Shown here: positions 1-64,000 of the stretch, piece after piece
Layout: every line of letters starts with the position of its first letter
How positions within the stretch are numbered: position 1 is the first letter of the stretch
Assembly: GCF_029626235.1 (NCBI RefSeq)
Contig: NZ_JARUBO010000005.1
Coordinates: 5,986,001-6,050,000 of the forward strand
DNA length: 64,000 bases
Reading direction: 5' to 3'
DNA from: Micromonospora sp. WMMD1120
Lineage (GTDB): Bacteria > Actinomycetota > Actinomycetes > Mycobacteriales > Micromonosporaceae
Translations under genes and position numbers: made by a program
The notes under the pieces: generated by a model
What the model saw: the letters and a program-made list of their open reading frames with translations, nothing else
Told to the model about the DNA's origin: nothing
The model's database searches: none

Positions 1-788
1 TAGCCGACCGCCGCGTCGAGGCAGCCCTGGGCGATGCCGACGCACCCGGCGGCCACCGACATCCGGCCCTTGGCGAGGGTGGCGAGGGCGAGGCGGAAGC
101 CGGCGCCCTCGTCGCCGAGGCGGGCGGTGTCGGGCACCCGCACCTCGTCGAAGCGCAGCTCGCCGGTGGCCTGACCGCGCAGGCCCAGCTTGCCGTGGAT
201 CTCCCGACGGGTCAGCCCCGGACTGTCCGTGGGCGCCAGGAACGCGGTGATCCCGCGGTGCCCCGGGCCGCCGGTGCGGGCGAAGACCAGCGCGACGTCG
301 GCGGTGGTGCCGTTGGTGATGAACGTCTTCGTGCCGGTGAGCAACCAGTCGGCGCCGTCGCGGACCGCGCGGGTCCGCAGCGCGGCGGCGTCGGAGCCAC
401 TGTCGGGCTCGGTCAGCGCGAAGCAACCCAGCGCGTCGCCGGCGCAGAGCCGGGGCAGCCACTCGGCCCGCTGCGCCTCGGTGCCGTGCGCGGCGATCGA
501 CTTGGCGACCAGCCCGAGGGAGACCGACACGATGCCGCGCACCGCGGAGTCGCCGCGGCCGAGCTCTTCCAGGACCAGGCAGTACGCGAGGTGGTCGCCG
601 CCGGAACCGCCGTCCGCCTCGGCGATCGTCAGCCCCAGGAAACCCAGGTCACCGAGCTGGCTGACGATGGCGGGGTCGACCGACTCGCGTCGGTCCCAGG
701 CAGCCGCGTGCGGCAGCAGCTCCCGGTCGGCGAACTCGGCGGCCAACTGGCGGACCGCCGCCTGCTCGGCGGAGAGGGTGAGGTCCAT
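1..788 (-). CDS. Acyl-CoA dehydrogenase (3' end outside window)
   Basis: Flavoprotein of the acyl-CoA dehydrogenase family, oxidising acyl-CoA thioesters to 2,3-enoyl-CoA in fatty- or branched-acid breakdown. About 262 codons are visible, starting at ATG 788 (MDLTLSAEQAAVRQ). The N-terminal helical domain and the middle beta domain are present; the family signature is seen as CFALTEPDSGSDAAALRT, followed by TFITNG, which contributes to FAD/substrate binding. The C-terminal helical domain, which holds the catalytic glutamate in most members, lies beyond position 1, so the substrate class cannot be judged. It follows the LuxR-type regulator by 46 bases on the same strand and may be co-transcribed with it. 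Family call is secure; substrate is unknown. Confidence 0.93.
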   Translation of the reverse strand, partial: MDLTLSAEQAAVRQLAAEFADRELLPHAAAWDRRESVDPAIVSQLGDLGFLGLTIAEADGGSGGDHLAYCLVLEELGRGDSAVRGIVSVSLGLVAKSIAAHGTEAQRAEWLPRLCAGDALGCFALTEPDSGSDAAALRTRAVRDGADWLLTGTKTFITNGTTADVALVFARTGGPGHRGITAFLAPTDSPGLTRREIHGKLGLRGQATGELRFDEVRVPDTARLGDEGAGFRLALATLAKGRMSVAAGCVGIAQGCLDAAVG

Positions 789-834
789 GCCCGATAAACT
801 AGCGGTGATAGTTTTCGGCGTCCAGACCGGAGTG

Positions 835-3645
835 TCACCGCTCGGAGGCCAGCCCGGCAGGCCGTCCGGCGGTGAAGGCGCGGGCCAGTTCGGTGCGCGA
901 GCGGATGCCCAACCGGTGGAAGACGTTGCGCAGGTGGTGGTCGACGGTGCGGGTGGAGAGGAACATCCGGGCGGCGATCTCCCGGTTGGTGGCGCCCTCC
1001 GCGACCAGTTCGGCGATCCGCAGCTGCTGCCCGGTCAGCAGCCGCGCCGCCGGCAGGTCCGGCGACCCGACCGACTCACCGGCGGCCCGCAGCTCCGTGG
1101 TGGCCTGCTCGGCCCAGCGCTCCACCCCGAGCAGGCCGAACATCTCACGGGCCTGGTGCAGGTGGGTACGCGCGTCGCGGGGGCGTCGGCTGCGCCGCAG
1201 CTCCTGGCCGAAGAGCAGCTCGGTGCGGGCCCGCTCGAACATGCCGGCCTCGGCCGGGTGCAGCCGCAGGGCCGCCTGGAAATCCCGCTCCGCCTCGGCG
1301 CCGCCCCGGGCCGCCAGCAGTGCGTGGCACCGTGCGGACAGGGCCCGGCGCAGCGGGCTCGCGGTGCTGCTGGCCCACCTGTCGAACACCGCGAGCGCGG
1401 CCGTCGCCGCCGGGCGGTGCGCCACGTGCGCCGCCGCCTCCACCAGGTACGGGGTGGCCATCACCTGCACCAGAACCTGACCGCGACCGGTGCCGAGCCG
1501 GGCCAGCGACACCAGCCGCTCCGCGGCCTCGGCGTGCCGGCCGTCGACCAGGTCGAGCACCGCCAGCGCCCAGCCGGCGAGCGCGTGCGGGCGGCTACCC
1601 GGCGGGGGCGACTCACCGATCTCGTGGATCCATCGCAGGCTGCTGTCCCGGTCGGCCCGGATCGCGGCGAGCACCGCGAGCATGCCCAGGTGGACGTTGG
1701 CGCAGTTGACCTGTCCCGTGGCGCGGGCCACGCGCAGCCCCGCCCGGGAGGTCTCCGCCGCCGCCTCGTGCCGACCCAGCCAGTACTCGGCGATCGCCCG
1801 CAGCTCCAACGCGCGGGACAGCATGGACAACTCGCCCCGCTCCCGCGCCAGCCCGACCGCCTGGTCGGCGAGGCGGTGCGCCGCGCCGTCCACGGCCACC
1901 AGCAGGCCGGCCGCCGCGGCACAGGTGAGCGCCGTGGACGTCAGCGCCCACCCGTTCAGCCGACCGCCCAGCACGACCGCGCGGCGCAGCGCCGGCCCGG
2001 CCCGCTCGTGGTCGCCGCGCAGGGTCGCCGCCACTCCGGCGATCAGGCAGCTCATGAGTTCGATGGCGGGCGGGTCGTTCGCGCGTCGCAACGACAGCGC
2101 CCGGCGGCCCACCTCGGCGTACCGGTACTGGTCACCGGCGAAGCAGACGGCCTCGCCGGCGCGCACCAGGCCGACCAACGCCAGGGCGCGGTCGCTGCCC
2201 TGCACCGCCGTGGCGGCGGTCAGCAGCGTGACCCGCGCACTCGACGCCCCGCCGCAGCGCAGCTCCAGCTCGCCGCGCAACAGGTCGGCCCGCCCGCGCA
2301 CGGCCGGGTCGGCGCACACCACGCGGAGCCGGTCGAGCAGCAGCCGTGCCACGTGGGGCTCGCCCCCGGCCCAGGCGTAGCGGGCGGCGGTCAGCAGTCG
2401 GGCGGAGGTCTGGGCCGGGCGGTCGCTGAGCTCGGCGGCCCACCGCAGGGCCGCCGAGGCGGCGAGCCACCCGCCGGCCCCGCCGGTCGCCGCCCGCTCC
2501 AGCTCGGCGGCGAGCGCCGGGTCGGCGCCCGCCGAGGCGGCGGCGAGGTGCATGGCCCGGCGCAGCCGGTGCGCGTCCCCGACGAGCACCTCCGCGAGCA
2601 GCCGGTGTGCCGCGCGGCGCTCACCCAGCGGCGCGCTCGCCGCGACCATCGTACGGACCAACGGCTGCGGGAAGGTGACGCCGCGGGGTTCCACGCGGAC
2701 CAGGCCGGCGACCTCCGCCGGGGCCAGGGCGTCGACCGTGGTGCCGGCGACCCGCGCGGCGCGGATCAGCGTGCCCGGCTCGCCGTCCTCGTCGAGCGCG
2801 GCGAGCAGCAGCACCCGCCGGGTGTCCGCCGGCAGCCGGTCCAGGCGGTCCCGGTACGCGCGCCCCAGCGCGCCGTCGGCGGGTGGCGCGGTGGGCAGCG
2901 GCTCCTCCCCCCGCCACTGCCCCGGGGTGAGCATCTCGGCGAGGTCCACGAGCGCCTGGGGGTTGCCACCGCCGATCGCGGCCAACGCTGTCAGCACCGA
3001 GGCGGCGGGTCGCTCGACGCGCTCGCCGTCGGTGCGGAGGTGGAGCCGGTCGGCGAGCAGTGCCGCGCTCTCGCGCTCGGTCAGGTCGCGCAGCCGGTGC
3101 GCCGGTATCCCGTCGACGGTGGCGGTGACGTCGGCGGTGAGCAGGACGACGACGGGCAGGTCCCGCACCCGGCGGGCCACGAGGGCGAGGACCTGCGCGG
3201 TCTGCGGGTCGCCCCGGTCGACGTCGTCCATCGTGGCGAGCAGCGGACGGTCCCGGGCGGCGGCCGCGAGCAGCCCGAGCACCGCCACCGACAGCGTCAA
3301 CTGCCGCCCCGCCGGGCAGCCCTCTCCCGCCAGCGCGCGGCGCAGCAGGTCACGCTGCTCGGTGGGCAGCGCGGCGAGCCGGTCGAGAATCGGTGCGACG
3401 AGGCGTTGCAGGCCGGCGTACGGCAGCGCGGCCTCCTCCGCGAGCCCGCTGCCCGCGAGCACCGCGCAGCCCTCGGCCTGCCGGTGGGCGTAGCGGACCA
3501 GCGCGGTGCGGCCCGATCCGGGCTCGCCACGGATCAGCAGGGCGCCGTCGCCGGTGGTCATGTCGTCGAGCAGACTCCGGACAGCCCGGCACTCGTCGTC
3601 CCGGCCGCGCAGCACGGTTAGTTGCACTCTTGATGCAGCAACCAT
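835..3645 (-). CDS. Large LuxR-family regulator with AAA/NTPase domain (LAL type)
   Basis: 936-residue transcription regulator of the LAL (large ATP-binding LuxR) type. The N-terminus holds a Walker A motif GEPGSGRT (residues 40-47) and a Walker B-like segment LLATMDDVDRG; a long alanine/leucine-rich helical TPR-like region follows. The last about 65 residues are a LuxR helix-turn-helix (GATNREIAARMFLSTRTVDHHLRNVFHRLGI, shown here only as family resemblance to NarL/LuxR output domains; key run REIAARMFLSTRTVDHH). I start at ATG 3645 because the NTPase domain begins about 10 residues later; the frame is open upstream to 3819 but that part is low-complexity. Family members sense ligands and activate catabolic or antibiotic genes. 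The tandem acyl-CoA dehydrogenase and the upstream TetR gene suggest control of acyl-CoA catabolism (inference). Confidence 0.9.
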   Translation of the reverse strand: MVAASRVQLTVLRGRDDECRAVRSLLDDMTTGDGALLIRGEPGSGRTALVRYAHRQAEGCAVLAGSGLAEEAALPYAGLQRLVAPILDRLAALPTEQRDLLRRALAGEGCPAGRQLTLSVAVLGLLAAAARDRPLLATMDDVDRGDPQTAQVLALVARRVRDLPVVVLLTADVTATVDGIPAHRLRDLTERESAALLADRLHLRTDGERVERPAASVLTALAAIGGGNPQALVDLAEMLTPGQWRGEEPLPTAPPADGALGRAYRDRLDRLPADTRRVLLLAALDEDGEPGTLIRAARVAGTTVDALAPAEVAGLVRVEPRGVTFPQPLVRTMVAASAPLGERRAAHRLLAEVLVGDAHRLRRAMHLAAASAGADPALAAELERAATGGAGGWLAASAALRWAAELSDRPAQTSARLLTAARYAWAGGEPHVARLLLDRLRVVCADPAVRGRADLLRGELELRCGGASSARVTLLTAATAVQGSDRALALVGLVRAGEAVCFAGDQYRYAEVGRRALSLRRANDPPAIELMSCLIAGVAATLRGDHERAGPALRRAVVLGGRLNGWALTSTALTCAAAAGLLVAVDGAAHRLADQAVGLARERGELSMLSRALELRAIAEYWLGRHEAAAETSRAGLRVARATGQVNCANVHLGMLAVLAAIRADRDSSLRWIHEIGESPPPGSRPHALAGWALAVLDLVDGRHAEAAERLVSLARLGTGRGQVLVQVMATPYLVEAAAHVAHRPAATAALAVFDRWASSTASPLRRALSARCHALLAARGGAEAERDFQAALRLHPAEAGMFERARTELLFGQELRRSRRPRDARTHLHQAREMFGLLGVERWAEQATTELRAAGESVGSPDLPAARLLTGQQLRIAELVAEGATNREIAARMFLSTRTVDHHLRNVFHRLGIRSRTELARAFTAGRPAGLASER

Positions 3646-3707
3646 GCCTGTCAGTGTTACCCATCGGAAACCAGATGGAAAGAGGGTGATATCGGGCCGC
3701 GCCGCGA

Positions 3708-4361
3708 TCAGTCGGACGCGACCTCGGCCAGCAGCGCGCCCACCGTACGGGTCATCACCGCGCGGGCCTGGTCCACGCCCAGACCGAGCCCGTGGCGCAG
3801 CATCGACCAGGCCGGCCACATGCTCGCCGCCACCAGGGCGTTGACCAACTGCGCCCGCTCCCGACCCGCGCGGGCCAGCTCCGCGGCGAAGAGCTCCTCG
3901 ACCTCGTCGCGAACCCGGTCGATGTGCTTGAGGCGGTTGCGGTGCAGCTGCTCGGAGACCGGCTCGCGCATCTGCGCGGCCCGTGCCGACGGCGTGATGA
4001 GCTGGAGCAGCCGGGCCCGCTGCCGGCAGTACGCGTCGACCCGCTTCGCCAGCGGCAACGCCGTGGAGATCGGCCGGTAGGCGGCGTCCTGCTGACGCAG
4101 CACCTCCGCGCCGCTGGCCTCGAAGAGCGTCTCCATGTCCTTGAAGTTGGTCCAGAGGGTGCGCAGCGAGATGCCGGCCCGTTCGGCGATGCGCTCGCCG
4201 GTCGGACGCAGGTCGCCCTCGGAGATGAGCGCGAGGTGCGCCTCGACGATGGCCGCGCGGGTGCGCTCGGCCCGGGCGGTCCGCCCGTCGACCCGGCCGG
4301 CCTCGACGCCGTCCGCCCGCGCCCGACCCCGCCCCCGCACCCCCACCACGCTCCCTGCCAT
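3708..4361 (-). CDS. TetR/AcrR family transcriptional regulator
   Basis: 217-residue regulator. A TetR-type helix-turn-helix lies at about residues 20-65 (AIVEAHLALISEG, then GERIAERAGISLRTLWTNF), followed by an all-helical ligand-binding domain without a recognised subfamily signature. I chose ATG 4361 (MAGSVVGVRGRG) because the HTH starts soon after; the same frame is open to a GTG at 4481 but the extra 40 residues are Pro/Gly/Ser-rich and not family-like. It lies between the LuxR-type regulator and the liv operon on the same strand. Candidate targets are its own promoter (inverted repeat at 4470-4490) or the liv promoter palindrome at 9549-9563; neither can be assigned from sequence alone. 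Confidence 0.9.
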   Translation of the reverse strand: MAGSVVGVRGRGRARADGVEAGRVDGRTARAERTRAAIVEAHLALISEGDLRPTGERIAERAGISLRTLWTNFKDMETLFEASGAEVLRQQDAAYRPISTALPLAKRVDAYCRQRARLLQLITPSARAAQMREPVSEQLHRNRLKHIDRVRDEVEELFAAELARAGRERAQLVNALVAASMWPAWSMLRHGLGLGVDQARAVMTRTVGALLAEVASD

Positions 4362-4469
4362 GTCGCCGAGTCTAGACAGGTGATGATCAGGGGCGCCCGG
4401 CCCAGCGCCGGACCGCTCGTCCGGGCCGAGCGGGGAGTGCGACGACGGCGAACCGGCACGCCCACCTGA

Positions 4470-4490
4470 ATCTGCATTCACGGTGCAGAT
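4470..4490. promoter_or_regulatory. Inverted repeat upstream of the TetR gene, candidate operator
   Basis: Perfect 7-base arms ATCTGCA and TGCAGAT separated by 7 bases (TTCACGG). It lies 109 bases upstream of the chosen TetR start and inside the gap between the binding-protein gene and TetR. Spaced inverted repeats of this kind are typical TetR operators; no -10/-35 pair could be placed with confidence. Confidence 0.4.
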
Positions 4491-4570
4491 AGTAGGAGCG
4501 CCGATCGGCGTCGGTCAACGCCTCGCGCACCGGCGTCGACGGTCGCCGCGCCAGTGTTCGGCGCAGCCGT

Positions 4571-4609
4571 CCGACCGGGCGCGGTCCGGGGGAAACCACG
4601 CCCGGTCGG
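4571..4609 (-). terminator. Hairpin after the liv operon
   Basis: Perfect 11-base arms CCGACCGGGCG (4571-4581) and CGCCCGGTCGG (4599-4609) around a 17-base loop, 20 bases past the stop of the binding-protein gene. There is no U tract, as is usual in G+C-rich actinobacteria, so this is a probable intrinsic-like terminator. Confidence 0.55.
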
Positions 4610-4628
4610 GCGACGCCGGGACGGGACC

Positions 4629-5915
4629 TCAGGAGACGGTCGGGACCCCGTTCGCCGGTGGCACGGCCGGCGCCACCGTGTACTCGTTGACCGGCCCGTC
4701 CGCCTCGTCGGTCTCGTACGCCGGCCCGAAGTAGCTCTGCACTCCCCCGCTCACCCGGCTCAGCCGCTGCCCGCCGTACCCGGAGTGGTCCTTCTCGGAG
4801 AAGCGCAGCGGCGCCAGGCCCGGACCCTGGAACCCGCCCTTCCGCACGGCGTCGATGATCTTCTCCCGGGTGAGGTCCTTGCCGGCCGCGAGCAACGCCT
4901 GCACGAAGAGGTAGCCGACGGACATGCCGTAGACGGTGTTGCCGTCGAACGCGGCGTCCCCGTTGTGCTCCTTGTTGATTTTCATGAAGAGCTGGATCCA
5001 CGGGTTCGCCGTGTCGTTCTGCATCGGCAGGTAGTTGGTGCCGACCATGCCCTCGAGCAGTCCAGCGGCGGCGCCGAGCTGCTTGGCCAGCGTGGGGTGG
5101 TCGGCGCCGACGTTGGCGACCAGCCACTGCGGCTTGAAGCCCAGCCGCGCGGCGGTGCCGACGGACAGCGCGGTGAAGCCGGGCACCGTGGCGAGCACGA
5201 CGACCTGGCAACCGGCCGCCTTGAACGCGCCGATCTGCGGGGCGACGTTGGTGTTGCTGGTGACGTACGTCTGCTTGACCGCCACCGCCGAGGCGCCGAG
5301 CACCTTCTCCACGCCGGCCAGGCTGTCCCGGCCGAAGTCGTCGTCCTGCCCGAGGAAGCAGACCTTCTGCCCGGCCAGTTCCCGCTTCGCGTAGTTTGCG
5401 AGAATCTTGCCCTCCACCGTGTAGTCCGGGTTGAACCCGAACGTGCCCGGATACTTGTCCGGCTGGTCCCAGCTACGGCTACCGGAGGCGACGAACAGGT
5501 CCGGCACCCGGTTGCTCTTGAGGAAGTCGAGCACGCCGGTGTGCGTCGGCGTGCCCAGTCCGTTGAGGATCGCGAAGACCTTGTCCTGCAGGACGAGCTG
5601 GCGGACCACCTGCTGGGTGTTCGCCGGGTTGTAGCCGTCATCCATGATCTTGTAGGTGATCTTCCGCCCGTGCACCCCGCCGTTGGCGTTGACGTAGTCG
5701 AAGTACGCCTTGGTCGCCGGGGCGATCTTCGAGTAACCGGCCGACGCCGGCCCGGTCAGCGGCATGTGGGTGCCGACGGTGATTTCGGTGTCGGTGACGC
5801 CCGGCACCGGGGCGCCGCCGGGACCGGAGCCGTCGTCACCGCTGCAACCCGCAGCGGTGGCCAGCAGGGCGATGGTGCTGATGAGCGCGAGACCACGTTG
5901 TGCCGTACGGCGCAT
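4629..5915 (-). CDS. ABC transporter substrate-binding lipoprotein (LivK-like)
   Basis: 428-residue periplasmic-binding-protein-like lipoprotein of the branched-chain amino-acid/amide (HAAT) importer family, the extracytoplasmic substrate receptor of the adjacent ABC transporter. The signal peptide MRRTAQRGLALISTIALLAT ends in a lipobox-like TAAGC, so Cys is predicted to be lipidated. The mature part starts with the family-typical VTDTEITVGTHMPLTG and contains Peripla_BP_6 features such as GGVHGRKI and VGYLFVQALLAAGKDLT. ATG 5915 is chosen because the signal peptide starts there; the upstream extension to 5996 is Pro/Arg-rich. It is the last gene of the liv operon, 84 bases after livM. The substrate could be amino acids, amides, urea or aromatic acids; sequence alone does not decide. 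Confidence 0.93.
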   Translation of the reverse strand: MRRTAQRGLALISTIALLATAAGCSGDDGSGPGGAPVPGVTDTEITVGTHMPLTGPASAGYSKIAPATKAYFDYVNANGGVHGRKITYKIMDDGYNPANTQQVVRQLVLQDKVFAILNGLGTPTHTGVLDFLKSNRVPDLFVASGSRSWDQPDKYPGTFGFNPDYTVEGKILANYAKRELAGQKVCFLGQDDDFGRDSLAGVEKVLGASAVAVKQTYVTSNTNVAPQIGAFKAAGCQVVVLATVPGFTALSVGTAARLGFKPQWLVANVGADHPTLAKQLGAAAGLLEGMVGTNYLPMQNDTANPWIQLFMKINKEHNGDAAFDGNTVYGMSVGYLFVQALLAAGKDLTREKIIDAVRKGGFQGPGLAPLRFSEKDHSGYGGQRLSRVSGGVQSYFGPAYETDEADGPVNEYTVAPAVPPANGVPTVS

Positions 5916-5999
5916 GGAGAACACCGACCTTTCTCGGTCCGGTCGTCGGGGGAACGGTGTGGTGGTGGAGCGCCCGGCCGGGGCCGGGCCGGGCACAGC

Positions 6000-7100
6000 T
6001 CAGGAACGTCGGGCCCGCAGGCGCCGACCAAGACTCGACAGCAGGCCCTGGATGCCGCCGGGCGCGGCGATCATGACGACGATCAGGGTGAGCCCGAAGA
6101 TCGCCAGCGGCAGGTTTCCCTCCAGCCGTTGGGCCACCGCGGGCGAGAGCGTCAGCAGCTCGGTCACCGAGTGGGTGAGGTCGGGCAGGGCGACCAGCAG
6201 GACCGCCCCCCACACCGCGCCGGCGAGGCGACCCAGACCCCCGATCACCACGGCCATCAGCAGGAACAGCGACAGGGTCAGCGAGAACGCCCCCGGGGAC
6301 ACGCTCTGCGCGAGGACCGCCAGCAACGCCCCGCCGAGCCCGGCGGTGGCGGCGCTGACCACGAAGGCGAGGACCTGCGTGCGGGCCACGTGGATGCCGG
6401 CGAGGCGGGCGGCCACCTCGTCGTCGCGGACCGCCCGGAAGGTGCGCCCGTACCGGCTGCGGATCAGGTTCGCCAGCAGCAACAGGACGAGCAGGGTGGC
6501 CGCGCCGGTGAGCCAGAGCTGCCACCGCTCGTAGGGGAAGTACGGGCCGAGCGCCAACGGCGGCGGCTCGACCGGCACCGACAGGCCCTGCTCGCCGTTG
6601 AACACGCCGTCGAAGGTGACGGCCAGCGCCGGCACCACCACGGCCACCGCCAGGGTGACGCCGGCCAGGTAGGGCCCGCGCAGCCGGGCAGCGGCCACCC
6701 CGACCACAGCGCCGACCGCGACAGTGCTGACGATCGCCGCGGCCAGCGAGAGCGGCAGCAGCCAGCCACCGGTCATCCCCCGGTCGGCGAACGCGTTCTG
6801 GCACAGCGCCACGGTGTACGCCCCGGTCGCCATCAACGCGCCGTGCCCCAGCGACAGTTGCCCGTTGAGCCCGGTGAGGACGGTCAGGCCGGCGGTCGCG
6901 CAGAGGTACGCGGCCACCGTGGCGAGCTGGAAGTTGCGGAACGGCTCGACGGCGTAGCTGACCGCCACCAGCAGCGCCCCGGCGGCGAGCACCACCGCGA
7001 GGTGGCGCAGCAGCGTGGAGCCACGTCGGCCGGGCGCGGGCCGGTCGCCGGCGTCGGCCGGACGGGCCTCCGGCGGCGCTGCCGCCCGGGTCGCGCTCAC
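6000..7100 (-). CDS. livM: Branched-chain amino-acid ABC transporter permease LivM
   Basis: 366-residue inner-membrane permease of the HAAT family, one half of the transmembrane channel with LivH. About nine to ten hydrophobic segments are visible after a hydrophilic 30-residue N-terminus. The family loop GLNGQLSLGHGALMATGAYT and the EAA-like region GTFRAVRDDEVAARLAG are clear. The GTG start at 7100 overlaps the livH stop as GTGA, so translation is coupled. Order livG-livF-livH-livM-binding protein matches known importers with the receptor gene placed last. Confidence 0.94.
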   Translation of the reverse strand: MSATRAAAPPEARPADAGDRPAPGRRGSTLLRHLAVVLAAGALLVAVSYAVEPFRNFQLATVAAYLCATAGLTVLTGLNGQLSLGHGALMATGAYTVALCQNAFADRGMTGGWLLPLSLAAAIVSTVAVGAVVGVAAARLRGPYLAGVTLAVAVVVPALAVTFDGVFNGEQGLSVPVEPPPLALGPYFPYERWQLWLTGAATLLVLLLLANLIRSRYGRTFRAVRDDEVAARLAGIHVARTQVLAFVVSAATAGLGGALLAVLAQSVSPGAFSLTLSLFLLMAVVIGGLGRLAGAVWGAVLLVALPDLTHSVTELLTLSPAVAQRLEGNLPLAIFGLTLIVVMIAAPGGIQGLLSSLGRRLRARRS

Positions 7101-7975
7101 ACCCGCCTCGCCGCGACCGGGGCGAACAGCCCGCCGGGCCGGACCAGCAGCACCGCCAGCAGCAGCACCAGCACCGCGAGCGGGGTCAGGTCACTGCCGG
7201 CGTAACCGCTCACGTAGGACAGCAGCAGGCCCACCACGAGGCCGCCGACCACCGCGCCGGGCGGGCTGTCCAGCCCGCCCACCACCGCACCGGTGAACGC
7301 CGAGACGAACACCAGGTCCATGGCGTGCGGATGCAGACCCAGCTCGGTCGGCAGCACCAGCATGGCGGCCAGCGCGCCCACCCCCGAGGCCAGCGCCCAC
7401 CCGAGGGTCAGCATGCCGCCGACGTTGACCCCGAGCAGGCGGGACACCTCCGGCGCGAAGGCCGCCGCCCGCATCCGCAACCCCACCGGGGTACGCGCGA
7501 ACAGCCAGGCCAGGCCGCTGACCACCACCCCGATGGTGGCGAAGACGAACAGGTCGTACGGCGACAGCACGGCGACCCCGCCCACGGTGAGGGCGGTCCT
7601 GCTGAACGGGGCCTCGGCGGGGCGGAACTCGTTGCCGTACACCATGCCCAGCACGGCCTGGATCAGCAGCACCAGCCCGAGCGCGACGATCACCGGGTTG
7701 AGCGGCGACGCGTGGTCGACGTGCCGCATCACCACCCGGTCCACCAGCGCGCCGAGCAGCAGGCCGGCGACGATCGCGACCAGGAAACCGAGCCAGTACG
7801 AGCCGGTGGCCGAGGTGACGCTGTAGACGACGTACGCGGCGGCGACGGCCATCGCGCCCTGGGCGAAGTTGACGACCCGCGCCGCCCGCCAGATGAGCAC
7901 CAGGGCCAGCGCGAACGCGGCGTACACCGCGCCCCGGGACAGGCCGTCGACGGTGAGGAAGACGAAGCGGTCCAA
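7097..7975 (-). CDS. livH: Branched-chain amino-acid ABC transporter permease LivH
   Basis: 292-residue permease, about eight membrane segments, partner of LivM. The HAAT signature appears as GLSRGAVYAAFALALVL near the N-terminus, VVNFAQGAMAVAAAYV, and GLRMRAAAFAPEVSRLLGVN in the cytoplasmic loop contacting the ATPases. The start is an unusual TTG at 7975, supported by a strong ribosome-binding site GGAGGGAGGA five or fewer bases upstream and by the family-typical beginning; no ATG or GTG in frame fits better. It follows livF by 31 bases and overlaps livM. Confidence 0.93.
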   Translation of the reverse strand: MDRFVFLTVDGLSRGAVYAAFALALVLIWRAARVVNFAQGAMAVAAAYVVYSVTSATGSYWLGFLVAIVAGLLLGALVDRVVMRHVDHASPLNPVIVALGLVLLIQAVLGMVYGNEFRPAEAPFSRTALTVGGVAVLSPYDLFVFATIGVVVSGLAWLFARTPVGLRMRAAAFAPEVSRLLGVNVGGMLTLGWALASGVGALAAMLVLPTELGLHPHAMDLVFVSAFTGAVVGGLDSPPGAVVGGLVVGLLLSYVSGYAGSDLTPLAVLVLLLAVLLVRPGGLFAPVAARRV

Positions 7976-8006
7976 GAGTCCTCCCTCCGAGGGGACGAGG
8001 TGGTGG

Positions 8007-8729
8007 TCAGAAACCGAGGTACGCGTGGCGCAGGTCGACGTCGTCGCGCAGCGTCGCCGCCGGAGCGGCGATCACCACCTGCCCGAGGGACATCACGACG
8101 CCCTGGTCGGCGACGGCGAGCGCGCTGCGCACGTTCTGCTCGACGAGCAGGACGGTCAGGCCGGTCCGGTCGCGCAGCTGGCGGAGCAGGGCCATGATCC
8201 GGGCGACCACCCGGGGGGCCAGGCCGAGCGAGGGTTCGTCCAGCAGCAGCAGGCGGGGCCGGCCGACCAGGGCCCGGCCGAGCGCCAGCATCTGCCGCTC
8301 GCCGCCGGAGAGCTGGTGGCCGAGGTGCCGACGACGCCGGGCCAGGGGCTCGAACAGCTCGTAGACCTCGTCGAGGGCCCGCCCGGCGTCCGCCCGGTCG
8401 CGCCGCCACAGCCCGCCGAGCCGCAGGTTCTCGTCGACGGTCAGCTCGCTGATCACGCCCCGACCCTCCGGGACGTGCGCCATGCCGCGCCGGACGAGCT
8501 GCTCCACCGGCGTACCGCTGAGGTTCTCGCCGGCGAGCAGCACCTGGCCGGCGGCCGGGCGGATCATGCCGGAGAGCGCGCGCAGCAGGGTGGTCTTGCC
8601 GGCGCCGTTGGCGCCGACGACGGCGGTGATCGTGCCGGCGGCGACGCTGAGGTTGATCTCCCGCAGCACCGGCGCGGCCCCGTAGCCGGCCACCAGCCCG
8701 CGCACCTCGAGCAGGTCGGACGCGCTCAT
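8007..8729 (-). CDS. livF: HAAT-type ABC transporter ATP-binding protein LivF
   Basis: 240-residue ATPase energising the importer. Walker A is GANGAGKTTL (about residues 37-46), the ABC signature is LSGGERQML, Walker B is LLLLDEPSLGL, and the H-loop region is VLLVEQNV. This set, with the PEGRGV motif before the signature (AHVPEGRGVISELTV), is characteristic of LivF. ATG 8729 overlaps the livG stop (ATGA). The frame remains open far upstream in livG, but the extra part is the antiphase reading of livG. Confidence 0.95.
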   Translation of the reverse strand: MSASDLLEVRGLVAGYGAAPVLREINLSVAAGTITAVVGANGAGKTTLLRALSGMIRPAAGQVLLAGENLSGTPVEQLVRRGMAHVPEGRGVISELTVDENLRLGGLWRRDRADAGRALDEVYELFEPLARRRRHLGHQLSGGERQMLALGRALVGRPRLLLLDEPSLGLAPRVVARIMALLRQLRDRTGLTVLLVEQNVRSALAVADQGVVMSLGQVVIAAPAATLRDDVDLRHAYLGF

Positions 8730-9517
8730 GGGGAGGACACCTCCTCCTCGACCGTCGCACCGAGGTAGGCGTCGGTCACCGCCGGGTCGTCGCGGACCTC
8801 GTCCGGGGTGCCCGCCGCGATCACCCGGCCGAAGTCGAGCACCACCAACTCGTCGCAGACGGCCATCACCAGGTCCATGTGGTGCTCGACCAGGAGCACG
8901 GCGCAGGGATCGACGTCGCGCCGGGGCAGCCGCCGGACCAGCTCCGCCAGCTCGGCGATGTCGTCCGCGCCGAGACCGCCGGCGGGCTCGTCGAGCAGGA
9001 GCAGCCGGGGTCGGGCGGCGAGCGCGCGCGCCAGGGCGACCCGTTGGCGTACCGCGAAGGGCAGTGTGGTCGGCGCGGCGTCGGCGTGCGCCGCGATGCC
9101 CAGGTCGTCGAGGACGGTCAGGGCGTGCGCGCGCAGCCGGCGCTCGTCGCGGTCGCTGGCCGGCAGGCCGAACAGCGCCGACGCGAAACCCGCACGGGCG
9201 GTGTGGGTCGCGCCGGTCATCACGTTCTCCACCACGCTGAGCCCCGCGAAGAGCCCGGTGCCCTGCAAGGTGCGGGCGATGCCGAGCCGGGTCAGCCGGT
9301 GCGGCCGGGGCCGCAACGGGCGACCGTCCAGGGTGAGCGATCCCGACTCCGGGGCGACGAAGCCGCAGATCACGTTGAAGAGCGTGGTCTTGCCCGCGCC
9401 GTTGGGCCCGATCACGCCCACCACCCGGTTGGGTGGCACCCGCAGGGAGACGTCGTCGAGGGCGGTGAGGCCGCCGAAACGGACGCCGATGTGGTGCAGT
9501 TCCAGGCCGCGCTCCAT
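8726..9517 (-). CDS. livG: HAAT-type ABC transporter ATP-binding protein LivG
   Basis: 263-residue ATPase, partner of LivF. Walker A is GPNGAGKTTLFN, Walker B is LLLLDEPAGGL, and the H-loop is VLLVEHHM. The signature segment is the LivG-like variant TTLPFAVRQRVALARAL instead of LSGGQ, as expected for this subfamily. Either GTG 9520 or ATG 9517 could start translation; I take ATG 9517, with a GAGGGA ribosome-binding site 7 to 8 bases upstream. First gene of the operon, 34 bases from the predicted transcription start. Confidence 0.94.
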   Translation of the reverse strand: MERGLELHHIGVRFGGLTALDDVSLRVPPNRVVGVIGPNGAGKTTLFNVICGFVAPESGSLTLDGRPLRPRPHRLTRLGIARTLQGTGLFAGLSVVENVMTGATHTARAGFASALFGLPASDRDERRLRAHALTVLDDLGIAAHADAAPTTLPFAVRQRVALARALAARPRLLLLDEPAGGLGADDIAELAELVRRLPRRDVDPCAVLLVEHHMDLVMAVCDELVVLDFGRVIAAGTPDEVRDDPAVTDAYLGATVEEEVSSP

Positions 9518-9548
9518 CACCCATCCCTCGGTCGTGGCGGGTGTTATT

Positions 9549-9585
9549 TACACTCGCAGTGTACGTTTCCGGGGTATCGCGTCAA
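9549..9585 (-). promoter_or_regulatory. liv operon promoter with palindromic operator over the -10 box
   Basis: On the minus strand a -35 box TTGACG (9580-9585) is followed after 16 bases by a -10 box TACACT (9558-9563). The -10 box is one arm of a perfect palindrome, TACACT-GCG-AGTGTA (9549-9563). A regulator bound here would block RNA polymerase directly, so repression is the simplest reading. The palindrome shape suits a TetR- or GntR-type repressor; the TetR gene at 3708-4361 is a candidate. Confidence 0.65.
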
Positions 9586-9612
9586 GACCTCCGACGCCCC
9601 CGCACGCGCGGA

Positions 9613-9641
9613 CGGGGCGGCCGCCACCGGCGACCGCCCCG
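9613..9641 (-). terminator. Hairpin after the polyester hydrolase gene
   Basis: Perfect 8-base arms CGGGGCGG and CCGCCCCG around a 13-base loop, starting 12 bases past the hydrolase stop. It separates that gene from the liv promoter downstream. No U tract. Confidence 0.5.
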
Positions 9642-9652
9642 CAGCTCGCCGG

Positions 9653-10543
9653 TCAGGCGCTCGGGCAGGTGTTGCGGTACTCCTCGATCTGCGACCCGCT
9701 CGGGCCGGGGCAGAGGAACTGCTCGTAGCGGGTGTCGTCGTCGACGAACCGCTTCAGCCACGCCACCATCTGCCGCGCGGTCGGCGTGTTCGTGGTCTGC
9801 GGGAAGAAGTGGCTCGCCCCGTTCAGCTCCAGGTACGCCTTCTCCGCCGAGGACGGAATGCTGTTGTAGAACGGCACGGAGTGCGTCGCGACCGGCGCGA
9901 CGCTGTCGCTCTCACCACCGATGATCAGCGTGGGCACCCGCAGCTCGGACCAGCTCTTGTCCAGGTTCCAGGGCGCGAGCGGCACCGCCGCCTGCAACGA
10001 CGGCCGGGACGAGGCCGCCTCCAGGCTGCCCCCGCCGCCCATGGAGTGGCCGGCCACCGCGAGCCGGCTGCTGTCGATCCGGCTCCGCACCGAGCTGCGC
10101 TGGGTGAGGTAGTCCAGCGCGGCGAGCAACTGCCGACCCCGGCTGTCCGGCTGGTCCAGCCGGGTGTTGGTCTCGATGCCGATGACCACGAAGCCGTGCG
10201 AGGCGATCCGCGGTCCGAGCCAGCTGATGCTGGACCAGGCGGCGGTGTAGCCGGGCGAGATGGCGATGGCGCCGAAGGTGCCCTCGCTGGTGCTGGTCGG
10301 GTAGTAGATGACGCCGCCGCCGAAGCCGGTCACGCTCAGCGAGGACACGCTCTGCGAGGCCGTGGTGAACGGGCCACGACTGGCTTCCAGGATCGCGGTC
10401 GTCGGGTCGGGGCCCCGCTCGTACGGGCCGGCGGCCTGCGCGGCACCGGACGGACCGGCCAGGACGACGCCGGCGACCAGGGCGGCGGCCAGACCGAGCC
10501 GGGCTGCCACGGAACGGGGACGGGTGGTGGTTGGTGAGGACAC
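9653..10543 (-). CDS. Secreted polyester hydrolase / cutinase-like (PET hydrolase family)
   Basis: 296-residue secreted alpha/beta hydrolase closely resembling actinobacterial cutinases and PET hydrolases such as Thermobifida TfCut2 and LCC (family knowledge). A signal peptide ends at about [16 protein letters not shown]. The nucleophile elbow is GHSMGGGG with Ser167; Asp213 (GESDSVAP) and His245 (GASHFFPQ) complete the triad. Tyr99 (PGYTAAWSS) and Met168 fit the oxyanion hole, and Trp192 (APWNLDKSW) the aromatic clamp. Cys278 and Cys293 near the C-terminus match the conserved disulfide of type I enzymes. I start at GTG 10543 because AGGGAG lies 8 bases upstream; GTG 10552 is possible but its ribosome-binding site would be too close. 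Divergent from the catalase gene. Likely acts on cutin, suberin-like or synthetic polyesters; activity on PET is inferred only. Confidence 0.92.
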
Positions 10544-10558
10544 GTCGGGCACTCCCTA

Positions 10559-10578
10559 GGGTCGAAGGATATCGACCC
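10559..10578. promoter_or_regulatory. Inverted repeat in the hydrolase/catalase divergent region
   Basis: Arms GGGTCGA and TCGACCC, 7 bases each, separated by 6 bases. It sits immediately upstream of the hydrolase start and 149 bases before the catalase start, so it could be an operator for either gene. No recognised regulator family matches. Confidence 0.4.
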
Positions 10579-10727
10579 TTGTCAGTTTTCGCCGCTCCGC
10601 CCTGCCAGGCATCGGCGAAATCACCAGTCCCGGCGGCATTTGCCGTGATCAGTCGCGTTTCGACCCCCTGACCAGGGGTAGCAGGGCAGGCGCCCGCCCA
10701 CACCAGCGCCATGGAGAGGTTCGTCCA

Positions 10728-12989
10728 GTGGATTCCAGCAAGCCCGCCGAGGCGGTCAAGAACGCCGTGAAGGCCGCCTCCGGAAAGATCGCCGACGCCC
10801 TGAGCCCGGACGTCCCCGGCGCGCCGGGGAGCGCGCCGCCGACCCTCGAGGAGCCCACCACCCCGCACGACCCGCTGCCGCCGAAGCCGGAGCAGGGAGC
10901 GCCGCAGACGCGCACGCCGACCGGCGCCGAGACCGGCGCGCCGACCACAGCGAACGGTCAGCAGGGCGCGTACCTGACCACCGCGCAGGGGGCACGGCTG
11001 CGCGACACCGACCACTCGCTCAAGGCCGGCCCGCGCGGCCCGGTGCTGCTCCAGGACCACCACCTCCGGGAGAAGATCACCCACTTCGACCACGAGCGCA
11101 TCCCGGAGCGGGTGGTGCACGCCCGGGGCGCCGGGGCGCACGGCGTCTTCACCGCCTACGGCAACGCCGAGGCGGTCACCCGGGCCGGCTTCCTGAAGAA
11201 GGGCCGGGAGACCGACGTCTTCGTCCGGTTCTCCACAGTGCTCGGCTCGCGTGGCTCGGCCGACACCGTCCGCGACACCCGCGGCTTCGCGACGAAGTTC
11301 TACACCGACGAGGGCACCTTCGACCTGGTCGGCAACAACATGCCGGTCTTCTTCATCCAGGACGCCATCAAGTTCCCCGACATCATCCACGCCGGCAAGC
11401 CGCACCCGGACCGGGAGATCCCGCAGGCGCAGAGCGCCCACGACACCTTCTGGGACTTCGTGTCGCTGCACACCGAGGCCCAGCACCACACCATCTGGAA
11501 CATGTCCGACCGGGGCATCCCGCGGTCGTACCGGACGATGGAGGGCTTCGGCGTCCACACCTTCCGCCTGGTCAACGAGGCCGGGGAGACGGCGCTGGCC
11601 AAGTTCCACTGGAAGCCGAAGCTGGGCGTGCACTCGCTGACCTGGGAGGAGGCCCAGCTACTCGGCGGCATGGACCCGGACTTCCACCGGCGCGACCTGT
11701 ACGACGCCATCGAGGCCGGCGCGTACCCGGAGTGGGAGCTGGGCATCCAGGTCTTCCCGGACACCCCCGAGGAGACCTTCGCCGGCATCGACCTGCTGGA
11801 CCCGACGAAGATCGTGCCGGAGGAACTGGCGGAGGTGCAGCCGGTCGGCAGGCTGGTGCTCAACCGGACGCCGACGAACTTCTTCGCCGAGACCGAGCAG
11901 GTCGCCTTCCACCTCGGTCACCTGCCACCGGGCATCGACGTCACGAACGACCCGCTGTTGCAGGGCCGGTTGTTCTCGTACGTCGACACGCAGCTCACCC
12001 GCCTGGGCGGGCCGAACTTCTCGCAGATTCCGATCAACCGCCCGCACGCGGCGGTGAACGACATGCTGCGCGACGGCTTCCACCAGCAGGCGGTGCACGC
12101 GGGCGTCGCGCCGTACCGGCCGAACTCGCTCGACGGGGGCAACCCGTTCCCGGCCGGCGACGCCGAGCACGCCTTCGTCGACGTGCCGGTCACCGTCGCC
12201 GAGGCCCCGAAGGTACGGGCGAACCCGGCCTCGTTCGACGACCACTACAGCCAGGTCCGCCTGTTCTGGCTGAGCATGTCGCCGGTCGAGAAGGAACACA
12301 TCATCCGGGCGTACACCTTCGAGCTGGGCAAGTGCTACCACCAGGCGATCAAGGAACGGCAGCTGCGGAGCCTCGCCAACATCGACCCGGTGCTGTGCCA
12401 GGAGGTCGCGACCGGCCTGGGCCTGCCCGCGCCGCAACCGACGGTGCCGCTCGCCGACGTCGCGCCCAGCCCCGCGCTGTCGCAGGTCGGTCGGGAGTGG
12501 CCGGCTGACGGCCGGACCGTCGGGATCGTCGTCGACCCCACCGGCGACCTGGACGGGGTCGACGAGGTCCGCCGGGCCGTGTTCGACGCCGGCATGGTGC
12601 CGCTGCTGATCGCGCCGCACGGCGGCATGGTGGGCGACCTGCCGGTGCAGCGCACCTTCGCCACCGGCCGGTCGGTCGAGTTCGACGCGATCCTGTTGGC
12701 CGCCGCACCGGCACCCGCCCCGGACGCGCTGCCCGCCCGGGACGCCAAGGCGGGACGGCCGGACGCGGCGACCGTCGACCCCCGCGTGCTGCTGCTGGTC
12801 GAGGAGGGCTGGCGGCACGCGAAGGCGATCGGCGCCTGGGGCGCCGGCGTCACGGTCCTGGAGCAGGCCGGCGTGGCCGGCACCCCGGGCGTCGTGGCGG
12901 CGGGCTCGGGCGCCGAGGCCCTGACCGCCGTGCGGCAGCTCATGGCCGCGCACCGGGTGTGGGAACGGTTCCCGGCCTCGGTCGCCTGA
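10728..12989 (+). CDS. katE: Large-subunit (clade 2, HPII-type) catalase
   Basis: 753-residue haem catalase, the same length as Escherichia coli KatE/HPII, decomposing hydrogen peroxide in the cytoplasm. A hydrophilic, Pro/Glu-rich N-terminal extension precedes the core. Catalytic His131 (RVVHARGAG), Asn203/204 (VGNNMPVFF) and the haem-ligand Tyr418 (GRLFSYVDTQLTRLG) are all present. The C-terminal about 170 residues form the flavodoxin/amidotransferase-like domain typical of large catalases (GRTVGIVVDPTG onward). Start GTG 10728 has GGAGAGGT 7 bases upstream. Monocistronic, ending in a strong bidirectional hairpin. Confidence 0.96.
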   Translation: MDSSKPAEAVKNAVKAASGKIADALSPDVPGAPGSAPPTLEEPTTPHDPLPPKPEQGAPQTRTPTGAETGAPTTANGQQGAYLTTAQGARLRDTDHSLKAGPRGPVLLQDHHLREKITHFDHERIPERVVHARGAGAHGVFTAYGNAEAVTRAGFLKKGRETDVFVRFSTVLGSRGSADTVRDTRGFATKFYTDEGTFDLVGNNMPVFFIQDAIKFPDIIHAGKPHPDREIPQAQSAHDTFWDFVSLHTEAQHHTIWNMSDRGIPRSYRTMEGFGVHTFRLVNEAGETALAKFHWKPKLGVHSLTWEEAQLLGGMDPDFHRRDLYDAIEAGAYPEWELGIQVFPDTPEETFAGIDLLDPTKIVPEELAEVQPVGRLVLNRTPTNFFAETEQVAFHLGHLPPGIDVTNDPLLQGRLFSYVDTQLTRLGGPNFSQIPINRPHAAVNDMLRDGFHQQAVHAGVAPYRPNSLDGGNPFPAGDAEHAFVDVPVTVAEAPKVRANPASFDDHYSQVRLFWLSMSPVEKEHIIRAYTFELGKCYHQAIKERQLRSLANIDPVLCQEVATGLGLPAPQPTVPLADVAPSPALSQVGREWPADGRTVGIVVDPTGDLDGVDEVRRAVFDAGMVPLLIAPHGGMVGDLPVQRTFATGRSVEFDAILLAAAPAPAPDALPARDAKAGRPDAATVDPRVLLLVEEGWRHAKAIGAWGAGVTVLEQAGVAGTPGVVAAGSGAEALTAVRQLMAAHRVWERFPASVA

Positions 12990-12998
12990 CCCCACGAC

Positions 12999-13039
12999 GA
13001 CGAGGGCTGTCCTCCCGGTTCGGGAGGGCAGCCCTCGTC
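12999..13039. terminator. Strong bidirectional terminator between catalase and membrane-protein gene
   Basis: 18-base stem with a single G-T wobble (arms 12999-13016 and 13022-13039, key part GAGGGCTG...CAGCCCTC) and a 5-base loop. It starts 10 bases after the catalase stop and ends 8 bases before the stop of the convergent minus-strand gene, so it can serve both. Confidence 0.8.
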
Positions 13040-13046
13040 GGACGTC

Positions 13047-13421
13047 TCAGAAGGTGCGGTCGGTGCCGAACCAGAACCACAGGAACGGCAGGGCCAGCGG
13101 TACGAGGGTCGCCAGCAGCAGAGCCGGAAACCCGACCGATCGAAGAGCCCGGAACCGACGCCACTGCCGACGATTGACCAGCACCGTCGCTACCAGCAGC
13201 ACCGTGCTCAGAACGACAACCTCGACGACGGCGAAGCGCGCCCCCGCGGAGCCGTACGGTGCGACGACGTCTTCGCCGTTGAGGGCCCGGAGGTAGTAGG
13301 TGAGGGTGTCCAGGGCAGCGATCGGCACGATCGCGCACAGGCCGATGACCAGGTTGCCGGCCAGCCAGGCCAGGGTGATCCGGAGCAGGCGCGTGCGGTC
13401 GGCGGTCACCGGCACCTCCAC
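13047..13421 (-). CDS. Small integral membrane protein of unknown function
   Basis: 124-residue hydrophobic protein with about four membrane segments (ITLAWLAGNLVIGLCAIVPI, VVEVVVLSTVLLVATVLV, ALLLATLVPLALPFLWFWF are the clearest). No family is recognised. Alternative GTG starts lie at 13421, 13415 and 13409; I keep the longest, with GAGGCGAG upstream, but GTG 13409 has a GGAGG nearby and is equally possible. Convergent to catalase. Confidence 0.7.
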   Translation of the reverse strand: MEVPVTADRTRLLRITLAWLAGNLVIGLCAIVPIAALDTLTYYLRALNGEDVVAPYGSAGARFAVVEVVVLSTVLLVATVLVNRRQWRRFRALRSVGFPALLLATLVPLALPFLWFWFGTDRTF

Positions 13422-13592
13422 TGCTCGCCTCGCCTTCTCTAGATCCTGGGAGCGGCCGAGCCTATCCCTGCGCTCTGCCGCCCGGCGTCCCGACAGGCTC
13501 GCGACCGCCCGCGGACGGACCTGATCTGTCCATTACCGGTTCATGACAATTCGGGGATCGGGCGCGGATATCCGGCTGGCAGCTTTCGACGG

Positions 13593-14735
13593 GTGATCCA
13601 ACAGCTCTCTCCCATCGGGTCCGGACCCGCCGCGACGGAGCCCGACGCGACGCGCGTCGGGTTCCGTCGCAGGTACCGGACCGCACCCACCGCGCACCGA
13701 TCCCAACGGGCGCGATGGGCCGACGCCGCGAAGGGCGCCTGCATCATCCTCGTCGTCCTGTGGCACGTGGTGGTGAAGGACTACCTCCAGGTCGACTGGC
13801 ATCTCGGCGCGCCGGCGCCGGGCCTGTGGGGAGCGCTGGGTGAGCAACTCCTGCCGCTGCGGATGCCGTTGTTCTTCACCATCTCGGGCGTCTTCGCGGC
13901 GAACGCCGTACGCCGGCCGTGGCGGGTCGTCGCGCGCGGCCGGATCGCCGCCTTCCTCTACCTGTACGCCGTCTGGCTGCTGATCCACACCGTGGTCCTC
14001 ACCGCGCTGCCGGACCTGCCGACCGACCGCGCCGGCACACCCCTCGGCCTGCTGGAGCAGCTCACCGTCACGCCGTCCAACCTGTGGTACCTGTACGCGC
14101 TGGCGCTGTACTTCACCATCGCCAAGGCCACCCGTGGCCTGCCCCGGGCGCTGGTCCTGGCACCCGCCGCGGCGCTGTCCGCCGTCACCGCCGCCGGCCT
14201 GCTCGACACCCCGGGCAACCGGGGCGGCCTCTACCAGAACCTGGTCTTCTTCCTCGCCGGCCTGTTCCTGCGACAGCGGATCCTCGGCTGGGCCGCGACC
14301 GCCGATCGTCGCCGGCTGCTGGCGGCCACCGTCGCGTACGCCCTCGCGCTGGCGGCCATGGCGGCGGCCGGCGCGCAGCGGTGGTTCGGCGTGTGGCCGG
14401 CGGTCTCCGTGCTGGCAGTGATCTTCGGCATAACCGCCGCTGCCCAGCTCGTACGGTGGTCGGCGCTCGGCGAACCGCTGGCTAGGCTCGGCCGCGTCAC
14501 GTTGCCGATCTACGTCGTCCACATGCCGGTCCTGGCGCTGCTGCACCGGCTGCTCCTCGTACCGGTTTCCGAACTGGGTCGGTCCGCTCAGGGCCTGATC
14601 GTGCTCGGATATCCGGTTCTGCTGACCGGCGCGGTGATCGGGCTGAGCCTGGCGGTGCACCGTGGCCTGCTGGTGCTGCGGGCGGGCTGGCTGTTCGCGC
14701 TGCCCGGCACGCGGCGCGCGGAGACGGCCCGATGA
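13593..14735 (+). CDS. Membrane acyltransferase-3 family protein (VanT-membrane-domain-like)
   Basis: 380-residue integral membrane protein of the acyltransferase-3 (OafA/WecH/Fuc4NAc-transferase-like) family, about ten membrane segments. The N-terminal fold signature is visible as RWADAAKGACIILVVLWHVV, with the conserved histidine of the first helix, followed by PLFFTISGVFAANAVRRPW. Family members move acyl groups or amino acids across the membrane; the N-terminal half of enterococcal VanT (membrane serine racemase) belongs to the same fold. Its stop overlaps the racemase start as ATGA, so the two proteins are made together, as if VanT had been split at the domain border. GTG 13593 is the longest reasonable start; the ribosome-binding site is weak. 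Confidence 0.85.
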   Translation: MIQQLSPIGSGPAATEPDATRVGFRRRYRTAPTAHRSQRARWADAAKGACIILVVLWHVVVKDYLQVDWHLGAPAPGLWGALGEQLLPLRMPLFFTISGVFAANAVRRPWRVVARGRIAAFLYLYAVWLLIHTVVLTALPDLPTDRAGTPLGLLEQLTVTPSNLWYLYALALYFTIAKATRGLPRALVLAPAAALSAVTAAGLLDTPGNRGGLYQNLVFFLAGLFLRQRILGWAATADRRRLLAATVAYALALAAMAAAGAQRWFGVWPAVSVLAVIFGITAAAQLVRWSALGEPLARLGRVTLPIYVVHMPVLALLHRLLLVPVSELGRSAQGLIVLGYPVLLTGAVIGLSLAVHRGLLVLRAGWLFALPGTRRAETAR

Positions 14736-15874
14736 GCACCCTGGCCGAGGCGGTCGTCGACCTCACCGCGATCGCCAGCAACGTCCGGACGATCGCGTCG
14801 GTCACCGGGACCGACCTGATGGCCGTGGTGAAGGCCGACGGCTTCGGCCACGGCGCGGTACAGGTGGCCCGTGCCGCGCTGCGTGCCGGCGCGGCCTGGT
14901 TGGGGGTGACCTCGGCGGCCGAGGCGTTGACGCTGCGCGCGGCCGGTGTGACGGCGCCCACGTTGAGCTGGCTGCACGGCCCGACCGAGGACTTCGGTAA
15001 GTTGATCAACGCCGGCGTCGACGTCGGCGTGTCGACGACGACGCATCTGCACGCCGTCGCCGACGCGGCCCGTCCGCTCGGCGTGCCGGCGATGGTGCAG
15101 CTCAAGGCGGACACCGGGTTGTCGCGCAACGGCGCCACCGGGACCGACTGGCCCGAGTTGGTCGCGTGGGCCCGCAAGTACGAACGGGAGGGCGGGATCC
15201 GGGTGCGCGGCGTGTGGTCCCACCTCGTCGACGCCGACCTGCCCGGCGCGCCGCAACTGCACCGGCAGGTGGCCGCCTTCGAGGAGGCGCTGCGGGCCGG
15301 GCGGTCCGCCGGTCTCGACCCGGAGCTGACCCACCTGGCCAACTCCGCCGCCGCGCTGTCCGCGCCCGCGACCCGCTTCGACCTCTGCCGGGTCGGCATC
15401 GCGCTGTACGGCGTGGACCCGTTCGGCGCGGGCGACCCGGGCAGGTACGGGCTACGGGCCGCGATGACGGTGCGGACGAGCGTCGTCAACGTCAAGCGGG
15501 TACCGGCCGGCACCGGCGTCTCCTACGGACCCGACCACGTGACGGGCGCACCGACCACGCTGGCGCTGCTGCCGCTCGGCTACGCCGACGGGCTGCCCCG
15601 GGCCGCGAGCGGCAGCGCCTCGGTGTGGCTCGCCGGCCGGCGGTGCCCGATCGTCGGGCGCATCGCGATGGACCAGTGCGTGGTCGACGCCGGAGACCTG
15701 CCGGTGGCGATCGGCGCCCCGGTCGTGGTGTTCGGCCCCGCCGAGGATGACCAGAGCCCCCCGACGGTCGCCGAGTGGGCGCGCTGGGCCGGGACCAACC
15801 CGCACGAGATCTTGACCGGCATCGGGCCCCGGGTGGCCCGCCACCACCTCCACGAAAGGGCACGCGTCTCATGA
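14732..15874 (+). CDS. Alanine-racemase-family PLP enzyme (Ala or Ser racemase)
   Basis: 380-residue fold-type III PLP racemase. The PLP lysine is Lys34 in VVKADGFGHG and the second catalytic base Tyr265 in GVSYGPDHV, with RIAMDQCVVD near the C-terminal domain. Two positions differ from the usual pattern: the phosphate-binding Tyr of KADGYGHG is Phe38, and the late TINYEI-type motif reads TNPHEI with Pro366 where Bacillus Alr has Tyr354. These may affect substrate choice. Starts at ATG 14732 overlapping the acyltransferase stop and ends overlapping the ligase start. It could be a housekeeping Alr, but the coupling to a membrane acyltransferase and a D-Ala-D-X ligase recalls VanT serine racemase (inference). 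Confidence 0.9.
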   Translation: MSTLAEAVVDLTAIASNVRTIASVTGTDLMAVVKADGFGHGAVQVARAALRAGAAWLGVTSAAEALTLRAAGVTAPTLSWLHGPTEDFGKLINAGVDVGVSTTTHLHAVADAARPLGVPAMVQLKADTGLSRNGATGTDWPELVAWARKYEREGGIRVRGVWSHLVDADLPGAPQLHRQVAAFEEALRAGRSAGLDPELTHLANSAAALSAPATRFDLCRVGIALYGVDPFGAGDPGRYGLRAAMTVRTSVVNVKRVPAGTGVSYGPDHVTGAPTTLALLPLGYADGLPRAASGSASVWLAGRRCPIVGRIAMDQCVVDAGDLPVAIGAPVVVFGPAEDDQSPPTVAEWARWAGTNPHEILTGIGPRVARHHLHERARVS

Positions 15875-16893
15875 CAACCCGACTGGCAGTCCTGTACGGC
15901 GGGCAGAGCGGTGAGCACGACGTGTCGTGCCGCTCGGCGGCGAGCATCCTCGCCCACCTGGACCCGGCGCGCCACCAGGTCACCGAGGTGCTCATCGACC
16001 GCGACGGCGGGTGGCACGTCGGGGGCCGTCCGACACCGCTGCCGCAGGCGTTGCGCGTCCTGCGCGACCAGGACGTGGTGTTTCCGGCCCTGCACGGACC
16101 GTACGGCGAGGACGGCATCGTGTCGTCGCTGCTGGAATGGCTCGGCGTGCCGTACGTCGGCAACGGCGTCTTCGCCAGCGCCGCCGGCATGGACAAGGCT
16201 GTCACCAAGCGCCTGCTCGCCGCGGCGGGCCTGCGGGTCAGCCCGGGGGTGACGCTGCGCCCGGACGAGGACCTGTCGGCCGCCGAACGGGACCGACTGG
16301 ACCTGCCGGTTTTTGTCAAGCCGGCGCGTGCCGGTTCCAGCCTGGGCGTGGTCAGGGTGGACGACTGGGCCGGGGTTCCGGCCGCGGTCGGGCAGGCCCG
16401 GCGGTTCGACCCGAAGGTCCTCGTCGAGCAGGGCGCGCGGGGCCGGGAGATCGACGTGGCGGTCCTGCAACACCCGGACGGTCGGGTCGAGGCCGGCCCG
16501 CCGTTGGAGATCCGGGTGACCGGCGCCGGCTTCTTCGACTACGACGCGAAGTACGACGGCGGGGCCGTCTTCCAGATTCCCGCCCCGCTCGACGCGGCGA
16601 CCACCGGGGTGCTCCAGGACCGCGCGATCCAGGCGTTCCGCGCGCTGGACTGTCGAGGGCTGCTGCGGGTCGACTTCTTCCTGCCCACGGAGGGGTCGAC
16701 CGAGCCCATCGTGAACGAGGTCAACACCTTCCCCGGCTTCACCGCCGCGTCGCAGTTTCCGCAGATCTGGGAGCGGGCCGGCATCGGGTTCGCCACGCTG
16801 ATCGACATCCTGATCTCGGGCGCGCTGGCCGACGAGGGCCGGGGCCGCCACGGTGGCCCGTCCCGGCAGGCGCGAGCGGTCGACCTGGTCTGA
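15871..16893 (+). CDS. D-alanine--D-X ligase (F-type active site)
   Basis: 340-residue ATP-grasp ligase making the terminal D-Ala-D-X dipeptide of peptidoglycan precursors. Glu15 (GQSGEHDVS), the Ser of AGSSLGVV, Lys150 (FVKPARAG) and the metal-binding NEVNTFPGF are present. The omega-loop residue equivalent to Tyr216 of E. coli DdlB is Phe222 (GFFDYDAKY). From family knowledge, Tyr favours D-Ala-D-Ala while Phe is found in D-Lac- or D-Ser-forming ligases of vancomycin-resistant lactic-acid bacteria and VanC. Position 295 is Gln (TAASQFP) where DdlB has Leu and VanC-type ligases, as I recall, Arg. Starts at ATG 15871, overlapping the racemase stop, with GAAAGGG upstream. Housekeeping Ddl is the alternative reading. 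Confidence 0.9.
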   Translation: MTTRLAVLYGGQSGEHDVSCRSAASILAHLDPARHQVTEVLIDRDGGWHVGGRPTPLPQALRVLRDQDVVFPALHGPYGEDGIVSSLLEWLGVPYVGNGVFASAAGMDKAVTKRLLAAAGLRVSPGVTLRPDEDLSAAERDRLDLPVFVKPARAGSSLGVVRVDDWAGVPAAVGQARRFDPKVLVEQGARGREIDVAVLQHPDGRVEAGPPLEIRVTGAGFFDYDAKYDGGAVFQIPAPLDAATTGVLQDRAIQAFRALDCRGLLRVDFFLPTEGSTEPIVNEVNTFPGFTAASQFPQIWERAGIGFATLIDILISGALADEGRGRHGGPSRQARAVDLV

Positions 16894-16911
16894 GCGCCGG
16901 TCGGCGCCCGG

Positions 16912-17421
16912 TCACCGGACGGAACACCGCCGGGGCGGTTGGGCGCCGTCGGGCCCGACGATGGTGACCGCCGTCCAGACCTCCGCCAGGCCGGACTGGG
17001 CGGCGGCGTCGACGGTGGTGCAGATGATCTGGTCGGTCGCGTGCGCCGACAACGTCAGCGCCGCCCCGGTCGTCCGCACGGTGAGGCCACCGGACTGCCC
17101 GGCTCCCGACGTCACGGTGACGGCCGCACCGATCCCGGCCGGTACCTCGCTGGTCAGGCCCTGGTCGCGCTCGTCCCGCTCGGGGCCGGCGGCGAGCAGG
17201 GCGAGCGCCTGCCCCGGGGAGGTGGCGCCGCTCGCCGTCGGACGCAGGACCAGCACCAGGTCGTCCCCCGCGAGCAGGTAGATCGTGCTGCCCTGGGACG
17301 GGCCGCTGACCGCGGAGCGACCGGTGATGACCTCGCTGGGCCGTACCCCGCAACCCGCCGCGCCCAGGGTCAGCAGCAGGGCGCCGGCGAGCAGGGCGCG
17401 TCCGGCCCGGTGGCCGGTCAC
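16912..17421 (-). CDS. Small lipoprotein with GerMN-like segment
   Basis: 169-residue predicted lipoprotein. The signal peptide MTGHRAGRALLAGALLLTLG ends in lipobox GAAGC (Cys24). The stretch PGQALALLAAGPERDERDQG followed by LTSEVPAG resembles the GerMN domain found in spore-germination GerM and in LpqB, the lipoprotein encoded beside the MtrAB two-component system. Its GTG start (17421) overlaps the kinase stop (GTGA). Genetic position suggests it modulates the kinase, as LpqB is proposed to do for MtrB (inference). Confidence 0.8.
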   Translation of the reverse strand: MTGHRAGRALLAGALLLTLGAAGCGVRPSEVITGRSAVSGPSQGSTIYLLAGDDLVLVLRPTASGATSPGQALALLAAGPERDERDQGLTSEVPAGIGAAVTVTSGAGQSGGLTVRTTGAALTLSAHATDQIICTTVDAAAQSGLAEVWTAVTIVGPDGAQPPRRCSVR

Positions 17422-18875
17422 CGGGCGCCTCCGGCGTCGGCCGTGTCGCGGGGCAGGCGGAGCGTGAACACCGCGCCACCGGCCGGACCGTTGCCGGCGA
17501 CGAGGGAGCCCTGTCGCTCGCCACGACGGTGCAGGCGCGCGTTCTCCCAGGCGATGGCGAGGCCGAGGCCGCTGCCCTCGGAGCGGGTCCGCGCGGTGTC
17601 GGCCTTGTAGAAGCGGTCGAAGACGTGCGGCAGCACCTCCGGGTCCAGTCCCGGTCCCTGGTCGGCCACCTCGACGGTGACCCAGTCCGCGTCGGCGTCC
17701 AGGCGTACGGACACCGGCTCGGCGCCGTGCCGCAGGGCGTTGCCGACCAGGTTGGCGACGATGACGTCCAGTCGGCGGGGGTCGAGCCGGGCCACCACAC
17801 CGGGTGGCAGCTCCGCGCGTACCCGCTCGTGCCAGCCGCGGACGCGCAACGTCGCGGCCACCGCGGCGGCGACGTCCACGTCGTCCGGGGCGAGGCGCGC
17901 CGTGCCGGAGTCGAACCGGCTCACCTCGATCAGGTCGTTGACGAGCCGGGTGAGGTTCTGCGTCTCCTGGCTGACCAGCCGGGCGGCCCGGCCCGCGTCT
18001 CCGGGCAGGTGCTCCGCCTCCTCGTCCAGCACGTCGGTGACCGCCGTCATCGCGGTCAGCGGGGTACGGAGTTCGTGCGAGACGTCGGCGACGAAGCGGC
18101 GGGCGTCCGCCTCCATCCGGCGCAGTTCACCGACCTGCCGCTCCAGGGTGCCCGCGGTGTCGTTGAAGGTCCGGGCCACATCGGCCAGCTCGTCCACGCC
18201 CCGCACCGTCAACCGGGTGCTCAGGTCGCCCTCGCCGAGCCGGAGCGCCGCCCGGCCCAACTCGCGGACGGGCCGCAGCACTCCCCGGGCAGCCAGCAGG
18301 GCCAGCAGGACGGCCAGGACCAGGGACAGGCCCCCGGTCAGCCACGCCAGGGTGGCGAGCCGGTCGATGCTCTGCTGCTCGGCCACGAGACTGCGCGCCG
18401 AGTAGACCTCCAGGCCGGACGATCGGGACACCCCGGCGGATCGGTCGAGGCGCAGTTGGGTGCCGATGAACAGCATGGGTTGCCCGTCCACCGTGACCCG
18501 CTGCCAGGCGAGGCGGCCGTCGCCGACCTCGCGGCGCAGGGCGGGGGTGACCGGGTCGGGCGCGGACGTGCCCGACGACCGCATGTCCCGGTAGACGACC
18601 ACCGCGAACCCCTCCCGGTCGGAGAGCCGCTGGGCCAGCAGGTCGAGTTCCTTCTGGGTCGGCGGGAGCTGCACGATCGGGTAGACCCTGCCGAGCTGGT
18701 CGGTCAGCGACGCCACCGCGGCGTCCTGCGCCTGTTGCAGGATGACGGTGCGGGCCTGGACGTAGCTGCCGCTGGCCACCACCGCCGTGGTGGTCACCCC
18801 CAACAACGCGAACGCCAGCAGCAGCCGGACCCGCAGGCCGGAAATTTGGGCGCCGGCCCGTCGCCAGGACGTCAC
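17418..18875 (-). CDS. Sensor histidine kinase (HAMP, HisKA, HATPase)
   Basis: 485-residue membrane sensor kinase. Transmembrane helix 1 is at about residues 16-36, an extracytoplasmic sensor of about 130 residues follows, helix 2 is near residues 178-197 and a HAMP domain at about 198-250. The phospho-acceptor is His267 in DVSHELRTPLTAM; the N box is NLVGNALRHG, G1 VADQGPGL and G2 GSGLGLAI. It overlaps the response regulator stop (GTGA at 18872-18875) and the downstream lipoprotein, making an RR-HK-lipoprotein module like mtrAB-lpqB or vanRS. Ligand unknown; the position opposite the racemase/ligase genes suggests envelope or glycopeptide stress. Confidence 0.94.
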   Translation of the reverse strand: MTSWRRAGAQISGLRVRLLLAFALLGVTTTAVVASGSYVQARTVILQQAQDAAVASLTDQLGRVYPIVQLPPTQKELDLLAQRLSDREGFAVVVYRDMRSSGTSAPDPVTPALRREVGDGRLAWQRVTVDGQPMLFIGTQLRLDRSAGVSRSSGLEVYSARSLVAEQQSIDRLATLAWLTGGLSLVLAVLLALLAARGVLRPVRELGRAALRLGEGDLSTRLTVRGVDELADVARTFNDTAGTLERQVGELRRMEADARRFVADVSHELRTPLTAMTAVTDVLDEEAEHLPGDAGRAARLVSQETQNLTRLVNDLIEVSRFDSGTARLAPDDVDVAAAVAATLRVRGWHERVRAELPPGVVARLDPRRLDVIVANLVGNALRHGAEPVSVRLDADADWVTVEVADQGPGLDPEVLPHVFDRFYKADTARTRSEGSGLGLAIAWENARLHRRGERQGSLVAGNGPAGGAVFTLRLPRDTADAGGAR

Positions 18876-19567
18876 AGCGGCCCGAACCGGTATCCGAAAC
18901 CGCGTACGGTCTGGATGTAGACCGGCGCCGAGGAGTCAGTCTCGATCTTGGCGCGCACCCGCTGGACGCACGCGTCCACCAGACGCGAGTCGCCGAGGTA
19001 CCCGTGCTCCCAGACGGCGGTCAGCAGTTGCTGACGGCTGAGCACCTGGCCGGGCGTGTGCGAGAGTTCGAGCAGCAGTCGCAACTCCGTCGGGGCGAGG
19101 CTGACCGGCTTGCCGTCCCTGCTGACCACCAACGCCGCCCGGTCGATCGTCAACGCGCCGTGCTGCTCGGGGCCGGCCCGCTCGCCGCCGGCACGCCGCG
19201 ACCCGGCGCCGGTGCGCCGGAGCACCGCGCGGATGCGGGCCTCGAGCACCCGGGCCTGGACGGGTTTGACCACGTAGTCGTCGGCGCCGGCCTCCAGGCC
19301 CGCCACCACGTCCATGTCGTCGTTGCGGGCGGTGAGCATGATGATCGGCAGGTCGCCGAGCTGCCGGATCCGCCGGCAGACCTCGAACCCGTCCATCCCG
19401 GGCAGCATGAGGTCGAGGACCACGACGTCCGACGGGCTCCTGCGCAGCCGCTCCAGCCCCTGCTCGCCGGTCTCCACCGCGTGCACCGTGTGGCCCTGCC
19501 GGGTGAGCGCCAACTGCAGCCCGTCGCGCACCGTCTGGTGGTCTTCGATCAGCAGCACCTGGGACAT
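18872..19567 (-). CDS. OmpR/PhoB-family response regulator
   Basis: 231-residue response regulator. The receiver domain has the acidic pair in LLIEDHQTV, phospho-acceptor Asp52 (VVVLDLMLPGMDG), Thr79 (MLTAR) and Lys101 (YVVKPV). A C-terminal winged-helix domain (SLAPTELRLLLELSHTPGQ ... RGFGYRF) binds DNA. The linker is unusually long and Gly/Ala/Arg-rich (about residues 113-135). ATG 19567 is 28 bases after the PAP2 gene, so the four genes PAP2-RR-HK-lipoprotein form one operon. Cognate kinase is the overlapping gene. Confidence 0.95.
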   Translation of the reverse strand: MSQVLLIEDHQTVRDGLQLALTRQGHTVHAVETGEQGLERLRRSPSDVVVLDLMLPGMDGFEVCRRIRQLGDLPIIMLTARNDDMDVVAGLEAGADDYVVKPVQARVLEARIRAVLRRTGAGSRRAGGERAGPEQHGALTIDRAALVVSRDGKPVSLAPTELRLLLELSHTPGQVLSRQQLLTAVWEHGYLGDSRLVDACVQRVRAKIETDSSAPVYIQTVRGFGYRFGPL

Positions 19568-19595
19568 GTCGCCAAGTATCCCCTCATGACGTTGT

Positions 19596-20570
19596 TTAAC
19601 GTTTGATCGATGGCGGTGCGTGCTCGCGCGGCGGCCGCGGCACCGCGAAGTCCGCCGACCGCACCAGGAACACCACCGAACCGATCAGGAGCACCGTCGA
19701 CCCGCCGGCCGCCACGATGGCGACGAGCAGCCCGGACCGCACCGACGCGACCAGACCGGGCACGACCACCAACACCACCCAGACGAGCACGACCAGCCCG
19801 ACCGCCGCCTCGGCCAGTCGTCGCCCCGGTCCGCCGGCGTCCGCACCGGTGGCCGCGACGCGGTCCCCGGGCAGGGCCGCCAACGCGGCGGCGGCCAGGC
19901 AGAACACCGTCACGCCCAGCAGCACGCCACCGAGCGCGTCACTGAACCGGTGCCAACCCGCGATCATGGTGGCGGCGGCGATCACCGACACCCCGGCCGC
20001 CCCCGGCACCGCCAGCCACCGCCGGGCCCACCCGGGCAGCACCAGCAGGAACGCCAGCAGCAGGGCGGTCGCCGCCGCGACGTGGCCGCTCGGGAAGCTG
20101 TTGTGGGTCGTCGAACTCTCGATCTGGAGATCCGGGCGGGGCAGCGCCGACTTCAGCGCGCCGGCCACCAGCACCGTGCCCAGGACCAGGCCCACGCCGA
20201 CGACCGCCGCCACGAGTCGCCGGCGGAGCGCACCCACCAGCACCACCAGAGCGAGTACCGCGGCGATCAGCGTCGGGCGGCCGAAGGCGGCCAACACGGT
20301 CTTGGCCGGACCCACCAGGGTCGTCCGCTGCTCGTACCCCCCACCCCGTTCGGCGGGCGGCAGGAGCACGCCGTCCAGCCACTGCCCGGCCGCCGTCCGC
20401 ACGAAGACGGTGGCGGTGAGGGTCAGCGCGAGCAGACCACACAGCGCGGCCGCGAGCAGCCGGCGTCCCAGCGGCGTCGCGGCGCGGGCGTGCGGCGCCG
20501 GTCGCGCCGGCGACGGGCCGGGCGTCGGCCGACCGACGGAGTACGACGATCCGATGGACATGGCGACCAT
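19596..20570 (-). CDS. PAP2-family membrane phosphatase
   Basis: 324-residue membrane protein of the type 2 phosphatidic-acid phosphatase family, which dephosphorylates lipid phosphates such as undecaprenyl pyrophosphate or phosphatidic acid on the outer face of the membrane. The three catalytic motifs are KSALPRPD, PSGHVAAAT and GWHRFSDALGG. A Pro/Ala-rich cytoplasmic N-terminus precedes the first helix, and three extra hydrophobic helices follow the catalytic core. ATG 20570 is used; ATG 20561 is an alternative. First gene of the operon with the two-component pair, consistent with a role in the lipid carrier cycle of cell-wall synthesis (inference). Confidence 0.88.
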   Translation of the reverse strand: MVAMSIGSSYSVGRPTPGPSPARPAPHARAATPLGRRLLAAALCGLLALTLTATVFVRTAAGQWLDGVLLPPAERGGGYEQRTTLVGPAKTVLAAFGRPTLIAAVLALVVLVGALRRRLVAAVVGVGLVLGTVLVAGALKSALPRPDLQIESSTTHNSFPSGHVAAATALLLAFLLVLPGWARRWLAVPGAAGVSVIAAATMIAGWHRFSDALGGVLLGVTVFCLAAAALAALPGDRVAATGADAGGPGRRLAEAAVGLVVLVWVVLVVVPGLVASVRSGLLVAIVAAGGSTVLLIGSVVFLVRSADFAVPRPPREHAPPSIKR

Positions 20571-20673
20571 GCTCGTCCCGCCGGGTCCGCACGGCGTCCC
20601 CGGATTGTCTTGGTTCTGTCACAACCACCCCCCACCGCCGCCGGAGAGCGGATCGTCGGCGGTGGACCGGCCG

Positions 20674-20719
20674 GGCCGGGAAATTTGCCTCTCCGTCGGC
20701 AACCAGGTTTTACCCGGCC
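20674..20719. other. Nested inverted repeats in the PAP2/wHTH divergent gap
   Basis: Outer arms GGCCGGG (20674-20680) and CCCGGCC (20713-20719) enclose a second stem TTGCC/GGCAA (20685-20689 and 20698-20702) with an 8-base loop. It lies about 100 bases before the winged-helix gene and may be an operator or a leader-RNA structure. No known riboswitch class matches. Confidence 0.3.
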
Positions 20720-20819
20720 GAGATGAGCCGCCACTAGGGTCAAGACGTTGATCGATGTTTCGGTCGCGGTGCGAAAAATCCATCCGGAGTACGGTGGGGG
20801 AACCGGAAGGTGTGGGGGA

Positions 20820-21323
20820 ATGCAGGCAACTCCAGTCGCCAGCCTGGTCATCGGCATCGCATCCTCGCCAGCCGAACGCCGACATCTGGCTCGGCTGCTC
20901 GGCGGCAGTGACGCCTTCCTGATCGTCTCGAACGTCGACCAGGCCCGGGAGTTCCTCGGGGTGGTCCGGGCGTCCCCCGCCAGCACCGCCGCGCCGCCGG
21001 CCACGCGCGCGGAGGTGACGCCGAGCCCGCAACCACCGCCGGACCTGGCCGTCGACTCCGACCGCCGGGTGCTGCGCTGGCGTGACCGGGAGATCGACCT
21101 GACCCGACTGGAACACGACGTCCTGCTCTGCCTGGTGCACGAACCCGGGCAGGTCTGGACGTACGAGCGGCTGCACCTGGAGGTCTGGGGCAACCGGCAC
21201 CTCGGCCGCAACTCCGACATGCACTCGGTCGTCCGCCGGGTGCGTGGCAAGCTCGCCCGGCTGAACGCCGCCGCGACGATCCACGCGGTACGCGGCGTCG
21301 GCTTCCGGCTCGCCCCGGTCTGA
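20820..21323 (+). CDS. Winged-helix transcriptional regulator (OmpR-type DNA-binding domain only)
   Basis: 167-residue regulator. The N-terminal about 60 residues (MQATPVASLVIGIASSPAER...) look like a receiver-fold remnant without phospho-acceptor aspartate. The C-terminal domain (VLRWRDREIDLTRLEHDVLL to RGVGFRLAPV) is a Trans_reg_C winged helix with the usual WTYERLHLEVWG and RRVRGKLARL helices. ATG 20820 has GGAAGG 9 bases upstream; the frame is open from TTG 20748 but that part is poor. A clear paralogue lies at 26035-26610 on the other side of the protease gene. Target genes unknown; the neighbouring protease is the obvious candidate. Confidence 0.85.
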   Translation: MQATPVASLVIGIASSPAERRHLARLLGGSDAFLIVSNVDQAREFLGVVRASPASTAAPPATRAEVTPSPQPPPDLAVDSDRRVLRWRDREIDLTRLEHDVLLCLVHEPGQVWTYERLHLEVWGNRHLGRNSDMHSVVRRVRGKLARLNAAATIHAVRGVGFRLAPV

Positions 21324-21337
21324 TCCCCCGCGCGTGG

Positions 21338-21372
21338 TCCGGCCCGCCCGGTCGGGGACCAGGCGGGCCGGA
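21338..21372. terminator. Hairpin between convergent wHTH and protease genes
   Basis: Perfect 11-base arms TCCGGCCCGCC and GGCGGGCCGGA with a 13-base loop, placed between the stop of the regulator (21323) and the stop of the protease (21395). It can terminate transcription from both sides. Confidence 0.7.
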
Positions 21373-21394
21373 TTCGCTCGCTACCGCTGCGGCG

Positions 21395-24300
21395 TCAGCA
21401 CTTGATGGGCGTCAACCCGAAGTCCTCGACCGTCGGCGTGGTGGTGTTGATCTTCGCTTGACGGGTCTGCGGCTTCCAGCCGTCCTTGGCGACGATCATC
21501 GTGAGCGGGTTGTTGCGGCGGTCCATCCAGTAGGCGTACTTACCCCCGGCGTCGGTGGCGAAGGTGTAGGACGCCGCCCACGAGTCGACCTGGACGACCG
21601 CGCCGGTGAGCGGCGAGGTGGCGCCCTGGCAACTGGTGCCGGTGACCGTACCCATGAGCTTGCCCCAAGTCTTCGGGGGGTTCACGGTCATGGTCACCGC
21701 GACCGGCGGCACCGAGTACGGGGTGTTCTCGGCGATCCCGACCGCGCCGGAGTACGTCCCCGGCTGGTCCACGTTCGCGGTCAGCCCGACGGTGACAGTG
21801 ACCTTGTCGCCCGGCGCGAGGGTGACCGCCGACTTGTCGATGGTCATCCAGCTGACGTCGGCCGCCGCCTCCGCGCAGCCCTCGAAGCCCGGCAGCGCCT
21901 CGCTGTTCGGGGCGGCGTTGAAACTGCCGGACGAGCCACCGATCTTGTAGAGGCCGCACGCCGCGCCGCCCCGGTACCGGGCGGTGTTGGCGTTCGGCAG
22001 GTTGGACCAGGAACCGGCCGCCGGGTCGAACGCGAAACCGGCGTTGCTGATGGCCCCGCCCTGCGAGCCACCGACGACGAGGAGCTTGCCGTTGGCGACG
22101 GCGTAGGAGCTGGCCCAGTTGTCGGTCGGCGCGTCGGCGACGGCGGTCCAGGTGTTGGCCCCCGGGTCGTACGCGTAGCTGGCCCTCTGCGCGGCGGAAC
22201 CGTCGTTGCCACCGGTGCAGTAGAGCGCGCCGTCGATCCCGCCGCAGGAGGCGAAGGCCACCGACTTCGGGTAGTTGGGGAGCGTCTCCCAGGTGTTGGT
22301 CACCGGGTCGAACCGGACGACGCTGTTCGACATCGGCGTGCAGTTGGCGGTGGTGCAGCCGCCGACCGCGTACAGCTTGCCGTCGACCACGCCCTGACCG
22401 GCCGCGGCCCGCGGCGCCGGGTTGGCGGCCAGCGCGGTCCAGGTGTTGGCCCCCGGGTCGTACGACCAGGTCGCCGAGTCGGGGCCCGCGTCGCCCCAGC
22501 CACCGGTAACAATGATCTTCCCACCGATGACGCCGGCCGTCACCGCGTTCCGGGCGCCGGGCAGGTCGGCGATGGCCGACCAGGTCTGCGCCGCCGGGTC
22601 GTAGACGTAGTTCTTGGCGGTGGAGGCGCTGCCGTCGCCACCGCCGAGGGAATACACCTTGCCGTCCAGGTTGACCACCCGGTTGTCCATGATGTTCGCC
22701 GGGTAGTTGGCGATGTCCGTCCACGGCGCGGCCTGCGGGCCGGTCGCGGCGGTGGCCGCCGTCGCCGCCTTGCCGGACGCCCTGGCGGCGAACGACGTCG
22801 GCGCGGTGAGCCGCTGCTCCGGCGCTCCGCTGGCCCCGAGCGTCTGCTGCCGGGTGACGGTCGAGCCGTCCGCCCGCAGCAGCTCGAACCCGTTGTCCCG
22901 CTCGGTGAACCTGACCTCCACCGGGGCGCCGCCGGTGTTGGTGACGGTGAACGTCTTGCTGGTCTTACCGCTGGGCATCTGCAGCGTCGCGCTGAGCTGC
23001 GTCGGGGTCACCGCCAGCCGGCCGGCCGCCAGCTGGAAGTTCGCCGCGGTCGCCCAGTCGGCCTCGACGTCGACCTGCTTGGTCTGGCTGACGTAGTTGC
23101 CGGCCGTCGCGGTGAACGGGTGCGCCCCGGTCAGCGACGAGTAGATCCAGTAGAAGCCGTCCTCCAGCCCCGGGTCGTCCGGGGTGGCCACGGTGACGGC
23201 CTTCTCGGCGGGTCGGTCCTTGCTGGTGACCGTCGCGCCGTTGACGTAGCCGCCGTCGTTCTTGTCGCGGACGTGGCCGACGACCAGGCCACCGTCGACC
23301 GGCACGCAGGTGACCTGGCTACCGATCAGGACGTTGTCGACCTCCCACCACCACTCGTACGAGGCGTCGTAGTAGTGGAAGCGGACCTGCACCTGCGCCT
23401 TGCCGGCCGCCTGCGGGATCGCGATCTCGGTGACCTTCGGCCCCCGCACGTCCGTCTCCTGACGCAGCACGTTGGTCCAGGTCGCGCCACCGTCGACGCT
23501 CAGGTCGACGTCGGCGACGTCCTCGTCGAGCTGGTTGAAGTCCTGGTTGAACCGGATGACCGGGGTCGCGACGTCGGTCAGGTTGACCACCGGGCTGACC
23601 AGCGAGGTGTCCTGGCTGGTGCCCGCTCCGTAGTCGTCGCTGTCGATCATCGCGAAGCCGCCGCTGCCGCCGGTCAGGTTGCCCCGCTCGCCGTCGTCGG
23701 TGAACTTCCAGACCTGACCGCTGCCCGCGTTGTCCACCACCGTCCAGCCGGCCGGGGTGGTGGTGCCGTCGAAGGTCTCGTACTCGCCGTCCGAGCCGAA
23801 CGTGTAGCCCGGCGCGGTGGTGCAGGTGGTGGTGTTCACCGGCACCGCGACGTTCGCGGTGACGTTGCCCGAGCCGACGACGACCTCCTTGGTGACGGTC
23901 TGGTAGCCCGGGTACTGCGACTCGTACTTCAGCGTGTAGGTCTGACCGGCCGGCAGCTTGATGCTGTACCGGCCGTTCGTCGGGGTGGTGTAGTCGTAGA
24001 CGCCGGCCACACCCGTCACCGTCACCTTGGCGTACAGCGGCCAGCCGTGGCCGGAGCCGTCGGTGACCGAGCCGGAGACGGTGACGCTCGGCACCGCGGT
24101 GAGCGCGACGTCGAGCGTGGTGGTCGCACCCTTGGTGACGGTGACCGCCTTCGTGACGCTGCCGTACCCGAAGGCCGCGACGGTGAGTTGGTAGTCACCG
24201 GTGGGGAGCTGGGTCGAGTACTTCCCGTCGGCGCCGGTGGTCAGCTCGCGGGCGGCCGGGCCGGTGAGCGTCAGCGTCGCGCCGGCGATCGGGGCGCCGC

Positions 24301-25819
24301 TGGTCGCGTCGGTGACGGTGCCGGCGAGCGTGCCGATGTCGCCGGTGGGGGCGGCGTTGAGCAGGGCGAGGGCGTCCAGCCGACCCTCGCCGTAGACGTT
24401 GTTGTCGGCGGCGGTGCCACCGCACTGGTCGTCGGCCTTGTCGATCGCCGTGCCGTTGAGCAGCGCGCGGGTCGCGTCCACGTCACCGACCAGCGACGGG
24501 GCCGCCGAGTACAGCAGCGCGACAGCGCCGGCCAGGTGCGGCGCGGCCATCGAGGTGCCGCTGATGCTGCCGTACGCGCTGCCCGGGATGCTCGACCGGA
24601 CGTTCACCCCCGGCGCGGAGATGTTGGGCTTGATCTCGCCGTTCTGACCGGCGCCGCGGGAGGAGAAGCCGGCGACGTTGTTGTTGACGTCGTACGCGCC
24701 GGTCGAGTAGTTGCTGGCGATGCTGCCCGGCGAGCCGCTGGTCTCACAGTCCGGCCCGCTGTTGCCGTTGGACCAGGTGCCGAAGATCCCGGACGCGGCC
24801 CAGGCGTCGGTCACGTCCTCCATGAACGGCTCGTTCGACGGGTCGCGGGTGCCCCACGAGTTGTTGATGATGTTCGGCCGCTTGCTCGCGTCCGGGTTCT
24901 GACCGTTGAGGTCCAGCGGCTCCAGCATCCACTGACCGGATTCGATCAGCGCGGCGTCGGTGGGGCAGCAGCCGTTCGCGGCGATCCACCTGACCCCGGG
25001 GGCGACACCGATCTGGTTGGCGCCGTCGGAGCCGGCCATGGTGCCCATGGTGTGCGTGCCGTGGCCGTCGTCGTCGCAGGGGGCCGTCGCGCAGGCGCCG
25101 GTGGAGCCGGCGGCGTTGAACCAGTTGTAGTTGTGGTCGAAGGTTCCGTCGCCGTTGTTGCCCCGGTACGCGTCGACGAGCGCCGGGTGGTCGAACTGGA
25201 CGCCGGTGTCGATGTTGGCGACGGTGATGCCCTCGCCCTTGACCCCGTACTGGGACCACACGTCGTCGGCGTTGATGTTGGCGATGCCCCACTCCAGGGC
25301 GTTCACCGTCTTCTCGTCGGTGCCCTTGGTGGTCTCGGGCACCTTGTAGGCGACCGGGGCGTAGAGGCCCTCGACCTCCGCGTGCCCGGCGAACTTCCGC
25401 GCCATCTCCAGCGAGCCGCTGCTCACCTTGATCGCGTTGGTGGCCCAGAAGGTCTGGTACTTCGCGCCCGCGCCGCTGAGTTCGGCCCGGATCTTGCCCT
25501 GGCTGGCCGCCGCGGTCTGGCGCAGGGCCTCCGCGACCGCCGTGCCGCGCTTCGACCAGTCCTTGATGGCCCTCGCCTTGCTGAGGTCCGCCCGGTCCTT
25601 GAACCGGATCCAGAAGTCCGCTTCACTCTTGGCCTGGAGCTGCTTGGCGAGCTCCGGTCGGATCTTGTCTCCGGTCGCGGCGCCCGCCCCCGTCGCGCCG
25701 ATCGGCGCCGCCTGCGCGCCGGAGCCGATGGTGGCCAGACATGTCGCGGCGAGGACCGTCGCCGCGGCGGCGCTCACCAGCGATCTGGCCGCGCGTCGCC
25801 ATTGTGGACGTCTGAACAT
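21395..25819 (-). CDS. Secreted S8 subtilase with carboxypeptidase-regulatory-like and Kelch domains
   Basis: 1474-residue exported serine protease. A signal peptide (MFRRPQWRRAARSLVSAAAA... cut near GAQA-APIG) precedes an inhibitor-like propeptide. The subtilisin triad is Asp204 (VANIDTGVQFDHP), His253 (DDDGHGTHTMG) and Ser423 (SISGTSMAAPHLAG). Then come two or three carboxypeptidase-regulatory-like beta domains (ATSGAPIAGATLTLTG; TDGSGHGWPLYAKV), an immune-inhibitor-A-like beta-sandwich (FDGTTTPAGWTVVDN), and a run of Kelch repeats at about residues 1030-1305 (KVYSLGGGDG, KIIVTGGWGD, KLYAVGGC, KLLVVGGSQGG), with a final repeat-like domain. ATG 25819 has GAGGGAGG 8 bases upstream. Family: bacillopeptidase-F-like. 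Possibly degrades proteins for nutrition; the Kelch propeller may bind glycans or surfaces. Confidence 0.93.
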   Translation of the reverse strand: MFRRPQWRRAARSLVSAAAATVLAATCLATIGSGAQAAPIGATGAGAATGDKIRPELAKQLQAKSEADFWIRFKDRADLSKARAIKDWSKRGTAVAEALRQTAAASQGKIRAELSGAGAKYQTFWATNAIKVSSGSLEMARKFAGHAEVEGLYAPVAYKVPETTKGTDEKTVNALEWGIANINADDVWSQYGVKGEGITVANIDTGVQFDHPALVDAYRGNNGDGTFDHNYNWFNAAGSTGACATAPCDDDGHGTHTMGTMAGSDGANQIGVAPGVRWIAANGCCPTDAALIESGQWMLEPLDLNGQNPDASKRPNIINNSWGTRDPSNEPFMEDVTDAWAASGIFGTWSNGNSGPDCETSGSPGSIASNYSTGAYDVNNNVAGFSSRGAGQNGEIKPNISAPGVNVRSSIPGSAYGSISGTSMAAPHLAGAVALLYSAAPSLVGDVDATRALLNGTAIDKADDQCGGTAADNNVYGEGRLDALALLNAAPTGDIGTLAGTVTDATSGAPIAGATLTLTGPAARELTTGADGKYSTQLPTGDYQLTVAAFGYGSVTKAVTVTKGATTTLDVALTAVPSVTVSGSVTDGSGHGWPLYAKVTVTGVAGVYDYTTPTNGRYSIKLPAGQTYTLKYESQYPGYQTVTKEVVVGSGNVTANVAVPVNTTTCTTAPGYTFGSDGEYETFDGTTTPAGWTVVDNAGSGQVWKFTDDGERGNLTGGSGGFAMIDSDDYGAGTSQDTSLVSPVVNLTDVATPVIRFNQDFNQLDEDVADVDLSVDGGATWTNVLRQETDVRGPKVTEIAIPQAAGKAQVQVRFHYYDASYEWWWEVDNVLIGSQVTCVPVDGGLVVGHVRDKNDGGYVNGATVTSKDRPAEKAVTVATPDDPGLEDGFYWIYSSLTGAHPFTATAGNYVSQTKQVDVEADWATAANFQLAAGRLAVTPTQLSATLQMPSGKTSKTFTVTNTGGAPVEVRFTERDNGFELLRADGSTVTRQQTLGASGAPEQRLTAPTSFAARASGKAATAATAATGPQAAPWTDIANYPANIMDNRVVNLDGKVYSLGGGDGSASTAKNYVYDPAAQTWSAIADLPGARNAVTAGVIGGKIIVTGGWGDAGPDSATWSYDPGANTWTALAANPAPRAAAGQGVVDGKLYAVGGCTTANCTPMSNSVVRFDPVTNTWETLPNYPKSVAFASCGGIDGALYCTGGNDGSAAQRASYAYDPGANTWTAVADAPTDNWASSYAVANGKLLVVGGSQGGAISNAGFAFDPAAGSWSNLPNANTARYRGGAACGLYKIGGSSGSFNAAPNSEALPGFEGCAEAAADVSWMTIDKSAVTLAPGDKVTVTVGLTANVDQPGTYSGAVGIAENTPYSVPPVAVTMTVNPPKTWGKLMGTVTGTSCQGATSPLTGAVVQVDSWAASYTFATDAGGKYAYWMDRRNNPLTMIVAKDGWKPQTRQAKINTTTPTVEDFGLTPIKC

Positions 25820-26034
25820 TGGTGCTGCCTCCCTCAGAACGACCCAGGGTGTAGTGGGCCACGAGGAAAGGTGTGAAAGATTCGCCATGCCTCCCCCATG
25901 CACCGCGCGGGTCACGCCGGTTGCCCGACTGGACACTATGATCGAGAAGAACGGCTGATCAAGAACTTGCCGTGAGCAACTTGTCGCTAAGAGTCGCAGT
26001 GCTGGCGGCGCGCTTGCCAATCATTGTCAATAGC

Positions 26035-26610
26035 ATGACGAGAGTTGGGCAGGGATGTCCATCGATCCCGGGCGGTGCTGTGGCCGAGGATGACGAGGCG
26101 GCGGTGGACAGGGGTGATCCGGCCGACGAGCCGTTCCCCCTGCTGATCGCGGTGACGCCGTCGCCGGCCGAACGCATTCGTCTGGCGGAGCGCCTGGACG
26201 GCATCGCGCCGCTGCTGCTGGTGGCCGACCTCGACGAGCTACGCCGGCTGATCGGTGTGCCGCGTCAGGCCGCCGCGCCCGCGTCGGAGACCGCGCCGGC
26301 CGCCGCCCTGGTGATCGACTCGGCGCGGTCCGCCGCCCGCTGCGGCGACCGGGAGGTGGACCTCACCCGCCTGGAGCACGACCTGCTGACCTGCCTGATC
26401 ACCGAGCCGGCACGGGTGTGGAGCTACGCCGAGTTGCACCGGACGGTGTGGGGGGACGAGGGACGCGGACGCAAGGCGGACGTCCAGTCACTGGTGAAGC
26501 GGCTGCGCCGCAAGCTGCACGACCTGGGCACCGACGCCGCCATCGACGTGGTACGCGGCGTCGGGCTGCGCCTGACCGATCACCAGCAGGCGCGGGTCGA
26601 ACGCGCCTGA
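26035..26610 (+). CDS. Winged-helix transcriptional regulator, paralogue of 20820-21323
   Basis: 191-residue form shown (several starts possible). The part from PFPLLIAVTPSPAERIRLAERL onward matches the neighbour at 20820 in domain order: degenerate receiver-like start, linker, then winged helix (DREVDLTRLEHDLLTCLITE ... RGVGLRLTD). In-frame starts are GTG 25972, ATG 26035, GTG 26080 and GTG 26104; none has a convincing ribosome-binding site, so the true protein may be up to 23 residues shorter. Divergent from the protease gene with about 215 bases between. Confidence 0.82.
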   Translation: MTRVGQGCPSIPGGAVAEDDEAAVDRGDPADEPFPLLIAVTPSPAERIRLAERLDGIAPLLLVADLDELRRLIGVPRQAAAPASETAPAAALVIDSARSAARCGDREVDLTRLEHDLLTCLITEPARVWSYAELHRTVWGDEGRGRKADVQSLVKRLRRKLHDLGTDAAIDVVRGVGLRLTDHQQARVERA

Positions 26611-26623
26611 CCGGTCGACGTCA

Positions 26624-26638
26624 CCCGCGCGGCGCGGG
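26624..26638. terminator. Short G+C hairpin between convergent genes
   Basis: CCCGCGC and GCGCGGG meet around one central base, so the real stem is about five pairs with a 5-base loop. It sits between the regulator stop (26610) and the transporter stop (26640). Weak. Confidence 0.35.
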
Positions 26639-26639
26639 C

Positions 26640-27896
26640 TCACCCGGTCGGCTCGGACGGCATCCGGGTGATCGGGGGCAGCACCAGGGCGACCAGGGCG
26701 ACGATCGCGATGACCGTGAACGGCAGCGTGTAGCTCTTGCCGCTCGCCTCGTACAGCAGCGAGGTGACCAGCGGGCCGACCACTCCCCCGATGCTCCACG
26801 CCACGATCATGGCGCCGTAGATCGCCCCGCCGTTGGGCGTGCCGAAGTAGTCGGCAGCGGTGGCGGGCATGGTGCCGAAGCCGCCCCCGTAGGCGAGGTA
26901 GACCAGCGCGGCGAGGATCGCGAAGAGGGCGAGCGCCGCGGCGTGCGGCAGGATGAAGAAGCAGACCGCCTGCAACAGCAGCATCCCGAAGAACGCGGGC
27001 ATCCGCCCGGTGCGGTCGGACAACCACGCCCACGCCACCCGGCCGGCGCCGTTGAACAGGCCGAGGACGCCGACCAGGGTGGCCGCGCTCGCCGCGCTGG
27101 CCCCGGTGATGGCCTGCGTTGCGTCCGATGCCTGGGAGATGAGCGCGATGCCGCAGGCGACGTTGAGCGCGAGGATGCCGGTGAGCAGGTACCACTGCCG
27201 GGTCCGCAACGCCTCCCGCAGCGTGTAGACCCGGGTGCCGGCGAGCGCCCGACCGGTGGTCTTCGGGGTGAACCCGGGCACCTGGTAGCCGTCCGGCGGG
27301 TTGCGGAACAGCGACGCCCCGAGCAGGATCGCGATCAGGTACGCCACGCCCAGCGGGAAGAACACGTGCGTCGGGTGGTCGGTGCCGCTGAGCAGCCGCT
27401 TCGCCACCGGCGCCACGATCACGGCGCCGAAGCCGAACCCGGCCACCGCGATGCCGGTGATCAGTCCACGCCGGTCCGGGAACCACTTGGCGAGCATCGC
27501 GATCGGGGTGATGTAGGCGGCCCCCAGGCCGATGCCGCCGAGCACGCCGTAGGTGAGCACGAGCAGCCAGAGGTCGTCCTCCGACGAGGTGAGCGCGGCC
27601 AGCATGTTGCCGACCGCGTAGAGCACACCGCCGCCCAACGCGACCGGGCGGGGCCCGCGCCGGTCCTGGATGCGACCACCGACCAGGCTGCCGATGAAGA
27701 TCGTCCCGATCGCCACCTCGAACGGCAGGACCGCCTGCCACTTGGCCCAACCGAACTCCTGCTGCAACGGCGTGTTGAACACGCTCCACGCGTACACCGC
27801 GCCGAGCGCGAGTTGCACGAGCACGGCGGCGATGACGAGGTTCCATCGCCCTCGCGTCGGTGTCTGTCGTCCTGATCCGGTTGCGGTGTGTGCCAT
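26640..27896 (-). CDS. MFS transporter, oxalate/formate antiporter (OFA) family
   Basis: 418-residue inner-membrane transporter with about twelve membrane helices. The start GRWNLVIAAVLVQLALGAVYAW and SVFNTPLQQEFGW is the typical OFA N-terminus; the cytoplasmic loop RRGPRPVALGGG is the MFS motif A equivalent, and GFGTMPATAADYFG is typical of the C-terminal half. Family members exchange oxalate and formate or carry other monocarboxylates. It lies 50 bases after the formate dehydrogenase operon on the same strand, so formate uptake or export is the likely job (inference). ATG 27896 has GGGGGA 8 bases upstream. Confidence 0.9.
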   Translation of the reverse strand: MAHTATGSGRQTPTRGRWNLVIAAVLVQLALGAVYAWSVFNTPLQQEFGWAKWQAVLPFEVAIGTIFIGSLVGGRIQDRRGPRPVALGGGVLYAVGNMLAALTSSEDDLWLLVLTYGVLGGIGLGAAYITPIAMLAKWFPDRRGLITGIAVAGFGFGAVIVAPVAKRLLSGTDHPTHVFFPLGVAYLIAILLGASLFRNPPDGYQVPGFTPKTTGRALAGTRVYTLREALRTRQWYLLTGILALNVACGIALISQASDATQAITGASAASAATLVGVLGLFNGAGRVAWAWLSDRTGRMPAFFGMLLLQAVCFFILPHAAALALFAILAALVYLAYGGGFGTMPATAADYFGTPNGGAIYGAMIVAWSIGGVVGPLVTSLLYEASGKSYTLPFTVIAIVALVALVLPPITRMPSEPTG

Positions 27897-27946
27897 GAGC
27901 TGAGTCCCCCGTCTGCCGGCTCACTGGCTGGCGCCTGCTGGTCGGG

Positions 27947-28924
27947 TCACGTCCCCTTCTCGGCCGGCGGCCGGCCCTGGGTGCCGTCGCGTCGCGCCCG
28001 TTGCGGCACGACCGTGTACTTGGGGTCGCGTGCCGAGACCCTGCCGGCCTCGAAGACGCCGAACCGGGTGGCGACGGACGACGCGACGAGAGCGGCCCCG
28101 GCGACCGCCGACAGGACCCGGCTGCGCCGGCTGAACAGCGCGGCGACGGTCCCCACGCCGAGCAGCACGTCCCCGGCCCGGACCAACCGACCGCTGCGCC
28201 CCTGCCGGTAGGGCTCGCCGGGCAGGCCCAACCGCTCCATCCGGCGTCCGCCGAGATACTTGACGGTCGCCGCGACGGCGGCGAGTCGCCGCAGCGGAGC
28301 GGTCTGGGTGGCGGGCGCCGCGATGAGGCCGACCCCGGTGGCGGCGGCGAGCGCGCTGCCCCCGAAGACGAACGGCAGGAAGGGGTACGCCTCGTGCCAG
28401 GCGGGCACGGCGGTGTCGGCGAGCAGCACCCCGGTGTACGTGGCGAGCGCCGGAGCGGTGACCGCGGAGGCCAGCCCGGCGACGTCGCCGACGGTCGGCG
28501 CCAGCCGGCGGGCGAGACCGAGGACGCCGTGCTCGGGTAGCCGTGGCGCCAGCTCGGCGACCGCGGCCACGCCGGCGGCCGGGCCGAACGCGGTGAGGAT
28601 CCAGGTGCCGACCGACATCGGCGAGGTCAGCTTGACCACCCGGAGCATGTGGTGGAACCGCCCCGGTCGGCCGAGGTCGTGCACCAGCAGGTAGGCGCTG
28701 GCGCTGATCCCGCCCAACGCGGTCCACCGGCCCACCTGCCGCAGCGCGGGCCGGCCGGTGAGCTGGGCGCCCGCGCCGATGAGCGCTCCCCCGGCGGCGA
28801 GGCCCCCGGTGAACAGGTAGCCGGCGATGTCGTGTTTCCACACCGGCGCCTTGAGGATCGGCCGGCCGTAGTAGGAGGTGAAGTCGGCCGCGGGCACGGT
28901 GAGCTGCTCGCCGGCGCGGGTCAT
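27947..28924 (-). CDS. NrfD/PsrC-like membrane subunit of formate dehydrogenase
   Basis: 325-residue integral membrane protein of the NrfD/polysulfide-reductase type, the quinone-reacting membrane anchor. After YYGRPILKAPVWKHDIAGYLF, a start typical of the family, about eight or nine hydrophobic helices follow, including GGLAAGGALIGAG and YLLVHDLGRPGRFHHMLRVV, whose acidic and histidine residues are conserved in NrfD-like proteins. ATG 28924 overlaps the Fe-S subunit stop (ATGA). It likely passes electrons from formate oxidation to menaquinone. Confidence 0.9.
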   Translation of the reverse strand: MTRAGEQLTVPAADFTSYYGRPILKAPVWKHDIAGYLFTGGLAAGGALIGAGAQLTGRPALRQVGRWTALGGISASAYLLVHDLGRPGRFHHMLRVVKLTSPMSVGTWILTAFGPAAGVAAVAELAPRLPEHGVLGLARRLAPTVGDVAGLASAVTAPALATYTGVLLADTAVPAWHEAYPFLPFVFGGSALAAATGVGLIAAPATQTAPLRRLAAVAATVKYLGGRRMERLGLPGEPYRQGRSGRLVRAGDVLLGVGTVAALFSRRSRVLSAVAGAALVASSVATRFGVFEAGRVSARDPKYTVVPQRARRDGTQGRPPAEKGT

Positions 28925-29964
28925 GGCCGCCTCCCGAGGAACGCGACCACCGTGGCAGCGGTCATCGCCAGGGCGGCGAGGCCGGCACTCTTCCACATCT
29001 TCGGCAGGTCCCGGGTGGTGACGACCGGGTCGGGGGGCAGCCCGTACACCTCGGGCTCGTCGAGGAGCAGGAAGAACGCCCCGTCACCGCCGACGCCGTC
29101 GTCCGGGTCCTCCCCGTACAACCGCGCCTCGGGCACCCCCCGCTCGTGCAACGTCGCCACCCGCGCCGCGGCCCGCTCCCGCAGCTCGTCGAGGGGACCG
29201 TACTGGATCGACTCGGTCGGGCACGCCTGCGCGCACGCGGGCGTCATCCCCGCACCGAGACGGTCGTAGCACAGCGTGCACTTCCACGCCCGACCATCAC
29301 CCTTACGCTGGTCGATCACCCCGTACGGACACGCCGAGATGCAGTACCCACACCCGTTACAGATGTCCTCCTGCACCACCACGGTGCCGAACTCGGTCCG
29401 GAACAACGACCCCGTCGGACACACGTCCAGACACGCCGCATGGGTGCAGTGCTTACAGACGTCCGACATCATCAACCACCGGAAGTCGGTCCGGCCTCCA
29501 GCACCCGTGCCGCGCCCCGGCGGCTGCGCCCCCGGCATTCCGAGGAACTCCGGGCCGGCCGACATCCGCGCCGCCGCGCCCGGCGAGCCGGTCGGCAGGC
29601 CCGGGTCGGTGCCGGTGTCGGTGCTGGTCAGCGCGCCGACCGCCGCCGTGACCGGGCTGATCGCCGGCCCGTCCGGGTCGCCCCGGAACGCCGGGGACGC
29701 CAGGCCGGCCGGGCGGGGCTGTTCGACGAAGGCGACGTGCCGCCAGGAGTTCGCCGTCAACGCCCCGGTGTTGTCGTACGACATGCCCAGCAGGTCCAGG
29801 CCGCTCTGCGGCACACCGTTCCACTCCTTGCAGGCCACCTCGCACGCCTTGCAGCCGATGCAGACGCTGGTGTCGGTGAAGAACCCCATCCGCGGCGGCG
29901 CCGACGACCACCCGGCGTCCGGCGCCGGGTCCAGCGGGCCGTACAGGGCGTTCGGGTGCGGCAT
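28921..29964 (-). CDS. Formate dehydrogenase iron-sulfur (beta) subunit
   Basis: 347-residue electron-transfer subunit with sixteen cysteines in four ferredoxin-type clusters: CIGCKACEVAC, CKHCTHAACLDVC, CNGCGYCISAC and CTLC with PACAQAC. These bind four [4Fe-4S] centres as in FdhB/HybA-type proteins. An about 80-residue Pro/Gly/Thr-rich insert (after NSWRHVAFVEQPRP) separates cluster motif one from motif two; this is longer than usual. A C-terminal hydrophobic helix (SAGLAALAMTAATVVAFLG) may anchor it to the membrane. Starts three bases after the catalytic subunit stop. Confidence 0.93.
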   Translation of the reverse strand: MPHPNALYGPLDPAPDAGWSSAPPRMGFFTDTSVCIGCKACEVACKEWNGVPQSGLDLLGMSYDNTGALTANSWRHVAFVEQPRPAGLASPAFRGDPDGPAISPVTAAVGALTSTDTGTDPGLPTGSPGAAARMSAGPEFLGMPGAQPPGRGTGAGGRTDFRWLMMSDVCKHCTHAACLDVCPTGSLFRTEFGTVVVQEDICNGCGYCISACPYGVIDQRKGDGRAWKCTLCYDRLGAGMTPACAQACPTESIQYGPLDELRERAAARVATLHERGVPEARLYGEDPDDGVGGDGAFFLLLDEPEVYGLPPDPVVTTRDLPKMWKSAGLAALAMTAATVVAFLGRRP

Positions 29965-29967
29965 CGG

Positions 29968-32900
29968 TCAGACCTCCCGGTCCGGGCCGCCGTCGGCGGC
30001 GTCGGTCGTGACCTGCGGTGGGTAGTGCGGGCTGAGATCCCCGGACCGCCGCCGGTAGTCCGTGACGAGTTGTTCCAACTCCAGTCCCCGGGGACGTCGT
30101 CCGGGCCGGATGTCGCAGGTGCCGACCTTGCTCTCCTGGATCAGCACGTTCGGGTCGAGGCTGATGCCGAACAGGTCGTTCGCCGAGTCGCCGGTGACCA
30201 GGCCCTCGAACCCGAAGTGGTACGGCAACCACACCTGGTGGATGATCCGGCCGTCCACGCGCAGCGGGGTCATCCGGTCGGTGACCAGCACCCGCGCCTC
30301 GATGGCCGCCCGGGCGGTCACCAGGTGGGCCCAGCCGAGGTGGGTGAGCCCGCGTCCGACCGCCAACTCCGGCGACACCTCGACGAACATCTCCGGTTGC
30401 AGCTCCGCCAGCGGCGGCACGGTGCGGCTCATCCCGCCGGCGGTGTGGTGCTCGGTGAGCCGGCTGACCGTGAACACGAACGGGAAGACCTCGCTGTACG
30501 GCTCGGGTGGGCTCGGGTTGAGCGTGTTGATCGGGTGGGTGTAGACCTTGCGGGTCGGGTTGGCCTGTTGCCGGTACAGCGGGTTGCGCACCGGCGACTC
30601 GACCGGCTCGTAGTGCGTCGGCAGCGGCCCGTCCAGCACGCCTGTCGGCGCGTACAGCCAGCCCTTGCCGTCGCCCTGGAGGATGAACGGGTCGTCGCCG
30701 GCGATGCCCGCCACGCCGGAGGCGTCGTGCGCCGGCCGGTACGACGGTGGTTTGGTCTTCTCGAAGTCCGGCACGTCGTAACCGGTCCACTCGCCCTTGT
30801 CGGCGTCCCACCACACGTAGCGCTTGCGCTCACTCCACGGGTTGCCGTCCGGGTCGGCCGACGCCCGGTTGTAGAGGATGCGCCGGTTCGCCGGCCACGC
30901 CCACCCCCACTCGGGAGCCACCAGGGTCTGCTCCGCGCCGGGTTTGCGACGGGCGGCCTGGTTGACGCCCTCGGCGTACACGCCGGTGTAGATCCAGCAG
31001 CCACCGCAGGTGGAGCCGTCGTCCTTCATCTCGGTGAACGAGGCCAGCGGCCGGCCGGTCGCCATGTCGTACCCGTTGATCTCGCGCAGCACCGCCTCGG
31101 CGCTCGGCTCCGCGTGCGGGCCGTGCGTGGGGTAGTCCCAGGTCAGGTCGAGCAACGCCCGGTCGCGCGGCCTGGTGGAGGCCGCCAGCCGCTCCCTGAT
31201 GATCCGGCCGAGGTGGTAGAAGAACCACAGCTCGGAGCGGGCGTCGCCGGGCGGCTCGACGGCCTTCTCCCGCCACTGCAACAACCGCTGCGTCTGGGTG
31301 AACGTGCCCTCCTTCTCCACGTGCGACGCCGCCGGCAGGAAGAACACCTCGGTCCGGCACTCCTCCGGCAGGATCTCCCCGGTGGCCACCTCCGGGCCGT
31401 TCTGCCAGAACGTGGCACTTTCGATCATGAAGAGGTCCCGGACGACGAGCCAGTCGAGGTTGGCCATCCCGAGGCGCTGCGCCCGACCGTGCGCCGAACC
31501 GACCGCCGGGTTCTGACCGAGCAGGAAGTAGCCCTTGACCTTCCCGTCGATCATGTTCAGGACCTGCTGGTACGTGCCGTGGTCGCCGGTCATCCGGGGC
31601 AGGTGGCCGTAGCAGTAGTCGTTGTCGGCGGTGGCCGCCTTCCCCCAGTACGCCTTGAGCAGGTTGACACCGTAGGTGCGGGCGTTGCCCCAGAAGCCCT
31701 TCTGGCCGGGGTGCGCGATGCTGTCCACCCATGTGTCGAGGGTCGGGTGGTCGGCGTGGTGCGGCATCGGCAGGTAGCCCGGCAGCAGGTTGAACAACGT
31801 CGGGATGTCCGTCGAGCCCTGAATGCTCGCGTGCCCGCGCAGCGCCATCACCCCGCCACCGGGACGGCCGACGTTGCCCAGCAGCAGTTGGATGATCGCG
31901 CCGGTGCGGATGTACTGCACCCCGACGCTGTGCTGCGTCCATCCGACCGAGTACACGAGCATGCCGGTGCGGTCCCGACCGGAGTTCTCCGTCCACGCCC
32001 GCGCCAACTCCAGGAACTTCTCCTGCGGAATGCCGCACACCCGCTCCACCATCTCCGGGGTGTAGCGGGCGTAGTGCCGCCTGAGGATCTGGTAGACGCA
32101 GAGCGGGTGCCGCAACGTCTCGTCCCGCTCAGTCTGCCCGCCGACCGGCGCGCCGTGCGACTCGTGCTCCAGCCCGGCGCCGGTCTCGCGCTGGACCTCG
32201 GTGTCCCGCGGCGTCTGGGTCTGCGCGTGGCCCTCGTACCGCCAACTGCTCGGGTCGTAGGAGGCGTTCTTCTCCTGGAAGCCGGAGAAGAGGCCGTGCA
32301 GGTCCTCGGTGTCGGTGTACTCCTCGGTCACGATCGTCGCGGCGTTGGTGTAGGCCACGACGTACTCCCGGAAGTCCAGCTCGTTCTCGAGGATGTAGCG
32401 GATCACCCCGCCGAGCAGGGCGATGTCGGTGCCCGCCCGGATCGGCAGGTACGAGTCGGCCAGTGCGCTGGTGCGGGTGAACCTCGGGTCGACGTGGAAG
32501 ACCTTCGCGCCGCGACGCTTGGCCTCCATCACCCACTGGAAGCCCACCGGGTGCGCCTCGGCCATGTTCGAACCCTGGATGACGATGACGTCGGAGTTCG
32601 ACAGGTCCTGCTGGTACTGGGTGGCGCCGCCACGGCCGAAGCTGGTCCCCAGACCGGGGACGGTGGCGGAGTGTCAAATACGGGCCTGGTTCTCGATCTG
32701 GAGCGCCCCCATCGCGGTGAACAACTTCTTGATGAGGTAGTTCTCCTCGTTGTCCAGCGTCGCCCCGCCCAGGCTGGAGATGCCGAGGGTGCGGTTGAGC
32801 GGGCGGCCCTCGGCGTCCACGTCCTCCCAGGTCTCGTCCCGGGCGGCCAGGACCCGATCGGCGATCATGTGCATCGCCGTCTCGAGGTCGAGGTCCTCCC

Positions 32901-33243
32901 ACTCGGTCGAGTACGGGCGGCGGTAGCGCACCGTGGTCTGCCGCAGCGGGCTGGTCACCAGGCTCCTGCTCGCCGCGCCCTTCGGGCAGAGCCGACCCCG
33001 CGAGATCGGGCTGTCCGGGTCACCCTCGATCTGGCTGACCTGCCCGTCCTTGACGAACACCCGCTGCCCGCAGCCGACCGCGCAGTACGGGCAGACGGAC
33101 TTGGCCACCGAGTCGGCGGTCTCGGTGCGGGCGGTCAGCGCGCGGGAGCCGGCGGACTCGGCCGCGACGCCCCGGCCCAGCGGGTCGGTGCCGGTGAGCT
33201 GCCGGTAGACCGGCCAGCCCTCGATCCAGCTCCGCACCCCCAT
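29968..33243 (-). CDS. Formate dehydrogenase catalytic subunit, selenocysteine-containing (in-frame UGA)
   Basis: 1091-residue molybdo/tungsto-pterin formate dehydrogenase, oxidising formate to carbon dioxide, with Sec190 encoded by the UGA at 32674-32676. Read through, the context is NQARI-U-HSATVPGLG, exactly the active-site pattern of Sec/Cys formate dehydrogenases, and the frame continues into TSFGRGGATQYQQDL. The N-terminal [4Fe-4S] cysteines are Cys51, Cys54, Cys58 (CPYCAVGC) and Cys86 (RLCPKG). No Tat signal is visible, so the enzyme is probably cytoplasmic-facing. A SECIS hairpin follows the UGA at the right distance. Start ATG 33243 has GGGAAGGTG upstream. Naive gene callers would split this into 29968-32565 and 32674-33243. 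First gene of the operon with the Fe-S, NrfD-like and OFA genes. Confidence 0.93.
32645..32676 (-). promoter_or_regulatory. Bacterial SECIS element after the Sec UGA codon
   Basis: On the minus strand the UGA (32674-32676) is followed by 12 bases and then a perfect 6-pair hairpin, GTCCCC-GGTCT-GGGGAC (32645-32661). The apical loop GGUCU matches the GGUCU in the loop of the E. coli fdhF SECIS (known), which SelB recognises. The UGA-to-loop distance of 18 bases lies in the range known for bacterial SECIS elements. Confidence 0.88.
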
Positions 33244-33356
33244 CGGCGCACCTTCCCGACTAATCAGGCCAAATGTGAACAGCCTGACGGTAGCCGAGGG
33301 GCGGGTCCGGTCGCAGCGAGATCAGCGCAGACCAGCCTCCCCGGGTGGCCGGGCCG

Positions 33357-34142
33357 CTACCCGGTGACGGGGTGCTCGTTGAAGGTGCGGTAGCGGCGCA
33401 GCTCCCAGAACAGCCAGCCGATGCTGACGAGCGCCACCACGACGAAGACCAGCGAACCGGTGAACGTGTCCCAGAGGGTGTGCAGGGCGACGACACCCAC
33501 GAACGTGCCGATGAAACCCACCAGCCGGCGGGCGCTCGGGCTGGCCAGCAGCGCCCAGAGCGCGCCGGCGGTCAACCCGGTCCAGGCGGTGTGACCGGCC
33601 GGAGCGGTCACCCCACGGATGAACAGGGTCTGCTCCACCGCGCCGATGTTGCCCTGCGAACTGAGCAGCGCGCTGAACGCGTACCCCATCGTCTCCAGGG
33701 CGGCGAAGCCCATCCCGGCGGCCACGCCGATGACCAGCCCGTCCGAGGGCACCCGCCGGGCGTGTCGGGCCACCACAGTGAACAGCAGCACCACCGGCAC
33801 GATCAGCTTCGCCGACTCCTCGATCAGCGCCACGAAGACCATGGGCAGGGTGCCGAGGCCGCGCAGGGTGTCGTACTCCAGCGTGCCGGCGACCACAGTG
33901 CCGATCACCCCGCCGAAGAAGGCCGACGTCACCAGCGCCGACGCCGGCACCTGCCACCGCCCGGTCCGCGCCTGCGCGAACGTCAGGAACGTCAACGGCA
34001 CCAGCGTCGCCCCGAGCAGGATCAGCGCCGGCACGAAGTTCGGATTCTTGGTGCTGACGAGGGTGCGCAGCACCGCCAGGTAGAGGACCAACCCGACGAC
34101 GAAGACCGCAACCCACGCCCACCGGCGCGACCGTTCACCCAT
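33357..34142 (-). CDS. PrsW-like intramembrane metalloprotease family protein
   Basis: 261-residue membrane protein with about seven or eight helices. The family motifs are visible as VALIEESAKLIVPV (EExxK), FAALETMGYAFSA (ExxxY-like), APAGHTAWTGLTAG and VALHTLWDTF. PrsW cleaves anti-sigma factors in Bacillus; substrates in actinobacteria are unknown. ATG 34142. It stands alone, downstream on the same strand of the ASCH gene with about 200 bases between. Confidence 0.85.
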   Translation of the reverse strand: MGERSRRWAWVAVFVVGLVLYLAVLRTLVSTKNPNFVPALILLGATLVPLTFLTFAQARTGRWQVPASALVTSAFFGGVIGTVVAGTLEYDTLRGLGTLPMVFVALIEESAKLIVPVVLLFTVVARHARRVPSDGLVIGVAAGMGFAALETMGYAFSALLSSQGNIGAVEQTLFIRGVTAPAGHTAWTGLTAGALWALLASPSARRLVGFIGTFVGVVALHTLWDTFTGSLVFVVVALVSIGWLFWELRRYRTFNEHPVTG

Positions 34143-34225
34143 AGCGCGCAGTGTGGCGGATCAACGTGACGAACGCCAGACAGGGCGCCGCCGTCCGCCG
34201 ACCCCGACCCATCGGCGTTCACCCT

Positions 34226-34303
34226 TGATCAACTCGATTTTCAGGCAAGTCGGCGTGTCATCCGCCGCGGGAAGCCCCGATGTCCGGAAAGTCGAGTTGA
34301 TCA
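34226..34303. repeat. Long imperfect inverted repeat in intergenic DNA
   Basis: Arms of 17 bases with one mismatch (34226-34242 and 34287-34303; shared core TGATCAACTCGA / TCGAGTTGATCA) flank 44 bases. The gap holds no gene. From memory, TTGATCAACTC-type palindromes recur between genes in Micromonosporaceae, so this may be one copy of a dispersed palindromic element; only one copy is present here. Confidence 0.45.
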
Positions 34304-34342
34304 GTGGACGGAGAGATCTGCGGCGCCGCCCCACACGTCGGG

Positions 34343-34762
34343 TCAGACGACGTGCACCAGCCGAAAGCGCTCGGTGACGACCAGCGTGTCGTCGTCCACG
34401 GTGAAGTCGGGATCGGCCAGCTCGGCGCGCACCTCCGGACTGTGCCAGAACGCCTCGTGACCCGCGCGCCACTGCGCCACCGACTCGTCGCCCTCGCCCT
34501 CGTCCTGCGCGTGCCGTAGGTCGACGTCGGCGAGCCGGACCACCCGTACGTCGGTCAGCTCGATGACCGCGACCCGCTTGCCCGCCGAGTCCACCACGGC
34601 GGACCGCTCCCCCACCTCGGGCAGCGGCTCGTTCGCACGTTCGTACCCGATCAGCAGGCCGGTCGTCGAGGTCTTCGCGCCGGACAGGATCGCGGCGACG
34701 AGCGCGTCCCGCAGCGGCCCCGGGAACGCGAACTCGGCCAGCGGAAGATCGTCCAGGTCCAT
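34343..34762 (-). CDS. ASCH domain protein
   Basis: 139-residue protein of the ASCH superfamily (small beta-barrel related to PUA domains, proposed RNA-binding or RNA-modification role; some members are N4-acetylcytidine amidohydrolases). Family features seen are FPGPLRDALVAAILSGAKTSTTG, the VIELTDVRVVRLADVD strand and the late WRAGHEAFW segment. ATG 34762. No operon partner; exact reaction unknown. Confidence 0.82.
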   Translation of the reverse strand: MDLDDLPLAEFAFPGPLRDALVAAILSGAKTSTTGLLIGYERANEPLPEVGERSAVVDSAGKRVAVIELTDVRVVRLADVDLRHAQDEGEGDESVAQWRAGHEAFWHSPEVRAELADPDFTVDDDTLVVTERFRLVHVV

Positions 34763-34855
34763 CAGCGGAGGGTACGCGAGCCGGCGCCTGGATGGGTCGG
34801 GGCGTCAACGGGTGGTCATACGCCTGGCACCGCGCCGGCCACCCCACCATGTCGA

Positions 34856-34899
34856 GCGGTATACCTCAGAGGCATATTCATGCCTCTGAGGTATACCGC
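34856..34899 (-). terminator. Very strong 20-pair hairpin after the FkbM gene
   Basis: Perfect 20-base arms (34856-34875 and 34880-34899; inner part CCTCAGAGGCAT / ATGCCTCTGAGG) around a 4-base loop. It starts four bases past the FkbM stop, so it is the terminator of the minus-strand operon. No U tract. Confidence 0.8.
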
Positions 34900-34902
34900 G
34901 CA

Positions 34903-35712
34903 CTACCGCATCCGCCCCTCCGGAAGTGACGCGCGGTCACCTCCGGACACGCAGTACACGTCGCCGGAGTTCGCCTCGTGCGGCAACCCGGCGAGGTACG
35001 CGGCCATGTCGCTCGCGGACACCCAGCGCTGGAACGTCATCGACTTGTCGTCACCCAGCGCAACGTCGAAGCCGTCGACGCCGAGCGCGCCGAGGCGGTC
35101 GAGGCACCGGTCGGCGACCGGACGCGCGATGGTGGTGAACTCGAACGAGAGCGCGGGCAGCGGCCGGCTCAGGCCGGCCAGCACCTCGTCCTCGAAACCC
35201 TCCACGTCGATCTTGGCGAAGGTCGGCACGCCGTACTCCTGGATGAGGGTGTCGACGGTGACCACCGGGACCTCGATGGCCGTGTCCCACACCTCGCTCT
35301 CCCACCCGCCCGCGCCGTCCGCCGCCCGGACGAAGTCGGCCGAGGCGGTCGACACCGTCGGGTTGGCCGAGTTGACGTGGAAGCGGGTGCGACCGGCGAC
35401 CGCGCCGCAGGCCGCCTCGACGATCGTCACCTGGTCGTCGTCGGCGTAGATCGCCCGGAGGGCACGCAGACACAACGGCTGCGGCTCCACGGCCACCACC
35501 ACGGCCCCGAGCCGGCGGAAGCTGCCGATGTGGTCGCCCACGTGAGACCCGATGTCGAAGACCAGGTCCCCGGCGGTGACGAACCGGGAGTAGAAGGCGT
35601 CCATCCGCGCGTCGCGCTCGACGTCGCCGTAGTACACGTCGAGCGACCGGCGCAGCGGGGACAGGGCCGGATCAACCCGGAGCGCGGCGATGGTGTCGGT
35701 GCTGCCTGTCAT
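34903..35712 (-). CDS. FkbM-family SAM-dependent methyltransferase
   Basis: 269-residue methyltransferase of the FkbM family, which O-methylates sugars or polyols. The SAM-binding loop is LVFDIGSHVGDHIG; then VVVAVEPQPLCLRAL, VVTVDTLIQEYGVPTFAKID and VEGFEDEVLAGL, the diagnostic FkbM segment. ATG 35712 is chosen because the frame upstream reads through the preceding gene's tail. It follows the LTA-synthase-like gene by 32 bases and may modify the polymer made by it (inference). Confidence 0.88.
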   Translation of the reverse strand: MTGSTDTIAALRVDPALSPLRRSLDVYYGDVERDARMDAFYSRFVTAGDLVFDIGSHVGDHIGSFRRLGAVVVAVEPQPLCLRALRAIYADDDQVTIVEAACGAVAGRTRFHVNSANPTVSTASADFVRAADGAGGWESEVWDTAIEVPVVTVDTLIQEYGVPTFAKIDVEGFEDEVLAGLSRPLPALSFEFTTIARPVADRCLDRLGALGVDGFDVALGDDKSMTFQRWVSASDMAAYLAGLPHEANSGDVYCVSGGDRASLPEGRMR

Positions 35713-35744
35713 GGTCGGGGTCCAGTCTCTCGCGGGTGGCCGGG

Positions 35745-37403
35745 TCACGACGGGCCGAAGGTGGTCAGGAAGCGGTCCCGGAAGGCGTCCATCCGCCAGA
35801 CCGGGGCCTGCGGTCCCGGTTTGAGCCCGTCCTGCCAGCCCCATCCGGAGATCCGGTCCAGCACGGCCCGGTCCCGGGTGACGATGCTGATCGGGACGTC
35901 GTGGCTGGCGTTCTCGCCGGTGACGACGGCGGCCGGTTGGTGGTCACCGAGGACGATGAACACCAAGTCGTCGTCGCCGTAGGTCTGCACGTAGGAGATG
36001 AGGCTGTTCAGCGTGTACTCGATGGAGGTGCGGTAGTCGGCCTTGATCTGGCGGGCGGTGCGCCGCTTGTCGTCCGACGCGCCGCCGGGCCTGCGGAAGG
36101 ACGAGCCGTCGCCGATGTTCGCCCAGTCGACCACCTGCGGTACGGGCGTCCAGGGGGCGTGGCTGGACACCAGCGCCAGCTCCGTCATCGTCGGCCTGTC
36201 GTCCTCGCGGGCCTGCTCGAGGCGCCGCCAACTGGCCAGGGTGTACTGGTCCGGCATGGTGCCGAAGCTGAACTTCGAGCCCCGGTACGCGAGCGACCTG
36301 GCGTCGTAGAAGCGGTCGTAGCCGTAGAAGGACCCCTCCGGCCACGCCTTGGTGACGGCGGGCATCACTCCCACGGTCTCCCAGTTCGCCCGGCGGAAGG
36401 CGCCGTTGAGGGTCATCCGGTCGCTCGCCAACAGGGTGCGGTGCCGCTGGTCGTTGTCGATCCAGAGACCGGACAGGAGGGTGGCGTGCGCGAGCCAGCT
36501 GCCGCCGCCGAAGGTCGGCGAGGTGAGGAAGCCGCTGCGCGCGCCGAACCCCGCGGCGCCCAGCCGGCTGGCGCCGTCGTCGAGGACCGCGCCGATCTGC
36601 GGGGCGAACTCCGGGTCCTCGACCGCGTCGCGGCCGTAACTCTCCACGAAGGAAATGACCACGTTCTTGCCCCGCAGCGCGGTGAGGAGCTGGTCACCCG
36701 GGGTGTCGCCGAACGGGTCCTGCTCGATCAGCGCGCCGAACGTCTCCCGGTCGTCGAGACGCAGGCGCACCTGGAACCCGTGCCCGTTGGCCAGGGTGGT
36801 GGCGGAGGTGTCGGCGATCGGCGAACCCTCGACCACCCGCACGTTGAACGCGGCGCAGACCACCCAGACGACCACCAGCGCCGTCACGACCCGGGTGGTC
36901 CCGGTGCGGTGCCCGACCAACGGGTTACGCAGCCGTCGCACCGACAGGGTGACCAGCACGGGCAGGCCGACGACCAGGACCGCCAGCGCGGCAGCGACCG
37001 CGATGGCGGTGGGCCGACCGTACGACTCGCTGAGGAAGGCGAACCCCTCGTCGAGCAGGGCCCAGTCGAGGACCGGGTCGAACGCCCGGCTGAGCGCGGC
37101 GGAGAACCCCAGGTCGAGCAGCTTCAGCAGGCCGAGCAGGCCGAGCGCCGCGCCGACGACGGTGGCGACCAGCCGACTCCACCGAGTCGGCAGGGCGAGC
37201 AGGAGGGCGACGGCCAGCAGCGCCTCCAGCGGGACCCGCACGAACGCCGCCGGGGTGAGGCGGCCGAAGTCGTACGGCAGGGTGAGCACGGTCAGCACGA
37301 GCAGCGCGGCCAGGACGGTCACCAGCCGGGCGAGGACGGTACGCCGGCGCGGCGGCGGGTCGACGCCGCCGTCGGTGGCACCCTCCGGGTGTGCGTCAGG
37401 CAT
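35745..37403 (-). CDS. LTA synthase-like membrane sulfatase-fold phosphotransferase
   Basis: 552-residue protein with about five N-terminal membrane helices and an extracytoplasmic alkaline-phosphatase/sulfatase domain, the arrangement of LtaS and related polyol-phosphate transferases. The catalytic region shows KNVVISFVESYGRDAVED, then FGGGSWLAHATLLSG (probable nucleophile Thr or Ser), YGYDRFYDARS, ALVSSHAPWTPVP and VFIVLGDHQPAAVVTG with the metal-binding DH. ATG 37403 has GGAGGG upstream; the longer open frame to 38447 overlaps the next gene and is not real. Mycobacteria and related groups lack classical LTA, so the product may be another glycerol- or polyol-phosphate polymer (inference). 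Confidence 0.87.
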   Translation of the reverse strand: MPDAHPEGATDGGVDPPPRRRTVLARLVTVLAALLVLTVLTLPYDFGRLTPAAFVRVPLEALLAVALLLALPTRWSRLVATVVGAALGLLGLLKLLDLGFSAALSRAFDPVLDWALLDEGFAFLSESYGRPTAIAVAAALAVLVVGLPVLVTLSVRRLRNPLVGHRTGTTRVVTALVVVWVVCAAFNVRVVEGSPIADTSATTLANGHGFQVRLRLDDRETFGALIEQDPFGDTPGDQLLTALRGKNVVISFVESYGRDAVEDPEFAPQIGAVLDDGASRLGAAGFGARSGFLTSPTFGGGSWLAHATLLSGLWIDNDQRHRTLLASDRMTLNGAFRRANWETVGVMPAVTKAWPEGSFYGYDRFYDARSLAYRGSKFSFGTMPDQYTLASWRRLEQAREDDRPTMTELALVSSHAPWTPVPQVVDWANIGDGSSFRRPGGASDDKRRTARQIKADYRTSIEYTLNSLISYVQTYGDDDLVFIVLGDHQPAAVVTGENASHDVPISIVTRDRAVLDRISGWGWQDGLKPGPQAPVWRMDAFRDRFLTTFGPS

Positions 37404-37501
37404 CGCCCTCCGTTCCTGGTGCGGCAGCCGACGTACGCGCGTCACGAGCGACAACCCGGGCATCCTTCCATGATCACTGATGGGCGGGGCGTGTGGGTGG
37501 C

Positions 37502-38365
37502 TCAGACGCGGGCCGTCCCGCCCCGGGAAAGAACCGCCGACCGGTGCTCCGGCCAAGGCAGCAACAGCTCGGCCTTGCCCACCCCCAGCCCGGCGCCGAC
37601 GTGCCCGGCGTGCAGGCTGGCCGCGCTGGCGGCGTGGGCCAGCCCGGCCGCGATCTCGTGCCGCGTGCTCCGCCGCAGGTGACGGGTCGTCCACAGCCAG
37701 CGCACGTCGCGTCCGAACGACTCGAGGAGCAGCGCCAGCGACGCCAGCACCAGCACCGTGGTCGGCATCGCGGGCAACGCGCCGCCCATCGCCACCGTCA
37801 GCACCACGCCCTGGATCGCCGCCACGACCTTGCGCCAGTAGCGCGGCGGCAGCGACCCGCGCATCCACCCCAGCACCCAACTGGCGGCGACGAACACGTA
37901 CCGCATCGCGCCGATCAGGAGCACCCACGCCCCCACCGTGGGTGCCACGTACACGCAGAGCACCAGGACCAGGAAGGAATCGATCTCCATGTCGAAGCGC
38001 GCGCCCAGCGCGGTGCTGGTCCCGGTGCGGCGGGCCGTGTACCCGTCCACCGCGTCGAGGACCAGCGCCACGCTGGTGAGGACGACGATGACCGCGACCG
38101 GCGCCGGCCGGTTGAACGACTCCACCACCAGGGCGGTCACACCGCCGGTCAGGATCGCCCGGGTCAACGTCACCCGGTCCGCCGGGCTCAGGCCGCGTGC
38201 GGCCGACCGGGTCAGACCCCGGCTGAGCAGGAGGCACAGCGCCATCCCGTACGCCAGCCCGGCCGCCCACCCCGCCGCGCCCAGGCCGACCGTCTCCGCG
38301 AGCGCCGCCAGCACGACGATCTGCACGATCAGCCCGAGGACCGGACCCGTTCGAAGCGTTGCCAT
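37502..38365 (-). CDS. CDP-alcohol phosphatidyltransferase family enzyme
   Basis: 287-residue membrane enzyme of the CDP-OH-P-transferase family, which joins CDP-diacylglycerol or another CDP-alcohol to an alcohol acceptor. The catalytic DG(x2)AR(x8)G(x3)D(x3)D motif is visible as DAVDGYTARRTGTSTALG followed by ARFDMEIDS. About eight membrane helices. Start ATG 38365 has GGAGG 5-6 bases upstream. It is followed by the LTA-synthase-like gene 98 bases on, so the two probably act in the same envelope-lipid or polymer pathway. Substrate (inositol, glycerol, polyol) cannot be told. Confidence 0.88.
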   Translation of the reverse strand: MATLRTGPVLGLIVQIVVLAALAETVGLGAAGWAAGLAYGMALCLLLSRGLTRSAARGLSPADRVTLTRAILTGGVTALVVESFNRPAPVAVIVVLTSVALVLDAVDGYTARRTGTSTALGARFDMEIDSFLVLVLCVYVAPTVGAWVLLIGAMRYVFVAASWVLGWMRGSLPPRYWRKVVAAIQGVVLTVAMGGALPAMPTTVLVLASLALLLESFGRDVRWLWTTRHLRRSTRHEIAAGLAHAASAASLHAGHVGAGLGVGKAELLLPWPEHRSAVLSRGGTARV

Positions 38366-38477
38366 CGTGCCTCCGTGACTCTGGTGGGTGACCCTGACCG
38401 TCATCACGGGAACCATGACCGATCGGTTCATTTTGAGCGCGACTCACCAGGGTTGTGCCGGAGGACGTGCCCCGGGA

Positions 38478-38503
38478 ACGGCCGACTAATCGTCAGCGGC
38501 CGT
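38478..38503 (-). terminator. Hairpin after methionine aminopeptidase
   Basis: Arms ACGGCCG and CGGCCGT with a 12-base loop, 20 bases past the aminopeptidase stop. Modest stability, no U tract. Confidence 0.4.
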
Positions 38504-38522
38504 CGGGATCGGGACTGTCGGG

Positions 38523-39296
38523 TCAGGACCGGGGCAGGGTGAGCACCTCGGCTCCGTCGTCGGTGATGGCGATCGTGTGCTCGCTGTGCGCCGTCCGGCA
38601 GCCGGTCACACTGCGCAGTGTCCAACCGTCGCGGTCGGTGACCAGGGTGGCGGTGTCCGCCATCACCCACGGCTCCAGCGCCAGCAGCAGCCCGGGGCGC
38701 AGCCGGTAGCCGCGACCGGGCCGCCCGGTGTTGGAGACGTGCGGGTCCTGGTGCATCGTCGAGCCGACGCCGTGGCCGCCGAACTCGGTGTTGATCGAGT
38801 AGCCCGCCGCGCCGAGGACGGTGCCGATGGCGTGGGAGATGTCCCCGATGTGGGCTCCCGGGCGGGCGGCGGCGATGCCGGCGGCCAACGCCCGCTGGGT
38901 CGCGTCGATGAGCGCGACGCTCTCCGCCGGCCGCGCGTCTCCCACGATGAAGCTGATCGCCGAGTCGGCGACGACCCCACCCAGCGAGACCGCGAGGTCG
39001 AGGCTCAGCAGGTCCCCGTCGGCGAGCCGGTAGTCGTGCGGCAGCCCGTGCAGCACGGCGTCGTTGACCGACGTGCAGATGTAGTGGCCGAACGGCCCGC
39101 GCCCGAAGGACGGCTCGTAGTCGACGTAGCAGGACTGCGCCCCGGCCTCGACGATCATCTCGTGCGCCCACCGGTCGATGTCGAGCAGGTTGGTGCCGAC
39201 GCGGGCGCGACTCTTCAGCGCCTGGAGAATGCTGGCGACCAGGGCGCCGGTGGCCCGCGCCCGCGGCAGGTCGGTCGGGTCCAGAATCTCGATCAT
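38523..39296 (-). CDS. map: Type I methionine aminopeptidase
   Basis: 257-residue cytoplasmic metallopeptidase removing the initiator methionine. The metal ligands are visible: Asp in SLDLAVSLGG, Asp in VVADSAISF, His in FGGHGVGSTMHQDPHV, Glu in LLALEPWVM and Glu in AHSEHTIAI. The length matches type Ib/Ic enzymes without N-terminal extension. ATG 39296 has GGAGGG upstream; the extra 7 codons to 39317 are less likely. It is divergent from the small XRE gene, which may regulate it. Such extra, non-ribosomal-cluster Map paralogues are common in actinomycetes. Confidence 0.93.
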   Translation of the reverse strand: MIEILDPTDLPRARATGALVASILQALKSRARVGTNLLDIDRWAHEMIVEAGAQSCYVDYEPSFGRGPFGHYICTSVNDAVLHGLPHDYRLADGDLLSLDLAVSLGGVVADSAISFIVGDARPAESVALIDATQRALAAGIAAARPGAHIGDISHAIGTVLGAAGYSINTEFGGHGVGSTMHQDPHVSNTGRPGRGYRLRPGLLLALEPWVMADTATLVTDRDGWTLRSVTGCRTAHSEHTIAITDDGAEVLTLPRS

Positions 39297-39321
39297 GCGG
39301 CGCCCTCCTCGGACCAATAAG

Positions 39322-39352
39322 TATCCCGGCCATATTATCCCGGTACTAGAAT
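39322..39352 (+). promoter_or_regulatory. Direct repeats and -10 box in the Map/XRE divergent gap
   Basis: TATCCCGG occurs twice, at 39322-39329 and 39336-39343, 14 bases apart, and TAGAAT at 39347-39352 fits a -10 box. With ATG 39359 only seven bases after the -10 box, the XRE mRNA could be leaderless. The repeats could be the operator of the XRE protein (inference). Confidence 0.45.
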
Positions 39353-39358
39353 CGCGTC

Positions 39359-39661
39359 ATGGTCAGGTTGCCGCTCACTCCCGCCGAGGTCGAACGCGGT
39401 CAGCGCCTCGGCGCCCTGCTGCGCCGAGCCCGGGGAGAGCGGTCGATGCTCCTCACCGCCCTCGACGCGGGCGTGTCGCCGGAGACCCTCCGGAAGATCG
39501 AGTCCGGCCGCATCGCCACCCCCGCCTTCCCCACGATCGCGGCGATCGCCGACGTCCTCGGCCTCTCCCTCGACGCCGTCTGGGCCGAGATCAACACGTC
39601 GGACGACGGGGTGGCGCTCGCCCCTGCCGAGCGACAGTCGCGCGAGCGGCTGGCCTCGTAA
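39359..39661 (+). CDS. Small XRE-family DNA-binding regulator
   Basis: 100-residue single-domain regulator. The helix-turn-helix is RLGALLRRARGERS followed by LLTALDAGVSPETLRKIESG and IATPAFPTIAAIADVLGL, the usual Cro/C1 pattern. Divergent from the methionine aminopeptidase gene with 62 bases between, sharing a promoter region with two direct repeats. Probably autoregulatory and perhaps controls map. Confidence 0.86.
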   Translation: MVRLPLTPAEVERGQRLGALLRRARGERSMLLTALDAGVSPETLRKIESGRIATPAFPTIAAIADVLGLSLDAVWAEINTSDDGVALAPAERQSRERLAS

Positions 39662-39837
39662 CCCGGGGAACAGGCCCGTCCCGGCCGACGAGCGACCGGG
39701 ACCAGCGGGTACGGAGTCTCAGGAGGCGGTGGTGAGACGGCCGTCCTCCCCGACGGTCGTCGTGGTACCCGGGTCGCCACCGCCGACGGAGGCGGCGGTT
39801 CTGGCCTACCGCGCAGCGGACGGGCGGAAACCGCCGG

Positions 39838-40587
39838 TCAGGTCGCGTCCGGCAGCCACGGGGCGAGCACCGAGGGGTCGGCCACGTACGCCTGGGCCTG
39901 CTCGCGCTCCGCGGCGGTGAGGGTCAACGCGCGCAGGCGGGCGCCCCACTCGGATATCTGCTCCGCCTTCTCCAGAGCGATGGCCAACTCGATCAGCCCG
40001 GCCAGCGCCATCGCCTGCTCGACCACCGGAGCGTCCTCGGCGCGGCGGCGCATCCCCGAGTCCAACGCCCGGTAGGCCGCCCGGTCGTCGGTCTTGAACT
40101 CCCGCAGTATCCGCGCGTTGTCCAGCACCCGGGCCAGACCCTCCAGCTTCTTCGACCCGCCGTACTCCACCTCCTCCGGCTCGTCCCGGCGGATGAAGGT
40201 GATGGTGTTGCCGGACGGGTCGACGACGCTGAACCGGGACGCCCCGGCCCGGTAGCGGGTCATCCGGGGCAGCCCCTTGATGAGCACCTTGCCGTAGGCG
40301 CGACGCATCGCCTCGGCGAACGCCGCGTGGTACGGCGCGACAGCGTCGACCATCACCAGGCAAGCGCCGGAGAACTCCTTCGCCGGGTCCAGGTCCTTCG
40401 GGGCCGGCCCGTAGTGCAGCTGGAACCCGCTCCACGCGAAGGCCAGGTACACGTACGGCTTGAGTTGCTGGTAGGTCACCTCGAACCCGAGCGCCCGCCA
40501 GAACGCCAGGGTCTCCTCCGGCGCCGGGCAGGGCAGCAGCGGCACCGTGGTCTCGTTCGGCTGGACTCTGTCCGCACTGGTCGTCAT
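39838..40587 (-). CDS. VOC-superfamily protein with helical C-terminal extension
   Basis: 249-residue protein. The first about 135 residues are a glyoxalase/bleomycin-resistance (vicinal oxygen chelate) domain: PCPAPEETLAFWRALGFEVTY, FQLHYGP and FSVVDPSGNTITFI. The rest is helical (LDNARILREFKTDDRAAYRALDS without a known family; key run ARILREFKTDD) and ends GSVLAPWLPDAT-like. The role may be ligand sequestration or an enzyme. ATG 40587. No operon partner. Confidence 0.8.
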   Translation of the reverse strand: MTTSADRVQPNETTVPLLPCPAPEETLAFWRALGFEVTYQQLKPYVYLAFAWSGFQLHYGPAPKDLDPAKEFSGACLVMVDAVAPYHAAFAEAMRRAYGKVLIKGLPRMTRYRAGASRFSVVDPSGNTITFIRRDEPEEVEYGGSKKLEGLARVLDNARILREFKTDDRAAYRALDSGMRRRAEDAPVVEQAMALAGLIELAIALEKAEQISEWGARLRALTLTAAEREQAQAYVADPSVLAPWLPDAT

Positions 40588-40746
40588 TCGGCGCTCCCGG
40601 TCCGGTCGGCAGGCCGGCCATTGTGCCAGGACGAGGCACCGTGTCGCCGTCTCCTACCCGGGGAGGAGGCCCGCTCCGCCCACCGGCCGCGACCGGGGCT
40701 TTCGGTCGGACGCCGACGACGGGCACCGCCAGGAGCATCTACAGAC

Positions 40747-41673
40747 ATGACAGTCACCCTGCGCCGGGCGGCACACTGGCACCGCCCACTGATGGTCTTC
40801 GTGTCCACGATGGCGGCGCTCGCCGTCGTCACCACCGTCGGCATCGTCGCCGACCCCCGCGTCCTCACCGGCGCGCCGATCTGGCTCAAGCCGTTCAAGT
40901 TCGCGGTGTCCTTCGTGCTCTACGGCGGCACGCTGGCCTGGATGCTCAGCCTGCTGCCGAGGCGCAGCCGCGTGGCGGAGCGGGCGGTCACCGTCATCGT
41001 CGCGGTCGCGGTGATCGAGATGGTGGTGATCGTCGCCCAGGTGGTACGCGGACAGACCAGCCACTTCAACGACAGCAGCCCGCTGAACACCGCGCTGTTC
41101 GCCATCATGGGAGCGGCGATCATGGTGCTCTTCGTCGCACACCTCGTCCTCGGGATCGTGCTGCTGATCCGGCGGATCCCCGACCGGGTGGCCAACCGCG
41201 CGGTCGGCTGGGGCCTCGGACTGTCCGCGCTCGGCATGCTCGCGGCGGTGCCGATGACGCTGCCGATCCAGGACCCGGGCATCGAGGGGATCTCCGGGGC
41301 GCACAGCGTGGGCGTCGTCGACGGCGGGCCGGGGTTGCCCGTGCTCGGCTGGAGCACCACGGGCGGTGACCTGCGGATCGGGCACTTCGTGGGGTTGCAC
41401 GCCCTCCAGGCGCTGCCGATACTGGCGATCGTGCTGAGCCGGTTCGCCACCCGACTGGACGAGCGCACCCGGGCCCGGCTCGTCGTCGTGGCGGGCACCG
41501 CGTACGGCGTACTCACCGTGTTGTTGACCTGGCAGGCCCTGCGCGGGCAGCCGCTGCTGCGCCCGGACGCGCTCACGCTGGCCGCGGTGGCGGCGCTGGC
41601 GGTCGCGACAGCGACCGCCGCCGGCTTGGTGCTGGCCCGCCGCCGCCGTCCGGAACTGGCGCTGGCCGCGTGA
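40747..41673 (+). CDS. Integral membrane protein of unknown function
   Basis: 308-residue protein with about eight membrane helices (LMVFVSTMAALAVVTTVGIV, WLKPFKFAVSFVLYGGTLAW, IMGAAIMVLFVAHLVLGIVL and others). No family recognised; the segment GAPIWLKPFKFAVSF followed later by HFVGLHALQALPIL is seen in actinobacterial hypothetical proteins. ATG 40747. Its stop overlaps the next gene (GTGA), starting a four-gene operon that includes a two-component system, so it may belong to the response controlled by it. Confidence 0.72.
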   Translation: MTVTLRRAAHWHRPLMVFVSTMAALAVVTTVGIVADPRVLTGAPIWLKPFKFAVSFVLYGGTLAWMLSLLPRRSRVAERAVTVIVAVAVIEMVVIVAQVVRGQTSHFNDSSPLNTALFAIMGAAIMVLFVAHLVLGIVLLIRRIPDRVANRAVGWGLGLSALGMLAAVPMTLPIQDPGIEGISGAHSVGVVDGGPGLPVLGWSTTGGDLRIGHFVGLHALQALPILAIVLSRFATRLDERTRARLVVVAGTAYGVLTVLLTWQALRGQPLLRPDALTLAAVAALAVATATAAGLVLARRRRPELALAA

Positions 41674-42113
41674 CCGCAACGCTGTTCACGGTGACGTTCG
41701 CGGTGGCCGCGCCGTTCTGGGCGCTGATGATCCTGCTGCCGCGCTGGTCGTGGACCGCCCGGATCATCGCCTCGCCGCTGATCGTGCTGCCGGTCGTGGT
41801 GATCTACGCCGTGCTGGTGCTCCCGGCGTTCGGCGAGGTCCTGCCGGCGGTGGCGTCGCCGACCCTCGACGGGGTGCGTGACCTGCTCGGCACCGCCGAC
41901 GGTGCGGCGGCGGGCTGGGCGCACATGGTCGCGTTCGATCTGTTCGTCGGTCGCTGGGCGTGGCTGGACAGCCGGGAACGGGGGGTGCCGGCGCTGGTCA
42001 TGGGGCCGGTGCTGGTGCTGACCATCCTGCTCGGACCGCTCGGCCTGGCCGCGTACCTCGCGGTGCGGCCCCGCTGGCGGCGGCCGGTGACCGACCCGCC
42101 GCGCCTAGGCTGA
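41670..42113 (+). CDS. ABA4-like (DUF4281) membrane protein
   Basis: 147-residue membrane protein with four helices. AHMVAFDLFVGRWAWLDSR and LVLTILLGPLGLAAYLAVR are characteristic of the ABA4-like/DUF4281 family; plant ABA4 is needed for neoxanthin synthesis, while bacterial members are unassigned. GTG 41670 overlaps the preceding stop. Four bases separate it from the kinase start. Confidence 0.8.
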   Translation: MTATLFTVTFAVAAPFWALMILLPRWSWTARIIASPLIVLPVVVIYAVLVLPAFGEVLPAVASPTLDGVRDLLGTADGAAAGWAHMVAFDLFVGRWAWLDSRERGVPALVMGPVLVLTILLGPLGLAAYLAVRPRWRRPVTDPPRLG

Positions 42114-42117
42114 CGTC

Positions 42118-43350
42118 GTGGGCTGGCTGGGTCGACTGTTCGACATTCGCAACAGTCTCGTGCGGATGGCGCTGCTCATCCTCAGCGGACTGTGCTACCT
42201 GGTCGTCGTCCCGCACTCGGCCCGCCCACCGACGGTGACACAGTGGATTCTCGCGCTGCTCGCGTTCGCCGTGGGGCTGGCGGCGCACCACCGCACGGTG
42301 GTCAACCTGGTGGCGCAGGCGGGCCTGCTGGCGGTCGCGATCTGGCAGGTCGACGACGCCACGATCAACCAGGTGGGGGCCAGTTGGGCGCTCCTGGAAG
42401 TCACCATGCGGGCGCGGCGGGCGGCGACGGTCTGGCCGGCCACCGCCCTGCTGGTGGTGGTCAACCTGTCCGGCTCGATCGGCGACCCCGCCCGCCAGGT
42501 CGTCTCCGGTGTCGTCGGGTTGGCCCTGGAGGTCGGCGTGCCGGTGCTGCTCGGCCTGGTCATCCGCGCCAACCGGGAGTTGGGTCGGCAGGCGGTCGAG
42601 CGGGCCGCCGCCGAGCAGCGCCGGCAGGAGTCGGAGAGCCGGGCCGCACGCGCCGACGAGCGCAGCGCCATCGCCCGCGAGCTGCACGACGTCGTCGCGC
42701 ACCACGTGGCGTCGATGGTCCTGCGGGTCGGTGTCGCCCGGCACGTGCTCACCGACCTGGACCCCCGGGTGGGCGCGGTCTTCGACGACGTGCACGGCAC
42801 CGGCACCGCGGCCCTCGCGGAGCTGCGCCGGCTGGTCGCGGTGCTGCGCGACCCCGACGGGGTACGCGGCGACGCGGCGCTGACCGCGATCGAGCCCTCG
42901 GCGCTGCCGGCGGCGATCGGCGCGGCCGTCGACCGGGCCCGGCAGGCCGGCGTCACCGTGGAGGCCGACCTGGACCCGGCGATCGGTACGCTCGACGCGG
43001 CGCGCGGCATGGCGGTGCTGCGACTGACCCAGGAGGCGCTGACCAACGTGGCCAAACACGCGGGGACGGCAGCGCTCGCGCACGTCGAGATAGCCGTGCG
43101 CGACGGGTCCGTGCACTGGTCGGTCACCGACGACCGGCGCGGTGGAGCACCGGCGGGGCTGCCGAGCGGGGGCGGGCACGGCATCACCGGAATGCGGGAA
43201 CGCGTCGAGGTCCTGGGCGGTCGGCTGGAGGTGGGCCCGACCGACACCGGGTGGCGGGTGCGGACGGTCCTGCCGGCGGTGGCCGCCGGGTCGCCGCTGC
43301 CACGGGAGCGGGAGGCGCCGGCCGCCTCGCCCGCGCCGGAGCCGGCGTGA
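42118..43350 (+). CDS. NarL-type sensor histidine kinase (HisKA_3)
   Basis: 410-residue kinase. About five N-terminal membrane helices form the sensor, followed by a coiled-coil-like AAEQRRQESESRAARADER and the dimerisation domain with phospho-acceptor His190 (IARELHDVVAHHVASM). The ATP domain has QEALTNVAKHAG (N box) and GHGITGMRERVEVLGG (G box). The Ala/Pro tail after residue 390 is low-complexity. Starts at GTG 42118 and overlaps the response regulator (GTGA). Signal unknown. Confidence 0.93.
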   Translation: MGWLGRLFDIRNSLVRMALLILSGLCYLVVVPHSARPPTVTQWILALLAFAVGLAAHHRTVVNLVAQAGLLAVAIWQVDDATINQVGASWALLEVTMRARRAATVWPATALLVVVNLSGSIGDPARQVVSGVVGLALEVGVPVLLGLVIRANRELGRQAVERAAAEQRRQESESRAARADERSAIARELHDVVAHHVASMVLRVGVARHVLTDLDPRVGAVFDDVHGTGTAALAELRRLVAVLRDPDGVRGDAALTAIEPSALPAAIGAAVDRARQAGVTVEADLDPAIGTLDAARGMAVLRLTQEALTNVAKHAGTAALAHVEIAVRDGSVHWSVTDDRRGGAPAGLPSGGGHGITGMRERVEVLGGRLEVGPTDTGWRVRTVLPAVAAGSPLPREREAPAASPAPEPA

Positions 43351-43973
43351 TCCGGGTGCTGCTGGTCGACGACCAGCACCTCATCCGCGCCGGGCTGCGC
43401 ATGCTCTGCGACGCGCAGCCCGACATCGAGGTCGTCGGAGAGGCCGACAACGGCCGCGAGGCGATCAGCCTCGCCGCGCGGCTGCTGCCGGACGTCGTCG
43501 TCATGGACCTGCGCATGCCCGGTGTCGACGGGATCACCGCGACCAGCCGGATCCTGGCCGAGCGTCCCGCCACCCGGGTCCTGGTGCTGACCACGTTCGG
43601 CGACGACGACCACCTCTATCCCGCGCTGACCGCCGGCGCCTGCGGGTTCCTGCTCAAGGACGCGCCGCCGACCGAGCTGCTGGACGGCATCCGCAGGGCG
43701 GCCGTCGGCGACAGCCCGTTCAGCCCGGAGGTGCTACGGCGTCTCGTGCAGCGCGCGGTGCACGCCCGACCGGACACCCCTCCGGCGCTGTCCGGGCTGA
43801 CCGCCCGGGAACGGGACGTGCTGCACCTGGTCGCCGAGGGCCTGTCCAACAGTGAGATCGCCGACCGGCTCCACATCGGCGTCACCACCGTCAAGACCCA
43901 CATCACCAGCCTGATGACAAAGACCGACAGCCCCAACCGGGTACGCCTGGCGCTGTGCGCCCGGGGCGTCTGA
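43347..43973 (+). CDS. NarL/LuxR-type response regulator
   Basis: 208-residue regulator paired with the overlapping kinase. Receiver: acidic pair LLVDDQHLI, phospho-acceptor Asp54 (VVVMDLRMPGVDG), Thr in VLTTFGDDD and Lys in FLLKDAPP. LuxR helix-turn-helix at LTARERDVLHLVAEGLSNSE and IADRLHIGVTTVKTHI. GTG 43347. Confidence 0.95.
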   Translation: MIRVLLVDDQHLIRAGLRMLCDAQPDIEVVGEADNGREAISLAARLLPDVVVMDLRMPGVDGITATSRILAERPATRVLVLTTFGDDDHLYPALTAGACGFLLKDAPPTELLDGIRRAAVGDSPFSPEVLRRLVQRAVHARPDTPPALSGLTARERDVLHLVAEGLSNSEIADRLHIGVTTVKTHITSLMTKTDSPNRVRLALCARGV

Positions 43974-44009
43974 CGCTCGGCCGCGGCGACACCGGCGAGA
44001 ATTGTTCCT

Positions 44010-44017
44010 CGTATACG
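44010..44017. promoter_or_regulatory. Short palindrome upstream of GntR gene
   Basis: CGTATACG, an 8-base perfect palindrome 33 bases before the GntR start. FCD-type GntR operators often hold a G-T-ATAC-type dyad, so this may be an autoregulatory site. Confidence 0.35.
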
Positions 44018-44050
44018 CTTCGTCCCGACCGTTCACGGAGGGGCGACCAG

Positions 44051-44731
44051 GTGGCTGACGACCTGCGGGACACACTCGGCGCGCAACACCTGCCGCTACG
44101 CGACCAGGTCCTCGCCGCCCTGCGGACCGCCATCATCGACGGCGACTACCTGCCCGGCGAACGCCTCACCGAGGACCGCCTGGCCGAGGACTTCGGTGTC
44201 TCGCGCAACCCCGTGCGGGAGGCGTTGCGGGTCGCCGAGGCGGAGGGTTTCGTGGTGATCCTTCCCCGCCGGGGCGCTGTCGTCGCGTCGCCGAGCAGCG
44301 GCACCATCGCCGACATGTTCGCCGTCCGCGAGCGCCTGGAGACGCTGGCCGCCCGCCTGGCCGCCGAACGGGCAACGCCGGCGGACGTGGCGGTCCTGCG
44401 CGAGCTGCTCGACCAGGGCCGGGCGGCGACCCAACGGCAGGACCTGGCCCGGGTGGCCGAACTGAACAGCATGCTGCACCTGCGCATACTCCAGATCAGC
44501 GGCAACCCGTGGCTGTCGTCGATAGCCAAGTCGCTCTACCTCCACGTCCAGTGGGTCTTCCGGCTCGGGGCAGCCGAACGCGCGCCGCACTCGTGGGCCG
44601 AGCACATCCAACTCGTCGACGCCATCGAGTCAGGCGACGGTGACCGCGCCGAGCGGGCCGCGCTGGACCATCTCGACGCCGCCTCCGCCGCCGCCCACGA
44701 GAACGCCGAGGGTGGCTACGCCATCCGCTAA
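44051..44731 (+). CDS. GntR-family regulator (FCD subfamily)
   Basis: 226-residue regulator. The winged helix is LRDQVLAALRTAIIDGDYLP with GERLTEDRLAEDFGVSRNPV and REALRVAEAEG; the C-terminal FCD helical domain has LHLRILQISGNPWLSSI and a late HIQLVDAIESGDGDRAERA, with histidines that could bind a metal-ligand pair. GTG 44051 has GGAGGGG 8-9 bases upstream. Its stop overlaps by four bases the stop of the convergent gamma-glutamyltranspeptidase gene, a plausible target. Confidence 0.93.
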   Translation: MADDLRDTLGAQHLPLRDQVLAALRTAIIDGDYLPGERLTEDRLAEDFGVSRNPVREALRVAEAEGFVVILPRRGAVVASPSSGTIADMFAVRERLETLAARLAAERATPADVAVLRELLDQGRAATQRQDLARVAELNSMLHLRILQISGNPWLSSIAKSLYLHVQWVFRLGAAERAPHSWAEHIQLVDAIESGDGDRAERAALDHLDAASAAAHENAEGGYAIR

Positions 44732-46518
44732 CGACCGCACGCGTAGCCCTGCATCCCTCGGGGGTTCGAGCCGGCGGCCAGCACCCCCGTCGCCGGGTCG
44801 CGGGTCACCGCGCAGAGCCGACCGAGGCTCCACCCGTCGCCGACCCGCACCTCGTGCCCGTACGCCCGCAGGTCCGCCAGCACGCCCGGGTCGTACCGCT
44901 CCTCCACCACCAGGACGCCGGGCTCCATGTCGCGCGGGTAGAACGACCCCGGCAGGCTGAGCGTGTGCCAGGCGGGGGCGTCGATGGCCTCCTGGAGCGG
45001 CTGTCCGCCGACGAGGTGCCGCAGCAGGAACGGCAGCTGCCACTGGTCCTGCTGGTCGCCGCCCGGGGTGCCGCAGGCCAGCACCGGCACACCGTCGCGG
45101 TGCACCATCGTGGGGCTCAACGTGGTGCGCGGTCGACGGCCCGGGGCCAGCGACGAGGCGAGCCCCTCCTCCAGCCAGAACATCTGCAACCTGCTGCCCA
45201 GCGGGAAGCCCAACTCGGGGATGGTCGGCGAGCTCTGCAACCAGCCGCCGCTGGGGGTAGCGGAGATCATGTTGCCCCAGCGGTCGACCACGTCCACGTG
45301 GCAGGTGTCGCCCCTGGTCACCCCGTCCGACCGCACCGTCGGCTCGCCGGTGGTCGGGTCCGCCGGATCGGCCCGCCGCGACGCCCCCGGCAGGACGTGC
45401 GCCGGCAGGCGTGGCCGCGCCCCGTCCGGACACCCCGGTCGCAGCTCGGCCGACGCGCGCGCACCGATCAGGCCGGCCCGCTCCCGCGCGTAGCGCGGGG
45501 AGAGCAGCGCCTTGCCGGGTACGTCGACGCCGTCGCCGTACCACGCTTCCCGGTCGGCGAAGGCGAGCTTGAGCGCCTCGGCCTGGGCGTGCACACCGGC
45601 CGCCGTGCCCGTCTCGTACGCGCCGGGGTCGTCCAGCGCGTCCAGTGTGGACAGCGCCTGCAACAGCACCGGCCCCTGGCCCCAGAAGCCGGTCTTCGCC
45701 ACCGAGTAGCCCCGCCAGTCCACTGTGGCGGGCTCCTCCCAGGTCGCCGAGAACGCGGCCAGGTCGTCGCCGGTGACCAGCCCGGCGTGCGGTTCCCCGC
45801 TGGAGTCCTGGAACGGCCGTCGGCTGAACGCGTCGATCGCCTCGGCGACGAAACCCGTACGCCAGGCCCGGCGGGCCGCCTCGATCTGCGCCTCCCGGTC
45901 GGCGCCGGCCGCCTGCCCGGCGTCGACGAGCCGGCGCAGCGTGTCCGCGTACGCCGGATTGGTGACCATCTCCCCGGCGGACGGTGGCCGGCCGCCGCGC
46001 AGCCAGAGCGCGGCGGAGGTGGGCCAGTGCTCCTCGAACAGCGACCGCACCGCCGCCACGGTGGCCCCGACGCGGCCGACCAGCGGGTGGCCGGCGGCGG
46101 CGTAGCCGATCGCCGGCTCCAGCACCTCGGCGAGGGTGCGCGTGCCGTGCTCGCGCAGCAGCAGGAGCCAGGCGTCCACCGCGCCGGGCACGGCCGCCGC
46201 GAGCGGCCCGGCGCCCGGGATGAGGTCCATCCCGAGGGACCGGAAGTGCGCGATGGTCGCCCCGGCGGGCGCCGGACCCTGCCCGCACAGCACCCTCGGC
46301 CGGGGGTCCCGGGCGGTGGCGACGATCGCGGGCACCTCGCCGCCCGGCCCGTTCAGGTGCGGTTCGACCACGTGCAGGACGAACCCGGCGGTCACCGCGG
46401 CGTCGAAGGCGTTGCCCCCGCGTTCGAGGACGCCCATCGCCGCCTGGCTGGCCAGCCAGTGCGTGGAGGACACCATGCCGAAGGTGCCCTGCAACGTCGG
46501 TCGGGTGGTGAACGTCAT
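44728..46518 (-). CDS. Gamma-glutamyltranspeptidase family protein
   Basis: 596-residue Ntn-hydrolase of the gamma-glutamyltransferase family, cleaved to create an N-terminal nucleophile from Thr in GDTCHVDVVDRWGNMIS. The N-terminal part has GGNAFDAAVTAGFVLHVVEP, typical of the family; the usual NGIGGD-type motif reads NGPGGEVP. The late segment LACGTPGGDQQDQWQLPFLL is conserved. No signal peptide is visible, so it may be cytoplasmic, as in acylase-like or GGT-like enzymes that process amide substrates. ATG 46518. Convergent with GntR. Confidence 0.9.
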   Translation of the reverse strand: MTFTTRPTLQGTFGMVSSTHWLASQAAMGVLERGGNAFDAAVTAGFVLHVVEPHLNGPGGEVPAIVATARDPRPRVLCGQGPAPAGATIAHFRSLGMDLIPGAGPLAAAVPGAVDAWLLLLREHGTRTLAEVLEPAIGYAAAGHPLVGRVGATVAAVRSLFEEHWPTSAALWLRGGRPPSAGEMVTNPAYADTLRRLVDAGQAAGADREAQIEAARRAWRTGFVAEAIDAFSRRPFQDSSGEPHAGLVTGDDLAAFSATWEEPATVDWRGYSVAKTGFWGQGPVLLQALSTLDALDDPGAYETGTAAGVHAQAEALKLAFADREAWYGDGVDVPGKALLSPRYARERAGLIGARASAELRPGCPDGARPRLPAHVLPGASRRADPADPTTGEPTVRSDGVTRGDTCHVDVVDRWGNMISATPSGGWLQSSPTIPELGFPLGSRLQMFWLEEGLASSLAPGRRPRTTLSPTMVHRDGVPVLACGTPGGDQQDQWQLPFLLRHLVGGQPLQEAIDAPAWHTLSLPGSFYPRDMEPGVLVVEERYDPGVLADLRAYGHEVRVGDGWSLGRLCAVTRDPATGVLAAGSNPRGMQGYACGR

Positions 46519-46590
46519 GACAACACCTCACTGGGCTGCGCACGTCGACGATGTGGGAAGCGTATGTCGCGCCGCGGAAAGGGTCCGGTG

Positions 46591-46627
46591 GCGGTGGAAG
46601 CGGCGACCGGGGCGCCGCTTCCACCGC
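46591..46627 (-). terminator. Perfect 15-pair hairpin after the GH2 gene
   Basis: Arms GCGGTGGAAGCGGCG and CGCCGCTTCCACCGC with a 7-base loop, six bases past the GH2 stop. A strong terminator in front of the gamma-glutamyltranspeptidase gene. Confidence 0.75.
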
Positions 46628-46633
46628 GGGCGG

Positions 46634-49600
46634 TCAGCTCCCGGCCGAGTTGTACGCCCGCGCCGTCACGGTGGCCTGACGGGCCAGACCGGCCCGGGCG
46701 GGCCAGGAGATCCGCACCGCACGGGTCTCCCCCGGCAGCAGCCAGAAGTAGTTGTCGCTGTAGCGCGCCGGCAGCACCCGGTCGCCGCGCTGGTCGCGGA
46801 CGGCGAGGCGGACCAACGCCGCGACGGTACGACCCTGGTTGCGGACCGTCGTGGTGACGGTGTTGCGCCCGTCCACCACCCGTACCGTGCTGGACGAGGT
46901 CGACAGCCGGGTGCTCGGCAGGTCGTTGAGCGCCCGCATCTGCTCGGGGGTGTCGTAACGCCAGTAGGTGTTCTCGGCCAGCAGCCGGTCGTGGCCGTCG
47001 CGCAGCTCCAGCCGCACCAGGTGCAGCCCACCGTCGTCCGGGGCGGCGACCGGGAAGACCGGCGTCGTGGCCGAGCGGGCCACGTCCACCCGCTGGCGCT
47101 GCGCCGCGCCCAGCGGCCGGCCGTTCAGGTCGTGGCGTCGGGCGCTCACCGTGACCCCGTCCAGCGGCGCGGCGGTGTGGTTGACCACCCGGACCTGCCA
47201 GGTGCCCGGGTCGGCCTGCACGTGCACCGGCTCACACCCCTTGCGGGCACCGTAGTACGCGCCGTTGACGTCCAGGTCGTAGTCGTAGGTCTGCCACACC
47301 GTGCTGTGCCACGCCGGGTGCGACATCCACAGCAGCAGGCCGGTGGCGTCCCGCCACAGGTTGGCGTTCCACGCCTCGAACATGGCGCGGTGGCTCTCGT
47401 AGTTGACGAACTGCGCCCGGGTGGCGAAGTCGTCGAGCGAGTCGGACGCACCGAGCCGCGCGTCGATCGCCGCCTGGTACGTGCCGACGCGCTGGTTACC
47501 GACCGTCGACCAGTCGTGGTGGTTCCACACCTCGCCGATCGGCCACTGCGGCGCGTCGCCGACGAGGTTGCGCATGCTCTCGACCACCGACACGACGGGC
47601 ATGCCGATCTCGGTGTGGAAGCCGAACGAGTCCGCCTCGTAGATCGTCGCGTCGGTGTAGGTGCTCGGGTCGACCCAGTGGTACGGGCCGCGCCCGCTCA
47701 CGATGCCGCTGGCCGAGTTGGGGATGTAGAGGATCTCCGGGTGTTCGGTGCTGACGGCCTGCTTGAGGCCGGCGTCGACGATCGGCGGCGGGTCGCCCTC
47801 GTTGGCGCCGCACCAGACCACGATGCTCGGGTGGTGCCGGAACCGCCGGATGGTGTCGGCGGCGATGTCGACGTAGCCGGGCGGGTTGGGCAGGAAGGCG
47901 CCGGCCTGCCAGAAGTCGTTCCAGACCAGGATGCCGTGCTCGTCGCAGGCCCGGTACAGCTCCTCGCGGTTGCTGCTGCCGAGCCAGTTGCGGATCATCG
48001 TGAAGTTCATGTCGCGGTGCATCTCGACCGTGTCGGCCAACCGGTCGGGCAGCACCCGGCGCAGCAGCTCGTCCCAGCCCCAGTTGCCGCCCCGGGCGAA
48101 CACCGGCACCCCGTTGACGCTGATCTTCAGCTCGGTGATCTTGTTGCTGACCGACTTCACGTCCGTCCAGGAGCGCCCGTCGGCGGAGACCTGGATGACG
48201 AAGTCGCGGGCGTACGCCTGCTCCCACACGATGGCGACCTGGTCGAAGCTGGCCGGAGCGCCGAGGTCGACCTGGATCCACTGGTTGTCCTCGAACCTGG
48301 AGGACCACCGGGTCCGGGGGTTGCCGTCGACAGCGCGGTCCGGGCCGGTGGAGTCGCCGTCCGACGACGACGCGGTGGCCGTCCGGCCCAGGGCGAGGTC
48401 GACGCCCGGCTCGGACTGCCGCCGCACCGAGAGCGTCCACATGGACACCCCCCACGAGGTCGCCCGCGCCCCGGTCTGGATGCGCAGGTACCGTGCGGTC
48501 TGGCTGGCGAAGCTCTCGACCTGCTCGGCGCGGCTGCCCAGCGGGGTGTCGTTGCGGACCGACGTCACGTCCGTCCAGGCGTCCCCGTCCGCGGAGACCC
48601 GGACCCGGAAGTCCAGCGCGTACGCCTGCTCCCACACGATGGTGACCCGGTCGAAGTCGACGGCCGCGCCGAGGTCGACCTGGATCCACTGGTTGTCCTC
48701 GGCCCGCGAGGCCCAGCGGGTCGACGCGTCGCCGTCGACGGCGCGGGCGGGCACGTTGCTGTCGTTCTCCGACGACGACGCGGTGGCGTCGCGGCGCAGG
48801 GCGAGGTCCGGGCCGGCGCCGTCGGCCACCGACAGCGCGTACATCGAGATCCCCCAGCCGGTGGCGCGCTGGCCGGCCTGGATGCGGACGTGCCGGGCGT
48901 GCTGCCTGTCGAACGTGACGGTCTGGGTCGCGGCGCCGTCGACGAACTCCAGCGGCGGCCTGCCGGGCGGGGAGATCACGATCGGCTGGTGCCAGTCGTA
49001 GGCGAACTCGCGGACACCGAAGCGCAGCTCATGCCGGTCGCTGACCGCGCGCCCGACGGTGGCGGTGAGCGTCAGGTCGTACAGGTGGGGCTCGCCGTAG
49101 CCGTTGGGCCACCACAGCCGGGGATTGCGCAGGCGCAGCGCGGGGAAGCGGTCCGGCGCGAAGGTGACAGTGGTGCTCGCGCCAGCCGGAACGGTGACGG
49201 TGGACTCGACGCGTACCCTGTCGAACTCCGCGCGGACGGTGACGGTCGCGGCGGCGGCCGTCGCGTTGCGGACCGGCACCCGGATGGTGACCTCGGCGGT
49301 GTCGGTCTTCGGCAGGTCCGGCAGCGTGGTCTGCACGTGCGGGTCGCCGACCACGACCGGGCCGGTGCTGCGCAGGCGGACGTGGTCCCACAGGCCGGTG
49401 ACCCGGTCGCGCACGGCGGGCATCCAGTCCCACCCGGACACCGCCAGGTAGGTCGGCGCGTCCAGGTAGTGGTGGGCAGACTGGAGGAAGGTCCGACCGT
49501 CGGGGCCCTTGTCGCCGGGGGTGCCCTGGTGCGGCATCGGGGTGACCCGGACGGCGAGGACGTGCTCACCCCGCTGACCGGCCAGGGCGTCGGTGATGTC

Positions 49601-50677
49601 GAAGGCCGCCCGCGCGAACGGGTGCGTGACGCTGCCGACCTGTACGCCGTTGACCCAGGCGGTCGCCTCGTGGTTGATGCCGTCGAACTCCAGCCAGATC
49701 CGTCGACCGGGCGAGGTGTCCAGCCCGCGCGGCAACCGCAGCGCCCGCCGGTACCACCAGGTGTGCCGGGACAGCGCCTCCGGGATGCGCATGTTGTTGA
49801 ACCCGCTCACCGGGTCGGGGAGGTGGCCCTGCTCGACCAGGGTGCCCAGCACCGTGCCGGGCACCGTCGCCGGGAGCCAGGAGCTGACGTCGACGCCGGC
49901 GCGGGACAGCTCCGCGCCGTCGGTGGTGCCCGCGAAGTCGTCCATCGTCAACGACCAGCCGGACTCCAGCGGCACCGTGCCGTCGGCGGCCACCGCGAGG
50001 TCGGGGGCCGGGCGCCTGTTGCCGCCCTCCCAGCTCGTCCAGCCCTCGGCCTTCGGCCGCCCGGCCAGGGGCACGCCGTACACCTGGAAGCCGTTGAGGC
50101 CCACCGGGTTGCTGTTCGAACGCCTGGTGGCGGTCATCCGGATCCACCGGGCCTCGACCGGCGTGGGCAGCGTGATCTCCTGCACCCCGCCCTGCCCGTC
50201 GGCCGTCTCGTACACCGACCGCCAGGCGCGGTTGTCGGTGGAGACCTCGATCCGGTACGCGGTGGCGGCGCTGGACAGGATCTCGTCGCCGTCGGTCTCG
50301 GTGTAGTTGCCGTCGAAGGGTCCGTCGGCGAGCGTGGCCTCGAAGACCAGCGTCACGGCCTCGACCCGGCACAGCGCCTGGAGGTCCACGGCGATCCACT
50401 GGGGATCGCCGGTGGCGGCCCGCCACCCGCTGCCCCGCACGCCGACCTGCGGCAATCCGTCCACCGCGAAGCTGGCAGGCGTGGGCGCGTAGTCGGTCGA
50501 GGAGGCCGTCACCGGGCGGTACCGGGCCAGGTCGGTGGCGGTCCGACCGCCCGCCGGCGTCGCCGGGGCGGCGGCCGCCACGGCGTCGGGCAGGAGCGCG
50601 GTCACCCCGACCGACGCCAGCAGCGTCGCTCCGGCGGAGAGGAAGGTACGCCGCGAGACGGGCGTGGGCTCGGACAT
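46634..50677 (-). CDS. Tat-exported GH2 glycosidase with inserted discoidin-like modules
   Basis: 1347-residue secreted glycoside hydrolase family 2 protein, probably exo-beta-glucosaminidase, beta-mannosidase or a relative. The Tat signal SRRTFLSAGATLLASVG is at residues 8-25. An F5/8C-like domain (about 45-200) precedes the GH2 sugar-binding and sandwich domains (TVPGTVLGTLVEQG; GINHEATAWVNGVQVG). The TIM barrel has ISVNGVPVFARGGNWGWDEL, the acid/base Glu960 (CGANEGDPPP) and nucleophile Glu1023 (FHTEIGMPVV). Between sandwich and barrel, at about residues 570-845, are two and a half discoidin-like repeats (NQWIQVDLGA twice, TSWGVSMWTLS, TGWGISMYALS). ATG 50677 has GGAGG 5 bases upstream. Two LacI-type operators lie just upstream. 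Confidence 0.9.
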   Translation of the reverse strand: MSEPTPVSRRTFLSAGATLLASVGVTALLPDAVAAAAPATPAGGRTATDLARYRPVTASSTDYAPTPASFAVDGLPQVGVRGSGWRAATGDPQWIAVDLQALCRVEAVTLVFEATLADGPFDGNYTETDGDEILSSAATAYRIEVSTDNRAWRSVYETADGQGGVQEITLPTPVEARWIRMTATRRSNSNPVGLNGFQVYGVPLAGRPKAEGWTSWEGGNRRPAPDLAVAADGTVPLESGWSLTMDDFAGTTDGAELSRAGVDVSSWLPATVPGTVLGTLVEQGHLPDPVSGFNNMRIPEALSRHTWWYRRALRLPRGLDTSPGRRIWLEFDGINHEATAWVNGVQVGSVTHPFARAAFDITDALAGQRGEHVLAVRVTPMPHQGTPGDKGPDGRTFLQSAHHYLDAPTYLAVSGWDWMPAVRDRVTGLWDHVRLRSTGPVVVGDPHVQTTLPDLPKTDTAEVTIRVPVRNATAAAATVTVRAEFDRVRVESTVTVPAGASTTVTFAPDRFPALRLRNPRLWWPNGYGEPHLYDLTLTATVGRAVSDRHELRFGVREFAYDWHQPIVISPPGRPPLEFVDGAATQTVTFDRQHARHVRIQAGQRATGWGISMYALSVADGAGPDLALRRDATASSSENDSNVPARAVDGDASTRWASRAEDNQWIQVDLGAAVDFDRVTIVWEQAYALDFRVRVSADGDAWTDVTSVRNDTPLGSRAEQVESFASQTARYLRIQTGARATSWGVSMWTLSVRRQSEPGVDLALGRTATASSSDGDSTGPDRAVDGNPRTRWSSRFEDNQWIQVDLGAPASFDQVAIVWEQAYARDFVIQVSADGRSWTDVKSVSNKITELKISVNGVPVFARGGNWGWDELLRRVLPDRLADTVEMHRDMNFTMIRNWLGSSNREELYRACDEHGILVWNDFWQAGAFLPNPPGYVDIAADTIRRFRHHPSIVVWCGANEGDPPPIVDAGLKQAVSTEHPEILYIPNSASGIVSGRGPYHWVDPSTYTDATIYEADSFGFHTEIGMPVVSVVESMRNLVGDAPQWPIGEVWNHHDWSTVGNQRVGTYQAAIDARLGASDSLDDFATRAQFVNYESHRAMFEAWNANLWRDATGLLLWMSHPAWHSTVWQTYDYDLDVNGAYYGARKGCEPVHVQADPGTWQVRVVNHTAAPLDGVTVSARRHDLNGRPLGAAQRQRVDVARSATTPVFPVAAPDDGGLHLVRLELRDGHDRLLAENTYWRYDTPEQMRALNDLPSTRLSTSSSTVRVVDGRNTVTTTVRNQGRTVAALVRLAVRDQRGDRVLPARYSDNYFWLLPGETRAVRISWPARAGLARQATVTARAYNSAGS

Positions 50678-50691
50678 CGTGCCTCCAGACG

Positions 50692-50705
50692 TGACAACGT
50701 TGTCA
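50692..50705. promoter_or_regulatory. LacI-type operator 1 (perfect 14-base palindrome)
   Basis: TGACAACGTTGTCA, a perfect palindrome with the central CG typical of LacI-family operators, 15 bases upstream of the GH2 start. A bound repressor would block the ribosome-binding region or transcription start. No LacI gene is in the window. Confidence 0.8.
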
Positions 50706-50720
50706 GATGGTGGGGATCGG

Positions 50721-50734
50721 TGACAACGTTGTCG
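50721..50734. promoter_or_regulatory. LacI-type operator 2
   Basis: TGACAACGTTGTCG, the same site with one changed base at the end, 29 bases from operator 1. Two sites almost three helix turns apart fit cooperative binding of one repressor. Confidence 0.75.
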
Positions 50735-50817
50735 AATGGTGTCCCGATGTGTCGTCGGAGTCAAGAGCTGGGGTTCATCGTGATCCGTCCGCACGGAACA
50801 CGAGCCCGAGCCGACCG

Positions 50818-52752
50818 TTAGGCGCCTCGGTCACCTGGGCGAGGGCCGGGCTCCCGGGGGTGGTACTCCGGGCGCAGCTTGGCGCTCGCGAACGCCGACT
50901 TCACCGCCGACTTCAGGGCGGCGATGTCGTACGCCCCGTGGTGACGTCTGCCGTTGATGAAGAACGTCGGGGTGCCGGTGACGCCGCTGAGGTCGGCGGA
51001 GTCGACGTCCTCGGCGATCCGGTCGACGCCCATCCGTTTGGCCATGTGCTCCCGGAACGCGTCCAGGTCCAGGCCGAGCTGATCGGCGTAGCCGAGCACG
51101 TCGGCGGGGTTGAGGGCGTCCTGGTGGGCGAGGAGCAGGTCGTGCATCTCCCAGAACGCGTTCTGCTCCCCCGCCGCCTCGGCGGCCTCGGCGGCGAGTT
51201 GGGCGTGCGGGTGGACGTCGGTGAGCGGTAGGTGCCGCCAGACGTACCGGACGTTGGCGAAGTCGGCGAGCAACTCCCGGACCACCGGCTCGGCCTGCCC
51301 ACAGTAGGGGCACTCGAAGTCGCCGTACTCCACCACCGTCACCGGCGCGTCCAGGTCCCCGCGCATGTGGTCACGCTCCGCGTCGACGGGCAGCACGAGA
51401 TCGACGATGCCCTCGGTGACACCGAGCAACGCCCGCGCCCGGCGGGCCGGCGAGAGTCGACCGACCGAGCGGAACACCAGCCAGGTGACCACCGACGCGC
51501 CGACCGTCGCCACGAGGATGCCGAACTTCGCCTCGTCCAGCGCGGGGCCGTGCAGCGCGTGGGTGGCGATCAGCAGCGCCACGGTGAACCCGATCCCGGA
51601 GACCGTGCCGACCCCCGCGACGGCCAGCCAGCCCACCGGCGGCCGGAACCGGTTGCCGCTGAGCCGGGCCACCAACCACGAGGTCACCACGATGCCGGCC
51701 GGCTTGCCGACGACGTACGCGACGACCACGCCGAGGGTGACCGGCGAGGTCACCGCGCGGGCCAGCAGGTCGCCGTCGATCACGATCCCGACGTTCGCCA
51801 GGGCGAAGAGCGGCACGACCAGGTAGCTCGCCCACGGGTGGAAGAGCGTCTGCAACCGCTCGTTCGGCGACAGCGCGGCGAACAGCCCGGCCTGGGCCAT
51901 CCGGGCCAGCTGCGGGGTGGGCTGCTCCCGGAACAGCCGGAACTGGTCGCTGGCCCGTTGCAGGTCGCCGCGGCCGGGCGCGTAGGCGTAGGTCAACAGC
52001 CCCATGATCAGACCCACCACGACCGGGTCGACACCGGACTCCGACACGGCGAGCCAGGCCGCCACCCCCAGCAGCCCGTACACCGGCCCGAACCGCACTC
52101 CGGCGCTCCGCACCACCAGAACGACGACGAAGATCGCCGCCGCGACGAGCAGCGCGGTCACCGACGGATGCTCCGGGTACGCGATCGCCAGCACCGCGAT
52201 GGCCACCAGGTCGTCGACGACGGAGACGGTCAGCAGGAAGCCGCGGAGCCGGTCGGAGAAGCGCGGTCCGAAGACGGCCAACGCGCCGAGCGCCAGCGCC
52301 GTGTCGGTGGCCATCACCGCACCCCAGCCCGCGGCGGTGGTCTGCCCGGCGTTGAACGCGAGGTAGATGCCGATCGGCAGCAGCATGCCGCCCACCCCGG
52401 CCAGCATCGGCAACGCCAGCCGACGACGCTCCCGCAGCTCGCCGATGTCGAACTCGCGGCGCAGCTCCAGCCCGGCGACCAGGAAGAAGAACGTCATCAG
52501 ACCGCTGTTCACCCAGGTACGCAGCTCGTGCGACACCGGCCACTCGCCGAGTTGGACCGAGAAGGTGGTGGTCCACACCGACTCGTACGACGAGGGGTGC
52601 AGGTTGGCCCAGGCGAGCGCCGCCACCGCGGCGACCAGCACCACCCGCGCCCCGCCGGTCTCGGTACGCAGGAACGCGCGCAGCGGGGCGTTGAACCGCC
52701 CCTGCCAGGCCGTGCGGCTGGACCATCCCCGATGCGGGTTGTTGCTCGTCAC
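50818..52752 (-). CDS. nhaA: Na+/H+ antiporter NhaA fused to a DsbA-like thioredoxin domain
   Basis: 644-residue fusion. The first about 430 residues are NhaA: VNSGLMTFFFLVAGLELRRE, ATDTALALGALAVFG, the VVDDLVAIAVLAI ion-binding Asp pair and GIGFTVALLIATHAL. A C-terminal DsbA/thioredoxin-like domain follows (VTVVEYGDFECPYCGQAEPV with CPYC; cis-proline loop VTGTPTFFING). Such fusions are known in actinobacteria, and NhaA exchanges sodium for protons. GTG 52752 is chosen; the frame upstream to 53385 is antisense to another gene. Monocistronic, in tandem with the GH2 gene downstream. Confidence 0.92.
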   Translation of the reverse strand: MTSNNPHRGWSSRTAWQGRFNAPLRAFLRTETGGARVVLVAAVAALAWANLHPSSYESVWTTTFSVQLGEWPVSHELRTWVNSGLMTFFFLVAGLELRREFDIGELRERRRLALPMLAGVGGMLLPIGIYLAFNAGQTTAAGWGAVMATDTALALGALAVFGPRFSDRLRGFLLTVSVVDDLVAIAVLAIAYPEHPSVTALLVAAAIFVVVLVVRSAGVRFGPVYGLLGVAAWLAVSESGVDPVVVGLIMGLLTYAYAPGRGDLQRASDQFRLFREQPTPQLARMAQAGLFAALSPNERLQTLFHPWASYLVVPLFALANVGIVIDGDLLARAVTSPVTLGVVVAYVVGKPAGIVVTSWLVARLSGNRFRPPVGWLAVAGVGTVSGIGFTVALLIATHALHGPALDEAKFGILVATVGASVVTWLVFRSVGRLSPARRARALLGVTEGIVDLVLPVDAERDHMRGDLDAPVTVVEYGDFECPYCGQAEPVVRELLADFANVRYVWRHLPLTDVHPHAQLAAEAAEAAGEQNAFWEMHDLLLAHQDALNPADVLGYADQLGLDLDAFREHMAKRMGVDRIAEDVDSADLSGVTGTPTFFINGRRHHGAYDIAALKSAVKSAFASAKLRPEYHPREPGPRPGDRGA

Positions 52753-52908
52753 GGGGGCAATCTTTCCCGACCCGCTCCCGGCGTGACTCCGAATCCCGGC
52801 CGAGGGTCGCGTCGGACACACGGGGGACCACACGCAGCGCCACCGGTTGGTAGCGTACCGGTGATCTCGTCGGGGCGGCTCGGCGGTGGTCCCCTGGGGA
52901 GGGTCGAC

Positions 52909-53310
52909 ATGTGGGCGGACGACGCCGCGCTGGACGCGGCGAGTCGCCGGCTCGACGAGTGGGAGTCGTCGCTCGTCGAACGGGCGGACCGGGCCAGGGC
53001 GCTGGCGGCCCGGGTGCGGGCCCTGACCGGCACCGCCCACAACCCCGATCGGACGGTCACGGTCACCGTCGATTCCGCCGGCCAGCTCGTCGACCTGCGA
53101 CTCGACGAGCGCATCCGGCAGCAGCCCGGGAGCCGGACCGCCGAGCAGATCCTGACCGTCAGTCGAGCCGCGCGCGCCGACCTGCTGCGGCAGATCACCG
53201 CGATCACCACCGAAACCCTCGGCGACGACGACCCGAGCACTCGGGCGATCATCGACTCGTACCGTGATCGGCTCGGCCGCGACCAGGGGCCGAGCGATGC
53301 CGGCCGCTGA
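52909..53310 (+). CDS. YbaB/EbfC-like small protein of a type VII-style operon
   Basis: 133-residue protein: WADDAALDAASRRLDEWESS helix, then a YbaB-like beta segment (RTVTVTVDSAGQLVDLRLDERI) and a long helix. YbaB-like proteins often precede WXG100/EspC-like and toxin genes in actinobacteria; here they may act as chaperone or DNA-binding adaptors. ATG 52909 with GGGGAGGG upstream. It overlaps the next gene by 14 bases. Confidence 0.82.
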   Translation: MWADDAALDAASRRLDEWESSLVERADRARALAARVRALTGTAHNPDRTVTVTVDSAGQLVDLRLDERIRQQPGSRTAEQILTVSRAARADLLRQITAITTETLGDDDPSTRAIIDSYRDRLGRDQGPSDAGR

Positions 53311-53617
53311 CGGCATACAGGTCGACCCGGACGACCTGAGCGCACACGCCGCCCGGCTCGACCGCTGCGCCGACAGCCTCGACACCGCCCGGCAGGCGGG
53401 CCAGCACGTCCATCTGGGTGCCGACGCCTACGGGCAGCTCTGCGCCGTCCTGCCGGCGCTGCTCGGCAGCCTGCACCAGACGCTTGTCGACGGCACCGGC
53501 GCCGCCGGCGGGTCGGTGCGGGACACCGCCGACCGGCTCCGGCAGAGCGCCGACCGCTACCGGCACTCGGACACCCGGGCCCAGCGCCTGCTCGACGGGG
53601 TGCGACGGCCCCGGTGA
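53297..53617 (+). CDS. EspC/WXG100-like type VII secretion helper
   Basis: 106-residue helical protein resembling the ESX-excreted EspC family: IQVDPDDLSAHAARLDRCAD, then the AYGQLCAVLPALLGSL segment and a second helix. Such proteins pair with toxins for type VII export. ATG 53297; GTGA overlap with the toxin gene. No secretion-motor genes are in the window. Confidence 0.75.
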   Translation: MPAADGIQVDPDDLSAHAARLDRCADSLDTARQAGQHVHLGADAYGQLCAVLPALLGSLHQTLVDGTGAAGGSVRDTADRLRQSADRYRHSDTRAQRLLDGVRRPR

Positions 53618-54774
53618 CCACCAACCCCCTCGTCGCCGCCGCGACGGACACCCCGCCCAGCGTCTGGGCGGGCGCGTGGATCTGCGAGGACATCGAACTC
53701 ATCGCCCAGGGCCTGCGCGGCGGGAGTTGGATCGACGGCAGCCTCGGCGTGGTGAGCGCGGGCCTGGACGCTCTCGCCCTCGTCTCCGACCCGGTCGGCG
53801 CCCTCGTCCAATACGGGATAGCCTGGCTCATCGAGCACGTCAAGCCGCTCAGCGAAGCCCTGGACTGGCTCGCCGGCGATCCCGCCGCGATCACCGCGCA
53901 CGCCCAGACCTGGCGCAACGTTGCCGGGTCCCTCCGCGAGGAGGTCGCCACGCTGGCCCACGCCGTCCGCGCCGACGTCGCCACGTGGGGCGGCAGCGCC
54001 GGCCCCGCCTACCGCGCCTGGGCCTCGGAACAACAGCAGGCCATCAGCGGCCTGGCCCGGGGCGCGGACGCGCTCGCCGCCATCACCGAGGGCGCCGCCG
54101 GCCTGGTCGCCGCCGTCCGGCTCCTGGTCCGCGACGCCGTCGCCGCGTGCGTCTCCCGCCTGATCGTGTACGCGGGCGAACTACTGGTGACCGGCGGACT
54201 GGCCGCCCCGCTGGTCGCGGAGCAGGTCAGCACGCTGGTGGCGTCCTGGGGTGCGCGGATCGCGCGGCTGCTTCGGGCACTGCTGAACAGTCTGCGCCGG
54301 CTGATGCCCGAGATCCGCCGCCTCGGCGACCTCATCGACAGGCTCAAGCAGGCGCTGGGACGACTCCAGCATCGGTCTCCCGACCCGCACGGCCCCGACA
54401 GCCCTGGGCCGACGAAGACGCCGGGTGATCTGGACCGACCGGACTTCACCGACGCGGAGATCGATCCTCGGAAGATCACCACTTACGCCATGAACCCGGA
54501 CCACCCCGTCGGCAAGAACAAGTATCGCGTCATCAATTCTGCTACCGGCCTCGGCCCAGAGGACGCCGATATGATCATGCAACAGATCCGTGAGGGCGTA
54601 CTCGCCGGTAGTCCGGTTCTCGGTAAGGCAGACCAGTTCGGCGAGCGGTGGTCCGTCGATCTACCTCTGACCGGGCCTAGTGGCGTGATCACTGTTCGCA
54701 CAGCCTGGATACTGGAGGACGGGGCACCCGCACCTCGGATGGTGACCATCTCGTTTCCGCCCAAGGAAGGATGA
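53614..54774 (+). CDS. WXG-like leader with DUF6883-type C-terminal toxin domain
   Basis: 386-residue polymorphic-toxin-like protein. The N-terminal helical leader contains a WxG motif (Trp125-Gly127, ATWGGSAGPAYRAW). A Pro/Asp-rich linker (about residues 253-280) leads to a C-terminal domain, KITTYAMNPDHPVGKNKYRV to APRMVTISFPPKEG, that resembles DUF6883 from memory, a domain found at the tips of bacterial toxins. Activity unknown. The gene after it encodes a DUF4926-like protein, a plausible immunity partner. GTG 53614 overlaps the helper stop. The tip region is less G+C-rich than the leader. Confidence 0.78.
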   Translation: MTTNPLVAAATDTPPSVWAGAWICEDIELIAQGLRGGSWIDGSLGVVSAGLDALALVSDPVGALVQYGIAWLIEHVKPLSEALDWLAGDPAAITAHAQTWRNVAGSLREEVATLAHAVRADVATWGGSAGPAYRAWASEQQQAISGLARGADALAAITEGAAGLVAAVRLLVRDAVAACVSRLIVYAGELLVTGGLAAPLVAEQVSTLVASWGARIARLLRALLNSLRRLMPEIRRLGDLIDRLKQALGRLQHRSPDPHGPDSPGPTKTPGDLDRPDFTDAEIDPRKITTYAMNPDHPVGKNKYRVINSATGLGPEDADMIMQQIREGVLAGSPVLGKADQFGERWSVDLPLTGPSGVITVRTAWILEDGAPAPRMVTISFPPKEG

Positions 54775-54778
54775 CGTA

Positions 54779-54973
54779 GTGGAGCTGTACGACGTGGTTG
54801 AGCTCCGAGAGGCCATCCCGAACGAACACCTTCCTGCCGGGGCGGTGGGTACGGTCGTTCACATCTTCGGTGGCCCACCGACCGCATACGAGGTCGAGTT
54901 CACCGATGCCGATGGCCGTACGGTCGCCATGGTCACGCTTCGGGCCGACCAGGTAATTCACCGAGACGGCTAG
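54779..54973 (+). CDS. DUF4926-like small protein, probable immunity partner
   Basis: 64-residue protein MELYDVVELREAIPNEHLPA ... RADQVIHRDG. The pattern of a short SH3-like strand set (LPAGAVGTVVHIF, YEVEFTDADG) matches DUF4926, often encoded after DUF6883 toxins. GTG 54779 is five bases after the toxin stop, with GGAAGG upstream. Immunity role is inferred from position. Confidence 0.72.
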   Translation: MELYDVVELREAIPNEHLPAGAVGTVVHIFGGPPTAYEVEFTDADGRTVAMVTLRADQVIHRDG

Positions 54974-55062
54974 TTGGTCGACCTCGAAGCACCCCCGGAG
55001 CCGCTGCCGTTCGCAATCCCCATTGGGGGAATCATTAAGGCGCGAAGTTCGATGCACAGAGC

Positions 55063-55752
55063 TCAACGGTACTGACGCCGCTGGGCGGCGAGGATCTCCG
55101 ACCTCACCTCCAACGGCAGCTCAACGACCTCGACTTCCAGCCCGAACCCACGCAGCGCCGCGGCAGCCCAGGAGCGCGCGGTCGTGAAGTGGTGGGCCGC
55201 CTCCGGGTCGGAGAGGCAGAGCACCAGGCGCGGCGGGTTCGGTAGCGACGAGGCCACGAACATCAGGCGAAAGGCGTCGGCGAGCACCTTGTGCTTCTGG
55301 GCGGACTTCGGCGGCCCCTGGTGTGCCCACGCCTCGACGAGGACGGTCAGGTCGTCGTCCGCCCCGTCGACCTCGACCCGGGACCCGTCCTCCAGCACGA
55401 ATCGCCGAGGGCTGAGCGCGCAGCCCAGCCGGACGCCGAGCAGCCCGAGCATCACACTCTCGGCGTGCCGTTGCACCGCGCTGTCGCCGGCGGCCGGTAC
55501 CGGCCGAGTCTCCTGCCGCACGATCGGCGCCGACGTTCCGCCCTCCCCCGGGGGTTCGTTCACGATCTTGCCGGCAGGGCCGACGTACCTGCGGAGGCGA
55601 CGACTCTGCTCCAACCGGCGGCACGCCTGGTTGATCGTCTGCCGCGGCTGCACGTCGAGCCGCCGGGCGAGTTCGTCGTCGTCGAGCGGCGTCCCGGCAC
55701 GCAGCAACTCCTGCATGACCCGCTCCGTGATCGTGAGGCCCCTCACCGACAT
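55063..55752 (-). CDS. Winged-helix protein with restriction-endonuclease-like C-terminal domain
   Basis: 229-residue protein. The N-terminus is a winged helix (LTITERVMQELLRAGTPLDD, then DVQPRQTINQACRRLE). The C-terminal part has GSRVEVDGADDDLTVLVEAW followed by KSAQKHKVLADAFRL, a possible PD-(D/E)xK nuclease core (D..E with lysine displaced). ATG 55752 is preferred over GTG 55779 because GAAGGAGG lies 5 bases upstream. The gene before it, the PLD protein, ends at 55776. It is the last of three tightly packed genes. Function unknown. Confidence 0.7.
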   Translation of the reverse strand: MSVRGLTITERVMQELLRAGTPLDDDELARRLDVQPRQTINQACRRLEQSRRLRRYVGPAGKIVNEPPGEGGTSAPIVRQETRPVPAAGDSAVQRHAESVMLGLLGVRLGCALSPRRFVLEDGSRVEVDGADDDLTVLVEAWAHQGPPKSAQKHKVLADAFRLMFVASSLPNPPRLVLCLSDPEAAHHFTTARSWAAAALRGFGLEVEVVELPLEVRSEILAAQRRQYR

Positions 55753-55775
55753 CTGGCCTCCTTCGACTGGCTCGC

Positions 55776-58262
55776 TCACGGGCTGGTCGTCTGACTTGCG
55801 AAGGCGTCGTCCGGCCCGGACGCCGTCGAGCGCCGGTCAGGCGCGCGCAACGGCGTGCCGCGCGAGTATGCGGCGATACCGGTCATCAGGTTCGACCAGG
55901 TCTCGGCCCGCCACGTGGCACCCGTCCGGGTGACCAGCAGCAGACGTCGCCCGTTCCACCAGCCGTGCACCGCCGGCTCGCCCTCCGACGCCACCTGCAC
56001 GTCGGGGAAGTCGCGCAGGGCGTCGAGGGCGGAGATAACGGCTTGACGGGTGGTCCGGCCGCCGGTGACGCGGACGACGGAACCACTGTCGAGCCGGGCA
56101 CCGGTGAGCCGGTCCACCGCGTCGTGCAACGCTGAACGTCCCAGGATCCAGCCGAGCTCGGCCACGAAGTCGGTCTGCCCGAACAGCACACCGAAGGTGT
56201 GTCCGCCCAGGCCGGCCGCGTACCGCCGGACCGTCTCCACCGGCACCGCCGCAAGCCAGTCGGTCCATTCCGCGTACGCCTGCCGTAGCTCCTCGAACTG
56301 CTCGACGAGTTCGCTGTCCGGCTCAGTTTGGCAGTGAAGACCGCTACGCAGTGCCACGAGCCCGATGGTGGCGAGGGCCGCGTGCTCGTCGTCCAGGCAC
56401 TCCTCCTGGTCGGTCATCCACAGTTGCAGCACGACCCAGTAGAGAAGGTCGGACCAGTCGCTCGGGTCCGGCAAGAGTCCGCCGGCGACCAAGGTCAGCA
56501 CCAGTCGGCTGACGGCCAGCTTCGCGGGAAGCGGCCATCCCTCCGACGCGTCGACCAGACCGTCGACCTCACGTCGTAGTCGGGTGCGCTGGCCCGGCGT
56601 GAACGCGTCCAGCACCGTCGCGACAGTCTCCGCCCGGGCCGGCGGCCTCTCCGCCGTCGTCCTCCGCTCCTCCTGTCCGACCCGAGGCGAAGCGCCGTTG
56701 TCCTCGTCCGGGTCGTCAAAGATCTCTTCGTCGGCTGGCGTCGACCGGCTCCGGCCGTCCACGCCGAGGGTAAAACGCAGCAGCGCCGGCCCGACGGCCG
56801 CGGTGATCCGACCTTCCACCTGGCGCCGGCGGTCGATGCCGGGCGGGGTGGCGATGCCGTCCGGGCGGACGGAGGCCAGATAGGCGAGCGCCTCGACGAG
56901 CGCGGCCAGGTGCGCCTGGTCGGCGATGACGAGCGGCAGTGACGTGTGTTCCAGCGGGGACGGGCGGTCGATGCGCGACAGCGCCGCAGTCACGTCGGTC
57001 ACCACCACGTCGCGGACTTCGACGCCCGAGTCCGTCTCCACGGTCACGGTCGCTCGCCCACTGGATACGAGGGACCAGTCGGCAGTCGGGACACCGACGT
57101 AGCGGTGGAGTTTGCCGTCGCTGTGGTGGTGGTCGAGCCGCAGCCCGTCGACCATGAGCCATGCCGGGGCCGACTCCACCTCGACCAGAACCGTGGCCTC
57201 CACCCGCTCGGCGTCGACCCGGACGCCGAACACGCGCAGGGCTGCCTCCGACGGGACACGTTCGCCGGGTTCCCGTACGTGCAGAGTCGCCGGCTGCGCC
57301 AGGTCCACCTCGTGGGCGGCTCCGCTGTCGATCAACGGGGCTGTCTCGGTGAGCAGGCCGAGCTCGCAGTTGCCGCCCGTGGCCATGGTCTCGACCAGGG
57401 CGGCCATGCTGCAGTTTGCGCTGCCGGTGAGGGCCCACGACTGGTCGACCGTTCTCCACTCCACGATCTTCGCGTGGTGGTAGCGGCTGCTCTTCGGAGT
57501 GGCGACCATCCCTGTCGGCGCGCGTTTGACCACTCGGGCGAGGGCGTCTGGGTCGCACTGGACGTCCCGGGTGAGCAGAAGGTGCAGTTCATCGGGTCCG
57601 AAGCGGTCGAGCAGCCGGCGTAGCGCCTCCGCCTGCGGGTCGAAGAACGGGGCGGCGACCGCGAGGGACGTGACGTGCGTCTTCGGCACCGGAAGCTGCT
57701 CGACGATCGGCCGTACCGCCGTCGTCACCAACACCGGTTGGCCGGGCGCCTGCCCCGCCGGACGGGCGGTGAGCAGCGCCGCGACCCGGTCGAGGCGTTC
57801 CCGACCGAGGTTCTCCACCCAAACCGCGGCGGGCAGACGACGCAGCCAGGCAGCGAGGTCATGGAACAGCTGCGGCACCGTCTGGCCTGCGCCGCGCAGC
57901 AGCGTCCAGACCTCGGCGTTGTGGTGCCAGCCAGACGGGGTGGCGTTGCCGGATCCGATGGCCACCACGGCGTCCGTCTCGGAGGCGATGACTACGAGCT
58001 TCGGGTGGAATGCTCCGCCTCCCTTGCAGACGACCGGCAGGGCCAGATAATCGGTCCGGCGGGGCCCCTGGGTGAGCTGTCCGGCGTCGTACAGGATGGT
58101 GGTGCGGGCTCGAACGGCCTGCGCTTCGCGCAGGCAGACGTCCTCGAAGAAGGACAGGTCACAGGTGTACGTGAGGACGAGGACCTCTTCGGCGTCAGCG
58201 AGCGGCCGGCCGCGCAGCAGCGCCGGCGGAGCGGCTCCCCGCAGGTCCTCCCACGGCGTCAC
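55776..58262 (-). CDS. Phospholipase D-fold (HKD) protein, probable nuclease
   Basis: 828-residue protein with two HKD motifs of the PLD superfamily: His86-x-Lys88 (AFHPKLVVIA) with GSGNATPSGW, and His263-x-Lys265 (YHHAKIVEWR) with GSANCSMAAL. Two copies in one chain make a complete active site. The rest, with a beta-rich middle and helical end, is not recognised. PLD-fold proteins act as nucleases in DISARM (DrmC) and other defence systems, so a nuclease or lipase role is likely. GTG 58262 overlaps the preceding stop (GTGA); the frame upstream to 58559 belongs to the antisense reading of that gene. Confidence 0.85.
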   Translation of the reverse strand: MTPWEDLRGAAPPALLRGRPLADAEEVLVLTYTCDLSFFEDVCLREAQAVRARTTILYDAGQLTQGPRRTDYLALPVVCKGGGAFHPKLVVIASETDAVVAIGSGNATPSGWHHNAEVWTLLRGAGQTVPQLFHDLAAWLRRLPAAVWVENLGRERLDRVAALLTARPAGQAPGQPVLVTTAVRPIVEQLPVPKTHVTSLAVAAPFFDPQAEALRRLLDRFGPDELHLLLTRDVQCDPDALARVVKRAPTGMVATPKSSRYHHAKIVEWRTVDQSWALTGSANCSMAALVETMATGGNCELGLLTETAPLIDSGAAHEVDLAQPATLHVREPGERVPSEAALRVFGVRVDAERVEATVLVEVESAPAWLMVDGLRLDHHHSDGKLHRYVGVPTADWSLVSSGRATVTVETDSGVEVRDVVVTDVTAALSRIDRPSPLEHTSLPLVIADQAHLAALVEALAYLASVRPDGIATPPGIDRRRQVEGRITAAVGPALLRFTLGVDGRSRSTPADEEIFDDPDEDNGASPRVGQEERRTTAERPPARAETVATVLDAFTPGQRTRLRREVDGLVDASEGWPLPAKLAVSRLVLTLVAGGLLPDPSDWSDLLYWVVLQLWMTDQEECLDDEHAALATIGLVALRSGLHCQTEPDSELVEQFEELRQAYAEWTDWLAAVPVETVRRYAAGLGGHTFGVLFGQTDFVAELGWILGRSALHDAVDRLTGARLDSGSVVRVTGGRTTRQAVISALDALRDFPDVQVASEGEPAVHGWWNGRRLLLVTRTGATWRAETWSNLMTGIAAYSRGTPLRAPDRRSTASGPDDAFASQTTSP

Positions 58263-59767
58263 GACGTCACCTCCGGGGCGTGCCGGCCGGGACGCCAGCT
58301 GCCGCCGTCGTGGGCCACCACATCCAGTTGCTGCATGACGTTGGTGAAGGTCGGCAGCCGGAGGGAAACCGCCCCCCGGCCTTCTCGGCCCTCCAGCCGC
58401 CACCGATCGCCGACGCGGCGCAGGCGGGTCGGCAAGCGCAGGCCGTATCGGGTCCACTGCATTTTCTGCCGGCTCACCGATTCGGCGCGATGGAACAGCG
58501 CGGCCGCAAGGTTGGAGACAGCCTCGGCCAGCGGGCGGTCGGCGTCGCGGTCGAGCCACTCGGCGACGTAGCCGGGTCCCAGGTCGTCGGCGAATGCCCC
58601 GACGAAGGCGTCCCGGGTGACCGGGTCGAGATGGTCCAGACGTCGGGCGCCGACGGCGAGCAGCCGCAGCATTCCCAGCACCGTCCAGTCGTCGACGTCG
58701 AGCGCGTCGCGGTACAGGTCGTGCTCGACCGGCAGCGGGGTGCCGGCGTTGTCGATCACCGGAGGGAGGCCGTCGACGAGCGCCTCGCGGACAGTTGCGT
58801 CCGGAAGAGCGCGGACGAACTCGGCGATCGCCTGCTCAAGGGTGCCGGCGGTGGACAACGGCGACACCAACCGCGCCCAGATCAGCCGCCACGCCCAGAC
58901 CGACCAGTTGCGCAGCAGCGCACCACGCCAAACGAGGGCATGAGGGTGCAGGTCCTCGCCCACCAACTCCAGCAGCCCTGGCCGGAAGCAGCACCACCGA
59001 TCCATGGACATGTCGATCGACTCCGCATCGACCTGCTCGCCGGTGAGCGCCCCCACCAACAGCGCGGCGCTGCGCCGATGAGTTCTGGCGTAACCGAGGC
59101 GGCCGCGGTCGACGAAGTAGGCGTTCCGCACGCACGCGCCGTCGGGTGCGTCGCCGATGGCGCACACGCACAAGTGGCGCAGGGCGTCGAGGTCCGCCAC
59201 GGAAAGGGGCCTCCTCCGTTCCGCCACGCTCAGCACCTCGTCGAGGGCGGCGAGCTGGTCGGCGTTGGCCGCCGACCCAGGCAGGGGAATCCGCCCCCCG
59301 TCGGTAAGGCCGAGCACCGCCTCGATCCCCGCGTACGTCTGCAGGTAACCGCCAGGCACTCGGCTGTACGCGTCGGCCACTCGCCCGACATCCACGGCAC
59401 GTTCCCGATCCAGTTCGGGCCGAACAGTGTTCACGCCATGCACCCCGAAGGATCCGGCCCGTAGGTGGTGATCGTGATCCGCCTCGTCGTGCGCGACGGA
59501 CACCGCGCCGAGCACGACCTCGGCGCGGCGGACCAGCGCGCGGAACCGTTCCAGGTCCGTCTTGTCGGTCCAGCCGTGTCGCTGTGCCTCGATCGCGAGG
59601 CGGGCGTGCAGGGCCAGGTAACGGGCGTGGGGGGTGGTGGTGATGACGCCAGGAATCAGTGCAGCCGCGTGCGTGCCGATCACCGTCTCGACGGCGAGCG
59701 GCTGGCGGCCGGTGTCATCCGGGGCGTCGGGTTTGAGCGTCCACGCCGGACCCAGCATCGAGGTCAC
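58259..59767 (-). CDS. Unknown protein (DUF6361-like), first gene of the PLD/REase cassette
   Basis: 502-residue protein not confidently assigned. The start PLAVETVIGTHAAALIPG followed by THARYLALHARLAIEAQRH is reminiscent of DUF6361-type proteins, which have an ARYF-like motif and occur in defence loci; this is a weak resemblance. The rest is helical with acidic segments. No catalytic motif is evident. GTG 59767 has GGGGAG 6 bases upstream; ATG 59758 is an alternative. It leads the three-gene cassette. Confidence 0.6.
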   Translation of the reverse strand: MTSMLGPAWTLKPDAPDDTGRQPLAVETVIGTHAAALIPGVITTTPHARYLALHARLAIEAQRHGWTDKTDLERFRALVRRAEVVLGAVSVAHDEADHDHHLRAGSFGVHGVNTVRPELDRERAVDVGRVADAYSRVPGGYLQTYAGIEAVLGLTDGGRIPLPGSAANADQLAALDEVLSVAERRRPLSVADLDALRHLCVCAIGDAPDGACVRNAYFVDRGRLGYARTHRRSAALLVGALTGEQVDAESIDMSMDRWCCFRPGLLELVGEDLHPHALVWRGALLRNWSVWAWRLIWARLVSPLSTAGTLEQAIAEFVRALPDATVREALVDGLPPVIDNAGTPLPVEHDLYRDALDVDDWTVLGMLRLLAVGARRLDHLDPVTRDAFVGAFADDLGPGYVAEWLDRDADRPLAEAVSNLAAALFHRAESVSRQKMQWTRYGLRLPTRLRRVGDRWRLEGREGRGAVSLRLPTFTNVMQQLDVVAHDGGSWRPGRHAPEVTS

Positions 59768-59994
59768 CAGCGCTCCCCCACGCTCGGCTGGTCCATGAGA
59801 TCCACCGCGCTACGGAAGCAGACCAACCCCACGCGGCCTGCGAAGTGACGGATAACCGACACGCCCGCGGCGAAGTGCTGGGGCGGTGAGAGTCCCGATC
59901 CGGAGACGGTACGACGGCTGCTCCGCAGGCAACCGCCACGCCGGTTGAAGTGCTCGAAGCGATCGGAAGGATGCATCGACGGGACGCCGATCGG

Positions 59995-60462
59995 TCACCA
60001 GTCGCGGGCCCAGTCCGGTGGCGGTACGACGGCGAGCTGCGGTTCGCCGCTGATCGGTTCCAGAGCGTGCACGACCCGCAGGTCCCCGTCGGCGGCGGCG
60101 TCCTCGTCGGTGATGACACGACCACTGCTGCCATCGGTGCTGACCAGCAACCACCGGTCGGGGTGAATGCTGCCGTCGTCGACCAGCGCCCGCACCCCGA
60201 AGGCTCGGGCGAGAGTGGCCGCCAGCTCTTGCTCCCCCTGGCCGGTGGCGTCGACGAGCTCGGTGTCCCCGGTCAGGATCCAGCCGAATCCCTCGTCCTC
60301 GTCGGGGGGATTGAGCATAACGATCGGCCGCGGGTCATCGACGGCTCGGTCCTCGATTCGACCGATGTAGACCGCATCAGGTGAGATGCCGTAATCCTCG
60401 TTGAGGAACTGCCGAAGAGCAGCTGCGGGCAGTTCCTTCTCGAAGTGGATCTGATAGCGCAA
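59995..60462 (-). CDS. Predicted immunity-type cytoplasmic protein
   Basis: 155-residue acidic protein MRYQIHFEKELPAAALRQFL ... VVPPPDWARDW, no recognised family. The start is a TTG at 60462, with GGGGG 7 bases upstream. It lies three bases after the toxin-like frame (60466-60948), which is the usual place of an immunity gene. Acidic character fits binding to a basic toxin. Confidence 0.65.
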   Translation of the reverse strand: MRYQIHFEKELPAAALRQFLNEDYGISPDAVYIGRIEDRAVDDPRPIVMLNPPDEDEGFGWILTGDTELVDATGQGEQELAATLARAFGVRALVDDGSIHPDRWLLVSTDGSSGRVITDEDAAADGDLRVVHALEPISGEPQLAVVPPPDWARDW

Positions 60463-60465
60463 GAC

Positions 60466-60948
60466 TTACCCCCGGTAGCTCTTGTGGTGGCGGAAGACAT
60501 CCAGCGCCCGCTCCTGCGCGGCCTCGGTCAGGAACGGATTGCGAGCCATCGCGGCCTTCGCCTTCTCGATGTCGCCACCAGCGGCAATGTACTCCTTCAG
60601 CGCGCCGTACTCGGCGCGGTTCAACTGCGCCAGGCCAGGCCCCGCCTCAGGAAAAACTGTGCCGCTCGGTTCGACCGCGTAGCTGCGGCCGTTGACCTGG
60701 TAGCGCTGCCGATCTGGGTCCCAGGTGGCGCGACCAGCTCCGATGTCATCCAGATCCTTGGCGACGTCCGTGCCGGGCAGGACGACCGTGTTGACTTCCT
60801 TCGAGGGGTTCTTCGGCCGGATGCTGTCGAGATTGTGCCGGGGGTGCGGCGGCTTGAGAGGAATCTTGCCGGCGGGCCCGGGGATGGCTCTTCGAGACGC
60901 ATCGGTGGCGTCACCGGCGGCCTTCGGCCCGACCTCCGCGTAGCAACG
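60466..60948 (-). pseudogene. Orphan toxin-domain reading frame without a start codon
   Basis: 160-codon open frame reading AEVGPKAAGDATDASRRAIP ... ERALDVFRHHKSYRG-stop. The Pro-rich linker (GKIPLKPPHPRHNLD), followed by DDIGAGRATWDPDRQRY and QVNGRSYAVEPSG, looks like the tip of a polymorphic toxin. No ATG, GTG or TTG occurs before late in the frame, and an in-frame stop lies at 60949-60951. The preceding YbaB-like frame is offset by one base. It may be a toxin whose leader was lost, a frameshifted fusion or a product of ribosomal frameshifting. The codon bias is protein-like. Confidence 0.6.
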
Positions 60949-61321
60949 TCACAACCTCCTGCAACGCCTGGCCCATCTGGGCCATCTGTCGGATCGACCG
61001 GTCCTGCAGCTCGTGGAGGCCGCCCGCCAAGGCGTCGACGTCGGCGGGCTGCCCGGTGGCGGGCTGGCCTTGTCGTAGGAGGTCGAGGGCCTCGTTGACA
61101 GCGGTCATTACATGCTCGGCCAGCTTCCACGAGGGCAAGCGCATCAGTCGCGGGTCGATGATGAACGAGTCGAGCCTGCCGCCGGTGATGGTGGCGGTGA
61201 CCAGCCCGTCGGCGGCACTGCCATGGGCGGCAGGGACCTCATGGGAATCGGCGGGGGTTTCCGGGCGGTCGGACCGCACGGCCTCCAGCGCCCGACGCGT
61301 CTCGGTCAGCAGATCGTCCAT
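60911..61321 (-). CDS. YbaB/EbfC-like small protein (second copy)
   Basis: 136-residue protein: MDDLLTETRRALEAVRSDRP, the beta-rich GLVTATITGGRLDSFIIDP, then helices ending MAQMGQALQEVVTLLRGG. Same family as the gene at 52909. ATG 61321 is preferred to the GTG at 61348 because the family usually begins near this point; neither has a good ribosome-binding site. It overlaps the toxin-like frame by 38 bases. Confidence 0.75.
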   Translation of the reverse strand: MDDLLTETRRALEAVRSDRPETPADSHEVPAAHGSAADGLVTATITGGRLDSFIIDPRLMRLPSWKLAEHVMTAVNEALDLLRQGQPATGQPADVDALAGGLHELQDRSIRQMAQMGQALQEVVTLLRGGRAEGRR

Positions 61322-61380
61322 CGAAGACAGCTCACGTTCGCCTACCACAACACGGGAAGATATCAGCTCAGTACGCAGCG

Positions 61381-61779
61381 TCAGCGCCCAGCGGGACGGT
61401 CGCCGAGATGGATTCCGCCGTGGACGTCACGCGCCTGCACCACCGACCCGTGAACGTCGCCGGAGACCGAGTTGGCGACACCGCCAGCACCCTCGCCTAC
61501 GGCGGCTTCGACCTGCGACCACCGGGCTCGCAGCTCAGCCCCGAAGGCCACATCGCGGTGCGACTCTCGATCGAGCAGCTCGGCGAGGCGACTCACCGCT
61601 TCTGGCGAACTCTGCTGCAGGGCAGACTCGATGACGGCCCGTGATGCCGGTTCGTGCTGAAACCGGGTGCGCAGATAGGCGATCAGGGAGGACACCGCCG
61701 CCTGGCCACTCTGGGCCAGCTCAGTCGTCGCCCACGCGACCAGCGTTGTCGCCGCGGTCACCATGATCGGGTCGGTCAC
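61381..61779 (-). CDS. Small putative effector-associated protein
   Basis: 132-residue helical protein (MTDPIMVTAATTLVAWATTE with a possible hydrophobic start) ending in the motif VQARDVHGGIHLG (114-124). The same motif, QARDVYGGVH, occurs near the N-terminus of the NB-ARC protein at 62776, so the two may interact. GTG 61779 is chosen because GGAGG lies 7 bases upstream; longer frames are open to 61839. No known domain. Confidence 0.68.
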   Translation of the reverse strand: MTDPIMVTAATTLVAWATTELAQSGQAAVSSLIAYLRTRFQHEPASRAVIESALQQSSPEAVSRLAELLDRESHRDVAFGAELRARWSQVEAAVGEGAGGVANSVSGDVHGSVVQARDVHGGIHLGDRPAGR

Positions 61780-61894
61780 AACTCTGCCTCCCGCCATCGC
61801 CCCGACTCGTGGAGGCGAACATCCGACGCCGGTAATCAAGAAGTCTCGATGTTACCTTGAGTGCTCGCGCGAACACCTGACCCCGGAGGTCGCC

Positions 61895-62167
61895 GTGAAC
61901 GGACAGCGCTGGGAAGCGGACCCTACCGCCGAGCTCACCCGCCGCTGGGGCAAGTCCTCTCACGAGCTGGGCAACACCTCAGGCGACGGCAGCTGCCCGG
62001 ACGTCTGGGAGTTGAGCAACGGTGACATCGCGGTAATCGGGCAGGACCTCACCGAGGCCTACCAGGGACGGCTTCCCGCCGACGTCTCGGTGGATCCTGG
62101 CGAGCGACTTATCATCATTCCCCGGTCGACATTGATCGCGGCGAAGGTGGACATACCCGATGCATGA
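61895..62167 (+). CDS. Hypothetical protein paired with DUF6879-like gene
   Basis: 90-residue protein MNGQRWEADPTAELTRRWGK ... AAKVDIPDA. The segment WELSNGDIAVIGQDLTEAY is common in small actinobacterial proteins encoded directly before DUF6879 proteins. GTG 61895 has GGAGG 5-6 bases upstream and the stop overlaps the next start by 8 bases. Confidence 0.75.
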   Translation: MNGQRWEADPTAELTRRWGKSSHELGNTSGDGSCPDVWELSNGDIAVIGQDLTEAYQGRLPADVSVDPGERLIIIPRSTLIAAKVDIPDA

Positions 62168-62771
62168 CCTGTTCCGCGGTGATCCCGGTGAGTTGCTCCG
62201 TCTGGAGGACTACTGGGCGGACTTCGACGATCGGTTCTGGCGGACCGACGCTCCGGGCTTCTGGAAGCTGGAACGGCAGCAGACCTTCAAGGAGCCTGGC
62301 GACGAGGGATGGCAGGCGTTCGCCGACGGGCGATGGGAGGATTCGCTGCGAATCCTCGACGCGCGCCGCCCCGAGTTCCAGAGCTACTACCGGCGGATCG
62401 CGGAGAACGGGTTCACCACCCGCCGGGTACGGGTCGTCCACGAGCCGCTCACGCCGTACCTGCAGTGGGAGCTGCATGTGCTGCGGCTGCGGCACGAGTA
62501 CGGGGGTCTGACCCGGGTGGTCCGCGCGGACGCGGTCGCGGCAGCCGAGTCAGGCGGTCAGCTGCCGGAGATCTACACCCTCGGCACCGAGGTGATGTAC
62601 GAGGCCGTCTACGACGCCGACGGCGTGTTGGCAGCCGCCCGCCGCTGGCGTGACCCCGAGTTGGTGGGAAGCTGCCAGTCCTTCATCGAGTCGCTCTACC
62701 AGCGGGGTGAACCCCTGGACGAGTACTTCGCTCGTGTGGTGGCGCCGATGGGGTCTCCCCGCGCGGGGTGA
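62160..62771 (+). CDS. DUF6879 family protein
   Basis: 203-residue protein with typical DUF6879 features: FDDRFWRTDAPGFWKLERQQ, RRVRVVHEPLTPYLQWELHV and GTEVMYEAVYD. Such genes accompany XRE or other regulatory genes in actinomycetes; biochemical role unknown. ATG 62160 lies inside the end of the preceding gene. The NB-ARC gene starts five bases after its stop. Confidence 0.85.
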   Translation: MHDLFRGDPGELLRLEDYWADFDDRFWRTDAPGFWKLERQQTFKEPGDEGWQAFADGRWEDSLRILDARRPEFQSYYRRIAENGFTTRRVRVVHEPLTPYLQWELHVLRLRHEYGGLTRVVRADAVAAAESGGQLPEIYTLGTEVMYEAVYDADGVLAAARRWRDPELVGSCQSFIESLYQRGEPLDEYFARVVAPMGSPRAG

Positions 62772-62775
62772 TGAG

Positions 62776-64000
62776 GTGGACGGCGTCGGTTCGGACGAGC
62801 CTGGGCAGCGGCCGGCTCAGGTGAACCGGTCCGAGCTGTCCGGCCCGGCGGAGCTGGTCCAGGCCCGTGATGTGTACGGCGGCGTGCACTTCCACGGCGA
62901 GGTGACTTCGCAGGAACGACCGCAACAGCTCCCCGGTGACGTACGCGGTTTCGTCAACAGGATCGAGGAGCTGCACACGCTCAACCAACTGCTGACCGAG
63001 GGCGATCAGAGCGTCGATGTCAGCCTGTCGGTGATCACCGGGACGGCTGGTGTCGGTAAGACATCGGTCGCCCTGCGCTGGGCGCACAGCGTCCGGAGCA
63101 GGTTCCCGGACGGGCAGCTCTACGCCAACCTGCGCGGATACGATCCGGGCGAGCCGGCGCAGCCGGATCAGATCCTCGACCGCTTCCTACGGGCACTCGG
63201 TGTTCCGCCCTCGGCGGTGCCGGCGGATCTGGATGATCGGGCGGCGCTGTACCGCTCACGCCTGGCCGGACGGCGCGTACTCGTGCTGTTGGACAATGCC
63301 GCATCGGCCCGGCAGGTGCGCCCGCTGCTGCCGGGCACGGACCGCTGCCTGGTCGTGGTCACGAGTCGGAACATGCTCTCCGGGCTGACCACCCGCGACG
63401 GCGGCCGACGGCTGACGCTGCGCATCTTGACCGAAGACGACGCCGTCACCCTGCTACGCGACATCACCTCGCCTTACCGAAGCGGCGACGACCCCGCCGA
63501 GCTGACCGAGTTGGCGCGTCTTTGCGCCCGGTTGCCGCTGGCGCTGCGCATCGCCGCCGAGCGAGCGGCGAGCCGGCCGTTCATGCCGCTCGGCGAGCTC
63601 ATTCAGGATCTGCGCGACGAGTCGGCCCTGTGGGACGCCCTCACCGCCGAGGAGGACGAGGAGTCCGATGCCGTGCGGGCGGTCTTCGCCTGGTCCTACC
63701 GCGCCCTGAACCCGACGTCCGCGCGGCTGTTCCGGCTGCTCGGGCTGCACCCCGGGCCGGATTTCAGCGCCCCGGCCGCCGCCGCGCTGACCGGTGTGCC
63801 GCTGCCCCAGGTGCGGCAACCGCTCGACGCTCTGGTCAGCGTGAATCTGTTGGAACAGAGCTCTCCGGGCCGGTACCAACTCCACGACCTCCTGCGCGCC
63901 TACGCGGTCGACCAGGTGCGGCATCTGGAGAGCACGGAGGGTCGGCAAGCCGCGCTGCGCCGTGAGTTGGACTGGTACTTGCACACCGCCGACGCCGCGC
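62776..64000 (+). CDS. NB-ARC STAND ATPase (3' end outside window)
   Basis: About 408 codons are visible of an NB-ARC-type NTPase, a STAND switch protein. A short N-terminal region contains the QARDVYGGVH motif (29-38) shared with the gene at 61381. Walker A is GTAGVGKTS (89-97), Walker B VLVLLDNAASARQVR, the sensor VVTSRNMLSG, and a GLPL-like LCARLPLALRIAA. The winged helix domain (LFRLLGLHPGPDFSAPAAAAL) follows with an MHD-like YQLHDLLRAYA. TPR or other sensor repeats would be expected beyond the edge. Its context suggests a defence or signalling role. Confidence 0.9.
   Translation, partial: MDGVGSDEPGQRPAQVNRSELSGPAELVQARDVYGGVHFHGEVTSQERPQQLPGDVRGFVNRIEELHTLNQLLTEGDQSVDVSLSVITGTAGVGKTSVALRWAHSVRSRFPDGQLYANLRGYDPGEPAQPDQILDRFLRALGVPPSAVPADLDDRAALYRSRLAGRRVLVLLDNAASARQVRPLLPGTDRCLVVVTSRNMLSGLTTRDGGRRLTLRILTEDDAVTLLRDITSPYRSGDDPAELTELARLCARLPLALRIAAERAASRPFMPLGELIQDLRDESALWDALTAEEDEESDAVRAVFAWSYRALNPTSARLFRLLGLHPGPDFSAPAAAALTGVPLPQVRQPLDALVSVNLLEQSSPGRYQLHDLLRAYAVDQVRHLESTEGRQAALRRELDWYLHTADAA

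Follow-up and report, generated by a model that had tools for sequence, protein, structure and literature searches.

A possible Alr-type D-Ala-D-X module beside a two-component operon in Micromonospora sp. WMMD1120

Organization of the locus

In Micromonospora sp. WMMD1120, three coupled genes encode a membrane acyltransferase-3 (AT3) protein, an Alr-fold racemase and a Ddl-family ligase. This raises the question of whether they form a vancomycin-resistance-like module with a VanT cut at its domain border, as the initial annotation proposed, or a housekeeping alr–ddl pair. The analyzed window comprises 64,000 nt of this genome, and the genes in question are located at 13593..20570. The AT3 gene (13593..14735, + strand; PF01757, 109 bits, 2.7e-31) is followed by alr (14732..15874, +; PF01168 and PF00842) and by ddl, which encodes the proposed D-Ala-D-X ligase (15871..16893, +; PF01820 and PF07478; ATG at 15871). 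Both the AT3/alr and the alr/ddl junctions are ATGA overlaps. Convergent with these genes, on the − strand, lies an operon whose first gene encodes a PAP2 phosphatase (19596..20570, −; PF01569). It is followed by the genes for a CseB-like response regulator of the OmpR family (18872..19567, −; NCBIfam models), an MtrB-like sensor histidine kinase (17418..18875, −; HAMP, HisKA and HATPase_c) and a GerMN-like lipoprotein (16912..17421, −). Coordinates and Pfam matches confirmed the gene set as first described. The GerMN label holds through the orthologues, as four of seven members of the lipoprotein family match PF10646 (best 4.3e-5), but the window copy itself has no Pfam match. Its Cys24, near the N-terminus, is conserved in the alignment.

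The combination of a lipoprotein, a kinase and an OmpR-type regulator resembles CseABC and MtrAB, and CseB and MtrB are the best models for the window proteins. The response regulator scores 275 bits with the NCBIfam CseB model (cut-off 350) and 167 bits with the VanR-ACDEGLN model, and the kinase scores 279 bits with MtrB (cut-off 450). Both window proteins remain under the cut-offs, and unlike in these systems their genes adjoin a ligase operon. We take CseA and LpqB to be the parallels to the window lipoprotein.

A direct repeat with an 11-bp period, a putative response-regulator site, is located 5′ of the AT3 gene (13531..13557, +). It is found 35 bp before the aligned AT3 start in 11 of 11 loci, the window included. 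A second putative site, located by its match to a matrix of the AT3 promoters, lies 5′ of the PAP2 operon (20597..20623, −). The repeat pattern, which was built from these two sites, has only two genome-wide matches at ≤3 mismatches. With the matrix built from AT3 promoters only, the PAP2-operon promoter was the best non-self site (16.5 bits, the next reaching 14.0; 255,748 own-genome positions), and the opposed promoter was likewise the top non-self match in the window and in nine of nine relatives scanned. Since the AT3-promoter matrix finds the promoter of the opposed operon, a regulatory link between the two-component operon and AT3–alr–ddl is likely, which supports the early proposal that the ligase operon is under the opposed sensor system.

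Relationship to housekeeping and Van enzymes

A further ddl lies elsewhere in the genome, with a gpsA gene at a distance of about 5 kb, and a further alr is located near tsaE. The window pair is thus not the sole copy, both of its enzymes form clades apart from the housekeeping ones, and Phe222 sets its ligase apart from housekeeping Ddl; the view of a housekeeping alr–ddl pair is therefore not upheld. The ligase clade has 32 rows (21 of the best 120 listed homologues, window included, and 11 loci; SH-aLRT 100) and groups with actinobacterial Ddl. The 33 ligase rows called housekeeping are the best Ddl matches outside this clade; they include two identical pairs, and the assignment was checked against the gene surroundings for L017 only. 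The racemase clade has 28 rows (19 of the best 120 listed, window included, and nine loci; SH-aLRT 98) and groups with actinobacterial Alr, apart from one VanT-like row. The alr of L067, which is in two pieces, was left out, and resemblance to L020 served to assign 31 rows as housekeeping. The two trees are quick estimates that lack bootstrap values and come with long-branch warnings, and the VanT/VanG comparison draws on one locus (L143) and on printed PDB alignments.

The supposed descent of the ligase from VanG is not borne out by its separate position among actinobacterial Ddl. The ligase scores below the curated cut-offs for VanG (237/495 bits), D_ala_D_ser (202/520) and D_ala_D_lac (212/550), and does not fall within either the VanC/G/E/L/N family of D-Ala-D-Ser ligases or the VanA-type (VanHAX) ligases, its clade being apart from the eight VanA-type rows. 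The racemase fails the models vanT-G-Cterm (201/460 bits) and vanT-L-cat (93/750) and lies outside the VanT family, in which separate catalytic subunits, as in VanT-L, already have curated models. Two results count against D-Ala-D-X synthesis: the ligase passes the D-Ala-D-Ala ligase models (358 bits against a cut-off of 262, 300 against 245.65 and 254 against 243), and the racemase passes the alr model (250 against 168). These scores, together with the catalytic residues retained in both enzymes, would suit diverged paralogues that raise normal D-Ala-D-Ala production under stress. We consider this quite improbable, because the changes at the specificity columns are shared by nearly all members of the two clades.

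Specificity residues of the ligase and the racemase

The ligase does have Phe222 at a position that is Tyr in the housekeeping Ddl rows, as originally noticed, but this position corresponds to Tyr210 of DdlB. Equivalence with DdlB Tyr216 was rejected, as this residue corresponds to window Tyr228 and is unchanged. By numbering, Phe222 is residue 252 of VanG (VanG/VanA column). Column 222 holds F in 32/32 rows of the window clade, in 7/7 ligases of pdx operons (see below), in 8/8 actinobacterial VanA-type rows and in the single VanG-like row (1/1), and Y in 33/33 housekeeping rows, 5/5 other rows and DdlB. At column 295 the clade has Q (32/32), VanA and VanG have R, and 32 of the 33 housekeeping rows have M or L. 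Column 212 is L throughout the clade (32/32), A, G or S in all 33 housekeeping rows and D in VanA and VanG. The D-Ser site of VanG is presumably D243/F252/R324, and we take Phe261 of LmDdl2 and F250/R322 of VanC2 to be equivalent specificity residues. Several of these observations count against a D-Ala-D-X ligase: Q is also present at column 295 in the remaining housekeeping row, L042, Q295 and L212 differ from the VanG residues, and the pdx ligases have only F222 in common with the window clade, with G at 212 and M at 295. The same applies to the retained equivalents of Tyr216 and Ser150, a feature linked to D-Ala-D-Ala only in the relevant part of PMC7691350. VanG also retains the DdlB Tyr216 equivalent.

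The dissimilarity of Q295, L212 and the racemase residue H358 to those of VanG and VanT would also fit a ligase for D-Ala-D-Lac or another product than D-Ala-D-Ser, with the acid supplied by the racemase or by another enzyme. This appears rather unlikely given the failed D-Lac model and the absence of the VanA-type omega loop: the ligase keeps K227-Y228, and the eight VanA-type rows have E followed by S, D, N or E.

In the racemase, F replaces Tyr43, N356 replaces Ile352 and H358 replaces Tyr354, with K34 and Y265 kept. The Tyr354 column is changed in 28/28 clade rows (H in 21, N in seven) and is Y in 31/31 housekeeping rows; among the best 120 homologues listed, it is H in 99, N in 19, Q in one and a gap in one. 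The Asn of some clade members is shared with the VanT-like row, as Phe222 is with VanG. Tyr354 is tied to specificity and resistance evolution in the title of a work cited by PMC3146814.

The main rival to the D-Ala-D-X reading is a D-cycloserine-tolerant second Alr–Ddl pair, in which both drug targets are altered at the D-Ala-analogue site and the product is still D-Ala-D-Ala. Alr and Ddl are both targets of the drug, and Alr changes that lower drug affinity are described as the commonest route in the pertinent section of PMC6744398; an extra ddl that makes only D-Ala-D-Ala gives D-cycloserine resistance according to the corresponding part of PMC7691350. In the S. pneumoniae enzyme, PLP is bound by the counterparts of both Tyr43 and Tyr354; Tyr352/Ile350/Tyr44 of that enzyme were matched in this analysis to G. 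stearothermophilus Tyr354/Ile352/Tyr43. We nevertheless regard this rival as unlikely, since the ligase of G016 has no adjoining alr and the gene neighbourhoods in relatives better suit D-Ala-D-X remodelling.

AT3 and the neighbouring genes in relatives

Those neighbourhoods include an M15 dipeptidase gene next to the alr–ddl pair in L058 and L075, a MurG-type glycosyltransferase gene in L058, L066 and L073, and a response regulator gene of the pdx type, a VanRS-like partner, in L067, L071 and L072. It counts against the D-Ala-D-X reading that the L058 dipeptidase is far under the curated VanX cut-off (38/320) and that neither VanXY nor VanX adjoins the ligase in the window operon; an M15 gene is present in the pdx operon of the same genome.

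The pdx operon of Micromonosporales is described in PMC8698665 as VanRS–PALP–ddl–vanX. It occurs in the same genus and shares with the window module a Phe222-type ligase, M15 and VanRS-like relatives and, in many cases, an AT3 orthologue, although the passages on pdx in that source name no AT3. The window operon is not a pdx operon, as its PLP enzyme is an Alr instead of PALP (PF00291) and its ligase belongs to a separate clade; AT3 is the common part. The racemase–ddl–vanY–vanRS clusters of Allonocardiopsis and Murinocardiopsis, for which D-Ala-D-Ser was suggested (PMC8698665), also combine racemase and Ddl-like genes with a VanRS pair. As outlined in that source, with which the comparison was made by description, they differ in having vanY and are said to be rare in other orders.

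AT3 keeps D44-x-x-K47-x10-H58, with D44, K47 and H58 invariant in 13/13 aligned proteins; the family motif is given as DxxRx10H in the respective parts of PMC12423673 and PMC9833829. Its position and partner vary between genomes: in 12 genomes of the genus without an AT3–alr–ddl operon, an orthologue adjoins the ddl of the pdx operon (AT3 orthologues of pdx operons are 59–67% identical), and no second AT3 was found in any of 61 genomes searched (threshold 1e-40). At 1e-40, no AT3 was found in G001, G013, G026 and G035, four genomes that do have a pdx-type ddl, and so the protein is not always needed. The AT3 proteins of alr–ddl operons received no starred support as a single clade in the AT3 tree (18 rows). 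Similarity to the AT3 domain of VanT is weak (E 0.11 for the window protein, 0.001 for L057). The idea that AT3 and alr are the halves of a split VanT fits the gene layout, but was rejected on descent, in view of this similarity, the AT3 tree and the separate racemase clade.

Proposed function of the module

The window shares with the D-Ala-D-Ser operons of the VanG, VanC and VanL types the set of AT3, Alr-fold racemase, Ddl-family ligase and two-component system. It differs from them in its actinobacterial Ddl and Alr clades, the residues at columns 212 and 295, the missing VanXY neighbour, the varying order of AT3 and the CseB-like regulator. Because neither enzyme groups with VanT or VanG and AT3 also occurs beside the pdx ddl, the locus appears to be a second kind of D-Ala-D-X module, one of the Alr type. 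We propose, with a probability of about 0.56, that it is an accessory, envelope-stress-inducible cell-wall module making D-Ala-D-X in place of D-Ala-D-Ala. This reading is based on the separate housekeeping ddl and alr, the distinct clades, the changed specificity columns and the promoter element, as well as on AT3 beside either the pdx ddl or alr–ddl and on the pdx-type regulator, M15 and MurG-type neighbours in relatives. The CseB/MtrA-like two-component system would respond to an envelope signal, and its regulator would bind the direct repeat at both promoters. The product of the Alr-like enzyme would then be a D-amino acid instead of, or in addition to, D-Ala; D-Ser is the most likely candidate and also the best guess for X. 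To judge from its three changed acceptor-site columns, the ligase would join this amino acid to D-Ala, and the dipeptide would enter the precursors through MurF. Removal of D-Ala-D-Ala would fall to the VanX-like dipeptidase encoded by the pdx operon at another site in this genome. AT3 would serve either the window module or pdx, by acyl transfer or L-Ser uptake. Such a module may blunt vancomycin-type antibiotics.

A more far-reaching version, which we consider improbable, is that D-Ala-D-Ser synthesis arose convergently within a single genus, from two unrelated racemases (the fold III Alr-like enzyme and the fold II PALP of pdx) and two Phe222 ligases of separate evolutionary origin, with a single AT3 interchangeable between them. 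AT3 would be a true acyltransferase acting outside the membrane, for example by O-acylation of lipid II or of the hydroxyl group on the newly introduced serine. If true, this would account as well for the AT3 half of clinical VanT, whose role is called unknown or is not considered in the relevant parts of PMC9558356 and PMC12423673. If the D-Ala-D-X reading is right, common soil bacteria have arrived at such remodelling a further time, starting from the housekeeping enzymes of actinobacteria and with a regulator of its own. The presence of AT3 in one of two operons offers a natural route to probing the AT3 domain of VanT, and L212/F222/Q295 in the ligase with H or N at the Tyr354 position of the racemase can be used as signatures to search for such modules.

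Genomic organization and paralogous genes

The genes AT3, alr and ddl encode a membrane acyltransferase-3 protein, an Alr-fold racemase and a Ddl-family ligase. They lie on the forward strand (positions 13593-16893 of the window) and are joined by ATGA overlaps. As described in the initial annotation, they face a reverse-strand operon (16912-20570) encoding a PAP2 protein, an OmpR-family response regulator (RR), a histidine kinase (HK) and a lipoprotein; the arrangement is tail to tail. In the 7.15 Mb genome, the window spans positions 5986001-6050000 on the main contig. Among named orthologues of the ligase, the closest is that of Micromonospora tarensis (91%).

The proposed search for a second ddl or alr in the genome revealed four strong Ddl and two strong Alr matches. 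One of the ddl genes (L017) lies about 5 kb from a gpsA gene and a second alr gene (L020) near tsaE, which speaks against the suggested alternative of a housekeeping alr–ddl pair in the window. The third ddl (L018) is located inside pdx, the published Micromonosporales operon VanRS-PALP-ddl-vanX, where PALP is a PLP enzyme. The fourth (L019:7419-8489) encodes a remotely Ddl-like, highly divergent ATP-grasp protein with Gly at the Ser150 column; similar matches occur in many genomes of the genus.

Specificity residues and phylogeny

In an 88-row ligase alignment, columns 222, 295 and 212 (window numbering) split the groups apart. The previously noticed replacement of Tyr by Phe222 is a feature of the whole clade (32/32), and is shared with the pdx ligases (7/7), VanA-type ligases (8/8) and the VanG-like row; Tyr is found in housekeeping (33/33) and other ligases (5/5), DdlB and L019. 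Column 295 is Gln throughout the clade (32/32), Met (30), Leu (2) or Gln (1) in housekeeping rows and Arg in VanA/VanG. Column 212 is Leu in the clade (32/32), Ala (23), Gly (8) or Ser (2) in housekeeping rows, Asp in VanA/VanG and Gly in pdx. Columns 222 and 295 correspond to DdlB Tyr210 and Leu282; DdlB Tyr216 is unchanged as Tyr228. Among the 120 nearest proteins listed, Leu212, Phe222 and Tyr228 are each present in 120 and Gln295 in 119, with one gap. Membership of the ligase in a VanC/VanG set was not borne out by phylogeny: the clade (SH-aLRT 100) joins actinobacterial housekeeping Ddl (90), and the VanA and VanG rows pair with each other (98). Since the pdx ligases (L018:6810-7937 and relatives) all carry Phe at column 222, their acceptor specificity may be altered as well.

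The racemase clade (SH-aLRT 98) groups with actinobacterial Alr rows (88). The catalytic Lys39 and Tyr265 are retained in 27 of 28 rows, with one gap. The Tyr43 column reads Phe in 27 rows (one gap), Ile352 reads Asn (23), Ser (3) or Ile (2), Tyr284 reads Tyr (15) or Phe (13), and Tyr354 reads His (21) or Asn (7); the VanT-like protein of L143 also has Asn at 354. All 31 housekeeping rows have Tyr43, Ile352, Tyr284 and Tyr354. According to PMC3146814, the matching entry residues are invariant across five Gram-positive structures; the paper also refers to studies that address Tyr354 in relation to specificity.

The AT3–alr–ddl set is a real, conserved accessory module with altered specificity residues. 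Judged from sequence, D-Ala-D-Ser is the leading, as yet unproven, candidate for its product. Open-licence papers, in the parts covered, contained no description of the operon; supplements may mention it.

Distribution

The survey comprised 61 genomes, 37 of them Micromonospora; being related to one another, they do not give independent counts. An orthologue of the ligase (at least 72%) occurs in 10/61 genomes, all of the genus, and the racemase (1e-120) in 9/61. With at most 26 candidates scored per genome, the kinase (1e-100) was found in 10/61: nine of the ten ligase-bearing genomes (not G032) and G040, which belongs to another genus and has no close ligase. The full layout is kept in seven of nine relatives fetched (L051-L057; in L056 PAP2 is cut by the contig end), and G032 and G016 depart from it. 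Among the best 80 loci, related alr and ddl neighbours occur in Paractinoplanes, Asanoa, Catellatospora, Catenuloplanes, Plantactinospora, Promicromonospora and Amycolatopsis.

Regulation

Eleven AT3 promoters, including that of the window, share a common block. A matrix made from them was scanned over 255,748 positions of the strain's own DNA. The PAP2 promoter site ranked first after self (16.5 bits), followed by sites of 14.0 (L019) and 6.5 bits; this margin is modest, and the weight of the match rests on its recurrence across relatives. There, the PAP2 promoter ranked second in 9/9 scanned (10.3-21.1 bits; rank three, 0.9-10.7). In L059 (19.9 bits) the best match precedes ddl, and in the two Asanoa loci (25.8 and 24.6 bits) it precedes alr; all have the window's regulator type. 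Beside regulators of another type, best scores were 11.1 (L058, elsewhere), 7.8 (L066), 6.8 (L067) and 5.7 (L072). A match of 11.8 bits between murG and alr in L073 equals some PAP2 sites. The module is probably under regulation.

AT3 and the pdx operon

AT3 (1e-40) was detected in 21/61 genomes, all of the genus, as a single copy. It belongs to the alr–ddl operon in eight; in 12 of the remaining 13 it ends 1.4-1.7 kb from a pdx-type ddl, and in G009 it is near a contig end. Five fetched loci with AT3 close to a pdx-type ddl have the order RR-HK-AT3-PALP-ddl-vanX; three genomes with AT3–alr–ddl have RR-HK-PALP-ddl-vanX. In the five Micromonospora genomes with loci L204, L205, L206, L207 and L211, the pdx AT3 lies between kinase and PALP, and the AT3–alr–ddl operon is absent from the genome. 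G024 has AT3–alr–ddl and no listed pdx-type ddl. The pdx RR shares 78% (L067) or 60-63% (L071/L072) identity with the RR adjoining alr–ddl. PMC8698665 describes pdx and suggests a D-Ala-D-Ser-like role; no AT3 member is mentioned in the parts covered. In G016 a ligase of the clade is present, the racemase is missing and AT3 sits in pdx, which may supply the acceptor. The family motif D-x-x-K-x10-H, with Lys replacing Arg, is kept in 13/13 AT3 proteins, which favours a functional acyltransferase; similarity to the VanT AT3 domain is weak.

Four genomes with pdx-type ddl lack AT3 at 1e-40, and the L058 dipeptidase scores under the curated VanX cut-off. These observations count very slightly against the favoured explanation, an envelope-stress-inducible D-Ala-D-X module, and to the same small extent for the rather improbable one that diverged paralogues provide stress-induced extra D-Ala-D-Ala.

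Neighbouring genes

M15 dipeptidases adjoin the alr–ddl pair in L058 and L075, and MurG-type glycosyltransferases in L058, L066 and L073. L058:6687-7199, next to alr–ddl, the MurG-type gene and the M15 gene, encodes a short AT3-family fragment (PF01757, 26.5 bits; cut-off 31), probably a remnant. In Promicromonospora (L075:5601-9704), a PGA_cap protein and a membrane protein, AT3-like by eye without a Pfam match, lie between alr and the M15 gene. In the window, two genes (20748-21323 and 25972-26610) encode proteins whose sole Pfam match is an OmpR-type DNA-binding domain and which are about 42-44% related across relatives; between the two genes lies that for an S8 protease of 1541 residues, which contains Kelch repeats.
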